From Heliocidaris erythrogramma (lineage: Eukaryota; Echinodermata; Echinoidea; Camarodonta; Echinometridae), in the NCBI GenBank assembly GCA_025617745.1, contig CM046854.1, positions 57,996,258 through 58,060,257 on the forward strand: a stretch of DNA of 64,000 nucleotides. The letters run 5' to 3'. The translations under genes were made by a program, and so were the position numbers. Positions 1-64,000 of this stretch are shown piece by piece (position 1 is the first letter of the stretch; each line of letters begins with the position of its first letter). Below the pieces are notes generated by a model. It had not been told where the DNA came from. It did not search any database and saw nothing but the letters and a program-made list of their open reading frames with translations.

Positions 1-900
1 GAGACCAATCCCCCGCAACCGTGCTGCCGTTGCAGTGTCCTCCCCACCCCAACCGAGAGGCGTCCGTCGAAACCGATATCGACGGAAGAGGGGCAGAGAA
101 GGACCTGCCTCGCGCGAGAAACACCTCGCTCGTCCAACAAGCGAGAAGAGACTTGATCTTTACTGGTACTGGAATCCAGACCAAAAGAGAGTCTTTTCCC
201 GGCTTGAAGAACCTGAGGAGATGTCTCTGAAAGGGTCTCATGAGGAGCCGGCAGTCCTCTAAAACATCGACTAGACTGGCTAGATAACCTTATGTCTAAC
301 ACCGCCCCCAGAAAAACTGGGCTGCAAGTGGGGACTAACTCTGACTTTTCCCAATTTATTAGGAAACCTAAGTCTTGAGTAAGAGAGACTAGCAACGAGT
401 CTCGTCCAACAAACGATCGCGCGACTCCGCAAGGAGAAGCCAATCGTCCAGGTAACAGAACAACCGCAGGCCGCGACGCCTCAGAAAGGCCGCTAGCACC
501 GCTACAACTTGAGTAAAAACCCGAGGGGCCGGGCGCAGCCCGAAGGGAAGAGCCCGAAACCGGTAAGTCTCCGAGAGGAAGGAGAACCCCAGAAGATCGC
601 GAGATGCGCGATGAATGGGAATGTGAAAGTACGCGTCCTTGAGATCTATCGAGACCGCGTAGTCTTCCCTTTTGATCAACGGAAGAATGGAGGCAAGAGT
701 CTCCATACAAAAATGAACCGGAGGAATAAATTTGTTTATCCTCTTTAGGTTCAGTATCAAACGAAGTTTTCCCGAGCGCCTGGGAATAACAAAAGTCGGA
801 GAAAGGGAAAAAGGACAGCCTGTGAGGTGTCCGAGTTCCTAAAGCACCTCCGGGGAGCGGGGCGGACAGATCTATGAAGAAACCGTCTCGTCCGCCCGCT
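1..900 (-). pseudogene. DIRS reverse transcriptase / RNase H remnant (copy A)
   Basis: The minus-strand frame 389-760 (123 residues) holds RT motif A as SIDLKDAYFHIPIH and the catalytic YLDDWLL motif. Its N-terminal start at LNLKRINKFIP is the usual RT palm entry of DIRS elements. Positions 1-388 correspond to the RT C-terminus and start of RNase H but contain frameshifts. The N-terminal RT stretch present in copy B (residues encoded at about 6780-7020) is largely deleted after 820. Non-functional remnant. Confidence 0.8.
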
Positions 901-1935
901 GTCTGAACCCAAGCAAAGTCGAACCCTGTGCGCGGGTTGACTAAAAGTCAGGGAAAGTTTAGAGCAAAGCAATCGCTTCTACCCCACAAAGGGAGAGCAA
1001 CTAAGGCTCTGCCTGCCCCAGCGATTCGGAGACCGAAGCTAGAGAGGCCGCTTCCAAAACTGGATCCGCCTGAAAAGATCGTGACAAAGAATCACGAACA
1101 AAGGCCGAAACGGTCGGATTCACGCAAGAACCGCCATAAGCCTCCTCACCCGACGGAGCCCCGAGGCTGCGAGACTAGGAGGCTCATGTGATCTCATCAC
1201 AGACAAAGAAGAATAAACCATAAAAGGCTAATTAGTCTCGATGTCCGACCCAAAAAAGGGACAAGAGCAGGGGATGTGAATCCTGGTACAAGGAACCATC
1301 CCGCTGCCTAAACAAACGCGAAGTCGAACCCTGCGCGCGGGTTGACTGAACTTCAGGGCGATATTTGGACAAGAAAACAATCGCTTCCACTCCACAGAGA
1401 TTGAGCGATTGAGACTCCGCCTGCCCAAGCGATTCGGGAACCGAAGCTTTGAGAGGACGCATCCAAATCTGGTTCCACCCAAGTGGAATGAGACAAAGGA
1501 ACGTTAACAAAGGCCTCCGCAGGCGGGTCCCCGCATGGCTCACCAACAGTCTCCTCGCCCGGCGGAGCCCCAAGGGCCGCGGGAGTAGGAGGCACATGCG
1601 AATCAGTCTCAGACAAAGAGGAATCAAACACAAAAGGTTGATTAATCTCAAAGTCAGACCCCTGAATAGGGACAGAAGTCAGGGTTGAAGTAGCCGGTAC
1701 AAAGGACCAACCCTGATTCTGAGCAAAAGCCCGCATCATGCTGAACATGTCAGCTTGAGAGGAGCTAGCTGGGTTAGCCAGGCCAGACGGGCAAGAGGCC
1801 GGCAAAACCTTGCCACTTTTTGCCTTCTTCTTGGCCTTTTTCTTGGCTGGCTCGACAAGAGTCGTAGCCGAAACCCTTTTGTTAGAACGCTTAATCGGAT
1901 TCATTCGGATCTCCGAAGCCACTTCGGAAACACGA

Positions 1936-2465
1936 ACCGATCCCTCCGCGGAGGGACGTTCACTTCCCAAAAAGGGATTGGAGCGCTCATGGCGTAAGCC
2001 TAGAGAATCGCCCAAATCACCCATATTGGCTAAGCAAGAGGATGCAGAAGCCATGGGTTGAGAGCTAAAAGCTCCCAGTGCGTGGGCAGACCGAGATGAC
2101 TCGGTATGTGCCCGATGACTACTAAAGGCATGTGAACCCACTATTGGACCGCTCGAAAGCGGCAATAGGGGAGCACTAGTAGTCACGCACTCAGGTGAAA
2201 ACCGATCCCTCCGCGGAGGGACGTTCACTTCCCAAAAAGGGATTGGAGCGCTCATGGCGTAAGCCTAGAGAATCGTCCAAAACACCCATATTGGCTAAGC
2301 AAGAGGATGCAGTAGCCATGGGTTGGGAGCTAAAAGCTCCCAGTGCGTGGGCAGACCGAGATGACTCGGTATGTGCCCGATGACTACTAAAGGCATGTGA
2401 ACCCACTATTGGACCGCTCGAAAGCGGCAATAGGGGAGCACTAGTAGTCACGCACTCAGGTGAAA
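1936..2465. repeat. 265-bp tandem duplication inside gag of copy A
   Basis: Units 1936-2200 and 2201-2465 both begin ACCGATCCCTCCGCGGAGG and are nearly identical by eye. Copy H has a single unit (about 61820-62085), so the duplication arose in copy A. Confidence 0.9.
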
Positions 2466-2493
2466 ACACCTGTTGCTCCGAAGAGCGTCCATA

Positions 2494-2709
2494 ATTGTTA
2501 GATCGAGCATTCCCATCAGCTGGCAACTAAGACAGCCCAGAAAGTACTCGTTCCCCCATATGGCGTATGCCGGGGGCTAGGGTTTGTGAACCCAGACCAA
2601 CATTGTTAGCTCGAGCATTCCCATCAGCTGGCAACTAAGACAGCCCAGAAAGTACTCGTTCCCCCATATGGCGTTTGCCGGGGCTAGGGTTTGAGGAACC
2701 CAGACCAAC
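2494..2709. repeat. 108-bp tandem duplication inside gag of copy A
   Basis: Two units begin ATTGTTAG(A/C)TCGAGCATTC at 2494 and 2602. The same gag segment is duplicated, with a 123-bp period, in copies C and G. Confidence 0.9.
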
Positions 2710-3725
2710 ATGGACTAAGCCCGTGGGTTGCCCTGCAGTAGTGGGGCGCGTCTCCCCTAACGGATCAGAGCGAGTGAACGCTACCGTACGGGAAACAACA
2801 GCCCCCCCCTCTGGTCTCCGCGACCGGGGGATTGGATTCTCTCCAGATATCCAAACCACTAGAATCTGACGCCACCCACCCCGAAACCACGGGCTTCGGA
2901 GTTGACAATCCCGATTCAGTTAACGCCACCCGTCCCGAAGCCGCAAGCTCCGAGACTGGCAAACTCTGCAAGGAAACACCACTAGGCAACTTACCCTTAG
3001 CCCTCCTCCCTCCCCCATGTACCGAAGTACTCGGGAGAGTTCTGGAAGGCCGAGTCGTCTTGCTAGACGACTCTTCGGAAGAAGCAGGTCTCCGTGACCT
3101 AGCTGCTTCTTCTTCCGAATCCATACCACTGCAATAAAACAGACAATAAAGCATACTTTTTGAAATAAGAAATACTTCAACTGAATGCAGTAAAATAAGA
3201 GTAAAATTTATTTGGGAGATACGCACAAAAGATTTTCACAGCCAAAAAACCGTAAGAACAAACACCGAACCCAAAGGCTCGGTGACAAACGGAAACACCC
3301 GCAAACACACAGAAATGTCTACGTGGGGCTGACCGTGAAAGGGAAAAATAAATGCCAAGAAAAGGATATCAAATATCCCTTGCAATCGGCAAAAGTGACT
3401 ACTAAAACACACTGTACTATAATCTAAGCGAATATAGGTACCTAAAAGTGCTTTAAATGTGCGAAAAAGCGCACCTAAAAGATACTATACGACCTGATTT
3501 CAGGAGCGCTGTGACTAAACGTCCTATCTCGTCGGGGGCGAGCAAGAAAGAGGAAGATGGCCGTAGCGTGTTGACGCGCGTGAGTGGCGAAGGGGACAAT
3601 AGGATTACGGGGGGTGCGCACAATATTGTGACGCATGTGTGTTAAATTCTCGAAGGGGTCCCGTAGTCAAGACTACAGGCATAATAGGTATAATAGGTAG
3701 GTATATATGATCTATTACCGTAAAT

Positions 3726-5911
3726 TATAGTATGTATTGTTAAAAACTAAAATAGAACTTTTAGAAGGTCATCTAAAGGGGAAGTTCACCCTGATATTAA
3801 ATAGTTATCAATAAAAGCAGGAAAATAAAATAAACATATCAGGGAACATAAAGATTCATTCTTAAACATGAGCCTATCATCTAAATTCATAGAGAAAAAA
3901 TTGATAGGTTTCACCAAATACATGTATTATGATTTCAATCTCTTCTCACATCTTGCCTATTGATGTTTTGTTCATTTCGAAATGTCCCGACCAAGAGGAT
4001 CTTTGGTTCAAATCTTTCACAACCACTTGGTGGTACAGCATGGACATAGATGGACATCAACCAGAAATGTAGCAAGTCAAGTATGGTCCGATGGGTTCTT
4101 GGAGTAGCACCTTGGATCTAATGAACAAAATAATCAATGTAAAATGTATGAATAATATTGAATTGCATAACAATAAATGACAAGATGAATGCAACTGCAT
4201 TCTAGAAATATTGTGATAACCAGAATAAAAAGCCTACAATTACATGTAAATTGATCTCTTTGACACTTGACTTACATGTACAATATAACCCAAAAGTCTG
4301 ATCACTTTATATCCTCCTAGTCATAAATATCAAATAGTTGAGATATTTTGGTGACCAACCTGAAGTGAGCGCACAGCTCCGGCGCACAGCTCCGGCGCAC
4401 AGTGAGATATCGCGTTCGCAAAATATCCCCTTTTTAGCCAATGTAAACATGCCTGTGTATTGTGTGATTGTGTGCCAGTAAAGTGCGGGTACCGGTCGGT
4501 ACCGTTGAAAGATTGATAGTCTAGTATCCGCAGACCCTAATATGAGGAAAAATAGACCCTTTATCCTTTTCTGTGCATCAATGTGCACCCCTAATTCGAT
4601 GAGAAATCTACCGAAGATCATCTCTGTGAAATTAAGAGATTTAAAGAAAATCTGAGCTAGTGGGGCCACTTACACCACCCCCTTGTCGAATAATTTAGAA
4701 ATTCTGCCTTCTCAAAAGTGGCAAATCAGAGCATATTTTTACCAGTTTGGGGGCTCCATAGACCCCTTTATCATTTACTGTGCATCAATGTGCACCCCCA
4801 TATCGATGAGATGTCTATCAAAGGTCATTCATGTGAAATTAAAAGAAATTTAAAGAAAATGTGATACTACCATAAAATTGGGAAGAAAATTCTTTTTCAA
4901 GGCTGATTTCAGCACGTTACTCTCTAGCTCAATCTTGGTACGAGTGCTTTGTCAACCTCGGAAGACCATACGAGGCTGTGTTTGTAATTATATTTATGCG
5001 ATATTTAGTTATTAGTTCTGAACGATATATTTATGAATGAAAATATTTCAATACTTGAAAAGATAATTACATCGACAGAGATCGTAGAGCACAGGCTCAT
5101 TGTAGATCTAGTCCTGTCCATTCCAATACATGTGGTGATTTGGGAGGCGGTTCATTTTGGTCTGTTGCTTATAAACACCAGACTTTGGGATCATATTTTG
5201 GGTGAAAATACCGCGGCCTTTACACCGGAAAATAAGGGTATATGTAGCTACTGGAAATGACAACATTCATGAAATAAACTTTAAAATTTAAAAAAATATC
5301 CCAAAGTGATAAAGGATAAAGCATGTTTTGGAAATTACCTCTACAAACATGCCTGGGGTAGAAATGTCAGAGGTACATGTACATAGGGAAACCCCCAAAG
5401 CGGTCTTGCCTGCATTGTGCAATCATCAGGACATTAAAATTTTGTAAACAAGATTAATGCGACTGTGTCTCCTATATGCCTCTTGAAATATTGTGATAAC
5501 CAGACTATAAAGCCTCTAATTACATGTTAATTGACCTCTTTGACATTGGGCCTTACACCATAACCCAAAAGTCTGATCACATTATCTAGTTCTAGTCATG
5601 AATACAAAATAGTTGAGATATTGTGATAACAAAGGTAAAAAACCATTAATATCACATACACCTGTATAATAACCTCTATGACATCTCACCTTTGACCTAG
5701 TGAACAAAAATCCAATCAGTTTGTCTCACTATGGTGATGCATACTAGTTCCAAGTTTAAAGTTAAAGGGATACGCCACCAGGCAGCCGTGGGGAAAGTCA
5801 GGATTGCGTAAGCCCCATTCACTCGTACACAAAGCTTGTGCGTCGAACGCGTCTGTTGGACTAAGTGGGATTACATTTCGACTGCACAAAGCCGAAGAAC
5901 TCAAGCTCAGG
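3726..5911. other. AT-rich region with decayed interspersed repeats, no gene
   Basis: No coding region is supported. Two diverged direct repeats about 206 bp apart (about 4552-4660 and 4758-4870) share a segment reading CTGTGCATCAATGTGCACCCC. A second repeat pair (about 4205-4330 and 5490-5620) shares TATTGTGATAACCAGA and AACCCAAAAGTCTGATCAC. Short ORFs here show no family resemblance. Confidence 0.6.
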
Positions 5912-7024
5912 ACTTGCCTCGCGCGAGAAACTCCTCGTTCGTCCAACGAGAGAGAAGAGACTTGATTCCTATTGGTACTGGAATCCAGACCAACAGAGAA
6001 TCCTTGCCCGGCTTGTAAAACCTGAGGAGATGTCTCTGAAACGGTCTCATAAGGAGCCGGCAATCCTCCAGAACATCGACTAGACTGGCTAGATATCCCA
6101 AGAACTGAAGCCACTGCCTGGCTTTGACCTTTCAGTCCAGCTTGAGCTTGCGAGCCGCCGAAACAATGGTGAGAATCCTGTCTCGACTGGGCCGAGCCAA
6201 CTGATTCCGAAAGTCTAACACAGCCCCCAGAAAAACTGGGCTGCGAGTAGGAACTAACTCCGACTTTTCCCAATTTATTAGGAAAAACCCAAGTCTTGAG
6301 TAAGATTGACAAGCAAACGAGTCTCGTCTAACAAACGATCGCACGACTCCGCTAGGAGAAGCCAATCGTCCAGGTAGCAAAATAGCCGAAAGCCGCGTCG
6401 CCTCAGTGAGGCTGCCAGCACGGCTACAACCTGAGTAGAAACCTGAGGGGCTGGGCGCAGCCCGAAGGGAAGAGCACGAAAGCGAAAAGTCTCTGAGAGG
6501 AAGGAAAACCCCAGAAGATCGCGCAAAGCGCGATGAATGGGAATATGGAAATAAGCATCTTTGAAAACTATCAAGACCGCGTAGTCCTTCCTCTTGATCA
6601 ACGGGAGAATGGAGGCGAGAGTCTCCATCCGAAAATGTACTGAAGGAATGAATTTGTTTATTCTTTTCAAGTTCAGTATCAAACAAAGTTTTCCCCAGCG
6701 CTTGGGAATAACAGAAGTCGGAGAAAGGGAAAAAGACAGCCCGTCTCTTACCCTTTCTATAGCCCACTTTTTCAACAGAGATTCGATCTCCGATGAGGCA
6801 TGAGAACGAGCGAGGGCAGACATGTGAGGTGACCGAGTTCCTATAGCCCCTCCGGGGAGCGGGGCGGACAGATCTATGAAGAATCCGTGTCGCCCGTCAA
6901 AGAGAACAAAAGCGTCCCCGGAGATGGCCTCCCAAGCGGGGAGAAAGGAACGAAGACAGCCACCTACCAAGTAGCAGGCAGAGGCCCGCGTCGACTTAGG
7001 GTGAGCGCGAAACTGCGTAATCAA
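5912..7024 (-). pseudogene. DIRS RT with partial RNase H (copy B)
   Basis: The frame 6278-7024 (248 residues) gives most of RT: an N-terminal segment with RDGLSFSLSPTSVIPKRWGK, then LILNLKRINKFIPSVHF, a motif-A region KDAYFHIPIH, the ALPFGLRPAPQVSTQV segment and YLDDWLLLAES. The catalytic motif-A Asp seen in copy A (S-I-D-L) reads L-I-V-F here, so polymerase activity should be lost. Downstream frames at 5907-6101 continue as the thumb/RNase H linker (LGYLASLVDVLEDCRLLMRP in other copies). Truncated and frameshifted. Confidence 0.8.
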
Positions 7025-7616
7025 GACAGAGACCTGTTTTCGCGCATCGATTTCTCTTTGAAAAACCGTAGCAAATTGACCGCCAAAAGCGAAGGACCCC
7101 GAGACGGAACATCCCGGAGAAGCAGTGCGATGTCCGACTCCTTAACCCAAAGGGCCTTAAGAACCAAGACTCTGCGACAGTACATGACCGAGGCAGCTAC
7201 AGTGGAAAACTGTGACCACTGCAAACTAAACAGGACGCTTAATAAGAAGCGCCGCTTCAATGCGGTCATACTCCAGCTTGAAATCCTCCGCAAGAGAAAT
7301 ACCCTCGGAGGAATCCTGCTGCCTGAACCAACGCGAAGTCGAACCCTGCGCGCGGGCTGACTGAAAGTCAGGGAGAAATTAGGACAACCAGCCTTTTATG
7401 GTTGATTCTTCTTTGTCTGGGACGGGATCACATGCGCCTCCTATTCTCGCAGCCCTCGGGGCTCCGCCGGGTGAGTAGACTTATGGTGGTCCATGGGAGG
7501 ATCTGACTGTTTTGGCCTTTGTTCGTGATCACTTTGTCACGATCAATTCAGGCGGAACCAGATTTAGAGGCGGCCTCTCAAGCTTCGGTTTCCGAATCGC
7601 TGGGGCAGGCAGAGCC

Positions 7617-9100
7617 TCAGTCGCTCTCCCTTTGTGGGGTAGAAGCGATTGCTTTATTAGTCTCAATGTCCGACCCTAAAAAAGGGACAAAAGCAGGGGA
7701 TGTGGTGCCCGGTACAAGGGACCAACCCTGAGTCTGGGCAAAAGCCCGCATCATGCCGAACATCTCAGCTTGAGAGGCCGGTGGGTTAGCCAAACCCGAC
7801 GGGCAAGAGGCAGGCAAAGCCTTGCCTCTTTTAGCCCCTTTCTTAGGCTTCTTTCTGACTGGCTCAACAAGAGCCTAAGCCGAAACCCGCTTTTTAGAGC
7901 GTTTATTCGGTTTCGTTCGGATCCCCGAAGCCGCTTCGGAAACACGAACCGAACCCTCCGCTGAGGGACGCTCACCTCCCTCTATGGGAGAAGTGCGCTG
8001 AGGGTATGAAGCCAAAGACGCGCACAAATTACCCATATCGGCTGAGCAAGAAGATGCAACAGCCATGGGCCGGGCGCTCAAGGCGCCCAGTGCAAGGGCG
8101 GACCGGGATGACCCGGTATTTGCCCACCGACTACTAAAGGCCTGTGAACTCGCTATTGTACCACTAGAGAGTGGCAATAGGAGAGCACTAGTAGGCTGGC
8201 TCAACAAGAGCCGAAGCCGAAACCTGTTGTTTTTTTTTTTGGTTTTTTTTTTTGAGCGTTTTATTCGGTTTCGTTCGGATCCCCAAAGCCGCTTCGGAAA
8301 CACGAACCGAACCCTCCGTGGAGGGACGCTCGCCTCCCTCAACGGGAGAAGTGCGCTGAGGGTATGAACCCAAAGTCTCGCACAAATTACCCATACTGGC
8401 TGAGCAAGAAGATGCAACAGCCATGGGCCGGATGCTCAAGGCACCCAGTGCGAGGGCAGACCGAGATGACCCGGTATTTGCCCATCGACTTATAAAGGCA
8501 TGTGAACTCGCTATTGAACCACTAGAGAGTGGCAATAGGAGAGCACTAGTAGTCGCGCACTGTTGCTCCGAAGAGCGCCCATAATTGTTAGCTCGAGCAT
8601 TCCCATTAGCTGGCAATGTAGACAGCCCGGGAAGTACTCGTTCCCCCACTTGGCATCGGCCGGGGGCTAGGGTTTGAGAACCCAGACCAACATGGGCTGA
8701 GCCCGTGAGCTGCCCTGCAGTAGTGGGACGCGTCTCCCCTAACGTATTTAAGCGAGTGAACGCTACCGTGCGGGAAACACATCTCCCCCTCTGGTCTTAA
8801 CGACCGGGGGATTGGATTCGCGATATCCAAACCACTAGAACCTGATGCCACCCACCCCGAAGCCACGGGCATTGGAGTTGACGTCCCAAGTTCAGTTAAC
8901 GCCACCCGCCCCAAAGCCGCAAGCTCCGAGACTGGCAAACTCTGCAGGGAAACACCGCTAGGCAACTTACCTGCAGCCCTCCTCCCTCCCCCATGTACCG
9001 AAGTACTCGGGAGAGTTCTGGAGGGCCGAGTCGTCTTGCTAGACGACTCTTCGGAAGAAGCAGGTCTCCGCGACCTAGCTGCTTCTTCTTCCGAATTCAT
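7617..9100 (-). pseudogene. DIRS gag-like ORF remnant (copy B)
   Basis: ATG at 9100-9098, then MNSEEEAARSRRPASSEESS. The first frame runs to 8606 and shifted frames continue to about 7617 (MMRAFAQTQGWSLVPGTT, a segment conserved in copies A and E). A 337-bp internal duplication and a poly-T expansion disrupt the middle. Confidence 0.65.
7859..8548. repeat. 337-bp tandem duplication in gag of copy B, with poly-T expansion
   Basis: CTGGCTCAACAAGAGCC begins at 7859 and again at 8196, and the two units then run in parallel to about 8548. The second unit carries two long T-runs (about 8229-8254) where the first has only a short run near 7891. Confidence 0.85.
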
Positions 9101-9684
9101 AACACTGCAATAAAACAGACAATAAAGTATACCAAAATATGAAATACTTTAACTGAGTGCAGGTAATAATACTAAAATTTAGGAGATACGCACAAAAAAT
9201 TTTTACAGCAAAAAACCTGTAAGAAGAAACACCGAACCCAAAGGCTCGGTGACAAACGGAAATACCCGCAAACACACAGATATATCTACGTGGGGCTGAC
9301 CGTGAAAGTGAAAAATAATTGCCAAGAAAGGAATCAAAAATCCCTTGCAATCGGTAAGAGTGACTAATAAAACACAAAAGTACTAATAATCTAAACGAAT
9401 ATAAGTACCGAAAAGTGCTTTTAAGATGCGAAAAAGCATGCTGAAAAGATACAAAAAGACCTGATTTCAGGAGCGCCGTGACACGACATCCTAACTCGTC
9501 GGGGGCGAGCAAGAAAGAGGAAGATGGCCGTTGCATGTTGACGCGCGTGAGTGGCGAAGGGGAACAATAGGATTACGGGGGGTGCGCACAATATTGTGGC
9601 TCATTTGTGTTAAATTCTCGAAGGGGTCCCGTTGTCAAGACTACTGGCATAATAGGTAGGTATATATGATTTATTGCAGTAAAT

Positions 9685-10526
9685 TGGCCTAAATCATTTT
9701 CTTATAAGATATCAGAAAAGGGTATAAATAAAGATATTCCAACACCCGGTATCGTCTCCTACTCATTTACATGGGGGCTGCCATTTTCTTGCTGATTTGG
9801 AGTTGTACATGAACCATTGAGAAATGTTCCAGTCAGGAAGATATTTTGAATCCAAATCCTAAATTGATTTTCTTCATTACCTAAAATCCCATATGTGACA
9901 GAAAATATAAAGTGGGTGTTTACATGTATTATAAAAATTAAATCTTTATAATGATACTTTTAAATTGTCTGGTTTTGCTTAACAAAAATCTATTTTCTTG
10001 GGTTTGCCAAACAGAGCAGAACATAATATATGCAGCATGCATTCTGACTTTTCAAGTCCATTATCCGAAAGCAGGTGAATGCAGTTTGCCGCTATAGATG
10101 CTCAGGGAAGAAGCATCCATAAAATTTGAATTAATTTGCTCTGTCCCATACGTCCAGTATCGAGAAAATAGATTTCTATTAAAGCGAATATCGATTTTCA
10201 ACAGAAATATATAAGGAAATCTTCAGTTTAAAAATAAATTGACATATCTATTCTATATTTTTAATCTCAAATGGGTTTTTAATTTTGAAAAAGGCAATTG
10301 AGCATTTGGATTAAGAAAATCTTCTTGTACACATAAACAAAATGGCAGCCCCCATGTGCTGCTAGCAGACGATACATATTGCTAGCAGATGGTAAATTTT
10401 GCTCAGAAAAATTTGATTCGTATCGATCTCGTATATTTTGACGCGAAGCCATATAGTCTAACAATTAGGAATAAATAACACCTTTGAACACTATCGTCTT
10501 TATTTTTGAGCGTAATTCTCCTTTAA
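9685..10526. mobile_element. Right part of a TTAA-flanked foldback MITE
   Basis: The right end reads GTAATTCTCCTTTAA (TTAA at 10523-10526), the same terminus as the elements at 16254-16908 and 38282-40007. Internal marks of the family are present in both orientations: GGGGGCTGCCATTTTC near 9772 and AATGGCAGCCCCCATG near 10340. No left terminus is visible; copy B may have replaced it. No coding capacity. Confidence 0.6.
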
Positions 10527-11057
10527 GAACCCAGACCAACATGGGCGGCGCCCATAATTGTTAGCTCGAGCCTTCCCATCAGCTGGCAATATAGACAGCC
10601 CGGGCAGTACTCGCTCCCCCATTGGCATCGGCCGGGGGCTAAGGTTGAAGAACCCAGACCAACATGGGCGGTGCCCGTGAGTTGCCCTGCAGTAGTGGCA
10701 CACGTCTCCCCTAGCGGATTTATGCGAGTCATTGCTACCGTGCGGGAAACAAACGTCCCCCCTTCTGGTCTCAGCGACCGGGGGATTGGATTCGTAATAT
10801 CCAAACCACTAGAGCTTGACGCCACCCACCCGAAGCCACGGGCTCCGGAGCTGACGTCCCAAACTCAACTAACGCCACCCGCCCCGAAGCCGAGGCTGGC
10901 AAACCCTGCAGGGAAACACCACTGGGCAACTTACCTGCAGCCCTCCTCCCTCCCCCATGTACGAAAGTACTCGGGAGAGTTCTGGAGGGCCGAATCGTCT
11001 TGCTAGACGACTCTTCGGAAGAAGCAGGTCTCCGCGACCTTCTTTTTCCGAACTCAT
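10523..11057 (-). pseudogene. Truncated DIRS gag-like ORF (copy C)
   Basis: The 62-residue frame from the ATG at 11057 continues in shifted frames (10523-10825, 10771-11145) with the family segments THVGLGS and RPSRTLPSTFVHGGGRRAAG. Only the first third of gag is retained. Confidence 0.6.
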
Positions 11058-11615
11058 AATGCTGCAATAAAACAGACAATAAAGTATACAAAAATATGAA
11101 ATACTTTAAAAGAGTGCAGGTAAAAATAAATTTGGGGATACGCACAATTTAGATAAAAACCGTATAAACAAACACCGAACCGAAACGGATCGGGTCAAAC
11201 GGAAACACCAGAAAAACACACACAGAAATAACTATGTGGGGCTGGCAGTGAAAATGAAAATAACTTGCCTGGAAAGGAATAAAAAATATCCCTTGCAATC
11301 GGCAAAAGTGACATAAAAACACAAGAGTACTATAATCTACAGAAAAGTGCTTTAAAGAGCGAGAAAGCGCGCTGAAAAGATACAAAAAGACCTGATTTCA
11401 GGAGCGCCGTGACTCAACATCCTAACTCGTCGGGGGCGAGCAAGAAAGAGGAAGATGGCCGTTGCGTGTTGCCGCGCGTGAGTGGCGAAGGGGAACAATA
11501 GGATTACGGGGGGTGCGCACAATATTGTGACTCATTTGTGTTAAGTTCTCGAAGGGGTTCGCGTAGTCAAGCTACTAGCATAATAGGTAGGTATATATGA
11601 TTTATTGCAGTAAAT
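10527..11615 (-). mobile_element. DIRS-1-like fragment, copy C (5' end and gag start only)
   Basis: Minus strand. The right terminus ends at 11615 (TTATTGCAGTAAAT). The gag ATG is at 11057-11055 (MSSEKEGRGD). The fragment stops at 10527, immediately next to the TTAA end of a MITE. A 123-bp unit starting GAACCCAGACCAACATGGG occurs at 10527 and again at 10650. Confidence 0.8.
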
Positions 11616-11999
11616 AGTAATAAATTTTTGAAGTTGAAATCAATCAAACACAAATTGGCAACTCTGTGACATATCTTGGGACGTCCTCTCCCACTTATAC
11701 CATGTACTTTTTCTTTTTTTTTATTGCACATATGTTTTTACACAAGACATGTACAAAACACATGTATGTATTCCTTCATCAACAGCAAAGAAAATGAAAA
11801 ATTATTTATAAGCTTGGACCTGTCTACAATAATTCTGGAATATATACTTTCTCCCGATTCAGCACAAAAAAATTGTAAATATAAGAATAAACATATCAAA
11901 AGCAAGAATAAACATGTCAAAAGCAAAAAAAAATCAAAATGAAATAATGTATGGTTAATGCATACAATATTTGGAAAATAGGAACAGTTGTCACACACA
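11616..11999. other. AT-rich spacer, nothing recognised
   Basis: No gene or repeat signature beyond repeated AAGCAAGAATAAACAT-like words near 11900. Confidence 0.5.
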
Positions 12000-12179
12000 T
12001 TCCAGAAGCACTTAGTCCACGAACATCGTGAGCTCTAAATCTGATCCGAATTAGGGGCACAAGAGCCCGCAGCTTTGATAGCGAGAACCAACCAACAAGA
12101 AATTGATTCTCTAGAAGCAGCTCAATAAGGATCCCTCGTAGCAATGAAAAGCTGGGAATCTCTACGAAGAACATGAGTA

Positions 12180-12760
12180 TGATCCAAATACCATTTTAAG
12201 GCACAAACGGGACACCAGAGTTTATCCTCTTCTACTGATGAAAAGGATTGAAGACCCGGAAGAAAAATCTCCACCGGAGCAGAATTTTCTCCCTATTCTT
12301 AGCAAGGAATTTGGCATGAGGAATCAAACGAACTCCACCTTTTTTGCAACGGATGTGTCCTGGTACAACAGAGAGCGTGAATAGTGCTCCGACATCGCCC
12401 AGAGGCAGCTGCTGGTAAAAAGATTATCTTGAGAATTAAATTCAAGATAGAGGATGGTGCTAAGGGCTCAAAAGGAGCTTGATAAAGAGCCTGAATGACT
12501 GTCAGGAGATCACAAGACGGAACAAAGGAACGAGACGGAGGGTGAGAGATAAAAAAAAGCCCTAAAAAGACGAGTCAACATTGAGGAAGACAAGACTGAA
12601 GAACCATCCGAAAAGCCAAGATGAATAGCTCAGATGGCTGAGCGGTATTCCCTGATTATAGGCAAAGAGAGTTTCTCATCAAACAGATCAATGAAGTAAT
12701 CCACAATTTTCTCTACAGGGGCAGGACCTATTTTGTTAGTGTCACACCATCTGAAGTAAG
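12180..12760 (-). pseudogene. DIRS tyrosine recombinase remnant (copy D)
   Basis: The minus-strand nucleotides parallel the recombinase N-terminal half of copy H (59791-60384): the segment around 12190-12350 corresponds to the SGQRRSTLHAL and GVRLIPKASFIAKN region, and 12600-12720 to the STIRGYRSAIGAIH region. There is no continuous frame. Weak but positionally consistent. Confidence 0.5.
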
Positions 12761-13066
12761 CAGAGAGTCTGGAATTGTGTCTCTATTAGATTGTCTGTGA
12801 CATTTGGGAATGAGCACAGCAGCTCTTCCTGAAAAGCCTCTTTAGCAGATCTCCCAATAATGGCCACAGTGTCAACCTCAGATTCAACATATCCGGGTGA
12901 AGATGAGACCTCCGGGCCTGAGACAGGAGGTCGGGCCAAAGGGGGAGTGCCCTGGGGGGTCCCCCAAGAAGTGACAACAGTTCCATGAATCACGGAGCAC
13001 GAGGCCACCAGGGAGCAATTAGAAGAATTTCTGCCTGGTCTTGAGAAATCTTTGTTAGAACCTTTG

Positions 13067-13275
13067 CAGAGCTGCCAACATTGAAATTCAACAATCAGGG
13101 AGATTTAGGGAAATTTTCTTAGAAATCACAGAGATGTCTATTAAATGCATACAACCTAATGGCAATAATTTTTCCATAATCAGGAAGATTGTTCGATAGG
13201 AGACATTTAAACTGGTTAATAAGTGTCCGATTTCAGGGAGTCTCCTGCGAAAATCAGGGAGACTTGGCAGCCCTG
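13067..13275. mobile_element. 209-bp MITE inserted in DIRS copy D
   Basis: Terminal inverted repeats CAGAGCTGCCAA and (reverse complement of the right end) CAGGGCTGCCAA are flanked by a CCTTTG direct repeat (13061-13066 and 13276-13281). CAG...CTG ends resemble hAT-type MITEs, but those normally duplicate 8 bp and only 6 are seen. It interrupts the RNase H-downstream domain of copy D. Confidence 0.75.
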
Positions 13276-13980
13276 CCTTTGGGATGAGATGTGGGGGAAA
13301 TGCGTACCCCACGAAATCCACCCATGGGAAGGAGAAAGCGTCTGTCATCCATGCTGCCAGATTTGATTCACTGGAGCAGTAGGTTGGCAGCTGGTGATTG
13401 AGGTTGGAGGCAAAAAGGTCGACATTGGGGGACCCCAGTGAGCCTGATATCATCCTCATGATTCGAGGGTGGAGAAACCACTCTGAAAGAAGGGATCTGC
13501 GAGAAAGAAGAATGGCAACGACATTCCTGACTCTTGGAATGCGGGGCGCCAAAATATGGATGTTACGAGCACCAATTCCAAATTTGACAAGCCAGATGAC
13601 AAAAAGAAGGGAAGTGAGTTCCCCCTTGTCTGTTGATGTAGGATACTACTGTCTGATTGTCTGATTTGATCAAAACAGACTTGAGAATTAAAAGCTTAGT
13701 AAAACCCTGGAGGGCTAGAAAATCTGCTCTGGTCTATAAAGTTGATATGCCGATATCACATCTCCAACGGCCAAACATCTGATAGGAGATGGTCTTCACA
13801 ATGAGCACCCCAACCCTTCAAGTAAGCATCCGTAATAAATGTGATCAGTGGAGGCTAAGACGTGAAGGGCTTCCCCCCGGAACAAGGGGGAATCTGCTTT
13901 CCAAAGAATGAGAGATGGTCTGAGGCTCTCACACCAGGGAACCTCTGTGGAAAGAAGATCGAGGGAGGGCTGAAAGTGCG
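13276..13980 (-). pseudogene. DIRS RNase H-downstream domain remnant (copy D)
   Basis: The frame 13088-13552 contains NVDLFASNLNHQLPTYCSS and DAFSFPWVDFVGYAFPP, clearly parallel to EVDLFASVLNHQLPKYCS and DAFSLSWENLQGFAFPP in copy H. This is the conserved stretch after RNase H in DIRS-group polyproteins (often annotated methyltransferase-like). The C-terminal residues of the frame are read from the MITE at 13067-13275. Upstream, 13796-14071 shows degraded RNase H. Confidence 0.65.
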
Positions 13981-14099
13981 CTAGAAAGTGAAGCTGAAGA
14001 GGCCGCATGTGAGATGACATTTGGGAACTCTGTCCACCATGCTTGCAAGAAGGCCGAGAAGGATGGACCAAACTCTTGCGCTCGAGGTAGGACGAAGGG

Positions 14100-14700
14100 T
14101 CACGATGGCCAGAACTTCTTGCAGTTTGGCGACCCGATCTGTAAGTAGGAAAATCTAGGCATCTTGGAATATCTAGAATAGCGCCTTAAAATTGAGGACA
14201 CTGGGAGGGAAATAGATTTGATTTTTCCCAGTTGATGAGAAAGCCAAGAGACTGAACAACCCGGATAGTGAAATTCACATGGGCGATAAAAAGATTTCTT
14301 GAACGAGCTACCACAAACCAATTGTTCAGATAAACAAAAATGAAAGAAAATTGGAGATAGGCATAGAGCAGGGGAGTCCCGAACCCTCTCTACTGCCCTC
14401 TTGTCTATGAGTGACTTGACCTCCTTGGTCAAGACCTGCCTGCGTAAAGGATCCCGTGCGAAGGAGGTCCGAGATCTGAATCTGTTGGGATGGACCGTTT
14501 TCAGAAATTCGATCTGAAACCCCTGATATACGATTCCCAATACACAGGAATTTGCAGTAATCCCCCTCCAGGCATGGTAAAAATGGGATAACCTGCCACC
14601 CACTGGACCCCGAGCGAGAAAGTAATTGTTTCCTGGCTCTCCTACGGAGTAGGAAGCGCAAAATTCTTGAGGTTGAGATTGTGCAAACGAATCTCAAAAG
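14100..14700 (-). pseudogene. DIRS reverse transcriptase remnant (copy D)
   Basis: The minus frame 14100-14603 begins MGGRLSHFYHAWRGITANSC and reaches LIDKRAVERVRDSPALCLSP, matching the RT N-terminal region GGRLRSFLPAWEAISGDAF and LLKKRAIERVRDWLSFSLSP of copy G. The palm with YLDD is not intact. Confidence 0.65.
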
Positions 14701-15029
14701 GACTGATCTATTTCCACCTCTGAGAGAGGAAGAAGAAGAATGAGAACCTCCCTGCGAACTGTGATTAGCTGAAGACTGAGTAGAAGGAGGGGGTTGAGAA
14801 GGAGTAGCCGAAGCCGAGGTTGCCGGGTGTTGCTAGAAAGCAGCTGGAGGCAGCTTAGAAGCTGTGTCCGAGGCCCATTTATGAGACTATTTCCTTATCA
14901 AGGGTAGACAACAACTTTCCTGTGAACAGACAAGGGCCCTCTATCCGCAGAGTCTAGTGGATTGCTAACTGACAACGCTGACAGGAAGCATAGATCGCTG
15001 CTCTAGAAGATTGCTCCCAAAGAAGTTCC

Positions 15030-15660
15030 ATCAACGACAGAAGGCACTTGTTGAGAGCAAACAAATCTTTTGAAGAAATTTACAAGGATTTTGATCGAGC
15101 AGAAAATCCAACAAGGCGGCTGCATAAACCGAGGGGCTTTCCCTGAGAATCACAACTTTCCCAAAGCGACAAGTTCTGGGGAATGTAACAAGTAACAAGG
15201 AAATTCTCATAGTCGTCCTTCTGAACCTTGAAAGACGCCCCCAATCTACGCAGGACAGGCCGTTGAGAAAACTCTTGAGAGAGCGAGTTAAACTCCCTCT
15301 TAAAATTCTCTGTGAGGACGATACCCAGCGAAGAATCCCTATGCCTCTGAAAAAGCAAAGACTTGGAAGGGGGAAGACTCTCAGCATCACCAAGAAGTTT
15401 GTTGGAGGGAAACGGGAGAGGCAGCACTACGAGCCGTTCCGAAATCGCATGATGGCTGGCAGACTGAAAGGGATACCATCGTCACAAGGCCCCGCCAGTG
15501 GCAGCGAGACGAGGTAGTAGTAGACGTGCAACGTTTTGGCACCGGGTTAGGGTTCAAATCAGAGATCTTAGATAAGTCCAACCCTCTCCGTTGAGGAGGG
15601 GTAGAGATCTGAGGAGATTTCCCCCGGGAGAGTTTCTTCCATTCCAACTCAGTCCAATCC
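15030..15660 (-). pseudogene. Probable gag-like region (copy D)
   Basis: Two overlapping minus frames (15031-15393, 15080-15427) lie where gag/RT-leader sequence is expected. Assigned by position only; no recognisable motif. Confidence 0.35.
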
Positions 15661-16253
15661 TTACAAATAGAGCATGGTTTGGATGAAGAGCAGGTTCAAT
15701 GACGATTACAAGTCACATGTACATCCCAATTGGAGAGAAGTCTTTTGCACAACACACAAATGCGGGTAGACACCATCTAAAAAAATCCTACACAGGAAGA
15801 TAAGATGGAAAATATTAAAAGCAGTCACTAATAGATGGTTAATAATAATAATAATATCAGAAACAGTCCAAAAATGGAAAGCAAAAACCTGCAAAGCAAA
15901 AACCAAGAAACAAAATGTGACCAAAAATACAACCATAAAATTCTCTTATAGGAAGGCCATACAAGAGAAAGTAGTGGAATGTACAAAAAAAAGGTACATT
16001 AAAAACAACCAGATATCTCAAACGGATCGACAAATACAAGTACATAAAGAGGAAAATCAATCAAAAGAAGTAAAGATGGACACAAAAAGGTAACAATCTA
16101 CTTTAAATCAGCTCAAACCCAGAAAAAGTCAGAGAATTTCTGTCTGAATATCAAACACCAAGCGAAGCAAAGCAGGCACCTAAGAAAGAAGGGAGTTCAT
16201 CCTAGAGTGAACATAGAGGGCGACTGGGGCCCAGAATGGCCGGGATCGACAAC

Positions 16254-16908
16254 TTAAAAGGGAAATTAACCTCAGCGTATGAATTAGCTTATTTTGAATG
16301 GTGTAGTATATGCCTCTTATTTGATACATGCAATTTCATGTAAAAACACAGGATATAGATATAAATCACTATTTTCCAGCCAAGTTATCGTCTGCTAGCA
16401 ATAATAAGGGGGCTGCCATTACTTTATGTGTACACGAACATATTTTTCATCCCAAGTAAAATTTCCTTCATCGTTAACTTGTAATTGATTTTTAGAGGAC
16501 AAATATATATTAGATAAAGTCACATATTCTGAAATGTAAGTTTAGTTTTATATATTTTTTAAAAGGTCTTAATTTGTTCATAAAAAATATACTTCATAAA
16601 AAATATACGTCAAGGACGGAGAATTGACGTCAAGGACGGAGACAATCGTAACAATACCAAAACAAAGCGAGGAATCTGCTTTACAGGATGGCTATTAGAA
16701 CTCATGGGTCGTCAATTATCTAGGCCCATGGCCAATAACAATCGTAATACAATCAGAACAAAGCGACGTATCTGTTGTAAAGGTAGGCTATTATCAATGC
16801 ATATGGTACCTATTGATCCGTGTCATGCACAAAATGGCAGCCTCCATGGAAAGACGTAGCAGACAATAGGTGCATCTAGAATATCACGTGGGGTTAATTG
16901 TCCTTTAA
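16254..16908. mobile_element. 655-bp foldback MITE with TTAA ends
   Basis: Left end TTAAAAGGGAAATTAACCTC, right end GGTTAATTGTCCTTTAA; with TTAA taken as target duplication the inverted ends are AAGGGAAATTAACC and AGGACAATTAACC. Internal arms are complementary too (GGGGGCTGCCATTAC near 16409, AATGGCAGCCTCCATG near 16832). Two direct repeats with ACAAAGCGA start near 16645 and 16738. No ORF. TTAA suggests mobilisation by a piggyBac-like transposase. Confidence 0.7.
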
Positions 16909-17610
16909 GGCGAATTGGCAATGCCACAAGCAGAATTGCATCTTACAAAGAGATAATTATGTATTTTGCTAGTAGATTATGCAATCATGGAGTGTGCATT
17001 ACGCCTTACTATTGGGCCAAGTCAACAGTGAAATGTTCCAAAATGCATGTTATTGTCAACAGTGTATTTTCTCCTTTTAATACCATTGACACTTGAATTG
17101 CAGAGCTTTTTGCGATGTTTAATTTGCAAACTGGGGCTTTTTTCCAATCTCTGGGGAAAGGCTTTTAAAAGATAAGGTGTAGACTAACATTAATGGGCAC
17201 TTGTGTCGGTAGAGTAAGCTGATCTACGAAAGAAGGAAAAGTGAAAGCAAAATTGGTTGCATAAATTTTTTATATAACATACATTTTGACCTCTGGCATT
17301 TTTAGCTCTGGGCAAGATTTTCACATCTGACATTTTCACCGCTGGCATTTCTACACCAAACAGTTACATGTCTATGTCTGAATTAATACAGTAGTTGGTC
17401 TTATTCAAACAAAGGTCAACTTGTTACTTCTAAACCAGGGTGATATTGATGGCAATCCTGTCTTCACAGTTTATCAAAGTATACCAGGGAAAAGTATGAA
17501 AAAGGAATACATTCTACTATAATAAAGAAAAATTGACAAGAACACAGAGGAGGTGTAAAAAAAAGTATATTATGTATGAAAAGAAATACAGAACATAACA
17601 TCTTAGACTG
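16909..17610. other. Unique-looking AT-rich DNA, no gene seen
   Basis: No ORF, repeat or splice-supported exon recognised. Confidence 0.5.
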
Positions 17611-18767
17611 GGGAGCCTGTCCCGAAATAGTCACCCCATTTTACCCATAACATTTGAACCCTCAAAGTTACTACATGTAAGACGATCTAAGTCATTGACA
17701 AAAATGTCAACCTGACTGTAGCCGTCGGGTTAAGCCCCCAGAAGAGACCCCAAAGTCGGGTCACCCCATTTCCCCTATGCACCAAACTTTGTCAGTAGGA
17801 AGCAGTGTGACTAGACATTACAAAACACATAAAGCTGACATAAATTTCCGTCGAGATTGGGTGTCAGACGGCCCCTAAAAATTGGGGTAAATTTTGCCCC
17901 TTGAAGCCCAGGGACCAAAATATTGTCAGAAGGAAGAGCTATGGATGAACATTCCAAAAATATTGTCAGGATGAACACACCCATTGACCATCTGACAAGG
18001 CAAAGTAGAGAATTAACACTTGACTAGTACATGTCAACCTGGCAGGCACATACCACAGATACATGACAAGCTCCTCTACTATGTCTTGTCAAAAAGGTGC
18101 AGATTGACAATGGGTGTGTTTAAATAATCCTGACAATATTTTTGGGCTGCTTTTGAGAAAGCAATACATTTTCCACAATTTAATAACCTATTAATCAAAA
18201 TACCAATTAACACCAAAATTGCACCTCAAGAAGATTATTATACTCAAAATTATGTTATGTAAGTTTGAATTGAATTGAATGAAACAATTTTAATCATAGT
18301 CAAAAGGTAAGAAAATGTTTTTTTTTACATACAGAGCATTTTGAGGGGCAAAGCTTTGTCAATGGGTGATTTTGTTTCAGGGGGTCTGACACCCCCTTCC
18401 CGATGGACAATTTTGTCAGTTTTTATATATTTGGAATATACACCCAATGATCTTTCTTCTGACAAGATTTGGTCCCTGGACTTCCAGGGAATAAAATTTT
18501 ATCCCAATTTTTAGAGGCCTTCTAACACCCCTTCCCGACGGATATTTTTGTTAGTTTTCTTTTGTTTTGTAATGTCCCGTCATACTACGTCCTACTGACA
18601 GAGTTTAGTGCATGGGGGAGATGGGGTCTCTTTTGGGGGATCTGGATAATAAACCTGATGGCTTCGGTCAGGCTGACAACCATTTTGTCATTGACTTAAA
18701 TGGTCTAAATAACTTTAAGGGGTCAAATCTTATGGGTAAATTGGGGTGACGATTTCAGGACAGGCTC
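17611..18767. mobile_element. Long-TIR foldback element, arms about 340 bp
   Basis: The left arm 17611-17946 and right arm about 18430-18767 are imperfect inverted repeats. Ends: GGGAGCCTGTCCCGAAATAG versus reverse complement of the right end AGGAGCCTGTCCTGAAATCG. Both arms hold matching landmarks such as CAGTAGGA, ATTACAAAAC and CAGGGACCAAA in the same order. No transposase ORF. Confidence 0.8.
17956..18143. mobile_element. 188-bp MITE nested in the foldback element
   Basis: The inverted ends AAAAATATTGTCAGGAT / ATCCTGACAATATTTTT (with one extra base in the right arm) and the inner ACACACCCATTG / CAATGGGTGTGT pair within 188 bp. It interrupts the left arm of the surrounding element, so it inserted later. 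Confidence 0.75.
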
Positions 18768-19255
18768 CTGGCCTATCTGCATTGGAACAAAATGGAGAGC
18801 CCTGATTGCAAAAAGTAGTAAAGTGTTTCTGATTATAGAGATATATTTTTAACCAGTAGAGAATGATTCCTTTTTATACCATAAAATTATTATTTTTCTA
18901 ACATGATTTTATGATCAAAAGTATAAGAGGTTTTGTTTGGGTGTATAAATACCCCGCCCAGAATATGGTCAGTACATGTATTTGATAGAGAAGTTAATCT
19001 TTCCATAAAAATCACTCCACTCCTGCAAACTATAATTACTACATCTTTGATGCAAGCATGAGGACAATCTTTTTTTTTAAAGGGGGAGGATTTTTAAGTT
19101 GTAATTACATAATTGCTATAAATGATACTCACTGGTATTTCTTCAGTTCTTGGAGGCTCATCATCAAGGTCAAGATGAAGGGGAAAAACAACAATGTAGA
19201 GAGATCGCCAAGAAAGAAAGAGCTAAAACAAAATAAAATAAAACTAGATGAATCT
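18768..19255. other. AT-rich spacer, nothing recognised
   Basis: No gene or repeat assigned. Confidence 0.45.
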
Positions 19256-20606
19256 TCTGCGTGCGGTCGGAATTTATGCCTCCGCCATCACCAGATTGGA
19301 AATGTATGGCATAAATGTACACTCTAAAAAGGATTGGTCCAACAAAATTACAAATCTTTTCACTTAAAAAGCACAGGAGACAGAAAATTTAATTCATTTC
19401 ATTTTCATCCCGTACAAATAAAAAACGTACCGTTGATGAATACAATCATCAAATACACCAAGGAATTAGATATTTTATAGCAAATAGACCACTGTCCCCT
19501 TGACATTTCTAAAACAGGTAGGCCTAGACTCCATACATCACAAACCATTTTTATGTATATAATTACCTCTATGACCTTTGACCTTGAGACCCTAAAATCT
19601 AATCCGTTCATCGTCCCTCACATATGCATACATGGGCCAAGTTAGAGGTTGATCCATCAAACAGTTCTGAAGTTACTGCGAGAACGAATCATTTTTAGGT
19701 ACATAATGACGCCTCTGACCCTTGACCTTGACCTTGAGACCCTAAAATAAATCAGTTCATCGTCCCTCCCATATGCAAACATGGGCCAGGTTTGAAGCTG
19801 ATCTGTCAAACAGTTCTTCAGTTATCGCGAGAACTAACCATTTTATGTACATACATGTACATGTAATTACCTCTGTGACCTTTGATCTTTGACCTTGAGA
19901 CCCCAAAATCTAATCAGTTCATTGTCCTCCCATATGAATACATGGGCCAAGTTACAAGCTGATCCGTCAAATGGTTCCTAAGCTATCACAAGAACGAACC
20001 ATTTTAACGTATATAATTACCTCTGTGACCTTTGACCTTTGACCTTGAGACCCCAAAATCTAATCAGTTCATTGTCCCTCACATATGCATACATGGGCCA
20101 AGTTACAAACTGATAAAAAAAAACAGTTTTGAAGTTATCGCAAGAACGAAAAGGGGACGGACGACCCGAAAACATAATGCCTCCGAGAACTAACCATTTT
20201 TCTGTACATACTGTACATGTACATGTACATGTAATTACCTCTATGACCTTTGACCTTTGACCTTGAGACCCCAAAATCTAATCAGTTCATCGTCCCTCCC
20301 ATATGAATACATGGGCCAAGTTAGAAGCTGATCTGTCAAACAGTTCTTCAGTTATCGCGAGAACTATCCATTTTATGTACATACATGTACATGTAATTAC
20401 CTCTGTGACCTTTGATCTTTGACCTTGAGACCCCAAAATCTAATCAGTTCATTGTCCCTCACATATGCATACATGGGCCAAGTTACAAACTGATAAAATA
20501 AACAGTTTTGAAGTTATTGCGAGAACGAAAAGGGGACGGACAGATGGAGGGACGACCCGAAAACATAATGCCTCCGGCACCACCTACGGTGGGTGGAGGC
20601 ATAAAA
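19256..20606. mobile_element. TIR element with internal TGACCTTTGACC subrepeats (copy 1)
   Basis: The ends TTTATGCCTCCGCC (19273) and its complement GGTGGAGGCATAAA (20593-20606) are inverted. The interior is a tandem array of diverged units of about 150-200 bp containing TGACCTTTGACCTTGAGACC, CATACATGGGCCAAGTTA and ATCGCGAGAACGAA. The right end is a hairpin around CACCACCTACGGTGGG. A partial second end inside (about 20150-20190) suggests two fused copies. No coding potential. Confidence 0.75.
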
Positions 20607-20944
20607 ATTAGCATATAACATGGACTGATTGATATTGTAACAGGTGCATACATGTAATATGGGTATCTTATATCAATATTTATTGCATAGATTTGTAAAA
20701 TCAGCACTGATTTTCTTATTTCCTAGATAAATCTATATACCTACCTGTTATGCTAGTCTCTTGACTACGCTACCCGATCGAGAATATTAACACAAAAACA
20801 GTCACAATATTGTGCGCACCCCCGTAACCCATTATCCCCTTCATCACTCATCAGCAAGAATACGCAACGGCCATCTTCCTCTATTGCGAGCAACCCCAAG
20901 AGTAAAACATGTTGCTTGCAAGGCGAGGGTAGGAGGAAGGGTCA

Positions 20945-21040
20945 TAGGTAGGTATATAGATTTATCTAGTAAATAAGAAAATCAGTGCTGATTTTACAAA
21001 TTTACTGCAATAAATCATATATACCTACCTATTATGCTAG
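20945..21040. repeat. DIRS internal complementary region (copy E)
   Basis: The first half is the complement of the copy's own left end (TAGGTAGGTATATAGATTTA ... AGTGCTGATTTTACA). The second half (TTTACTGCAATAAATCATAT onward) is the complement of the right terminus found in other copies. In DIRS-1 this structure joins the ends of a circular intermediate. Confidence 0.85.
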
Positions 21041-21059
21041 ACTAACACCCATTTAAAAC

Positions 21060-21470
21060 CGGGTGGCATGTTTTAAATAAGGAAACAGGATTACAGGGAA
21101 GACACTGCCACCTTCAAGGTGGCTGACACAAATAATTCCTCTCCTGGAGGGACATCCTTAAGGTAGCATGAAATGAAGGAATTGGGCAAACGCCAATAGG
21201 CAGCCCTCAAAGTATCATCAAGCGTCACACCTTGAAAAAGGGCCCAGGAAGTGCTAACACTACGAGTGTCAAGAGCATGGAGCTTACTATCTGATAAGAG
21301 AGCCTCTGGGCCGGCGGCCCGAATAGCTTCGACAATCCATCTAGAAATGGAATCAAGAGAAGCTGGAGAAAAGGGCTCTCGAGTGATCAGAAAAAGCTGA
21401 TCATCTTTGCGACAGGCCTTAGCCTTGTCAATATACCATTTACCAATACACCAGAGGCAATGGCTACCAA
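21060..21470 (-). pseudogene. DIRS tyrosine recombinase, C-terminal remnant (copy E)
   Basis: Minus-strand sequence encodes HALDTRSVSTSWALFQGV near 21240-21290, the recombinase C-terminal box, and a downstream tyrosine region near 21150-21170. The N-terminal half with the first catalytic Arg is deleted: near 21440 the sequence jumps to the end of the SGQRR block and then to the RNase H-downstream region. Confidence 0.7.
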
Positions 21471-21481
21471 AAAGAGCGTCT

Positions 21482-22626
21482 TCACCGTAAGATGGTGAAG
21501 CGAAGCAGGCCTCCCGGTCGTGAACTCGGGAGCAGTACCTCGGAAGCTGGTGGTTGAGAGCTGACGCAAATAGGTCTAACTCCAGCGGGCCCCAGCGATT
21601 GTAAATGAGGGAAAAGACCTCTCGATGGAGCTTCTATTCTGATAGAAGACACCTGCCTCGGGATAGAAAGTCTGCAATGAGGTTTTCCTGACTGGGGATG
21701 AAGGAGGCAATAGGCATGATCGCCATGTGACGACACCACCTCCACAATTATGCGGCTAGGGCATCCAGGGTGGCAGAACGAGTGCCTCCCTGCCGATTGA
21801 TATAAGCCGCAACCGTGACATTGTCCGTGAGAATCAGAACTGAATGACGGAAAAGCCGTTGTGAAGCAGGGTTAAGAAAACCGACATAAATTCTAGGACA
21901 TTGATATGGGGTAGAGTCCCAAGATGAGACCACTCCCCCGAAACCGTGCTGCCGTTGCAATGTCCGCCCCACCCTAGCCGAGAGGCATCTGTCCAGACTG
22001 AAATCGACGGAAGGAGGGTACGGAAGGACTTGCCCCGTGCGAGATACGCGAAGTTTGTCTCTTGGTCTGGAATCCACACCAAGAGAGAATCCCTGCATGG
22101 TTTAGAAAAACTTAAGATGTCTCTGAAAGGGCCTCATAAGAAGCCGGCAATCCTCAAGAACATCGACCAGACTGGCTAGATAGCCCAAGAAGTGAAGCCA
22201 CTGCCTGGCCCTGACCCTTCTGGCCAAAAATAGCCGGCGAGCCGCTAATACAATAGTAAGTATCCTGTCTCGACTGGCCCGTGCTAACTGATTCTGAATA
22301 TCTATTACTGCCCCCAGAAAAACTGGTCGGCCTGTAGGAATCAATTCTGACTTTTCCCAATTTATTAGGAAACCCAAGTCTTGTGTCACATTGACCAGCG
22401 TGCGTGCTCTGTCTGAAAGAACAGCTTCCGACTCTGCTAAGAGGAGCCAATCGTCCAGATAGCAAAACAGACGAAGGCCGCGGCTTCTCAGCGAGGCTGC
22501 CAGGGCAGCCACTACCCGCGTGAAGACCCAAGGGGCTCGAAGCAGCCCGAAGGGAAGAGCAACGAAAACGGAAAGTCTCTGAAAGGAAGGAGAATCCCAG
22601 AAGGTCCCTTGAAGCGGGATGAATAG
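21482..22626 (-). pseudogene. DIRS RNase H and RT C-terminus (copy E)
   Basis: Shifted frames at 21748-22098, 21834-22082 and 22102-22710 contain VLILTDNVTVAAYINRQGG and VLEFMSVFLTLLH of RNase H, then LGYLASLVDVLEDCRLLMRP and YLDDWLLLAES of RT. The RT frame is cut at 22626 by the 5' LTR of Gypsy-1. The last residues of the frame ending at 22710 are read from the LTR. Confidence 0.8.
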
Positions 22627-22772
22627 TGTGGTGTATTTGCATAGTGATATGCCTCTTGTAAGTGGTACATGTACGCATGCGGGGTGGCACGTATAGCGCG
22701 CAATAAACACACGTGAACTGGTAGAACTTGTGTCTTGGTTTACTTTGTCAGTGCCTCTCCAAATATCCTACA
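22627..22772 (+). repeat. Gypsy-1 5' LTR
   Basis: Starts TGTGGTGTATTTGC, ends ATATCCTACA. Contains AATAAA (near 22701), a probable polyadenylation signal, and a palindromic word ACATGTAC. Confidence 0.92.
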
Positions 22773-22775
22773 AAT

Positions 22776-22791
22776 TGGCGACGAGGACTGT
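22776..22791 (+). promoter_or_regulatory. Probable primer-binding site of Gypsy-1
   Basis: TGGCGACGAGGAC follows three bases after the LTR. Starting with TGG it could pair with the CCA end of a host tRNA; which tRNA was not determined. Confidence 0.55.
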
Positions 22792-23030
22792 GAAGCTGAA
22801 CTCAACCGGTAACCTTTTGTTTGAAAGGAGTGCATAAACAGTTTGGAGGGGGAACGATCCTCGTGGGAGATCGGATTGTGACATTTTTCAGCCTAAAGTT
22901 ACCGTCGATGGTAGATGGAACTGCGTCAGTGCGTGAGTAACTTTCGCGACACGTACCGTACATGTAGTACGTCCCACTGACTTTCTACGTAGACTCGTGT
23001 GTGTGTGTGTGTAGTTTGTACACAAACAAG

Positions 23031-25397
23031 ATGGCGGCGCCCAGTGGGTACATCGGCCGTCTCGGAACTTACGACAAAGCTCGAGAGCCTTTCGAGTCAT
23101 ACACAGAAAGGATGGACTTATTCTTCACGGCTAACAACATTGTTGAAACTTCGCCGACAGATTCGACAACCCTTGACCGTAAGAAGGCTATATTGTTGAC
23201 TGAAATTGGTCCTGAAACATACGCCATCCTCAGTCACTTGTTGGCTCCGCAGAAACCAAAAGACTGTGCATTTGCTGCAATCATCGAGAAACTGAAGACT
23301 CATTTTGATCCAAAACCATCTGAGATAGCGGAGAGCTATAAGTTCAATACAAGAACACAGAAGAATGGAGAGACAATCAGCGAATTCATTGTTGCGTTGA
23401 AAAACTTGTCCATACATTGTAACTTTGGAGCATTTCTAGATCGAGCACTACGGGACAGATTTGTTTGTGGATTGGGAGACGAGCGTATTCAGGGGAAATT
23501 GCTGAACACACCAAATCTGACATTTGCTACAGCGACCCAGGCAGCTCTGGCTATGGAGATGGCTGCTAAGCAGGCCAGAGCACTACATTCACCGGCGGCA
23601 ACGGGAAGTGTGCACAGCCAGAGAAGTCGGCCGAGGCAGAGCAAGCCCAAACAGAAAAAGGCACCGCGTCAAGGTGCGGAGTGCTATCGCTGTAGTTCAA
23701 AAAGTCACGCCCCGGCGGAATGCCCATTTAAGACTGCACAATGTTTTAATTGTGACAAGAAAGGACACATTTCCAAAGCGTGTAGATCGGCGAAGCCTAG
23801 TGGACCTAACCGGAATAAGCAACGCAAACCTGGTGCAGTCCATGCACTAGATGAGACAGACGAGGTAACGACATCCATGAAGTCGCAGCGTGAACTCGAT
23901 TTGTATTGTGTATACGCGACCGAGTCGGGCAGTCCGAACAAATACGAGACTGAAGTGGTAATCAACGATAGGAATATATTGATGAGGGTCGATACCCAGA
24001 CTGATTATTCACTTATGAGTAGAGACACTAATGACAAATATTTCAGCCAGATACCGTTGCGTCCCATCGAAGTTAACCTCAACACTTATTCTGGGGAACA
24101 ATTGCGTATGGACGGACAATTTGATTGTGAAGTGACCTATAGAGGTCAAACACTGCGTTTGCCTTTGATGGTGTCCAGCTATAGGAGAAGGCCTACGCTG
24201 ATGGGCAAGAACTGGCTGTCCAAATTGAAGCTGGATTGGAAAACCGTGTTCCATGTCGAGGAGTCTGCGACGCTGAAGAAGTTGCTCGATGAGTACAGCG
24301 GTATGTTCGAGGACAGCTATGAAGGAATCACTGGCGAGGAAGCGCACGTTCGTATCAAGGATGGTGCAGCTCCAGTCTACTGCAGGCCACGTCCGGTGCC
24401 ATACGCGCTTAAGGAGGTGGTTGAGAAAGAACTGAGAAACCTGGAGAAGAACAACGTTATAGTGAAAACGGACTATAGCGAATGGGCAACGCCCATAGTT
24501 GTCGTGCCGAAGGCAGATGGATCGGTGCGGTTATGCGGCGACTACAAGACCACGGTCAACAGAGCAGTTGATGATGAGTGCTATCCTCTACCGACATCGC
24601 AGGATCTGTATGCAGAGTTGGGAGGTACAAAGGTCTTCACGAAGTTGGATCTGTCGCACGCGTATGCTCAGCTCAACCTGGATCAACAAAGTCGGGAATT
24701 TCTCACGATCAACACGCACATGGGGCTATATTCATACACAAAGTTGCCCTATGGTGTCAAATCCTCCCCGAAGATTTTCCAGTCGATCATGGATAAGTTC
24801 CTTCAAGGCATTCCCCACTGTTTGTGCTATCAGGATGATGTGTTAATCGCTACAGCGACAGTGGAGGAAAATTTGGAAATCCTAGCTCAAGTGTTGAAGC
24901 GGTTGAATGATCACAATGTGAAGCTCAAGGAATACAAATGTCCCTTTGTGAAAAGTGAAGTGGTGTACCTCGGGTTGAAAGTCAGCTCACAGGGGCTGCA
25001 ACCCGTCAAGGAGAAAATTGAGCCAATCATCAATGCCCCGCAGCCGAGGAATGTGACCGAGCTCAGGTCATTCTTGGGGATGGTTCAGTTCTACTCGCGA
25101 TTCTTGCCGGATCTTGCGTCAGTTTTGGCCCCTCTACACAAGCTTCTACAGAAAGATGAGAAGTGGGCGTGGTCAAAACCTCAACAGGAAGCGTACATGA
25201 AGTGTAAGCGCATGTTGACCAGTGATGCACTTCTAGTTCATTATGACAACAAACGCGAGTTGAGCCTAGCTTGTGATGCATCAAATTATGGTGTTCGACG
25301 ATGTGAAGTGATCAGTCATGTCATGGATAACGGAGAAACAAAGCCGATAGCGTTCGCATCTCGCACGCTGACGAAGAGTGAACTACGCACAAATTGA
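23031..25397 (+). pseudogene. Gypsy-1 gag-protease-RT-RNase H (first part of polyprotein)
   Basis: The ATG at 23031 (context ACAAGATGG) opens a 788-residue frame. Domains in order: capsid-like region (residues 1-190, SEFIVALKNLSIHCNFG), two CCHC zinc knuckles from about residue 218 (CYRCSSKSHAPAEC and CFNCDKKGHISKAC), protease near residue 321, RT with LDLSHAYAQL and CYQDDVLIA (Y near 600), and RNase H start LACDASNYG near 748. The protease active site reads D-T-Q rather than D-T/S-G, so it may be dead. The frame ends by a small indel near 25380 inside RNase H. Gag and pol share one frame, with no overlap-type frameshift between them. Confidence 0.9.
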
Positions 25398-27048
25398 GAA
25401 GGAAGCGCTCGGAATCGTGTTCGGCATAAAGAAGTTTCATCAGTATCTGTTAGGTAGACATTTCACGCTGCTCACAGATCATAAGCCGCAACTTCACATT
25501 TTGGGTCCGAAGTCGTCAATCCCGACAATGGCAGCATCACGTATGCAGCGATGGGCAGTACTTTTGTCGCAATACGACTACAGCATCGATTATCTTAGTT
25601 CGAAAGAGAACGCGGTTGCAGATGCGTTGTCCCGTTTGCCACATGAGGATTCTGAAGATGGTACAGAGGGTACCATTTATGTGACTGATGTAGTGGACAA
25701 TGACTTTCCGGTGACAGCAGCAGAGATTGCTGCAGAGACCAAGAAGGACTTGGTGCTCAAGCAAGCATATGAACAAACTTTGTACGGTTGGTCAGAAACA
25801 GTACCTATGAATGATGATTTGAAACCATATCATAGTAGAAGATTTGAGTTGTCATGTGATCAAGGTTGTCTCAAATGGGGACATAGGGTGGTAGTTCCAA
25901 AATCACTGAGACAGAGACTTCTCAGTGAGCTACATTCAGAGCATTCAGGGATTGTAGCCATGAAAGCAATTGCTAGAGGGTTCATGTTTTGGCCGGGTCT
26001 AGACAAAGAAATAGAAGAAATGACAAGCAGATGCACTGTGTGCCAGAGTGTTAGGAGTAGACCACCAAAAGCGCCAACTGAAACATGGCGGTGGCCATCA
26101 AGGCCATTTCAGAGAGTTCATGTTGATTTCTGTGAATTTGGGAATGACAATTTTCTTGTTTTGATTGACAGTCATTCAAAATGGATCGAGGTAGTGTTCA
26201 TGGGCACAAACACAACAACCCATAGAACCATAGATGAGTTGAGAGCCATTTTTGCTACTCATGGGATTCCAGAGGAGTTAGTGTCGGACAATGGTCCACA
26301 GTTTACGGCTGCAGTGTTTGAAGAGTTCATGAAACAGAATGGTGTTAAGCACATTTTGGTGCCTGCATACCATCCAGCATCAAATGGTGCTGCTGAAAGA
26401 TCTGTTAGAGTTGTCAAACAAGCTCTCAAAAAGCAAGTCCTTGCGGGTAGTTCACAGTTCAGTATGAAACAGAGACTAGCAAATTTCTTGTTGAAGTATC
26501 GTACCACACCTCACTCAACAACTGGGTATACCCCAGCAGTACTGTTAATGAAGAGAAGGTTGAGAACTAGGTTAAGTTTGGTCATGCCTGACTTGTCACC
26601 AAAAGTTAAAACCAAGCAGGCAAGTCAGGCAAAACAGAGTGGTAGCAGTACAAAACATCGCAATTTTGTTGTTGGTAATAAAGTTCGTGTTCTCATTCCC
26701 CCACATAAAGCGAACAAGGTAAACAAGTGGGAAGTAGGAACTGTGGTCGCAGTTTGTGGTACAAGAAGGTACTTGGTAGAGATTGGTGACAGAGTACGAA
26801 GTGCATATCTAGACCACATGCTGGAAGCCAAAGATGACACGCAGAGTTTGCATGAGTCTGTTAGTGACAGAATTTTGGATGAGTTTGTAATAACGCCAAA
26901 GATGTTCACACCTCAAACTGAACACCCGAATCATGCTGAGGGAGCGAAAACATCCTCATTCAACAACACAAACAGTCATGGTGAAAGTCCACCAAAACTA
27001 AGAAGGTCACAAAGACTTTGCAAACCTGTTGTCAAGTTGACTTACTGA
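25378..27048 (+). pseudogene. Gypsy-1 RNase H end and integrase (second part of polyprotein)
   Basis: Continuation after the frameshift; the track start is not a real initiator. NYAQIEKEALGIVFGIKKFH and LLTDHKPQL complete RNase H. The integrase zinc domain (H-H-C-C from about residue 186, ending RCTVCQ) is followed by the catalytic triad D250, D304, E340, a D53D35E spacing counted from codon positions. The C-terminal tail has GNKVRVLIPPHK and YLDHMLEAKDD, the usual beta-barrel end. The stop is at 27046-27048. Confidence 0.92.
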
Positions 27049-27528
27049 GCAAGTAATGATAGAAGTTTAAGATGATGACTATGGAAGCGGATATGACGAC
27101 GATTACGAATTTGAGATTTACATCAAATTTTAGGCTATGTTGGATTGGAATGCAAATTACAAAACAAAAAAAAAAACCAGCTCACATTCAGTAATATGTG
27201 TATAAATTGAATGCATGTTTCTAACTCCCTCGAGGGAAGGAGGAGAATATGGTAAAATTATGGTGTGATACAAAGGAGTTATAAATTTGAGTAGTTCAAA
27301 GCCATACAGTAGTTAAAATTACAGTTATTATAACATTGTTGTCATGACATCTTGCATTATTGCATGATAGTGATATTCTGTTTGTACAGTAAACATCCAC
27401 TTTCTTGGAGTCTCAGTATGAAATGGCATTGCAAGAATTAGGGTATTGCATTATTATAGTGTAATTTGCACTGGCTGTTGGGTCTTTTTAAGTATTAGGA
27501 CTCATACTCTTTAAAAAGGGGGGAGCAG
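27049..27528 (+). other. Gypsy-1 3' untranslated region with polypurine tract
   Basis: Non-coding, AT-rich. The AAAAAGGGGGGAGCAG tract (27513-27528) directly abuts the 3' LTR and would prime plus-strand synthesis. Confidence 0.8.
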
Positions 27529-27674
27529 TGTGGTGTATTTGCATAATGATATGCCTCTTGTAAGTGGTACATGTACGCATGCGCGGTGGCACGTATAGCG
27601 CGCAATAAACACACATGAACTGGTAGAACTTGTGTCTTGGTTTACTTTGTCAGTGCCCCTCCAAATATCCTACA
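27529..27674 (+). repeat. Gypsy-1 3' LTR
   Basis: 146 bp, same ends as the 5' LTR; differs at about four sites (for example GCATAATGAT versus GCATAGTGAT). Followed by AATAG. Confidence 0.93.
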
Positions 27675-29420
27675 AATAGGGATATGGAAATACGCATTTT
27701 TGAGATCTATAGAGATTGCGTAATCCTTCCTCTTGATCAGGAGGAGAATTAAGGCTAGTTTCCATCCAAAAATGAACCAGAGGAATGAATTTGTTTATCC
27801 TTTTCAAGTTCAGAATCAATCCGAGCGCTTGGGAATAATGAAAATCGGAGAAAGAGAAAGACGCGGATGGTCTTTTACCTTTTCTATAGCCCTTTTGTTC
27901 AACAGAGATTTGATCTCCGTTGAAGCAGGACAACGAGCCTGGGCAGACATGGGAAGTGAACAAGATCTTAAGGCCCTTCCGGGGAGGGGGGCGGATAGAT
28001 CTATAAAGAATCCATCACGTTGACCACCTACCATGTCGGAGTGAATAAGCGCTCAGGAAAGACAGTCAAAAGCTAGGCTTAGCCTTATGCGAACCAGTCG
28101 CCTTGCCCCGTAGAGAGCCACGACTACCTCTCGAAGAGGCCCTGCCATGTCCACCTCTCCCGCGAAGGGGGTATGACAAAGTATCAGCAGGCATAGACAC
28201 TCGAAGTGGGAGCAACGACCCTCAGTCAGGAAGGGGCTCGTGTTGGCTGGTAGGAAGCGCGGAACTGCTTGGTCATCTCAGTAACCTGCTTCTGTGCATC
28301 AATCTCCGTTTCAAAAACTGTAGCGAATTGCCCGCCAAAGAGCGAGGGGCCCTGTGAAGGGACGTCCTGGAGAAGTGACGGTATGTCAGTCTCCTTAACC
28401 CCAAGGGCGGAAAGGGCTAACGCCCTGCTGTGGCTCGTACCTGAAGCAGGTGCACCGGAGGGAGTTGTGACCACTGCAGACCCGCTAGAGTGAGCAGCAG
28501 GTCATCGATGACAAGCTTATCACCCTCAGTGACATTCAACTCGTCCGCCCTGGATCTGAGGTTGGAAAGAGAGCCTTGAAATGCAGCCAAGCGCATACCG
28601 GCTCTGATTTGGCTGCCGACATTGCCCCAACGTCTATCCTTGGCCTTGAATGAGGAGGAAGTAAGCGGGTTGAACGCACACAGGCGTCGACCCACCGCCA
28701 AAATCTCTGGGGAGAGAGACTTAGCTTTGAAAAAGCTATCCTGATCTTGGGATCTAAAGGCAAAGGCATTACCCCTAATTAGACCGGAGCGCCTAAGGGG
28801 AAGCTCGGTCTAGACGCGGTCATACTCCGCAATGAAATCCTCCGTGAGGGGAATACCCTCTGAGGAAGTTTGTTGTCTGAACAATCGAGAAGTCGAACCC
28901 TGCGCGCGGGTCAACTGAAAATCCGGGAGATATTTGGCAAACAAGGCAGCAGCCTCCACCCTGTAAAGGGAAAGCGATTTAGGCTCTGCCTGCTCCAACA
29001 ATGTCGATTCAGAAACCGAAGTCTAAGAAGCAGACTCAAATTCTGGCACCGCCTGATTAGAATGGGGCGATGGCCCGCAAACAATCAATGGATCAGGCGG
29101 GTACCCCCATGGGTCATTATAGGTCTCGAGACCCCGGCCCAGACAATGGGAGATCGAGCACACACGGCCGAGCTAGGTCGGGCCGAAGAGTCTCAGTGTC
29201 AGACCCCTGAAGAGGGGTAGAGGCAAGGGCTGCGGTATCTGGTAAGAGGGACCAGCCCTGCCGCTGAGCGAAAGCTCGCATCATGCTGAGTAGCTCTGAT
29301 CGAGAAGGATCAGACGAGGCAGCAGCGGGCAACGCCTTGCTTTTCTTAGGCCCTTTAGATGCATCCTTCCTAGGCTTCTTTTTAGCTGGCTCAACAAGAG
29401 CCGGAGCCGTGACCCGCTTC
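27675..29420 (-). pseudogene. DIRS RT start and gag region (copy E, duplication unit 1)
   Basis: Minus frames 27670-27963 (LILNLKRINKFIPLVHFWME) and 27816-28034 (DGFFIDLSAPLPGRALRS) are RT N-terminal. 28226-28769 matches the leader region of copy G. 29117-29332 (MMRAFAQRQGWSLLPDTAAL) is gag C-terminal. Frameshifts throughout. Confidence 0.75.
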
Positions 29421-30968
29421 TTGGGTCCGAAGTCGTCAATCCTGACAATGGCAGCATCACGTATGCAGCGATGGGCAGTACTTTTGTCGCAATACGACTA
29501 CAGCATCGATTATCTTAGTTCGAAAGAGAACGCGGTTGCAGATGCGTTGTCCCGTTTGCCACATGAGGATTCTGAAGATGGTACAGAGGGTACCATTTAT
29601 GTGACTGATGTAGTGGACAATGACTTTCCGGTGACAGCAGCAGAGATTGCTGCAGAGACCAAGAAGGACTTGGTGCTCAAGCAAGCATATGAACAAACTT
29701 TGTACGGTTGGTCAGAAACAGTACCTATGAATGATGATTTGAAACCATATCATAGTAGAAGATTTGAGTTGTCATGTGATCAAGGTTGTCTCAAATGGGG
29801 ACATAGGGTGGTAGTTCCAAAATCACTGAGACAGAGACTTCTCAGTGAGCTACATTCAGAGCATTCAGGGATTGTAGCCATGAAAGCAATTGCTAGAGGG
29901 TTCATGTTTTGGCCGGGTCTAGACAAAGAAATAGAAGAAATGACAAGCAGATGCACTGTGTGCCAGAGTGTTAGGAGTAGACCACCAAAAGCGCCAACTG
30001 AAACATGGCGGTGGCCATCAAGGCCATTTCAGAGAGTTCATGTTGATTTCTGTGAATTTGGGAATGACAATTTTCTTGTTTTGATTGACAGTCATTCAAA
30101 ATGGATCGAGGTAGTGTTCATGGGCACAAACACAACAACCCATAGAACCATAGATGAGTTGAGAGCCATTTTTGCTACTCATGGGATTCCAGAGGAGTTA
30201 GTGTCGGACAATGGTCCACAGTTTACGGCTGCAGTGTTTGAAGAGTTCATGAAACAGAATGGTGTTAAGCACATTTTGGTGCCTGCATACCATCCAGCAT
30301 CAAATGGTGCTGCTGAAAGATCTGTTAGAGTTGTCAAACAAGCTCTCAAAAAGCAAGTCCTTGCGGGTAGTTCACAGTTCAGTATGAAACAGAGACTAGA
30401 AAATTTCTTGTTGAAGTATCGTACCACACCTCACTCAACAACTGGGTATACCCCAGCAGTACTGTTAATGAAGAGAAGGTTGAGAACTAGGTTAAGTTTG
30501 GTCATGCCTGACTTGTCACCAAAAGTTAAAACCAAGCAGGCAAGTCAGGCAAAACAGAGTGGTAGCAGTACAAAACATCGCAATTTTGTTGTTGGTAATA
30601 AAGTTCGTGTTCTCATTCCCCCACATAAAGCGAACAAGGTAAACAAGTGGGAAGTAGGAACTGTGGTCGCAGTTTGTGGTACAAGAAGGTACTTGGTAGA
30701 GATTGGTGACAGAGTACGAAGTGTACATCTAGACCACATGCTGGAAGCCAAAGATGACACGCAGAGTTTGCATGAGTCTGTTAGTGACAGAATTTTGGAT
30801 GATTTTGTAATAACGCCAGAGATGTTCACACCTCAAACTGAACACCCGAATCATGCTGAGGGAGCGAAAACATCCTCATTCAACAACACAAACAGTCATG
30901 GTGAAAGTCCACCAAAACTAAGAAGGTCACAAAGACTTTGCAAACCTGTTGTCAAGTTGACTTACTGA
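29283..30968 (+). CDS. Chimeric ORF: antisense DIRS gag leader fused to Gypsy-1 integrase
   Basis: An ATG at 29283 opens 561 codons to the stop at 30966. The first 46 or so residues read the antisense of DIRS gag. From the junction at 29421 the frame enters Gypsy-1 at LGPKSSI and continues through the intact zinc domain, D53D35E core and C-terminal tail. The fusion exists only because the tandem duplication breakpoint happens to keep frame. It lacks RT and nearly all of RNase H. Expression is unknown; it is probably an accident rather than a selected gene. Confidence 0.5.
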   Translation: MLSSSDREGSDEAAAGNALLFLGPLDASFLGFFLAGSTRAGAVTRFLGPKSSILTMAASRMQRWAVLLSQYDYSIDYLSSKENAVADALSRLPHEDSEDGTEGTIYVTDVVDNDFPVTAAEIAAETKKDLVLKQAYEQTLYGWSETVPMNDDLKPYHSRRFELSCDQGCLKWGHRVVVPKSLRQRLLSELHSEHSGIVAMKAIARGFMFWPGLDKEIEEMTSRCTVCQSVRSRPPKAPTETWRWPSRPFQRVHVDFCEFGNDNFLVLIDSHSKWIEVVFMGTNTTTHRTIDELRAIFATHGIPEELVSDNGPQFTAAVFEEFMKQNGVKHILVPAYHPASNGAAERSVRVVKQALKKQVLAGSSQFSMKQRLENFLLKYRTTPHSTTGYTPAVLLMKRRLRTRLSLVMPDLSPKVKTKQASQAKQSGSSTKHRNFVVGNKVRVLIPPHKANKVNKWEVGTVVAVCGTRRYLVEIGDRVRSVHLDHMLEAKDDTQSLHESVSDRILDDFVITPEMFTPQTEHPNHAEGAKTSSFNNTNSHGESPPKLRRSQRLCKPVVKLTY

Positions 30969-33341
30969 GCAAGTAATGATAGAAGTTTAAGATGATGACT
31001 ATGGAAGCGGATATGACGACGATTACGAATTTGAGATTTACATCAAATTTTAGGCTATGTTGGATTGGAATGCAAATTACAAAAACAAAAAAAAAAACCA
31101 GCTCACATTCAGTAATATGTGTATAAATTGAATGCATGTTTCTAACTCCCTCGAGGGAAGGAGGAGAATATGGTAAAATTATGGTGTGATACAAAGGAGT
31201 TATAAATTTGAGTAGTTCAAAGCCATACAGTAGTTAAAATTACAGTTATTATAACATTGTTGTCATGACATCTTGCATTATTGCATGATAGTGATATTCT
31301 GTTTGTACAGTAAACATCCACTTTCTTGGAGTCTCAGTATGAAATGGCATTGCAAGAATTAGGGTATTGCATTATTATAGTGTAATTTGCACTGGCTGTT
31401 GGGTCTTTTTAAGTATTAGGACTCATACTCTTTAAAAAGGGGGGAGCAGTGTGGTGTATTTGCATAATGATATGCCTCTTGTAAGTGGTACATGTACGCA
31501 TGCGCGGTGGCACGTATAGCGCGCAATAAACACACATGAACTGGTAGAACTTGTGTCTTGGTTTACTTTGTCAGTGCCCCTCCAAATATCCTACAAATAG
31601 GGATATGGAAATACGCATTTTTGAGATCTATAGAGATTGCGTAATCCTTCCTCTTGATCAGGAGGAGAATTAAGGCTAGTTTCCATCCAAAAATGAACCA
31701 GAGGAATGAATTTGTTTATCCTTTTCAAGTTCAGAATCAATCCGAGCGCTTGGGAATAATGAAAATCGGAGAAAGAGAAAGACGCGGATGGTCTTTTACC
31801 TTTTCTATAGCCCTTTTGTTCAACAGAGATTTGATCTCCGTTGAAGCAGGACAACGAGCCTGGGCAGACATGGGAAGTGAACAAGATCTTAAGGCCCTTC
31901 CGGGGAGGGGGGCGGATAGATCTATAAAGAATCCATCACGTTGACCACCTACCATGTCGGAGTGAATAAGCGCTCAGGAAAGACAGTCAAAAGCTAGGCT
32001 TAGCCTTATGCGAACCAGTCGCCTTGCCCCGTAGAGAGCCACGACTACCTCTCGAAGAGGCCCTGCCATGTCCACCTCTCCCGCGAAGGGGGTATGACAA
32101 AGTATCAGCAGGCATAGACACTCGAAGTGGGAGCAACGACCCTCAGTCAGGAAGGGGCTCGTGTTGGCTGGTAGGAAGCGCGGAACTGCTTGGTCATCTC
32201 AGTAACCTGCTTCTGTGCATCAATCTCCGTTTCAAAAACTGTAGCGAATTGCCCGCCAAAGAGCGAGGGGCCCTGTGAAGGGACGTCCTGGAGAAGTGAC
32301 GGTATGTCAGTCTCCTTAACCCCAAGGGCGGAAAGGGCTAACGCCCTGCTGTGGCTCGTACCTGAAGCAGGTGCACCGGAGGGAGTTGTGACCACTGCAG
32401 ACCCGCTAGAGTGAGCAGCAGGTCATCGATGACAAGCTTATCACCCTCAGTGACATTCAACTCGTCCGCCCTGGATCTGAGGTTGGAAAGAGAGCCTTGA
32501 AATGCAGCCAAGCGCATACCGGCTCTGATTTGGCTGCCGACATTGCCCCAACGTCTATCCTTGGCCTTGAATGAGGAGGAAGTAAGCGGGTTGAACGCAC
32601 ACAGGCGTCGACCCACCGCCAAAATCTCTGGGGAGAGAGACTTAGCTTTGAAAAAGCTATCCTGATCTTGGGATCTAAAGGCAAAGGCATTACCCCTAAT
32701 TAGACCGGAGCGCCTAAGGGGAAGCTCGGTCTAGACGCGGTCATACTCCGCAATGAAATCCTCCGTGAGGGGAATACCCTCTGAGGAAGTTTGTTGTCTG
32801 AACAATCGAGAAGTCGAACCCTGCGCGCGGGTCAACTGAAAATCCGGGAGATATTTGGCAAACAAGGCAGCAGCCTCCACCCTGTAAAGGGAAAGCGATT
32901 TAGGCTCTGCCTGCTCCAACAATGTCGATTCAGAAACCGAAGTCTAAGAAGCAGACTCAAATTCTGGCACCGCCTGATTAGAATGGGGCGATGGCCCGCA
33001 AACAATCAATGGATCAGGCGGGTACCCCCATGGGTCATTATAGGTCTCGAGACCCCGGCCCAGACAATGGGAGATCGAGCACACACGGCCGAGCTAGGTC
33101 GGGCCGAAGAGTCTCAGTGTCAGACCCCTGAAGAGGGGTAGAGGCAAGGGCTGCGGTATCTGGTAAGAGGGACCAGCCCTGCCGCTGAGCGAAAGCTCGC
33201 ATCATGCTGAGTAGCTCTGATCGAGAAGGATCAGACGAGGCAGCAGCGGGCAACGCCTTGCTTTTCTTAGGCCCTTTAGATGCATCCTTCCTAGGCTTCT
33301 TTTTAGCTGGCTCAACAAGAGCCGGAGCCGTGACCCGCTTC
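29421..33341. repeat. Tandem duplication, unit 2 (3921 bp)
   Basis: Nearly identical to 25501-29420; a handful of differences seen (for example CTAGAAAAT versus CTAGCAAAT, GTGTACATC versus GTGCATATC, one extra A in an A-run near 31085). It contains a third LTR copy at 31450-31595. Confidence 0.97.
31450..31595 (+). repeat. Third Gypsy-1 LTR (duplicated 3' LTR)
   Basis: Same sequence as 27529-27674, followed again by AATAG and DIRS sequence. Confidence 0.95.
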
Positions 33342-33627
33342 TTGGGGCGTCTGAGAGACTTCGGTCGGTTCTCCGAACAAATTCGGAATCGCGAACCAAA
33401 ACCTCAACTGAGGGATGCCCGCCTCCCTCTAGGGGAGGTGTGCTGAGTTTATGTATCCAAAGTCGCTTTGAGGCTACGGCCATGGGGTGGGCGCTCGAGG
33501 CGCCAAGTGCAAGGGCAGACTGGGACGAGGTCTCAGTTTCGCCCAGGTACTACTACTAGGGGGAGTTCTGGAAGGCCGAGTCGTGTTGATAGACGACTTT
33601 TCGGACCTACATGTAACTCCGAACTCA
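31596..33627 (-). pseudogene. DIRS RT start and gag (copy E, duplication unit 2 and gag start)
   Basis: Repeats the content of 27675-29420, then continues past the duplication (33342-33627) into the gag N-terminal part, ending at the ATG 33627-33625 near GAACTCATAATGCTGC. The gag leader is shortened compared with copies B and H. Confidence 0.7.
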
Positions 33628-33690
33628 TAATGCTGCAACAAAAACAGACAATAGAAATATACAAAAATATGAATATTCGGAAAAGCGGGC

Positions 33691-34032
33691 AATAAACCTA
33701 AACCCAAGACTACCCTGCTTAATGTTTGTGTCAGAAGTTGCCCCAATTCACTGGACCGTTGATTGACTACCTATGACGTAATCAAAATGTATATATTCTA
33801 TATGAGAGCATTAAAGAGAGAAAAAGATATCAATATTCTTAATTGCAATGAATGAACGGCAATGATAATAAACACAACAAAAATTCAAATGGTTCCTGGC
33901 ATGAAAATAGAGTCGTGAACGAATGTGTCGCACTGCCGAACACAGGGAATATGCTAACCCTCTGAAGACTTGTAGAAGTGTTATGATAAAACTTGATATA
34001 AGAGAAGCAATACATTGATATCCTGATTAGGC
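33691..34032. other. Spacer, no feature
   Basis: AT-rich, nothing recognised; lies at the lost 5' end of DIRS copy E. Confidence 0.4.
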
Positions 34033-34643
34033 AAAAAAAAAAAATTGTTGTATTGGCGTAACCCGCCCGACCCTAAAAATGTCACCGACCCTAGGGTTTT
34101 TTTTTTTTTTTTTTTATCGATATCGCTTATCGTGCTGCCTTTGCAATCGCGACCGTGATCGAAAAACCTGGAAGTGTCGCGGACAGAACTACCTGCGTGT
34201 ATTATGTACTATACTGTCGTATATTGTACATGTGTATGTACTGTTCCCCAACATGACGTCGTACGCCATAAAGATCATGGGCATGCTCGGGCCAAAAAAA
34301 CTGTTTAGCGTACTCAGGAAGTGTGACAAAGACGCCAGCCTAGGAGAAATAATACAAGAAATAGCGGACATGAATTGTGACAGCAACTGTGCACTTTCTA
34401 ATGTGATATCTCAGGCTGGGGTCTACAGGAAACCCGTTAAATATAGCAAAATGAACCATCTTCAGAAAGCTCTATGTTTGAATGTTTGAATGTATGTGTG
34501 TACACGTATGGGTGTGCGTATGGGTGTGTGTATTGGCGCTTGTATGAATAGTGGTATGTATGCAGATTGGGGGGGGGGAATCCCTACCAACCTACCCTAT
34601 TTTTCAGTGACCCGTTACGCCAATACAACAATTTTTTTTTTTT
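34033..34643. mobile_element. 611-bp MITE with A-rich TIRs
   Basis: Left end: 12 A then TTGTTGTATTGGCGTAAC. Right end: GTTACGCCAATACAACAA then T-run, an exact inverted copy. GGC on both outer sides may be a 3-bp target duplication. An internal plus frame (34079-34489, 136 residues) contains KKLFSVLRKCDKDASLGEII but matches no family I know. It ends 17 bases from the splice donor of host exon 4. Confidence 0.75.
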
Positions 34644-34660
34644 GGCCTTAGTCTGCTCAC

Positions 34661-34840
34661 CGGATGTGTAATGTAATAGATGACTTGTCCTCCAAAGTCC
34701 CATATGCTGTACGAGATATTATTTGCAGTTGATTTGGCATAGGTGATCTGATCTGCTGTAATTTCTTGAGCTATTGCTTTGAGTTGCTGGTCAGCAAAAT
34801 CATCTCCTTGAGAATCTTTTGATGCCGATGAACCTGCTGC
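34661..34840 (-). CDS. Roco-type Roc GTPase gene, exon 4 (G3 motif)
   Basis: 180 nt, 60 codons in phase 0. Acceptor TTTTTGCAG at the 34840 side; donor GTGAGC after CATCCG at 34661. It encodes a Ser/Asp-rich linker, then ISYSIWDFGGQVIYYITH, the DxGGQ G3/switch II box of Roc domains (LRRK, MFHAS1 and relatives). This exon follows exon 3 in frame. The guanine-specificity (G4) and COR exons were not found to its left, where MITE and DIRS sequence lie. Partial gene, likely a cytosolic GTPase signalling protein by family. Confidence 0.75.
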
Positions 34841-36069
34841 CTGCAAAAATACAATAACTCTCAATGTATTGCTTTCAGGTATCTGCATGATAAAGTTTGT
34901 GGATCAAATTTTGATCTCAGGATATGAAAGTCCACAGAATTAATTATCCAAGAGATTACTTGTCAATTGTCACGCAGGTAATTTTCCAATGGGCTACATG
35001 CACCTATAGTTATCTGGGTGTAGTGTAGTTTTCCTCAAGATTTTTCATTAAATTTGAAGGGGGGGGGGGTGTCGACCAAGATGTAGCTGTCAGAGGGCAG
35101 GGGAGGGGGTAGTTGTCTGGAAGCAAATATTTAAGGGAGTAATTGTCATAGGGGTTACATGTAGTTGTCTTGGTGGGGCATTGGTCCAATGGGAAGTCAT
35201 CTCCAAAAAACCCATTGAAGGATATACTATTTTGTAACCCCTAAAGCCACCACACACTATACGAATCTGACTGCGATCCGAAGTAGGAAGAATTTGCAAT
35301 AGCATTTGATATGAACATTCAAACTTGATTAAAACTCATGTACAGTTTTGGCAGCAAAATTGCAACTGGAAAAGAAGGTGTCAAACATAGTCTCATATTG
35401 TTCTCTGTGTATCAAAATACACATGTACGAGATCATTTGGTATTCCATTCATAATTTCCAACAAATTTGAGTGTAAATACCTATAAGGAACGCTTGAACA
35501 GCTTTACACTGGCCTATGCTAAAACCATTCCACCTCGACGACTCCCCGCACAACGATCACAGTGCTTCACCCGAAGTGCTTCACCCGAAGTGCAGTGTAT
35601 GCGTACACACAACAATCCTCATAGGTCTTACACAGTGTAGTACGTGTGTAGTACAAGTTGCTGTTGTTGGAGTTAACATCCCTGGGCCAGGTATCTAAGT
35701 TATTTTTCACTTCTCATTTGTTAAAAATCTCACTTGAGGAAACATTCCTAAGCAGCTTAGTATTGCTTGTATCTTGCTATTTATCAGATAAATTCAGATA
35801 TTAATCTGATGAAAAGTTTTTGAGGGATTACCATAACTATACATTACCTGTCAGCTTAGTGATAGAGGTTTTGAATAGTCATATGAAGAATAAGAGCAAA
35901 ATTTTGAGACACTGCAGACCTTCATGTAAAATCTGCTTCAAATCATAGTGATGTCAGGCCATTCTCTACAATTTGAAGCTCATTTGGCCTTCTCTGACTA
36001 GGTTTGTGGTGCAGTAATTGTTTTATTTCTAGTATTCATATCATTACAAGTCTCAACTAAATGAATCTT
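34841..36069 (-). other. Intron of the Roco-type gene, no other feature
   Basis: AT-rich. Short local duplications only (CACCCGAAGTGCTT twice near 35569). Small ORFs not supported. Confidence 0.5.
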
Positions 36070-36884
36070 CGACCGCACGCGGTCGGAATTTATGCCTCCG
36101 CCATCACCAGATTGGCAATGTATGGCATACATGTACACTTTAAAAAGGATAGGTCCATCAAAATTACAAATCTTTTCACTTCAAAAGCACAGGAGACAGA
36201 AAATTTATTTCATTTTATTTTCAAATAAAAAACTTAATTACCATTGATGACTTACAATCATCAAATACACCAAGGAAATAGATATTTTATAGCAAATAGA
36301 CCACTGTCCCCTTGAAAGTTCTAAAATAGGTAGGCCTAGACTCCATACATCACGAACCATTTTCATGTATATGACCTCTATGACCTTTGAACTTTGACCT
36401 TGAGATCCCCTAAAATCTAATCAGTTCATCGGCCCTCACATATGCATACATGGGCCAAGTTAAAGGTTGATCTGTCAAACAACTGAAGTTACTGCGAGAA
36501 CTAACCATTGTTATGTTCATAATTACCTCTGTTACCTTTGACCTTTGACCTTGAGACCCCAAAATCTAATCAGTTCGTCCCTCCCATAAGAATACATGGG
36601 CAAAGTTAGAAGTTGATCCGCCAAACGGTTCGTAAGTTATCACAAGAACGATATTTATGTATATAATGACCTCTATGACCTTTGACCTTTGACCTTGAGA
36701 ACCCGAAATCTAATCAGTTCATCGTCCCTCCCATATGCATACATGGGCCAAGTTACAAACTGATCCGCCAAACAGTTTTAAAGTTATCGCGAGAACGAAA
36801 AGGGGACGGACGGACGTACGGACGGACAGACGACCCGAGAACATAATGCCTCCGGCACCACCTACGGTGGGCGGAGGCATAAAA
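36070..36884. mobile_element. TIR element with TGACCTTTGACC subrepeats (copy 2)
   Basis: Same family as 19256-20606: begins with a GACCGCACGCGGTC hairpin and TTTATGCCTCCGCCATCACC, ends CACCACCTACGGTGGGCGGAGGCATAAAA, with a run of GACGGACG words before the end. Lies in an intron of the Roco-type gene. Confidence 0.75.
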
Positions 36885-37471
36885 AGATTATCTTATATTT
36901 CCATATTAAATGTAACAGTGATTTCTTTGAATATTGGATAGCAGTAGAATCAAATAGTGTGCGATGGGCTTAACAAAGCTACATGTAAAACCACTTACAC
37001 ATTCTTAGTCAAATCGTGAGTTTCAAAATAATTTTCCGTTCCATTATCAAACTAGACATCAAATTTCTTCTATGACAATAATTTTTAAAAATACATTCAC
37101 ATATTTTTGTTTCAAGAAGAACAAACCCTGCTATTTTGGTCCCATTACATATACATGTATGTATGCAACACACAAATTCTAGGGCAGAATTTGCCCCCCC
37201 CCCCCAATTAAACAGATGCAATAAAATGCAATCAAATCCAAAGTTACAGAGGTTATATTTTTTTATGCTTACTGACTAAAGTGGAGTATATTTTTTGAGG
37301 TGCACTTCAATGTACTCCGCCTACACATATTAGTTGATGTAGGTAAAATATCAGCCAACAAATGTGTCAAAGGGAAATCAGGTCAGTTTTTCAAGTTAAT
37401 CCCCACAAAAACCCATATACATATACATGTACATAAACATATTAAACAAATGCAAGTATGTCACTTCTAAC
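36885..37471 (-). other. Intron sequence, no feature
   Basis: Poly-C/poly-G run near 37194-37206; nothing else. Confidence 0.4.
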
Positions 37472-37533
37472 CTCTTCCTGTTCCTCTGCTTCTTCTGCAT
37501 GCATTGCCAGTGCCATACATTCAGCAACTTCAT
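37472..37533 (-). CDS. Roco-type gene, exon 3
   Basis: 62 nt (2 + 20 codons). Acceptor ACAAAG preceded by a pyrimidine-rich tract; donor GAG|GTTAGA. It encodes EVAECMALAMHAEEAEEQEE, an acidic helix-like linker. Phase joins exons 2 and 4 without a stop. The shortness makes this the least certain exon; support is the phase match and the splice borders. Confidence 0.6.
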
Positions 37534-38281
37534 CTTTGTTTTTAAAAAGAAAAGAGAGGGCAGCAAAATGTGAAAAAGTACATGTACACCGACAAATGTT
37601 CAGGTTTGTACAATATAAACAGTCATGAAGGATAACTTCTTCATATAGAGTCATGTCATGATGCAGTAAATAAAATCTAATTATGATTAACCATGTTGCT
37701 GATAATTATCCTGGTCAAAGAACCAAATAATACTTACGATTTCACTTTCACTACAAGATCAACATTTCAGAATCTCTCTTCAAGCAAAGTGTACTTTCGG
37801 GTTTTTAAAGTTGAATTAAGCTTGGATTGTGTAGAAGCAGAAAAATCGGAGGAGGAGAAAAGTGAAAGTTTGAGAAAATTTGGACAAAGAATAAATAAGT
37901 TCTAGATGTTTGAATGCTGAGATCACTAATGATATGGGGAATATCCTATTGCCAATGGGGATCATGATGTGTAATATCATACAATACATGGACAACTCTC
38001 CCATTTGCCGAGGATAAAAACAAATCTAAAATACTCCCTTTGTCCTTTATCCATGATTTTACATGCCCTCCCACAAAAATAATGTCTGTTTCACCATCAA
38101 ACTTGAAAAAAGAGAAAGTTTGAGTAATCTCTGTATAAAACGAATGGGAGAGTTCTCAATGAATGACATTACACTTTAATGACCGCATTGCCAAATACAA
38201 CAATCTCCATATTATTAATGATCTGTCAGAACGCCCGTGGACTTTCGTCATTGGACAGATGAAAAGTGTTGTGTCTTTTGC
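37534..38281 (-). other. Intron sequence, no feature
   Basis: No repeat or coding signal recognised. Confidence 0.4.
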
Positions 38282-38683
38282 TTAAAGGGGAATTAACCTC
38301 AAAATATAAATGTGCTTTTATTCAAAGATGTAATCTATTCCTTCTTGTTGCCCTACGTAGTTTTGCATTAAAATATATCAGATGGGTATAAATCAAGATT
38401 TTCTCATCAAAATGTATTGTCTGCTAGCGATACCTGGGGGCTGCCATTTGCATGATGTGTACATAAAGATATTTTTAATCCGAATGAAAAATTATCTTTC
38501 TTCCTGATACAAAATCCCATTTGAGATTTAAAATATTTAACATATATATACATGTATATACTAAAAATGAAAATGTGTTTAATATTTCTTTGAAAACTAC
38601 TATTTTACTAAATATAAATATTGTAATTATAAAGAGGAGATTATAAATAATCATAATATTTTTGAATAAAGCCTGAAAAAATC

Positions 38684-38754
38684 GTGCCCCAACCGGAAAT
38701 CGAACCCGGGCCACTGGCTTAACGTAATGCTCTACCACTGAGCTACCGAGACAC
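38684..38754 (-). tRNA. tRNA-like sequence 1 (probably pseudo or SINE-derived)
   Basis: 71 nt. The 7-bp acceptor stem GTGTCTC/GGGGCAC pairs; A box TAGCTCAGTGGTAGAGC and B box GGTTCGATTTCC are good. The anticodon arm is 3 nt shorter than in copy 2 and does not fold normally. No encoded CCA. Confidence 0.55.
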
Positions 38755-39002
38755 GGCCGGACAATACAATCATTTCAGGCTTATAGTCACTTGTTTACAC
38801 CAAACTATACAGGGAAGGCATCCACCATTTATCTTGACCGTATAGCAGGCCTCCTCCAATTTAAGTGATGGCCACATAGAAGCGGTGAAATCCATCACCT
38901 TTATACCCCTATGCAGCAGTTTTTTAGTATGAATTATTGCAATTATAAAGAGGAGATTATTAATAATCATAATATTTTTGAATAAAGCCTGAAAAAATCT
39001 TA

Positions 39003-39076
39003 GCCCCCCGACCGGGAATCGAACCCGGGCCACTGGCTTAACGTACCAATGCTCTACCACTGAGGTACCGAGACAC
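39003..39076 (-). tRNA. tRNA-like sequence 2, anticodon GTT (Asn-like)
   Basis: A box with one change (TACCTCAGTGGTAGAGC) and perfect B box GGTTCGATTCC. Anticodon arm TTGGT/GCCAG with loop ACGTTAA gives anticodon GTT, but position 33 is C instead of the near-universal U. The acceptor stem pairs poorly. More likely a tRNA-derived repeat than a working gene. Confidence 0.5.
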
Positions 39077-39196
39077 GGCCGGACGGTAAAATCATTTCAG
39101 GCTTATAGTCACTTGTTTTTACCAAACTATACAGGGAAGGCATCCACCATTCATCTTGACCGTATAGCAGGCCTCCTCCAATTTAAGTGACGGCCA

Positions 39197-39253
39197 CTAT
39201 AAGCCTGAAATGATTGTACCGTCCGGCCGTGTCTCGGTAGCTCAGTGGTAGAG
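39197..39253 (+). repeat. Inverted partial copy of the tRNA-like repeat
   Basis: Plus-strand AAGCCTGAAATGATTGTACCG then GTGTCTCGGTAGCTCAGTGG and AGAG, breaking off after the A box. It faces copy 2 as an inverted repeat. Confidence 0.7.
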
Positions 39254-40151
39254 TTATGACATTGGCCTTGTGAACTTAAAAATTTTGCCTTTGGGGCGTG
39301 CTCACCGAAGCGTGACCAAATGATTTGCCCTGAATTTCACCTGAATTTCACATGAATTTCACATGAAAGGTAGCAGAGAAGTACAGCTACATGTCTCTCT
39401 ATTCAGATTTCCTCAAAGGTTTCTGATTCAGAAATTATATAAATTTGTTTTAGGGGGAACTAATTTTTTGTGTTGTGTTTAGATCGTTTCATTAATTTCT
39501 TTTTTCCTGTTAATTTTTCAGGCGAAAGTCATTTTGTGTTGAATTCCATTCCAGACCTAGTTTTTAATTACCCGACATATATCATTTAATTGTTCTCCAG
39601 GAATTTGTACTTTTAATTGTAATTGGTTATTTAACTGGTTGTTAGCCACTTTTCCGTTAATCATTCATGCTCATTTTTTTTTTTTAACATCTTGCCAGTA
39701 TTTGTCCCTAACTTGGAGTGCTACCGGTATGTATTTTTATTTTTGTCTTTCTATAATTTTTTCGAGTTTTTATTTTTTACAGTGCGTTTATGTAATATTT
39801 GAATGGTCCTTAAAATCACGTGCAATTTGGCTTTTTGCCACGAATCCAAGTGATTCTTTGAATAAACCATAATTGCGGTAATCTCAACTTCCAAAAATTT
39901 AAAACTTGTCTATTAGTCTGATTTATCTAAAACTTTCACTAATAAGTTACTGATTTTCCTGCTTTTATCCAAGTCAACTTTCTATGAAAGGGTTAATTCG
40001 CCTTTAAAATGCATTTATGGGCTTCTGTTAAATTTCATCACCCACAAATATGGTAATCTATTCAAAGTGTTTTTAAAAATTCTCTGTTCAACAATAATAA
40101 TTCTATTTCTACTTTTGGTATTTCAAATTTCCAATCAAGCAGCCTTCTCAC

Positions 40152-40249
40152 CACTGCTAATGAAATCATCAAGCTTCCAGTCACTGACTGCATTTTTCTG
40201 GACAGTGTTATGTTCTATTCCTATTGTACTCTTTTCCTTCGTATTAAAC
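40152..40249 (-). CDS. Roco-type gene, exon 2 (G2/switch I)
   Basis: 98 nt (1 + 32 codons + 1). Acceptor CTTGTTTTTACAG, donor GTGAGAAG. It encodes FNTKEKSTIGIEHNTVQK; STIGIE is the switch I/G2 box of Roc domains, which follows the P-loop closely in the family. Phase joins exon 1 (two bases) and exon 3 (one base). Confidence 0.78.
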
Positions 40250-41020
40250 CTGTAAAAACAAGAAAGAGAAAACCATGTTAAACATCCTACTAGATCTAAT
40301 TGAATTAATGTTTTCTTCTTTAATCTCTCAGACTGTTTTGCTCCCTTCAATTTTTCATTGTACGGGTATTATCTTCTACAGAGGTTCTTAAATGATTTGT
40401 CATACAGGCCTGAGTTATTTCTGAGATTACAATGCAGGCCTCTGAGTATCACACATACATGTACATACTACATCTGGGGTGGTGGCATATATTACACAAA
40501 AAAAATTATCGTGAATAAATTTCATCTATAATTGATCATCTTTTGATGTAATGATCAATTTGTTTTTCAAATCATATGTAGCATAGGATGAAAGATAATC
40601 ATGACAAACTCTATGGGTGAGCGACCTGAGCGAAGCCAGGAAGCACAAATTTTGACTTGACTTTTTCACACCAATAATCAGTGGCTTCTCCAGGCCTACG
40701 TGGAAACGTATAGTCATATAATTATGAAGGATAACTTGCGAGCAAGCAAAGTAAGGAAGTAATCATTTTTAGACTTTTTATTTTATACCAATTGTCAGTG
40801 GTTGTGTATTAATGCATCCACTTTTTACATGAAGAAAGAACTAAACCACATGCTTTTGTTCTAGTTCTTGATATTTTTGGCAGGCTACATCAAATCGTCT
40901 TGCTGGCTGCACAACTGGCTACGTAACTGATTGTTTTACTTTTGAAAGCCTTGTGAAATATTACATAAAAATGTCATCACACATTCACACAACACATAGT
41001 GAGAGAGAAAGAATATGTAC
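40250..41020 (-). other. Intron of the Roco-type gene
   Basis: No repeat or coding signal recognised. Confidence 0.4.
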
Positions 41021-41159
41021 GGCTGTCCTGTGAGACGGCGTATCAGACTCGTTTTACCAATTCCTGCTGGACCAACTACCATAATCCTGGATCTGTTGCA
41101 AGGAGCCTTCCCACTCTTCAGTGCTTCCTCATAGGCTTTGATGTGGTCAGGATCACTTC
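41021..41159 (-). CDS. Roco-type gene, exon 1 seen here (P-loop)
   Basis: 139 nt. Acceptor CCTTGTCACAG, donor GTACAT. It encodes SDPDHIKAYEEALKSG, then RIMVVGPAGIGKTSLIRRL, a Walker A/G1 loop (GPAGIGKTS) in the context usual for Roc GTPases. An in-frame acceptor at its start shows more exons upstream (probably repeats such as LRRs in the family), not recognised in the window. STAND/NACHT ATPases also have a P-loop, but G2 and G3 in the next exons favour Roc. Confidence 0.8.
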
Positions 41160-41567
41160 CTGTGACAAGGATCAGAATGGAGGACCCGGTTATATTTTTC
41201 TGATAAATATACATACTTATACCATTACTTTCGCATGGTGTACAAGAGATGATAAAACTATTTCAGGGGGTGAAAGGTGAGCTGTTCTACTCAATGAAGC
41301 ATAGCTGAGTTGAATAGAATGCCGCATCTTTCACCAAATTAAATTTTGTTTCCACATCATAAACGAAAAACATATGTTCTATATGATACACACCATCATT
41401 ATCACTAATTCATGCTTTTGCACAAGTTTATACTCCTAGGATATCCTAAAGGAATCTTTCTCGGTTAAATTTTTACTGACAAAAATCTAGAGAGAGCTGG
41501 GGGGGGGGAGGTGCACTAACAATTAATGTACAGCATGTGGCCTCAAAGATAATCAATGGACAGTCCA

Positions 41568-41797
41568 GGGGTGGTATTCTAAGATTTATTTTATCTTGAT
41601 TTTAGTGAAATAATTTTAATTGTCATAACAAAATGTACGCTTATGGCGCATCATTGGTTAATGACTGCGCAAAAGTGGCTGTGTACGCGGAATTCATCTG
41701 CGCAAACACCAATGAAATGTTGCAATTTAAAATTTGTTATGACAATTAAAATCTTTTCACTAAAATCAAGATAAAATAACACTCAGAATACCACCCC
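41568..41797. mobile_element. 230-bp MITE, TIRs about 65 bp
   Basis: Left arm GGGGTGGTATTCTAAGATTT ... TTAATTGTCATAACAAA; right arm is its imperfect inverse, including TTTGTTATGACAATTAA and AGAATACCACCCC. Lies upstream of exon 1. Non-coding. Confidence 0.8.
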
Positions 41798-41954
41798 AGG
41801 GCCCTTATTCTATAAAGTACTTACGTATAATTACGTAATTTTTCTCATGTTAAAAAAAATTGTGGGATAAGAATTTTGCCTTAAGTTGATGTAAATATTC
41901 TTAGATTTTTTTCTAGGTAGCACCTTTTTGTTTTTTGGAGGACCTGTAACCACA

Positions 41955-42455
41955 CGTTGCTCTGACTGAACCAGTATTTGTTGAAATGGAGTACAAACCA
42001 GATCCAAAACTTTACGTGGCAGACACATTGTTGCATGCGTATCTCAAGGACACACATCAATCACAAACTAAAGCAGAGGTAGATGCAATTAATTGATTGA
42101 AGGTCTCAAAATCTCTGAACATACAAGGCAGGCAATTCAGCAAAAGACAGCTGAATATGAGTCACTGCAAACTGTAATGAAGTACATAGCTGATGGATGA
42201 CCTTCATCTGTCAATGCTTGTTTACCAGAAGCGCAACTATACCGGTACTTTGGTGTATGACATGAAATGACTGTGAACGAGGAGCATAGTGTTTAAAGGT
42301 TTGTGATGTGCCCTACCACGAGCAATGAGGGCAACAATCAGAGACAAACTTCATGCAGCACACACAGATATTGAGAGTACACTCAGACGTGCACAAGCAT
42401 GTGAGTACTGGCCGTCAATGACCCCAGCGTTGAAAGACTTTATCGCGAAATGTGA
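41955..42455 (+). pseudogene. Ty3/Gypsy pol remnant (RNase H end to integrase zinc domain)
   Basis: MEYKPDPKLYVADTLLHAYL at 41986 is the usual RNase H C-terminus. With frameshifts it continues as KDTHQSQTKAEVDAIN, AIQQKTAEYESLQTVMKYI, then IRDKLHAAHTDIESTLRRAQ and ACEYWPSMTPALKDFIAKC, the start of the integrase H2C2 domain. Internal stops, no LTRs. Different family from Gypsy-1. Confidence 0.8.
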
Positions 42456-42928
42456 GTTTGCGTAGGGGTCACTGACTTCGCTGGGTGGTGGTGAACTGTA
42501 GAGAGTGTGTTGCTGCGGGCCTCAGTAGGTGTCGGTGATCGCTCACCTGCAGTTTATGCACGTGCAAGTTGGCGGGTAGTGCCCGATAGTTTTAAGTTGC
42601 AGAGTAGTGGTTTGGAAGTATTTCTTACGGTTTGGTAAGAGGGGGAGGAGAGGTACACCCTCAGGCCTCGCTTGCCTACTGTTTGAGATTTTTTTAGATC
42701 TAAAATTAAGTTAAGTTTTAGAATAAACTGTTTGATCATTTTGTAAAGTTTGTCTGATAATTCCTAAATTTAATGGAGGCTTTTATCCATACCCAAATGT
42801 TATGTAATAGTTTTCAATACAAGCCCCCTCCAAGTCCCATTCCCACACTCCATTTTATGATGTTATTTTAATCCTTCGTCATAACACACCAATTGTTCAT
42901 AATCTCCCTTTGTCCTTTAGACAACTTC
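42456..42928. other. Spacer, nothing recognised
   Basis: No coding or repeat evidence. Confidence 0.4.
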
Positions 42929-43187
42929 TTGATCATGAGAATCAGGCGTGATTCTCTTATCTACGAAATAAACTACCTACCTGTCTTATTTATAATATGC
43001 TATTCCAGCGCTAGCGCTGCTCCTAACCGAGCCAGAATAAAACAGAAACTAACGTGCACTTACCGCAAGAGGGCTCACCTCCACACACCTTGCCAGGGCA
43101 ACCCGGAAACCCGTCCTCCCCACATGCCACACAGCAACCGCTAGTGCCGGACCAACACAGCACGGAGCGGGGAAGGAGGGAGGGAGC

Positions 43188-43288
43188 TAAGACAGGTAGG
43201 TAGTTTATTTCGTAGATAAGAGAATCACGCCTGATTCTCATGATCTACATCAATAAACTACCTACCTGTCTTATTCATAATATGCTAG
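43188..43288. repeat. DIRS internal complementary region (copy F)
   Basis: AAGACAGGTAGGTAGTTTAT ... CTGATTCTCATGATC is the complement of the left end at 42931-42990. It is followed by TACATCAATAAACTACCTAC ... TTCATAATATGCTAG, expected to be the complement of the right end. Confidence 0.85.
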
Positions 43289-43923
43289 ACCAGCACAGAG
43301 ACAAGGGGAGGCGTCCGGCACACCACCTTCCCCCGAAAGCGGTAAGCGCACCACTAGGGAACCTGTCGCCGCAGCAAGAGCTGCTTCCGAAAAAGCAGAC
43401 TCCGATGCGGAGACATCCTTCAGGTAAAAAGGAAAAAGAGGAAGGCGAACTCCAGAAGACTGCCTTCTGAAAATCCTCTACCATGACACCCTGAAACAAG
43501 GCCCAAGAAGTACTAACACTCCTGGTATCGTGGGCACAGGGAGACACCCCTGGCACAAGGGCTTCCGGACCCACGGACTTGATAGTCTCCACCAACCAGC
43601 GGAAGACCAAATCACTGGAAAAGGTCCATACGGACCCTTGAACGAGATAAACAGTTGGTCGGATGTGCTAAGTTTAACCTTGTCCTCCGTCACACCGGAA
43701 GATCGGACAAGGGTAAACCACAACATCAACCGACCCCGAAGAAAGCGAATTGAATCTTGGCAATGTAGGAAGCCTTGAGGACCAAGCGCACACCGCCGCG
43801 TTCCCAATGGATATGCCCTGAGGCAATGGATAATGCCTGCAGGGCACGCCGCCTTTGACCAGAAGCACTGGTCAAAAGAAACGCTGTCTCGATAGACAAG
43901 TCCCACAGCCCCGCTGTAGCCAT
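43275..43923 (-). pseudogene. DIRS tyrosine recombinase remnant (copy F)
   Basis: The frame 43478-43906 and its neighbour 43726-43923 hold the first catalytic block (SASGQRRRALQALSIASGHI, RGGVRLVLKASYIAK). The frame 43275-43610 holds the HxxR box as AHDTRSVSTSWALFQGV. The tyrosine block FYLKD follows in another frame near 43420-43434. Thus Arg, His-x-x-Arg and Tyr are all encoded but split by frameshifts. Confidence 0.75.
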
Positions 43924-43957
43924 GGGCTCAAAGGGAGCCAGGCTAGGCTAAGCACCT

Positions 43958-44860
43958 TCAGTACCAAAGGAAGACTCCAGGCGGCAACAACCTCCGAAAT
44001 GGCAGTCTCTTGAGAAAAAGGAACGCAAGAGCCTGGACAAAAAAAGAGAGCATTAGAAATGCCGAGTACCGTCCTGGATACCCTTGTGGACCACCGCCGA
44101 CCGGTAGCCCATGAAGGTGGAAAGGGCCCGGTCGAAAAGGTGGAAAGGGCCCGGTCGAAAAGGTGGAAAAGAAGTAAGGAAATGAACTTCGCAGCCCTCT
44201 CGGAGAAACCCGCCTCGCGGACCGTTTCCCCGAAATGGCAAGGCAGTCATGCTGAGCCTGGAAGGGTCGGGATGCAGAATCCCAGAGAGAAGCTGGCGCA
44301 GGAAGTCTGATTGGCAGGAGAGCAATCTCGGATGATGTGCCTGAAGCTCCACAAGTCCAGAACCATGGCCGCTGGGCGAGCAAGGGGCTATTAGGACCAA
44401 AGCTGGGCCGTTATAAAAAAGTTGATGTGAGGGAGGGGAGAGGGGTGAGACCACTCCCCTGCAAAAGACTCCCCGTGACAGACTCCACCCCATCACAAGA
44501 GGGAGGCGTCGGTAGTCACAGAAATCGACGGTTGGAGCGTCTTCAGGGGCTTGCCCTGTGAGAGGAAGGAGCAGGGATTCCATGCTTCCTGGCAGGTGCT
44601 ACTACGCACGACACCACCCGGGTGAACAGGTGTGGTGCCGGTCTCAGGCCGAAAGGCAGGGCCTTGCACCTATAAACTTGCCCGCCAACCGGAAACCCAG
44701 AAGGTCCCTGGAGGTCTACAGGGCCCAGACCTCAGGCCGAAGACGGGGCAGGACGGAGAGTCTCCATCCTGAAAGATACAGAAACCATTTGGAGAATCCG
44801 TCCTTTCCAAGTTCAGAATTATCCGAAACTTTCCCGAGCATCCCTTGTTAAGAGGGGGCA
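43958..44860 (-). pseudogene. DIRS RNase H/RT region (copy F)
   Basis: Minus frames 43958-44383 and 44053-44583 align by position with RNase H and downstream domain; 44670-45260 includes KFRIILNLERTDSPNGFCIF and FQDGDSPSCPVFGLRSGP, a degraded RT start (compare LILNLKRINKFIP). The YLDD core is missing. A short repeat GGTGGAAAGGGCCCGGTCGA occurs twice near 44115. Confidence 0.6.
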
Positions 44861-46320
44861 AGGAGACCGTAGCACACCGCTTGTTAATGGGTTGGCCAGG
44901 TGAATTCGAAAACCTGACCGAACCACTGCCGGGACGAAGGCATTGGCGGCGATGACTGCCCAGGCTGAGTGAAAACCGACCGAAAGACCGAAAAACGCGG
45001 CCCCAGCCTGTCTGGCCGCACTGGCCGCGGGAGGAGCCTCGCTGAGGCCCGCCCTGGAAGTGCCCGCCGGCAAAAACGCGGGCTCGGGGAGGCTGCGAGA
45101 CATAGGACGGGCCCGAGGGGCCGCAAATACCGTCCTGGAGAGCGGGGCAAAACCCCATACTGGAAAACAGCCACGAGCGGGGTGCACAGAGGAGGGGAAC
45201 CTTCCTCCCTCCCAAAGTCCGCTTGCTGTCAGCAGCCTCCCTATCTAAAAGGTCTGACAACTGACCATCGAACAGGAAAGGGCCCTGAACGGAACGCCCT
45301 TACCGGCCAGCTTCGGAGCCGCCTCCGAAAACCCAAAGGCCTGAAGCGCCCGGGACCGGCGGTGTCTCGTAGCATAAAAAGGCCGAGCGCGTGGACTGCG
45401 ACCATAAGAGCTCAGAGAGGCTCAGTAAGAGGGAGCCCAGAAGGGCCAGGTCCTCGGTAATTACCGTAAGAGATTCCGCCTGAGCCGCTAGGTTCGCAAG
45501 GGCCCCCGAGGCATATAGACGTCCAAGAAGGACTAACGTATGTGATTAGTGGGTCTCACCCTGGCCCCTAAGTCTAGCAGCTCCGGGGACGAAGTCTCAG
45601 AAGAGCTCCTGAAAGTCTTCCGGCGAGGCCAGGTGGCCCCAGCCTGGCAGCGACCTCCCCAGCCACCGGCGTGCGCTCTAGCTGAGAGCGAAAGAGGAGG
45701 GAGGCCGAGGCTGTTCCGTCGAGGTGTAGAACAGCGGCAAATAACCGCCTCCAAATAAAAAACCTCCGCTTAGCGGGCCCCTAGCTCCTGCCCCGACGCA
45801 GCCCAATAGAAGCTGCCGTGGAGCCAACAGAGATAGAACGGACCGGCGTCCGCCTGATGGGATTCGCCGGACTCCGAGGGGGCCGAGAGGTCCCCTCCAG
45901 TGGAGGGGAAGAGAAATATATAGCCTACTGGAGTAGCGCCGAAATAGGAGGCGGCGCACCACGTGCCGACGGCAATGCACTCAACACACACACAGCGCCG
46001 GTGACACTACACCTGGCGCATCTTGCACCGGCGCACCTGACAGGGAACCCTGGGGCTGCGGATAGAGGGAACCGGAGGATTAAATCAAGCCCGGAAAGGA
46101 CGCCGACGGAAGAATCCGCAGCTACGGAAAAGCCGAGCAGAGCCGTCGCCCGCTGGAGGAGGGCTATGGACTCCTCCTCCGCACCGGCGATCGGACGAGA
46201 ACTAGCACGGGAGGATACCTTAACCCTGTTCTTCTACTTCCCTTTCTTAGCCTTCTTACTGGAAAAAGAAGGCACCGGGGGCCCCCGCCGGCCGCTAGTG
46301 GGCCAAGGGCTCCACAGGGG
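44861..46320 (-). pseudogene. DIRS RT leader / gag-like region (copy F)
   Basis: GC-rich minus frames (44819-45187, 45678-45980) contain LSVGFHSAWAVIAANAFVPA, parallel to PAWEAISGDAFVLF of other copies. No clean ORF; gag assignment by position. Confidence 0.45.
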
Positions 46321-47413
46321 ACGGTGAAACCAACCCCCGCCGTGGTAGTGAGCGAACAGCCAGTGGCCACATCATGGGTCAGCGGGGGGACGAAAAACCC
46401 CACGCCAGGTCCCACAAACCGACCAGGCGGGCCGCCGAAGCACGCGGGGGCAGACGGCTGCTCCCCGACAGTAGACCGCCCCGACTGAAGCGGCACCTGA
46501 CAACTACTAGAAATTACGGGCCGTCCCAACGGAAGTGGCAACAGAGCCCGGGAGGCAGCAGCAGAGTGGCCCCGCCTCAAGCGCGACCTGACTCCGCCGA
46601 AAAGGACTCCCTCCCGTCAAGCTGGCAGGAAGGGGGCATAGAGAAGGTGCCCCTACAGGAGGGGCCAACGGTCCACGGTGAAACCGACCTCTCCGTGGTA
46701 GAAATCGAACAGCCGGCGAAATCGCTGCCCTTGGCGGCCGCTCCATAACGGGCCGGCAAAGAGAAGGTGCCCCTATGGGAGGGGCCAACGGCTCCATGGG
46801 GGACGGTGAAACCGACCTCTCCGTGGTAGAAATCGAAAAGCCGGTGAAAACGCTGCCCTTGACGGCCGCTCCATCACGGGCCGGCGGGGGAGTGAAAACC
46901 CCCGCTCGCCAGATCCCACTGACGGGCCAGGCGGGCCGCCGAAGCACGCGGGAGGGGAGACGGCTGCTCCCCGACAGTAGAGCGGCCCAACTGAAGCGGC
47001 ACCTGACTACTACAAGAAATTACGGGCCGTCCCATCGGAAATGGCAACAGAGCCCGGGTGGCAGCAGCAGAGTGGCCCGCTCCAAGCGCAGCCCGACTCC
47101 GCTCAGAAAAACTCCCTCCCATCGAACCGACGGGAGGGGGCATAGAGCAAACTCCCGAAGCAGCGATGGACAGCGCTAAGAGTACTCGCGCCTGCCGCAG
47201 CAGAAAACATGGGAGTTAAACGGGGAGAAGCGGGGGCTGGGCCGGGCGCCGGATGACCTCTGCCTCCCCTTCGGAGCTTTCCCCCGACACGAAAATCTCC
47301 AGAGCCAGACCCGGGGCAGGCCCCTCGTCCAACGGCTCCGATGCCGTGGGGAGACAGTAGAGCGGCCCGACAGAAGCGGTACCTGACTACTACTAGAAAT
47401 TACGGGCCGTCCC
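46321..47413. repeat. GC-rich internal repeats in gag of copy F
   Basis: Two long units about 490 bp apart share CGGCTGCTCCCCGACAGTAG (46456 and about 46961); a third partial unit is near 47350. Within the first, a 120-bp unit beginning GAGAAGGTGCCCCTA is repeated (46639 and 46759). Confidence 0.8.
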
Positions 47414-47734
47414 ACGTAGCCAGGATTGGCTTCGTGAATGTAAAAAAAAAAAATGGTTATACGCCTTCTACATCACGAAGCGTTCTTACCCAGCAATCTA
47501 ACTGCGCACGGGTTAGCAGGACTGGAAAATGCCCTGAAATATCACTTTTCTGATAACTCCTGCGACCGATAGCTCCTTCACCACAGCGTATCCTCCTAGG
47601 AAAACGTTTAGAATTAGAATGTCTTTTTGATCGTACGTATTTTTTCCAAAAAATCCAAAAAAGATCATAAGAAATTTCCGAAAACTCACCAGTGTTTGTG
47701 TGTATCCATTGTCATGCCTTATCTGCATTGACGA
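47414..47734. other. Short spacer between two DIRS copies
   Basis: A-run near 47441 flanked by a short inverted repeat (CTTCGTGAATGTA / TACATCACGAAG). No gene. Confidence 0.4.
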
Positions 47735-48460
47735 AGGGAAGAGCGCGAAAGCGAAAAGACTCTGAGAGGAAGGAAAACCCTAGAAGAATGGGAATATGGA
47801 AATACGCATCATTGAGATCTATCGAGACTGCGTAGTCCTTCTCTTGATCAACGGGAGAATTGAGGCGAGAGTCTCTATCCGAAAATGTACTGAAGGAATG
47901 AATTTGTTTATTCTTTTCAAGTTCAGTATCAAACGAAGTTTTCCCAAGCGCTTGGGAATAAGAAAAGTCGGAGAAAGGGAAAAAGACAGCCAGTCTCTCA
48001 CCCTTTCTATAGCCCTCTTTTTCAACAGAGATTCGATCTCCGATGAGGCATGAGAACGAGCGAGGGCAGACATGTGAGGTGACCGAGTTCTTATAGCCCC
48101 TCCGGGGAGCGGGGCGGACAGATCTCGCCCGACGAAGAGAACAAAAGCGTCCCCGGAGATGGCCTCCCACGCGGGGAGAAAGGAACGAAGACGGCCACCT
48201 ACCAAGTCGCGGACAGAGGCCCGCGTCAACTTAGAGTGAGCGCGAAACTGCGTAATCAAGACAGAGACCTGTTTTCGCGCATCGATTTCTCTTTGAAAAA
48301 CCGTAGCAAATTGACCGCCAAAAAGCGAAGGACCCCGAGACGGAACATCCCGGAGAAGCGGTGCGATGTCCGACTCCTTAACCCCAAGGGCCGTAAGAAC
48401 CAAGACTCTGCGACGGTACATGACCGAGGCAGCTACAGTGGAAAGCTGTGACCACTGCAA
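47735..48460 (-). pseudogene. DIRS reverse transcriptase N-terminal half (copy G)
   Basis: The frame 47819-48460 (213 residues) contains SDIAPLLRDVPSRGPSLFGG, SFLPAWEAISGDAFVLFVGR, KRAIERVRDWLSFSLSPTFL and LRLILNLKRINKFIPSVHFR. The neighbouring frame gives SIDLNDAYFHIPI (catalytic Asp kept), then a small deletion before LLGFSFLSESFRFRALPF. The YLDD half is gone. Confidence 0.8.
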
Positions 48461-48603
48461 ACTAAACAGGACGCTTAATTAGAAGCGCCGCTTCAATGCG
48501 GTCATACTCCAGCTTGAAATCCTCCGCAAGAGAAATACCCTCGGAGGAATCCTGCTGCCTGAACCAACGCGAAGTCGAACCCTGCGCGCGGGCTGACTGA
48601 AAA

Positions 48604-49627
48604 TCAGGGAGATATTAGGACAACAAAGCAATCGCTTCTACCCCACAAAGGGAGAGCGACTGAGGCTCTGCCTGCCCCAGCGATTCGGAAACCGAAGCTT
48701 GAGAGGCCGCCTCTAAATCTGGTTCCGCCTGAAAGGATCACGAACAAAGGCCGAAACAGCCGGATCCTCCCATGGACCACCATAAGTCTCCTCACCCGGC
48801 GGAGCCCCGAGGGCTGGGAGAATAGGAGGCACATGTGATCCCGTTACAGACAAAGAGGAATCAACCATAAAAAGCTGATTAGTCTCAATGTCCGACCCTA
48901 AAATAGGGACAGAAGCAGGGGTGCACCATATCCCAGGTGACCTCAGGTCAAACCGGAAGTAATCGCGCGCTCCGGTAACCGCACTTATGGGCGCTCCGTA
49001 GAGCGCCCATAATTGTTGGCTCGAGCCTTCCCATCAGCTGGCAATATAGACAGCCCGGGAAGTACTCGCTCCCCCACTGGCATCGGCCGGGGGCTAGGGT
49101 TTACGAACCCAGACCAACATGGGCGGCGCCCATAATTGTTAGCTCGAGCCTTCCCATCAGCTGGCAATATAGACAGCCCGGGAAGTACTCGCTCCCCCAT
49201 TGGCATCAGCCGGGGGCTAGGGTATGAGAACCCAGACCAACATGGGCGGTGCCCGTGAGCTGCCCTGCAGTAGTGGCACGCGTCTCCCCTAACGGATTTA
49301 AGCAGACGTCCCCCCTCTGGTCTGAACGACCGGGGGATTGGATTCGTGATATCCAAACCACTAGAACCTGACGCCACCCACCCCGAAGCCGTGGGCTTCG
49401 GAGTTGACATCCCAAGCTCAACTAACGCCACCCGCCCGGAAGCCGCAAGCTCCGAGGCTGGCAAAACCCTGCAGGGAAACACCACTGGGCAACTTACCTG
49501 CAGCCCTCCTCCTTCCCCCATGTACCGAAGTACTCGGGAGAGTTCTGGAGGGCCGAGTCGTCTTGCTAGACGACTCTTCAGAAGAAGCAGGTCTCCGCAA
49601 CCTAGCCGCTTCTTCTTCCGAACTCAT
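48604..49627 (-). pseudogene. DIRS gag-like ORF remnant (copy G)
   Basis: ATG at 49627-49625 (MSSEEEAARLRRPASSEESS), shifting near 49420 to the long frame 48985-49521 (ASGWVASGSSGLDITNPIPR, then LPADGKARANNYGR twice). Foreign-looking DNA at 48925-49000 interrupts the gag C-terminal side. Confidence 0.65.
49003..49248. repeat. 123-bp tandem duplication in gag of copy G
   Basis: GCGCCCATAATTGTT begins at 49003 and 49126. In protein terms, GERVLPGLSILPADGKARAN is repeated. Same segment and period as in copy C. Confidence 0.9.
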
Positions 49628-50214
49628 AACACTGCAATAAAACAGACAATAAAGTATACCAAAATATGAAATACTTTGACTGAGTGCAGGTAATAATAAT
49701 AATAAATTTGGAGATACGCACAACAAATTTCACAGCAAAAAACCGTGACAACAAACACCGAACCCAAAGGCTCGGTGCCAAAAGGAAACACCCGCAAACA
49801 CACAGATATAACTACGTGGGGCTAACCGTAAAATTGAAAAATAATTGCCAAGAAAAGGAATCAAAAATCCCTAGCAATCGGCAAAAGTGACTAACAAAAC
49901 ACAAGAGTACTATAATCTAGACGAATATAAGTACCGAAATGTGCTTTTAAGATGCAAAAAAGCGCGCTGAAAAGATATTAAAAAGACCTGATTTCAGGAG
50001 CGCCATGACTCGACATCCTAACTCGTCGGGGGCAAGCAAGAAAGAGGAAGATGGCCGTTGCGTGTTGCCGCGCGTGAGTGGCGAAGGGGAACAATATGAT
50101 TACGGCGGTGCGCACAATATTGTGACTCATTTGTGTTAAGTTCTCGAAGGGGTCGCGTAGTCAAGACTACTAGCATAACAGGTAGGTATATATGATTTAT
50201 TGCAGTAAATCTGC

Positions 50215-50256
50215 GTGATAACCTGATGAGTGCAGGTCGAAAAGCTTTGTTATCAT
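50215..50256 (+). ncRNA. Hammerhead-ribozyme-like motif (degraded helix II)
   Basis: GUGAUAAC pairs with GUUAUCAU (helix I, 8 bp with one G-U). The core CUGAUGA and GAAA are perfect, followed by the self-complementary AAGCUU (helix III) and U as cleavage nucleotide. Helix II (GUGCAGGUC) is nearly absent, as if three bases were lost from GACC-TGCA-GGTC. Lies five bases inside from the DIRS copy G end, at the start of Gypsy-2 sequence. Confidence 0.55.
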
Positions 50257-50582
50257 GTCTCTTTTTCATGCCATAGTGAATTAGTTTCGTCGGTTGTTTC
50301 ATTAGACGAGGATCTTATAGATATGTGTGACTTTGCCCTATTTGTTTCTGAGGTTGAGGAGACCCTCGTGAGTGGGCAGTATAAGTCACTTAGTGATGGT
50401 AGTGGTGAACACCTTTCAGGTTCTGGGTTGTTTAGGGTTTCTGACACCCCGTCTGTGGGTACTCCATCTTATCGAGTGAGCTCGGATTCTGGATCTGTCA
50501 ATAGTACATCCATAGGGCCTACCGTAAGGGATCAGAGTTCTCTCTACCAGTACGATAGGTACCCCCACCTGATGGTAACCGT

Positions 50583-51235
50583 ATGCAGCGAACGTGTGGT
50601 CGGGGTGGTTCTCAGCGAGATACAACATCTCAAGAGTCTACACCTCCCCAAAGACACCGAACTACACAACATTCTATGGATCGCCAATGGCATCCAGTAG
50701 GACCTCAAGACCGGAGCCGACCAACTGTATCTCCCTTCCCACCACCTACCCCCACTTCCTTGCGCACGGCAATGCTTCCGAAGTCCATCACTTTCGATGG
50801 CAAGGGGAACAGGCAAGCCTATCATGCCAAGATCACTGCCTTTGCCGACGAAAGTTGCTGGTCCCCTAAGCAGAGGAAATACCAGATGTGGTGGAGTATG
50901 CAGGGCTTAGGTACATGTAGTGACTATTTTTCCACTCGGGATGACTAGGGATCCTCAGGTACCCTATGCAGAGTTGGTGCAGCGGATGGAGAGGAGATTC
51001 GGGGCTAGCGATCCCCCCAAAGTGGCCCAGATGGAGTTTGCTCAGGACCATCAACTCCCAGATGAGAGCGTCATGGATTGGGCTGACCGTGTGTTAGTCA
51101 CCCATTTGGTCACCATGGGTAGCCCATCTCACCCAAGCCAGGAGGCAATGTCTGTTATAATTCTGGACATAGTGGTCATTTTAGGAAGGATTGTCCAAAT
51201 GCCACTAAGGAGACGTCAACGGCTGTTCTGAGGGA
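50583..51235 (+). pseudogene. Gypsy-2 gag remnant
   Basis: Frames 50583-50948 (SITFDGKGNRQAYHAKITAF) and 50920-51231 (ELVQRMERRFGASDPPKVAQ, QMEFAQDHQLPDESVMDWAD) are typical Ty3/Gypsy capsid. A CCHC knuckle at about 51140-51200 reads CYNSGHSGHFRKDC, its second Cys changed to Ser. The middle of capsid is deleted near 51115. Confidence 0.75.
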
Positions 51236-51603
51236 GGAGCCAAACGACGGCGGGTCAGAGGAGGAGGCCAATCCCTGGCCCGAGCAGTTGCTAGCCACCC
51301 CAAACAAATAGAAGGGCATCCTGTGGATGGGAGCCCTGAGACAGTTGCGACTATACAGGCATTTGCAGACTATATGATGTGAAGAAGATATTTCAGCAAA
51401 GAAAGATTCTCAGGAGGGGGATGGAAGTCAGGGTATAAGTCGTATGATATCCTCCCCACCACCAGAATTATCAGAGTCGACAAGAAGTCCAAGTAATAGT
51501 CAACATGGCGAGGAAGTTGTAGTGTGCCAGTTGAAATCCTCCTCGATGCTGAGGGTGACTCTTACGGTGAACAATGTCTCACTACAAACTGTGGTGGACT
51601 CAG

Positions 51604-52926
51604 TTCAATTCAATTCAATTCAATTCAAAAATGGTTTATTGAAAGAAACATGTGTCGCAGCCAAAAGCTGAATAAAACATGTGTACAATATAAATTATCA
51701 ATTACAAAGATTAACAAGAGCGAAAAAACTACTACCGGTAATACAAGGTATAAATACAGTAAATGAAAGTCAATCAAAGAAGTAAGCAAATTATAAGATA
51801 CATCATTGAAATACGTTAAACATTAAAGAAAATCGAAAAGTACACAAATTACAGTATATTCGTCACACATATTTTACATGTACTTACATGCATCTAATAA
51901 CAGATTAACAATCACAATGTCTTCATGAAAAGAGGTATAGAGCCAGGTAATGACAATGAGACAATGAGGTAATGAGATGGTGAGAGGAAAGGATAAGAGT
52001 GGAAATAGATGAGATAGGAAAGAGAGTGGGCACTGGCTTTGGAAGACTAACAGAGAAAGAGAAGGGGTGAAAGGAGGGATACAAAGGAAGAAGGGTGAGG
52101 CATGGTGACAAACGAAGTAATGGTAGAGAAAGAGAGAGAGAGAGAGAAAGAGAGAGGGAAGGTGTAAGTGGAGATAAAAATACATTGACAAATAATATTT
52201 CAAAATTATATTATATATATACATAGAAATTTCTTCTTAGATATTCCATGGGGAATTTGCGAGAAATTTGAGTTTGAATATAGAAAATTAATGGGTAGCT
52301 CAAGATACCAACTAGTTTGTGTAAACAATGTACGTGAGATTAACATAAGGAAAGAATGAGTATAGAGAAAGAGAAGCAAGAGAGGAGATACGAAGATATA
52401 ATCAAAGAAGATCTAAATTCAAGAACTGTAGAAGAGAGAAAGAGAGGGGTGGAGGAAGAAAGGAGTAGTGGATATTATTGCACAGTACATAAATAGGTCA
52501 TAAATAGTAATCATTCAGAAATTAATAATTGCATAGAATCAATGAAATTGCATAATAAATATAGAACAGCTAATACACCAAGTGGGAACGAGGTAATATA
52601 AAGCAATGAGCAGGTATGTCCTAAAGATTAAATAAATTGACCAATGAAAGTAACAAAACTTCAAGGAGATCAGTTCTAACTAATAATAGCCACTTGATAA
52701 ATGAAGTTCACCTAATTCTCATTAAGTAAGTCTATAAGGTAAGGTAGGGGGCTATTTCGGAATCGGCTGGTCTTACATTTGAGATGGTCAAACCTCGGTA
52801 TTTTCCTTAGAGAAATATCTAGCCGTTTAGGAGGAGGGAGCCAGTTTTTGCACTAGATTGATAGTTTGGCAAGCTTCTTGATATGAGTAATTACGTCCTA
52901 GTATTATTTTGCAGACTCTTTTTTGT
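51604..52926 (-). mobile_element. 5'-truncated non-LTR retrotransposon (CR1/Jockey-like)
   Basis: A 6-bp target duplication ACTCAG (51598-51603, 52927-52932) flanks 1323 bp. The minus strand ends in AATAAA and a (TTGAA)n tail (51604-51640), as in many CR1/L2/Jockey-type elements. A purine-rich 3' UTR of about 1.1 kb follows the coding remnant. Inserted into Gypsy-2. Confidence 0.85.
52712..52926 (-). pseudogene. Non-LTR retrotransposon ORF2 C-terminus
   Basis: The minus strand encodes KRVCKIILGRNYSYQEACQT and, after one frameshift in a run of TCC, KCKTSRFRNSPLPYLIDLLN to a stop at 52714-52712. This is the classic C-terminal end of CR1/Jockey/L2-type ORF2 proteins, after RT. Confidence 0.8.
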
Positions 52927-53790
52927 ACTCAGCAGCCCAAGTCACCATTATTTCAGATCAAGTTCTTCATCTATTGGGCCCTGCACTGCCAAAGGTACGT
53001 GATGTAGTTCTCAGTGCCGCTGGCCGAGATATGAGAATGAGGAGGGTGGTAGTAGGCCCTGTAGAAATTAAACTTGGGGAAGGTGGTTTCTCTGAGAATA
53101 TCTACACTGCCCCAATAACAGATGACATGTTGTTTGGACTGGATTTACTTCATTGTGACTCCATGGATATCCTTCTCACCAGCATTCAGCTGAAGTTCGG
53201 CTCACAAACTTGGTGATGCCTCAGGCCCAAAACGAGTGGTGAAAGTCTGTGTGCAGCTGAGGACTACCATTCCGCCCAGTACTCTCAAGAGGATCACAGG
53301 AGTGATCGACCAGAGGATGAAAGTGTTTGTTTTCGAACCCTTACCGGAATTGCCTGCTTTAGTTCCTAGAACTCTTCACGAGGAAGGACCTGAAGTGCAA
53401 ATCTATGTACTCAACCCCACGGATAGGACTGTACATCTGGAGGGCCAAAGAGTCGTGGGCCAGGCGGATGAGATGGAGGAAGTAATACCTCCAGTCTTCA
53501 TTTCCAGACCAGGAGCCCACAGTACAGACTATCCAGGAGGATGAGGACACCAACTTGCCAGAACATCTTCAGGATCTGTACAATAGATTGTTGGATTCCA
53601 CTCAGCAGGCTGTACTTCAACACCTTCTAATAGAGTATGGGGATGTATTTGCCTGCAATAACTTTGACTTCGGAGATTTCACAGCAATTCAACATCGTCT
53701 TGACACTGGAACGGCAGCTCCTATTAAGCAGAAGATGAGGAGGACCCCTCTTCGGTTTGTAGACGAGCAAAAGGCCCATCTTCAGCGTAT
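52927..53790 (+). pseudogene. Gypsy-2 protease and linker
   Basis: The frame 52923-53216 continues aspartic protease after the active-site codons, which lie left of the non-LTR insertion (51591-51603). ITDDMLFGLDLLHCDSMDIL is the protease C-terminal segment. 53236-53544 (LEGQRVVGQADEMEE) and 53555-53794 (LIEYGDVFACNNFDFGDFTA, KQKMRRTPLRF) lead into RT. Stop codons separate the pieces. Confidence 0.75.
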
Positions 53791-53826
53791 GTAACAGGCA
53801 GGAGTTATTCAGCCTTCCCAGTTAGA

Positions 53827-54700
53827 GTGGGCATCTGCCCAGGTGTTAGGAAAAGAGATGGCGGGGTTCGCTGGTGTGTTGATTACCGCAGACTCAATGC
53901 AATCACAAGGAAGGATGTCTATCCTCTCCCTAATATTAAGGAGTGTTTGGACACTCTCTCAGGAACTCGATGGTTTTCCAAGTTGGATGCCAATTCTACA
54001 TATTGGCAAATCCGGATCGCCGAAGAAGACCGCAAGAAAACTGCTTTTACGACCAAGTATGGTTTGTATAAGTTTGCACAGATGGGCTTCGGGTTGTGCA
54101 ATGCTCCAGCGACTTTCTCCCGTGCCATGGACCTGATTCTTAGGGGGCTAAACTGGGACCTAGTGTTGGCCTTCCTTGATGATGTCGTGGTGTTGGGAAA
54201 GTCGTTTGAGGATCACATAAACAACCTACGTAGTGTCCTCCAATGCTTCAGGAGTTTGCAATTAAAACTCAAACCCGGAAAGGGTGAACTGTTTTGGCGT
54301 CAAGTTGAGTTTTGGCGTCAAGTTGAGTTTTGGGGCTGGAATGTAGGGGAAGATAGGATTTCCCTGAAGCCTGACCACATACAAGCAGTGCGGGATTGGC
54401 CAGTACCGAAGACGACCAAGCAAGTCAAGAAGTTCCTCGGTTTGGTAAATTACCACCGAGCGTTCGTCAATGACTATGCTGCGGTGGCTGTCCCGCTATA
54501 CCGAATCACAGGCAAGAATATGTTTCACTGGGGGCCCGAACAACAAGAAGTATTCCAACGCATCAAGGAATTGCTGACCTCGGCACCAGTGCTAACAATG
54601 CCAAATTCACATGACACCTTTATCTTGGACACGGATGCATCGAAAGAGGCTGTAGGGCCGAACTTCTCCAAGTCCAAGATGGGAAGGAAATTCATCGACC
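53827..54700 (+). pseudogene. Gypsy-2 reverse transcriptase and start of RNase H
   Basis: RT motifs: VRWCVDYRRLNAITRKDVYP, WFSKLDANSTYWQIRIAEED (catalytic Asp in KLDANS), MGFGLCNAPATFSRAMD and AFLDDVVVLG (FLDD instead of the common YxDD/FMDD). An 18-bp direct duplication repeats FWRQVE. The thumb is KKFLGLVNYHRAFVNDYAAV and RNase H begins TFILDTDASKEAVG before the element breaks off. Confidence 0.85.
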
Positions 54701-55593
54701 ATTCCAGAATGTATCCGGAATGGGGTCATCAAGCATTCCAGAATGGGTCGGGAATATCCCCATTCTAGTCGTGTTCTCAAATTTCCGGCCGATCGGCGCC
54801 TTTTGTTTGCCGAACAAAGGGGGCACTCTGAAAGCATTCTGTGACCATTCTGGAAATGTCCCTTTGTTGTCGACATGGCATGGGGTCAATCTGGAATGGT
54901 CCCAGAATGCGGTGATTAAAAATCATGAACGGGACAGCCAAGGATGCGCAGCGCGACTGAAGGTGCTTCATTTATTGCGATATCGATCATGCCGGCATGA
55001 TACATGTATAATCTCATTTCAAAGTATTTCCCTTTCTTTTACTGTAAGGATCGGAAGAATTATTTTTGAAGATTCATGTTGATGCCATATACTATAGTGA
55101 ATTCGCTTTATTTATGAATACTGTATAAAGCGACGGTCGCCAGATAAGATACAGCATCGTTAGATGTAAAAAAGAATACGATTTCCAGATTGAACGAAGT
55201 GATGATCGCCGGGTGAAAAAATGCGCATTATTTCTTCCGATATTAGGACGCAACAAATAGCTGATTTTTGTTTTTAATGACATGTATGGTTCGCAAGAAT
55301 TATGCGGAAGTTTAATGGTGAAAGAAATTGAAGCTCATCATATGAAATAAAGTAATGATCGTCAGATGAAATTAAATTACACTCGCTAGATGATACAGAT
55401 TTGGACGATTGCCCAAAGAAATAATATTATTAATAATACAATGTACTACAGTATAGACAGATGAAATAAATGACGGCCGATGTATATTTTTGTTGCCCTT
55501 AAATAAATTCACAGATGAGAATGATCAATACATGAAAAATGCACGATATGATTGATAATTAGATGATCTTTGAAGGTTTGCATGGTGGAGCTT
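54701..55593. other. Spacer with short palindromes, no gene
   Basis: ATTCCAGAATG words recur in both orientations (54700-54905), with TTTGTTTGCCGAACAAA in the middle, suggesting a small foldback. From 55220 on, a segment with CTTCCGATATTA, CGCAAGAATTATGCGGAAG and TTGTTGCCCTTAAATAA recurs on the other side of the Penelope-like element (58195-58300). Confidence 0.5.
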
Positions 55594-55691
55594 ATAACGT
55601 GGAGAAGGTTTACGGTTCACCATGTGTGTTGGTAGGAGGAAAGGGAAAAAGGAAGGAGGAAATTAGAAATGGATAGACGAGAAAGGATGAC
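55594..55691 (+). repeat. Inverted terminal repeat, left (Penelope-like)
   Basis: ATAACGTGGAGAAGGTTTAC ... GAAAGGATGAC; exact inverse of 58041-58138 by eye. Confidence 0.92.
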
Positions 55692-55933
55692 AAGAGAGAA
55701 AAGAAGAAATATTCTTCTTTTTTTTTTTTTCGTGACAATGGGTGAAGTCCTGAAAAGGACTGTAAACCAATGGGAGGGTTTACTGGTTCACCAGGTTTAT
55801 GGATAGGTGAAGGGTGATGGATGATCTGTAAACCAGATGAGATGAGATGAGAAGACTTGGCTGATGATCGATGGATGAGTAGCGATGGATTGAGTAGCGA
55901 AGGTTTGAGTAGATGAGGCTTGAGTAGGAGGTT

Positions 55934-55974
55934 ACTCGACGTTTCGGACAGGTTGACTGTCCGTCATCAGGAGT
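55934..55974 (-). ncRNA. Hammerhead ribozyme (type I, minimal)
   Basis: On the minus strand: ACUC, CUGAUGA, then GGACAG / CUGUCC hairpin (helix II, after a C), GAAAC, GUC, GAGU. Helix I is ACUC/GAGU, helix III is the very short AC/GU, and cleavage is expected after GUC. All invariant core bases are present. Such minimal hammerheads are known in Penelope-like elements, where they may act as dimers. Confidence 0.8.
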
Positions 55975-55982
55975 GAAGTGTG

Positions 55983-56756
55983 CTAGACGAGCGGCGAGGT
56001 TTTATGGTGTGTATGCGGACGTAGGAGGAATCGGCGGCCGGTAGTTTGGGCGGGGTTGCTGTCGGTGGTGGCGCTATTATGTCCGAGAGTTGAGTGGACG
56101 TGAGTGCGGATGTCGGAGGGATTGGTAGCGGGTGGCTGGCGGCGTGAAGTCCTTTGTGTGGTTGATGGTCGAGGGCGGAGATTGTACCGGGTTTGAGTAG
56201 GTGGGACGGCGAGCTGTGTTGTCAGGGGTGCATCGGCCTGAGGGTTGGGTGGTGTGATGGCGTTGGTAGTCGGCGGGTCGGCGTGCTGGATGGTCGGCTG
56301 GTCGGCGGGTTGAGTGGGCTGTGAGTCGGTGGGTTTGGTGGGCAGCGATTCAGTAGATTGAGTTGTCAGTGGTGCTGGTTGTGTGGATTGGGTTTGGTGC
56401 TGGTTGGTGCCCCTGTGAAGGATTGGGTGCCAGATGCGGTTGAGTTGAAGTCCTGTGTCCTGTGGTACTGTGTCGTGGCGTTGAATCTCGATGGCCTCCC
56501 TTACTCGTCTGGTGTGCCAGTGCTTGATGTTGGTGATTAGAGTGCTGTGTGACCAGTCGATGTGGTGATCCTCTTGTTGTGCGTGTTTGACTATTGCAGA
56601 TTTGTCCCAGTCGCTAAGTCGGTGGCAGGCCTTGTGTTCCTTGAGTCTTGTGTTGAAGTCTCCTGTCTCTCCGATGTAGACTTTACCGGAGTCGCAGGGA
56701 ATCGTGTATACGCCGAGTTGTGTGTTGGTAGGGGTCTTGTCCTTGTGTGAGTGCAA
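55983..56756 (-). pseudogene. Penelope-like GIY-YIG endonuclease domain
   Basis: 257-residue frame. GVYTIPCDSGKVYIGETGDF is the GIY-YIG core, followed by NTRLKEHKACHR, SAIVKHAQQEDHHIDW (conserved His) and RRVREAIEIQRH (catalytic Glu). The C-terminal third is Pro/Thr/Gln-rich with PTQPADQPTIQHADPP-type repeats. It is out of frame with the RT part, so broken. Confidence 0.9.
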
Positions 56757-56859
56757 GATGGAGTGAAGTTTCTTGGAGGATCGGTGTCGGACTTTGAAGT
56801 TGGCCCGAGTAAGTATGCGGTGTAGTTGGTGGGATGTCTTGCCGAGGTACGGGAGAACA

Positions 56860-58025
56860 ACTGTGGTGGGTTGCTTTCCGGAAGATTGGTCGTTGGTGGC
56901 GGCGTCTGTGGGTTGGTGATGAGATGGGTGGGTGGAGATCTTCTTCCTAGGGTATTGGTTGATGGAGGTGAGTGCATTGGTGATGTGAGTGAGTTCTTGG
57001 TGATGTGACTGAGTTGTTGATGAAGATGGTCCTTGTCACTGAGTTGGTAGGCGCGTCTGATGAGGGAGTTGGGTACCGACTGGTGGATGGATGGGTGGTG
57101 GAGGAGCGGTAGTTGAGGTATCTGTCCGTGTGGGTAGGTTTTCGGTAGATCTGGTGTGAGAGGAACCCTGAGTTGGTCTTCTTGACGAGAACGTCCAGGA
57201 AAGGGATTGAGTCGTTGAGTTGAGTGTCCATTGTGAACTTGGTATCTGGGTGTTGGCTGTTGAGGTGGTCGAGGAATCGGTGCAAGTCTGTTGTGCTGTG
57301 TAGCCAGATGACGAAAGTGTCGTCTACGTAGCGAAGCCAGAGTGAGGGTCGTTTGTCGGCGGTCTTCAGTGCTTGGTGTTCGAGGTGCTCCATGAAGATG
57401 TTGGCGATGATTGGTGAGAGAGGTGAACCCATGGCAGCCCCTTTGAGTTGTTTGTAGAAGTTGGTGCGCCACTTAAAGGAATTGGAGTTGAGGCAGGTGA
57501 GGAGAAGGTCGTGGATCTGGTCAGAAGTGAGGTTGGTGCGTGAGGCAAGGTATGAGTCAGTGAGGAGTCGGTGCAGGTTTCGGTGACTGGTACGCTGGTG
57601 AAGAGTGAGACGACGTCGAAGCTAACGAGTGTGTCAGTGGGTTGAAGCTTGGTCTTGGAGATGATATCGACGAAATGCTGTGAGTTGGTGACGTGATGGT
57701 CGGTGAGGCCTACTAGTGGTTGAAGTATGGTGGCTAGGTGTCGTGCTGTGTTGTAGCTGGGAGATCCGCGGGTGGAAATGATGGGTCGGAGAGGCGTGTC
57801 GGGTTTGTGAATCTTGGGTTGGCCGAAGAGGATGGGGCAGGTGCCTGAAGAAGATCGGAGCTGAAAGTAGAGTGGTTTGGGTATGATGTCGTTGCGGTGG
57901 AGAGCGAGTAGCTTCTGGTTGATCTTCCTTTCCGTGGCTTGGGTCGGGTCATGCTTGAGTTCTTGGTAGGTGTCCTTGTCCTTGAGTAGGTCGTTGATCT
58001 TGTGGTTGTAGTCCTGTTGGTCCAT
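56860..58025 (-). pseudogene. Penelope-like reverse transcriptase
   Basis: The frame 57366-58025 gives FGQPKIHKPDTPLRPIISTR and LVSFDVVSLFTSVPV (motif A Asp). After a frameshift near 57570, the frame 56947-57432 gives MGSPLSPIIANIFMEHLE and LRYVDDTFVIW (YVDD), then IPFLDVLVKKTN and IYRKPTHTDRYLNY. A second frameshift near 57090 leads to VPNSLIRRAYQLSDKDHL. All catalytic Asp are kept. Confidence 0.9.
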
Positions 58026-58040
58026 GACGACTGTTGCGTT

Positions 58041-58138
58041 GTCATCCTTTCTCGTCTATCCATTTCTAATTTCCTCCTTCCTTTTTCCCTTTCCTCCTAC
58101 CAACACACATGGTGAACCGTAAACCTTCTCCACGTTAT
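58041..58138 (-). repeat. Inverted terminal repeat, right (Penelope-like)
   Basis: Inverse of 55594-55691. Penelope-like elements are known with direct or inverted terminal repeats. Confidence 0.92.
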
Positions 58139-59016
58139 GATTGACAATATTAACAAATGATAATCAGTTTTGCACACCAAATGCGCTTTATATTTCTTCC
58201 GATATTAAGACGGCAATGATTTTTTAAGGAACTGTATGGATCGCAAGAATTATTGCGGAAGTTTAACGTATGTATATGTTTTGTTGCCCTTAAATAACTT
58301 CAATGATGAGAATCATTTTTTATACTTTAATTATGGTGACAACCCGTCTATTTATAATAAAACAATGAAAGCGAAGGACGCCAGAATAGAGCGGCGATCG
58401 CGAGGTGAAAGAGGAGATCACCAGATAAAATAACGAAAAAAGTGAAAAGGATAAAAGTAACCAACAGGATTTATTCCTTTACCATTCACCATGGTCACGA
58501 TATTCATTTCTTTTTGCCAAGATATTTTTCGTCGTATAGGCCTATGATATATGCAACTGGTTTTTCTGAAGGTTCATATTTTGAAAAAAAAAAGGTGGTT
58601 CATAGTCCGAAATATGAAATAGAGTTAATTCTTCCGAAGGTTCATACTTTTTCTGAATCTTTTATATTTTTAGCACACCGCTTGAGCGGTATAATTAGGA
58701 TTGAGACAGGAGGGGAAAAAACAGAGCGTATAAGATAAGAGGGCAAACACTGTGAGAGCGGAATAGAAACGGGGAGAGGAGAGAAATAAAATGGAATCGT
58801 GTCAACGTGACAGATAGAAAGAGAAGTAAATGACAAATTAAAGAGAAACATCGGAAAAAGGTGAATGAAAAGCTGATAGAATAAAAACAGCCATAAGAAA
58901 AGGGTGATTATTCTTGATAAAAACAAAGAATAACACAAGGAAACACGATAGAGTTTTTAGCACCCTTAAAATTGCAAGAGGCATCGGCTATCGACAAATC
59001 CCAAAAAGTAAATGAA
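58139..59016. other. AT-rich spacer, no gene
   Basis: 58195-58300 repeats part of 55225-55500 (see spacer at 54701). The rest is unrecognised. Confidence 0.5.
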
Positions 59017-59215
59017 TTTGTAAAATCAGCACTGATTTTCTTATTTACTATATAAATCTATATACCTACCTATTATGCCAGTAGTCTTGACTACGGGACC
59101 CCTTCGAGAATTTATCACACATGAGTCACAATATTGTGCGCACCCCCCGTAATCCTATTGTCCCCTTCGCCACTCACGCGCGTCAACACGCTACGGCCAT
59201 CTTCCTCTTTTGCGA
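59017..59215 (+). repeat. DIRS left inverted terminal repeat (copy H)
   Basis: Inverse of about 63040-63220 over the shared part (GACTACGGGACCCCTTCGAG ... CGCGTCAACACGCTACG); the outermost bases differ between ends, as usual in DIRS. Confidence 0.88.
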
Positions 59216-59270
59216 GCAACCCCAAGTAGAAACATGTTGCTTGCAAGGTGCGGGGAAGGAGGGAGGGTCA

Positions 59271-59366
59271 TAGGTAGGTATATAGATTTATATAGTAAAT
59301 AAGAAAATCAGTGCTGATTTTACAAATTTACTGCAATAAATCATATATACCTACCTATTATGCCAG
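59271..59366. repeat. DIRS internal complementary region (copy H)
   Basis: TAGGTAGGTATATAGATTTA ... GTGCTGATTTTACA is the complement of the left end. It runs directly into TTTACTGCAATAAATCATAT ... TATTATGCCAG, the complement of the right end. Confidence 0.93.
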
Positions 59367-59431
59367 ACCAGCGCCAACTCAAAGACCGGGAGGCATGTTT
59401 CAAGCAGAAGGGAATAGGATTACACCAAAGA

Positions 59432-60384
59432 TTACAAAGAAGACACAGCAGCCTTCAAGGTGGCTGACGCAAACATAGCTTCACCTGCGGGAACATCCCT
59501 AAGGTAGCAAGAAATGAAGGAATTGGACGAACGCCAATAAGCAGCCTTCAAAATATCAACAAGCGCCACACCTTGAAACAGAGCCCAAGAAGTGCTGACA
59601 CTACGAGTATCAAGAGCACGAGGCTTACTGTCGGATAAAAGAGCCTCTGTGCCAGCGGCCCTAATAGCTTCGACGATCCACCTAGAGATGGAATCAAGAG
59701 AGGCAGGAGAAAAAGGCTCTCTAGTGATCAGGAACAACTGATCATCCTTACGTTAAGACTTAGTCTTATCAATATACCATTTGAGAGCCCTTACAGGACA
59801 CCAAACTTTGTCCTCACGCACAGAAGAAAAATCTCAACAGGGCCAGAGGCAGCTGTCTGATTCTTGGCAATAAAAGAAGCCTTAGGAATCAATCTAACGC
59901 CTTTTCTCTCCCAGCGAACGTGACCAGGAGTAAGACAGAGAGCATGAAGAGTACTGCGCCTCTGCCCAGAGGCAATAGCTACCAAAAAGAGCGTCTTAAC
60001 CGTAAGATGATGAAGCGAAGCTTCACCTAACAGTTCGAAAGGAGGTTTCGCCAAGGCCTCCAGGACCTTAGGCAGACTCCAAGACGGTACTAACTTAGAA
60101 AAAGAAGGTCGTTTCAGAAAGAACGAGCGAATCAAACCACTTAGTAGCGGGGAATTGGAAATCCCTGAACCATCTGAGAAACCCGAATGAATGGCCCCGA
60201 TCGCCGAACGGTAGCCTCGGATAGTAGAGATAGATCTCCCTTTGTCAAATAACGAGATTAAGAAATCCGCAATTGAACCAATAGGAGCCTTAGAAGGGGT
60301 TTGATTTCTCTCTTTACACCAAAGGAAAAAGACCGGGAGACGGGAATTGTAAATTTCCCTAGTAGAAACCCTACGACTGGACAT
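59432..60384 (-). pseudogene. DIRS tyrosine recombinase (copy H)
   Basis: ATG at 60384-60382. The N-terminal frame (197 residues) has SISTIRGYRSAIGAIHSGF and the first catalytic Arg block ASGQRRSTLHAL, GVRLIPKASFIAKN. A frameshift near 59760 leads to the C-terminal frame (59432-59737) with ALDTRSVSTSWALFQGV and the tyrosine block SFISCYLRDVP. The His of the HxxR box is Leu here. It would act on circular DNA in the nucleus. Confidence 0.85.
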
Positions 60385-61630
60385 AAAAAGTCCGCGGCTC
60401 TATCAGAGAGACCCGACTGTCTTGCAGATTCCCTGACAGGGGCCAAGCAGTCAAATGAAGGGACTCCGGACTGTGGTGAAGAATCCCCGAAAGGGGCTGC
60501 AACACCAGATCCGCTCTTAACGGGAGAACGAACGGTTGAGCCCTTAGGAGGCTCATAAGTTCTGGAAACCAATTCCTCAGGGGCCAAAAGGGAGCTATTA
60601 CAAGCACCCGCACCCGATCTTCCCTGATTTTCCGCAAGACACGCGGAATCAGTTGGAAGGGAGGAAAGGCGAATCCCTGAAGGTTCTCCCAGCTGAGGGA
60701 GAAAGCATCGAGAGCCCATGCTCCCTGATCGCGAACACGGGAGCAATACTTCGGCAGCTGGTGATTTAGCACCGACGCAAATAGATCCACTTCCAGTCGA
60801 CCTAGGCAACTGCGAATGCGGCAAAAGACCTCCGGATGGAGCATCCATTCCGATGGAAGATACCTGCCCCGAGACAGAAAATCCGCAATAAGGATTTTCC
60901 CGACCGGGGATGAAAGAGGCCACGGGTGTGATTGCCATGCGACGACACCACCTCCACAGCTGAGCTGCTAGGGCATTCAGGGCAGCCGAACGAGTGCCTC
61001 CCTGCCGATTGATATATGCCGCCACAGTAACATTGTCCGTGAGAATCAGAACCGAACGACTGAGAAGTCGACTTCTGAAATGGAGCAAGGTCAACAGAAC
61101 TGCCATAAACTCCAGGACATTGATATGAGGAAGAGTCCCAAGATGAGACCAATACCCCGCAACCGTGCTGCCGTTGCAGTGTCCTCCCCACCCCAACCGA
61201 GAGGCATCCGTCGAAACCGATATCGACGGGAGAGGGGCAGTGAAGGACCTGCCTCGCGCGAGAAACTCCTCGCTCGTCCAACAAGAGAGAAGAGACTTGA
61301 TCCTTACTGGTACTGGAATCCAGACCAAAAGAGAGTCTTTTCCCGGCTTGAACAACCTGAGAAGATGTCTCTGGAAAGGTCTCATGAGGAGCCGGCAGTC
61401 CTCTAGAACGTCGACTAGACTGGCTAGATAACCTAGAAACTGAAGCCACTGTCTGGCCGTGACCCTTCTGGCCAGCAAGAGCTTGCGAGCCGCAGAGACA
61501 ATGGTGAGAATCCTGTCTCGACTGGGCCGAGCCAACTGATTCCGTATGTCTAACACCGCCCCCAGAAAAACTGGGCTGCAAGTGGGAACTAACTCTGACT
61601 TTTCCCAATTTATTAGGAAACCTAAGTCTG
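60385..61630 (-). pseudogene. DIRS RT C-terminus, RNase H and downstream domain (copy H)
   Basis: Frame 60258-61907 gives DLGFLINWEKSELVPTCSPV, then LGYLASLVDVLEDCRLLMRP, RNase H with SISVSTDASRLGWGGH, INVLEFMAVLLTLLH and VLILTDNVTVAAYINRQGG. A frameshift near 60895 leads to EVDLFASVLNHQLPKYCS and DAFSLSWENLQGFAFPPFQL (60371-60844). Palm motifs including YLDD are absent. Confidence 0.88.
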
Positions 61631-62635
61631 AACATATCAGCTTGAGAGGAGCTAGCTGGGTTAGCCAGGCCAGACGGGCAAGAGGCCGGCAAAGCCTTGC
61701 CACTTTTTGCCTTCTTCTTGGCCTTTTTCTTGGCTGGCTCGACAAGAGTCGTAGCCGAAACCCTTTTCTTAGAACGCTTAATCGGATTCGTTCGGATCTC
61801 CGAAGCCGCTTCGGAAACACGAACCGAACCCTCCGCGGAGGGACGTTCACTTCCCTTAAAGGGATTAGAGCGCTCAGGGCGTAAGCCCAAAGAATCGCCC
61901 AAATCACCCATATTGGCTAAGCAAGAAGATGCAGTAGCCATGGGTTGGGAGCCAAAAGCACCCAGTGCGGGGGCAGACCGAGATGACTCGGTATGTGCCC
62001 GATGACTACTAAAGGCGTGTGAACCCACTATTGGACCGCTAGAGAGCGGCAATAGGGGAGCACTAGTAGTCACGCACTCAGGTGAAAACACCTGTTGCTC
62101 CGAAGAGCGTCCATAATTGTTAGCTCGAGCATTCCCATTAGCTGGCAATGTAGACAGCCCAGGAAGTACTCGTTCCCCCATATGGCGTCTGCCGGGGGCT
62201 AGGGTTTGAGAACCCAGACCAACATGGACTAAGCCCGTGGGTTGCCCTGCAGTAGTGGGGCGCGTCTCCCCTAACGGATCAGAGCGAGTGAACGCTACCG
62301 TACGGGAAACAACCGCCCCCCCCCTCTGGTCTTGACGACCGGGGGATTGGATTCGAGATATCCAAACCACTAGAATCTGACGCCACCCACCCCGAAACCA
62401 CGGGCTTCGGAGTTGACAATCCAGACTCAGTTAACGCCACCCGTCCCGAAGCCGCAAGCTCCGAGACTGGCAAACTCTGCAAGGAAACACCACTAGGCAA
62501 CTTACCCTTAGCCCTCCTCCCTCCCCCATGTACCGAAGTACTCGGGAGAGTTCTGGAAGGCCGAGTCGTCTTGCTAGACGACTCTTCGGAAGAAGCAGGT
62601 CTCCGTGACCTAACTGCTTCTTCTTCCGAATTCAT
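61631..62635 (-). pseudogene. DIRS gag-like ORF (copy H)
   Basis: ATG at 62635-62633 (MNSEEEAVRSRRPASSEESS). Frame change at the C-run near 62316-62324. It then reads RPTTAGQPTGLVHVGLGS, ANGNARANNYGRSSEQQVFS, the basic KKKAKKKAKSGK cluster and PSGLANPASSSQADM. It runs straight into RT C-terminal sequence at 61628 through the internal deletion. Confidence 0.75.
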
Positions 62636-63039
62636 ACCACTGCAATAAAACAGACAATAAAGTATACTTTTCAAAATAAGAAATACTTCAACTGAATGCA
62701 GTAAAATAAGTACTAAAATTTATTTGGGAGATACGCACAAAAGATTTTCACAGCCAAAAAAACCGTAAGAACAAACACCGAACCCAAAGGCTCGGTGACA
62801 AACGGAAACACCCGCAAACACACAGAAATATCTACGTGGGGCTGACCGTGAAAGGGAAAAATAAATGCCAAAAAAAGGAATCAAAAATCCCTTGCAATCG
62901 GCAAGAGTGACTACTAAAACACAAAGTACTATAATCTAAGCGAATATAGGTACCTAAAAGTGCTTTAAATATGCGAAAAAGCGCGCCTAAAAGATACTAT
63001 ACGACCTGATTTCAGGAGCGCTGTGACTATACGTCCTAT

Positions 63040-63220
63040 CTCGTCGGGGGCGAGCAAGAAAGAGGCGTAGCGTGTTGACGCGCGTGAGTGGCGAAGGGGA
63101 CAATAGGATTACGGGGGGTGCGCACAATATTGTGACTCATGTGTGATAAATTCTCGAAGGGGTCCCGTAGTCAAGACTACTGGCATAATAGGTAGGTATA
63201 TATGATTTATTGCAGTAAAT
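63040..63220 (-). repeat. DIRS right inverted terminal repeat (copy H)
   Basis: Ends GTAGTCAAGACTACTGGC, TAGGTAGGTATATATGA, TTGCAGTAAAT. It likely contains the promoter for minus-strand transcription of the element; no TATA assignment is made. Confidence 0.88.
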
Positions 63221-63474
63221 TAACTCAACTCATTTTAACAATATTTCTTTCCTTGCTTTTACATGATCCCCTCTTTCTTAGCTCATTTTACCCCTTTTCT
63301 AGCTCCATCAATCCGTCAATACAACACAGACTTTATGAAACTCCGCCCCCCCCCCCTCTTTACTTTTCACAAATTATTTTGGGAGAAAGGCTTGTTTGAT
63401 CTACCCGCGCGCGCGCGCATACTATTTATAAATAGCCGCAGTGATATCAACAACCTGCCTAGCCTTTTGACAAG
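63221..63474. other. Spacer with a (CG)n and C-run, no gene
   Basis: Pyrimidine-rich; ACCCGCGCGCGCGCGCATAC near 63401. Nothing else recognised. Confidence 0.45.
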
Positions 63475-64000
63475 GCCTTGTGACTTGGCTATTTTCCTCA
63501 TCATACTGTGCCTGAGATGAGACTAGCCGGCGACGAAAAGAATCAACACGGCCCGGGTGAACGCGCGATCGAGGCGAGGCCTTTTGGAACCTGGGTTTCC
63601 ATCATCCGATATGAATTATTCACGAGGGTGACATTCGTATGCTAACACGCCTACCGAGGATTATCGACCAATCACAACGGTATCTGCGGGGCTTGCTTTC
63701 CATGATTGATGTACTAGTAGCTTGCACGGGCCGCGCTAGCTCGAGATGAAGGCGAATTTGCATACCAAATGTATGCTGACGTCATGCGAAGATACGTTTG
63801 CTGATTGGCTCCTACCTATAAGGTAGCAGATCCTCGCTAGGAACAAAGGATAACATAAGAAATACAGGCCAGGTTCCAAAAGGCCCTCGGACTCACGTCG
63901 CTCGATCGCGCATTCACCGGGCTGGGCGGCTAGTCTTGTTATGCAGCCACTACTAGCTTACTTGCCGAGAAAAATAGCCAAGTCACGAGGGCCTTGTCAA
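63475..64000. mobile_element. Foldback element with long TIRs, reaching the window edge
   Basis: Left end TTGACAAGGCCTTGTGACTT, inverse at the window end (GTCACGAGGGCCTTGTCAA). Inner parts of the arms also pair (GAACGCGCGATCGAGGCGAG with CTCGATCGCGCATTCACC; CCTTTTGGAACCTGG with CCAGGTTCCAAAAGG). Arms of about 120-135 bp around a unique core of about 260 bp. Confidence 0.8.
63667..63823. promoter_or_regulatory. Promoter-like motif cluster in the foldback core
   Basis: Within 157 bp: ACCAATCA (63667), ATTTGCAT octamer (63756-63763), TGACGTCA CRE-type palindrome (63777-63784), ATTGG inverted CCAAT box (63804-63808) and CTATAAGG (63816-63823). No downstream gene is visible before the window end. 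Confidence 0.35.

Follow-up and report, generated by a model that had tools for sequence, protein, structure and literature searches.

The minimal hammerhead ribozymes of Penelope-like elements (PLEs) are said to have been reported originally by Cervera and de la Pena (2014) and by Lunse et al. (2017). As summarized in the available portions of several reviews, they are variants of the type I hammerhead (PMC6155905, PMC7761336, PMC6466107) in which helix III can be shared between the two halves of a dimer (PMC6466107, PMC7761336). According to the accessible part of a report on the Anolis Poseidon element PAc, which is of the same element class, the motif cleaves only when protein is added, cleavage mutants still insert, the ribozyme is dispensable for insertion in vitro, uncut RNA is the main insertion substrate in vitro, and no RNA reads start or end at the cut (PMC11167929). 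Retrozyme hammerheads likewise reside in a retroelement with tandem copies but, as far as the accessible texts describe them, retrozymes differ from the element presented here in carrying mostly canonical motifs, in being non-autonomous, and in forming small circular RNAs (PMC4918200, PMC7229834).

The motif analyzed here lies in a PLE of the sea urchin Heliocidaris erythrogramma, within a stretch of 64,000 nucleotides that was analyzed as a whole and is called the window. It resembles the minimal PLE hammerheads, as these appear in the available review text, in its pseudo-LTR location, in having helices I and II without a proper helix III, in the palindrome at the helix III position, in its tandem arrangement (a pair in the locus L009), and in its many genomic copies. 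A possible difference from the class as reviewed is the unpaired nucleotide before helix II in every examined copy that forms this helix, and a further difference is that many urchin copies begin at the 5′ edge of the motif. Apart from its constant extra nucleotide, the motif is an unexceptional representative of this known class. Its assignment to the minimal type I hammerheads of PLEs, made in a first-pass annotation of the window, is supported by position, core, covarying helices, and genome-wide association with the element, and by the available portions of the class reviews. The genomic evidence described below bears on how the ribozyme is used.

The motif and its Penelope-like host element

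Read on the minus strand from 55974 down to 55934, the motif has the letters ACTC CTGATGA C GGACAG TCAAC CTGTCC GAAA CGTC GAGT (Table 1), which include the invariant core of a type I hammerhead (CUGAUGA, GAAA, and the cleavage triplet GUC). The core (CTGATGA...GAAACGTC), helix I, and the 6-bp helix II are where the first-pass annotation had drawn them. It had also placed the motif outside the inverted repeats, in agreement with the positions of the two perfect 100-nt arms, and just after the stop codon of the GIY-YIG frame; the motif indeed begins 8 nt past that TAG. By comparison, the PAc motif overlaps the start of an ORF, and in L009, again unlike PAc as described in the accessible text, the motif lies ~275 nt before the next start codon (PMC11167929).

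Table 1. Coordinates of the motif and of its host element in the window
Feature	Position	Strand	Evidence or remark
Minimal hammerhead motif, whole	55934-55974	minus	pattern search, fold comparison, own covariance model
Helix I	ACTC 55971-55974 / GAGT 55934-55937	minus	
Core strand CTGATGA	55964-55970	minus	
Extra unpaired C between A9 and helix II	55963	minus	
Helix II (6 bp)	GGACAG 55957-55962 / CTGTCC 55946-55951; loop 55952-55956	minus	
GAAA; CGTC	55942-55945; 55938-55941	minus	
Predicted cut site	between 55938 and 55937	minus	
Frame with GIY-YIG domain; stop TAG 55983-55985	55983-57035	minus	PF01541, 22.1 bits versus cut-off 22.6
Reverse transcriptase frame, same element	56947-57621	minus	PF00078 (RVT_1), E 4e-09
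Upstream part of RT region	57366-58055	minus	without a Pfam match of its own
Terminal 100 nt at the short 3′ end	55594-55693	minus	
Optional 3′ tail	55560-55593	minus	outer limit approximate
Inverted perfect copy of 55594-55693	58039-58138	plus	
Histone-type hairpin AGTCCTTTTCAGGACT	55746-55761	minus	followed by TCACCCA (to 55739)

The host element has the features of the Penelope/Poseidon type, namely a reverse transcriptase with a C-terminal GIY-YIG domain, direct or inverted pseudo-LTRs, and an optional tail of 30-40 nt. In the window copy the coding region is divided among several frames, and the element is 5′-truncated near 58041, where homology to L009 starts; the window holds one motif because of this truncation. 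The earlier statement that only one copy is present therefore applies to the 64,000-nt window but not to the element. L009, a tandem in the same genome (C1:47664000-47672000), carries a pair of directly oriented motifs spaced 3,140 nt apart and thereby provides the additional repeat-borne copy that the annotation had proposed to look for among other genomic copies. The coding part of L009 lies between its two motifs and comprises a stop-to-stop frame of 837 residues; its N-terminal part is encoded in a different frame. The 837 residues show 74% identity to Strongylocentrotus proteins and 75% to Lytechinus proteins (among the best 120 of 3,510 matches).

Copies of the element end in two 3′ zones, at +373 to +378 and at +402 to +417 from the motif start, which resemble the optional tail of ~30-40 nt described in the available text on Penelope/Poseidon elements (PMC11167929, PMC3846280). 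Position 55594 corresponds to the shorter of these two ends. In the window copy the optional tail includes the opening codons of the coding frame (ATGCAAACC...), which are likewise found after the first L009 motif. Head-to-head pairs with their 3′ ends outward are frequent among the fetched loci (L010-L015 and others). Inverted pseudo-LTRs have already been described (PMC3846280), and in the accessible part of the report on PAc, an element that shares with the urchin element both the optional tail and the use of both target strands, the lizard protein is stated to extend each of the two target strands (PMC11167929); we infer that the head-to-head pairs arise by priming on both strands. The inverted arm at 58039-58138 is a very short second copy of this kind, head-to-head and without the motif, joined to the main copy at the truncation point. 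A candidate target duplication of 10 nt with one mismatch (55550-55559 / 58139-58148) lies in flanks that share more similarity.

Several further observations concern the surroundings and arrangement of these copies. The flanks of the window copy (55000-55560 and 58130-58400) share short direct similarities beyond the candidate duplication, which suggests insertion into a pre-existing repeat. Beside the Penelope copy, positions 53728-54768 on the plus strand hold what is left of a different retroelement, with matches to RVT_1 and RT_RNaseH_2. At L015 (2100-2330), a head-to-head junction contains several tandem repeats of the motif edge ATCAGGAGTC, as if the polymerase had jumped repeatedly at the template 5′ end. 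On contig C4 (G000 C4:56653960-56668184), a dense array of matches to the subfamily A2 anchor described below, with at least 8 head-to-head pairs, 40-nt gaps, and a spacing of 0.75-3 kb, looks like a satellite derived from the PLE.

Helices, the extra nucleotide, and a competing fold

The core search pattern, CTGATGAN{8,30}GAAACGTC, matches the window once and none of 100 shuffles of it. Across the genome searched (1.06 Gb in 26 contigs) it gives 769 matches (401 + 368) versus 15 for the reversed control. The fetched loci contain 121 motif copies, 54 of them distinct, with some counted twice owing to a few overlapping loci. Among subfamilies the helices vary, for example from GGACAG/CTGTCC with ACTC/GAGT to GATCAG/CTGATC with TTCTC/GAGAA, and further helix II variants are GACCAG/CTGGTC, GGAT/ATCC, and GCGTCC/GGACGT. 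The core letters stay constant throughout, which is not independent evidence because they were part of the search pattern.

Covariation of helices I and II was assessed on 12 rows of our own choosing, among which the alignment misplaces helix II of the sole subfamily E row, a flaw that counts against the structure. Paired cells amount to 88.3% versus 69.5% in shuffled rows, the covariation score is 0.542 versus 0.195 (a value reached by 0 of 500 shuffles), and 21 cells are changed on both sides versus 7.4 after shuffling. The number of pairs changed on both sides, 6, is unremarkable in these rows, as 72 of 500 shuffles reach it. When the partner is shifted by 1-3 columns, pairing falls to 23-38%. 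Comparison of variants thus supports the predicted fold of helices I and II. That the motif resembles a hammerhead by chance is exceedingly improbable given this covariation, the 769 versus 15 matches, and the 0 of 100 window shuffles; nothing speaks for it besides the absence of a match in Rfam.

The covariance check that the first-pass annotation had proposed gave a divided outcome. Rfam returned no hammerhead family for the window motif at E values up to 10, and none for other copies of the motif. The lack of a significant covariance score, which the annotation had listed among the grounds for refutation, thus applies to Rfam, and this silence counts against the reading that we prefer. A covariance model trained on variants from this genome detects the motif readily, at a single place in the window (55930-55978, 63.6 bits; next match 12.7), with the window copy among its 12 training rows. 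The silence consequently concerns the Rfam models and is neither proof nor disproof. A search of the viral contigs collection returned no relatives; one of other genome contigs returned two loci, and the surroundings of the Penelope frame in L141 showed no hammerhead.

Helix II with at least 4 contiguous pairs forms in 105 of the 121 copies, and in all 105 a single nucleotide (C in 99 copies, T in 3, and A in 3) remains unpaired between A9 and this helix, although the search pattern did not require it. No copy pairs without the extra nucleotide, and 16 pair in neither register. Helix II is thus not stacked directly on A9/G12 as in a type I hammerhead, and the helix pairing GGACAG/CUGUCC noted in the first-pass annotation holds with the addition of an unpaired C that had gone unmentioned. 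The plus-strand hammerhead of chrysanthemum chlorotic mottle viroid has a proper helix III. Like the urchin motif, it has a nucleotide inserted between A9 and helix II, an A where the urchin mostly has C; in the viroid, according to the accessible text, A slows cleavage moderately, U speeds it up, and C or G impairs it strongly (PMC3705267). The detrimental effect of C in the viroid counts against our preferred reading. No remark on such a constant extra nucleotide was found in the available portions of the class reviews. Its constancy makes for a definite mutational test of the cutting ability of this variant.

In GAAACGUC, no loop nucleotide separates GAAAC from GUC, so helix III (AC/GU) cannot close within one RNA, and a monomer has no closed helix III. 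Of the three helices originally drawn, covariation supports I and II, and the description of the ribozyme as complete is not supported, with an extra nucleotide flanking the core and a monomer that cannot form helix III. The ACGU at this position is self-complementary, however, and two motifs can therefore form a 4-bp helix III between them, as described for dimers of the minimal class.

Energy calculations do not yield a hammerhead as the minimum-energy fold of 41-, 51-, or 101-nt stretches because GAUG pairs with CGUC. The resulting rod, in which core bases are paired, is predicted at -16.9 kcal/mol versus -11.4 for helices I and II alone, and this predicted preference likewise counts against our preferred reading. 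For two strands, an idealized double hammerhead is calculated at -23.9 kcal/mol versus -33.8 for two rods, and the best two-strand fold (-36.6) is predicted to be a plain duplex of the rod. Nearest-neighbor energies leave out non-canonical core pairs, and the unfavored ideal dimer does not decide the matter of dimer cleavage. The alternative that the sequence is a rod hairpin with no working ribozyme, acting at the RNA 5′ end as a signal for a protein or a polymerase, seems quite unlikely. The GAUG/CGUC pairing recurs in the minimum-energy folds of 7 of 7 subfamily sequences (one of which, B_L079like, carried the downstream flank of its sisters in place of its own), and in the rod G12 is the partner of the extra C. 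Being invariant, however, the rod pairs supply no covariation evidence for it; subfamilies D and E have A as the extra nucleotide, which would be unable to pair with G12; and the letters kept are those that a hammerhead needs, including an AAA that is unpaired in the rod, although the search pattern demanded these letters.

Where integrated copies begin

The 5′ ends of integrated copies offer a cheap readout, from the genome alone, of whether the copied RNA had been cut. Copies were collected with anchors that lie 3′ of the predicted cut, so that a site could be found without the motif, and positions were counted upstream from the cut. The anchor for subfamily A, a 24-mer at +22, has 469 genome matches, of which the first 100 listed were examined; that for subfamily A2 has 515, of which the analysis covered the full set of 31 on contig C1. 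The scissile bond is read across at 83 of the 100 subfamily A sites and at 23 of the 31 A2 sites. Of the 100 subfamily A sites, 42 continue upstream into the coding region for 58 nt or more, and 36 of these 42 reach 95 nt or more.

Twelve subfamily A sites, all of which contain the motif, were excluded as ends: the element resumes after an indel (L149, L054, L059, and L119), an indel lies in or beside the motif (L056 and L154), the copy is joined to another part of the element (L139), or an inserted AC-tailed repeat takes the place of an end (L041 and L042, and on account of the same flank also L118, L130, and L156). Three A2 sites (L045-, L173, and L179) were excluded as well. A few rows are duplicates of the same event (L020/L021, L025/L032, L062/L063, L043/L044, L017/L166, and L145/L146), and a distant indel or insertion could mimic an end because many sites have a flank of only ~50-150 nt.

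The 46 usable subfamily A ends fall within -22 to +51. At the motif 5′ edge, which is that of helix I (+32 to +39), lie 17 of them, with 7 at +47 to +51, 5 inside the motif (+4 to +31), 15 at -9 to +3, and 2 further down. Exactly at the cut lie 4 of those 15, for which the chance is 0.0008 under a uniform model over -22 to +31 with all ends counted (taking one end per locus retains the end closest to the cut and is therefore biased), and an overlapping sample adds three ends at the cut (L089+, L125, and L126), with L089 ambiguous by 3 nt. Subfamily A2 provides 28 usable ends, 18 of which lie at +32 to +39 and 1 at the cut; the remainder comprises 5 others in -9 to +3, 2 at -11, and 2 inside the motif. 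Because the motif 5′ edge is the commonest 5′ end, the starts of integrated copies indicate that the RNA most likely begins at helix I. Likewise, since most sites read across the cut, most of the copies examined would have been made from RNA that was uncut there, in agreement with the in vitro work on the lizard element as far as the accessible text presents it (PMC11167929).

We do not claim a clean cleavage footprint, as only 1 of the 28 A2 ends is at the cut and there is no sharp peak. The shoulder of subfamily A ends 3′ of the motif could reflect cleaved templates or a polymerase that halts at the folded motif. These ends near the cut hint at some cleaved templates and to that extent count against a predominantly uncut template. 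A further alternative is that cutting is routine in the animal, with dimers formed in tandem transcripts releasing unit-length, GAGU-starting RNAs that serve as templates. For this speak the 15 of 46 subfamily A ends at -9 to +3, with 4 exactly at the cut, and the head-to-head copies L089, L096/L164, and L128/L165, both ends of which lie at the cut or no more than 3 nt from it; judging by its title, Lunse 2017 also describes dimer cleavage for this class. We nevertheless regard routine cutting as rather unlikely, given the 83 of 100 and 23 of 31 sites that read across the cut, the A2 ends with 1 of 28 at the cut, the ambiguity of the L089 end, and the fact that ends at -3 to -6 equally fit a polymerase stop at the base of the fold. 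The scarcity of ends within the motif (5 of 46 in subfamily A, 2 of 28 in A2) looks as if the polymerase passes or stops at a folded block, which speaks for the rod hairpin.

The probable explanation, judged from the genomic sequences, is that the motif is a minimal PLE hammerhead that forms the 5′ edge of the pseudo-LTR, that the copies examined derive mostly from uncut RNA, and that cleavage is slow, conditional, or used at another step, as the predominance of uncut templates would imply. A tandem element carries the motif both ahead of its coding unit and directly past the stop codon. Cleavage after GUC, if any, would need a partner, which might be the second motif in the same tandem transcript, paired through the self-complementary ACGU, or the element's own protein, as the accessible text reports for the Anolis element (PMC11167929); the ribozyme would not be the routine maker of the template 5′ end. 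Capped RNA ends at ACTCCTGATGA would support the 5′-terminal placing of the motif, and a 5′-hydroxyl at GAGT would support cutting.

Candidate RNA-end signals and neighboring repeats

The motif edge TCACTCC is initiator-like, and a TATA-like CATAAAA is seen by eye ~30 nt upstream. The available text on a rotifer Penelope pseudo-LTR describes a TATA, 20 bp, and then TCACT (PMC3846280), a resemblance that weakly suggests a promoter at the motif edge.

Downstream of the motif, in loci L009-L088 and the window, we observed a hairpin of the histone type. Downstream sequence of 330 nt was available for 69 motif copies (from L009-L068 and the window). A hairpin of the type AGTCCTTTTCAGGACT is present in 61 of them, 50 of which also have GAAAGA 12-15 nt beyond it; this purine element is degraded in the window copy. 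The hairpin arms covary among subfamilies (AGTCCT/AGGACT, AGCCCT/AGGGCT, and AGTTCT/AGAACT), and the Rfam histone 3′ stem-loop model gives 14-25 bits on the element hairpins, under its cut-off of 34. Replication-dependent histone mRNAs use the SLBP/U7 3′-end machinery, and sea urchin histone genes carry CAAGAAAGA. In the available descriptions of histone pre-mRNAs, the stem-loop is followed by a U7-binding downstream element, and the mRNA ends a few nucleotides past the hairpin (PMC7026596, PMC1924863). Among the papers listed in literature searches, none links the histone stem-loop to Penelope or other transposable elements. As a tentative and on balance unlikely possibility, one pseudo-LTR might set both RNA ends, the 5′ end at a usually uncut hammerhead and the 3′ end by means of the hairpin and the purine element, through borrowed SLBP/U7 histone machinery.

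Some repeats adjoin the motif or lie elsewhere in the window. A SINE-like repeat with an AC microsatellite tail is inserted 11-17 nt before the motif in L041, L042, and L048 and is recognized by its flank in L118, L124, L130, L132, L133, and L156, with a similar flank in L079. Its head, GCTGGGCGTTGTGGCGTGCGCCTGTAATCCAGCTACC, presumably resembles 7SL/Alu, as judged by eye. The window also contains a perfect 59-nt inverted repeat (59015-59073 / 59270-59328) with 196 nt between its arms, and two tRNA matches on the minus strand (38685-38752 and 39004-39074), ~250 nt apart and in the same orientation, which are perhaps tRNA-derived repeats.
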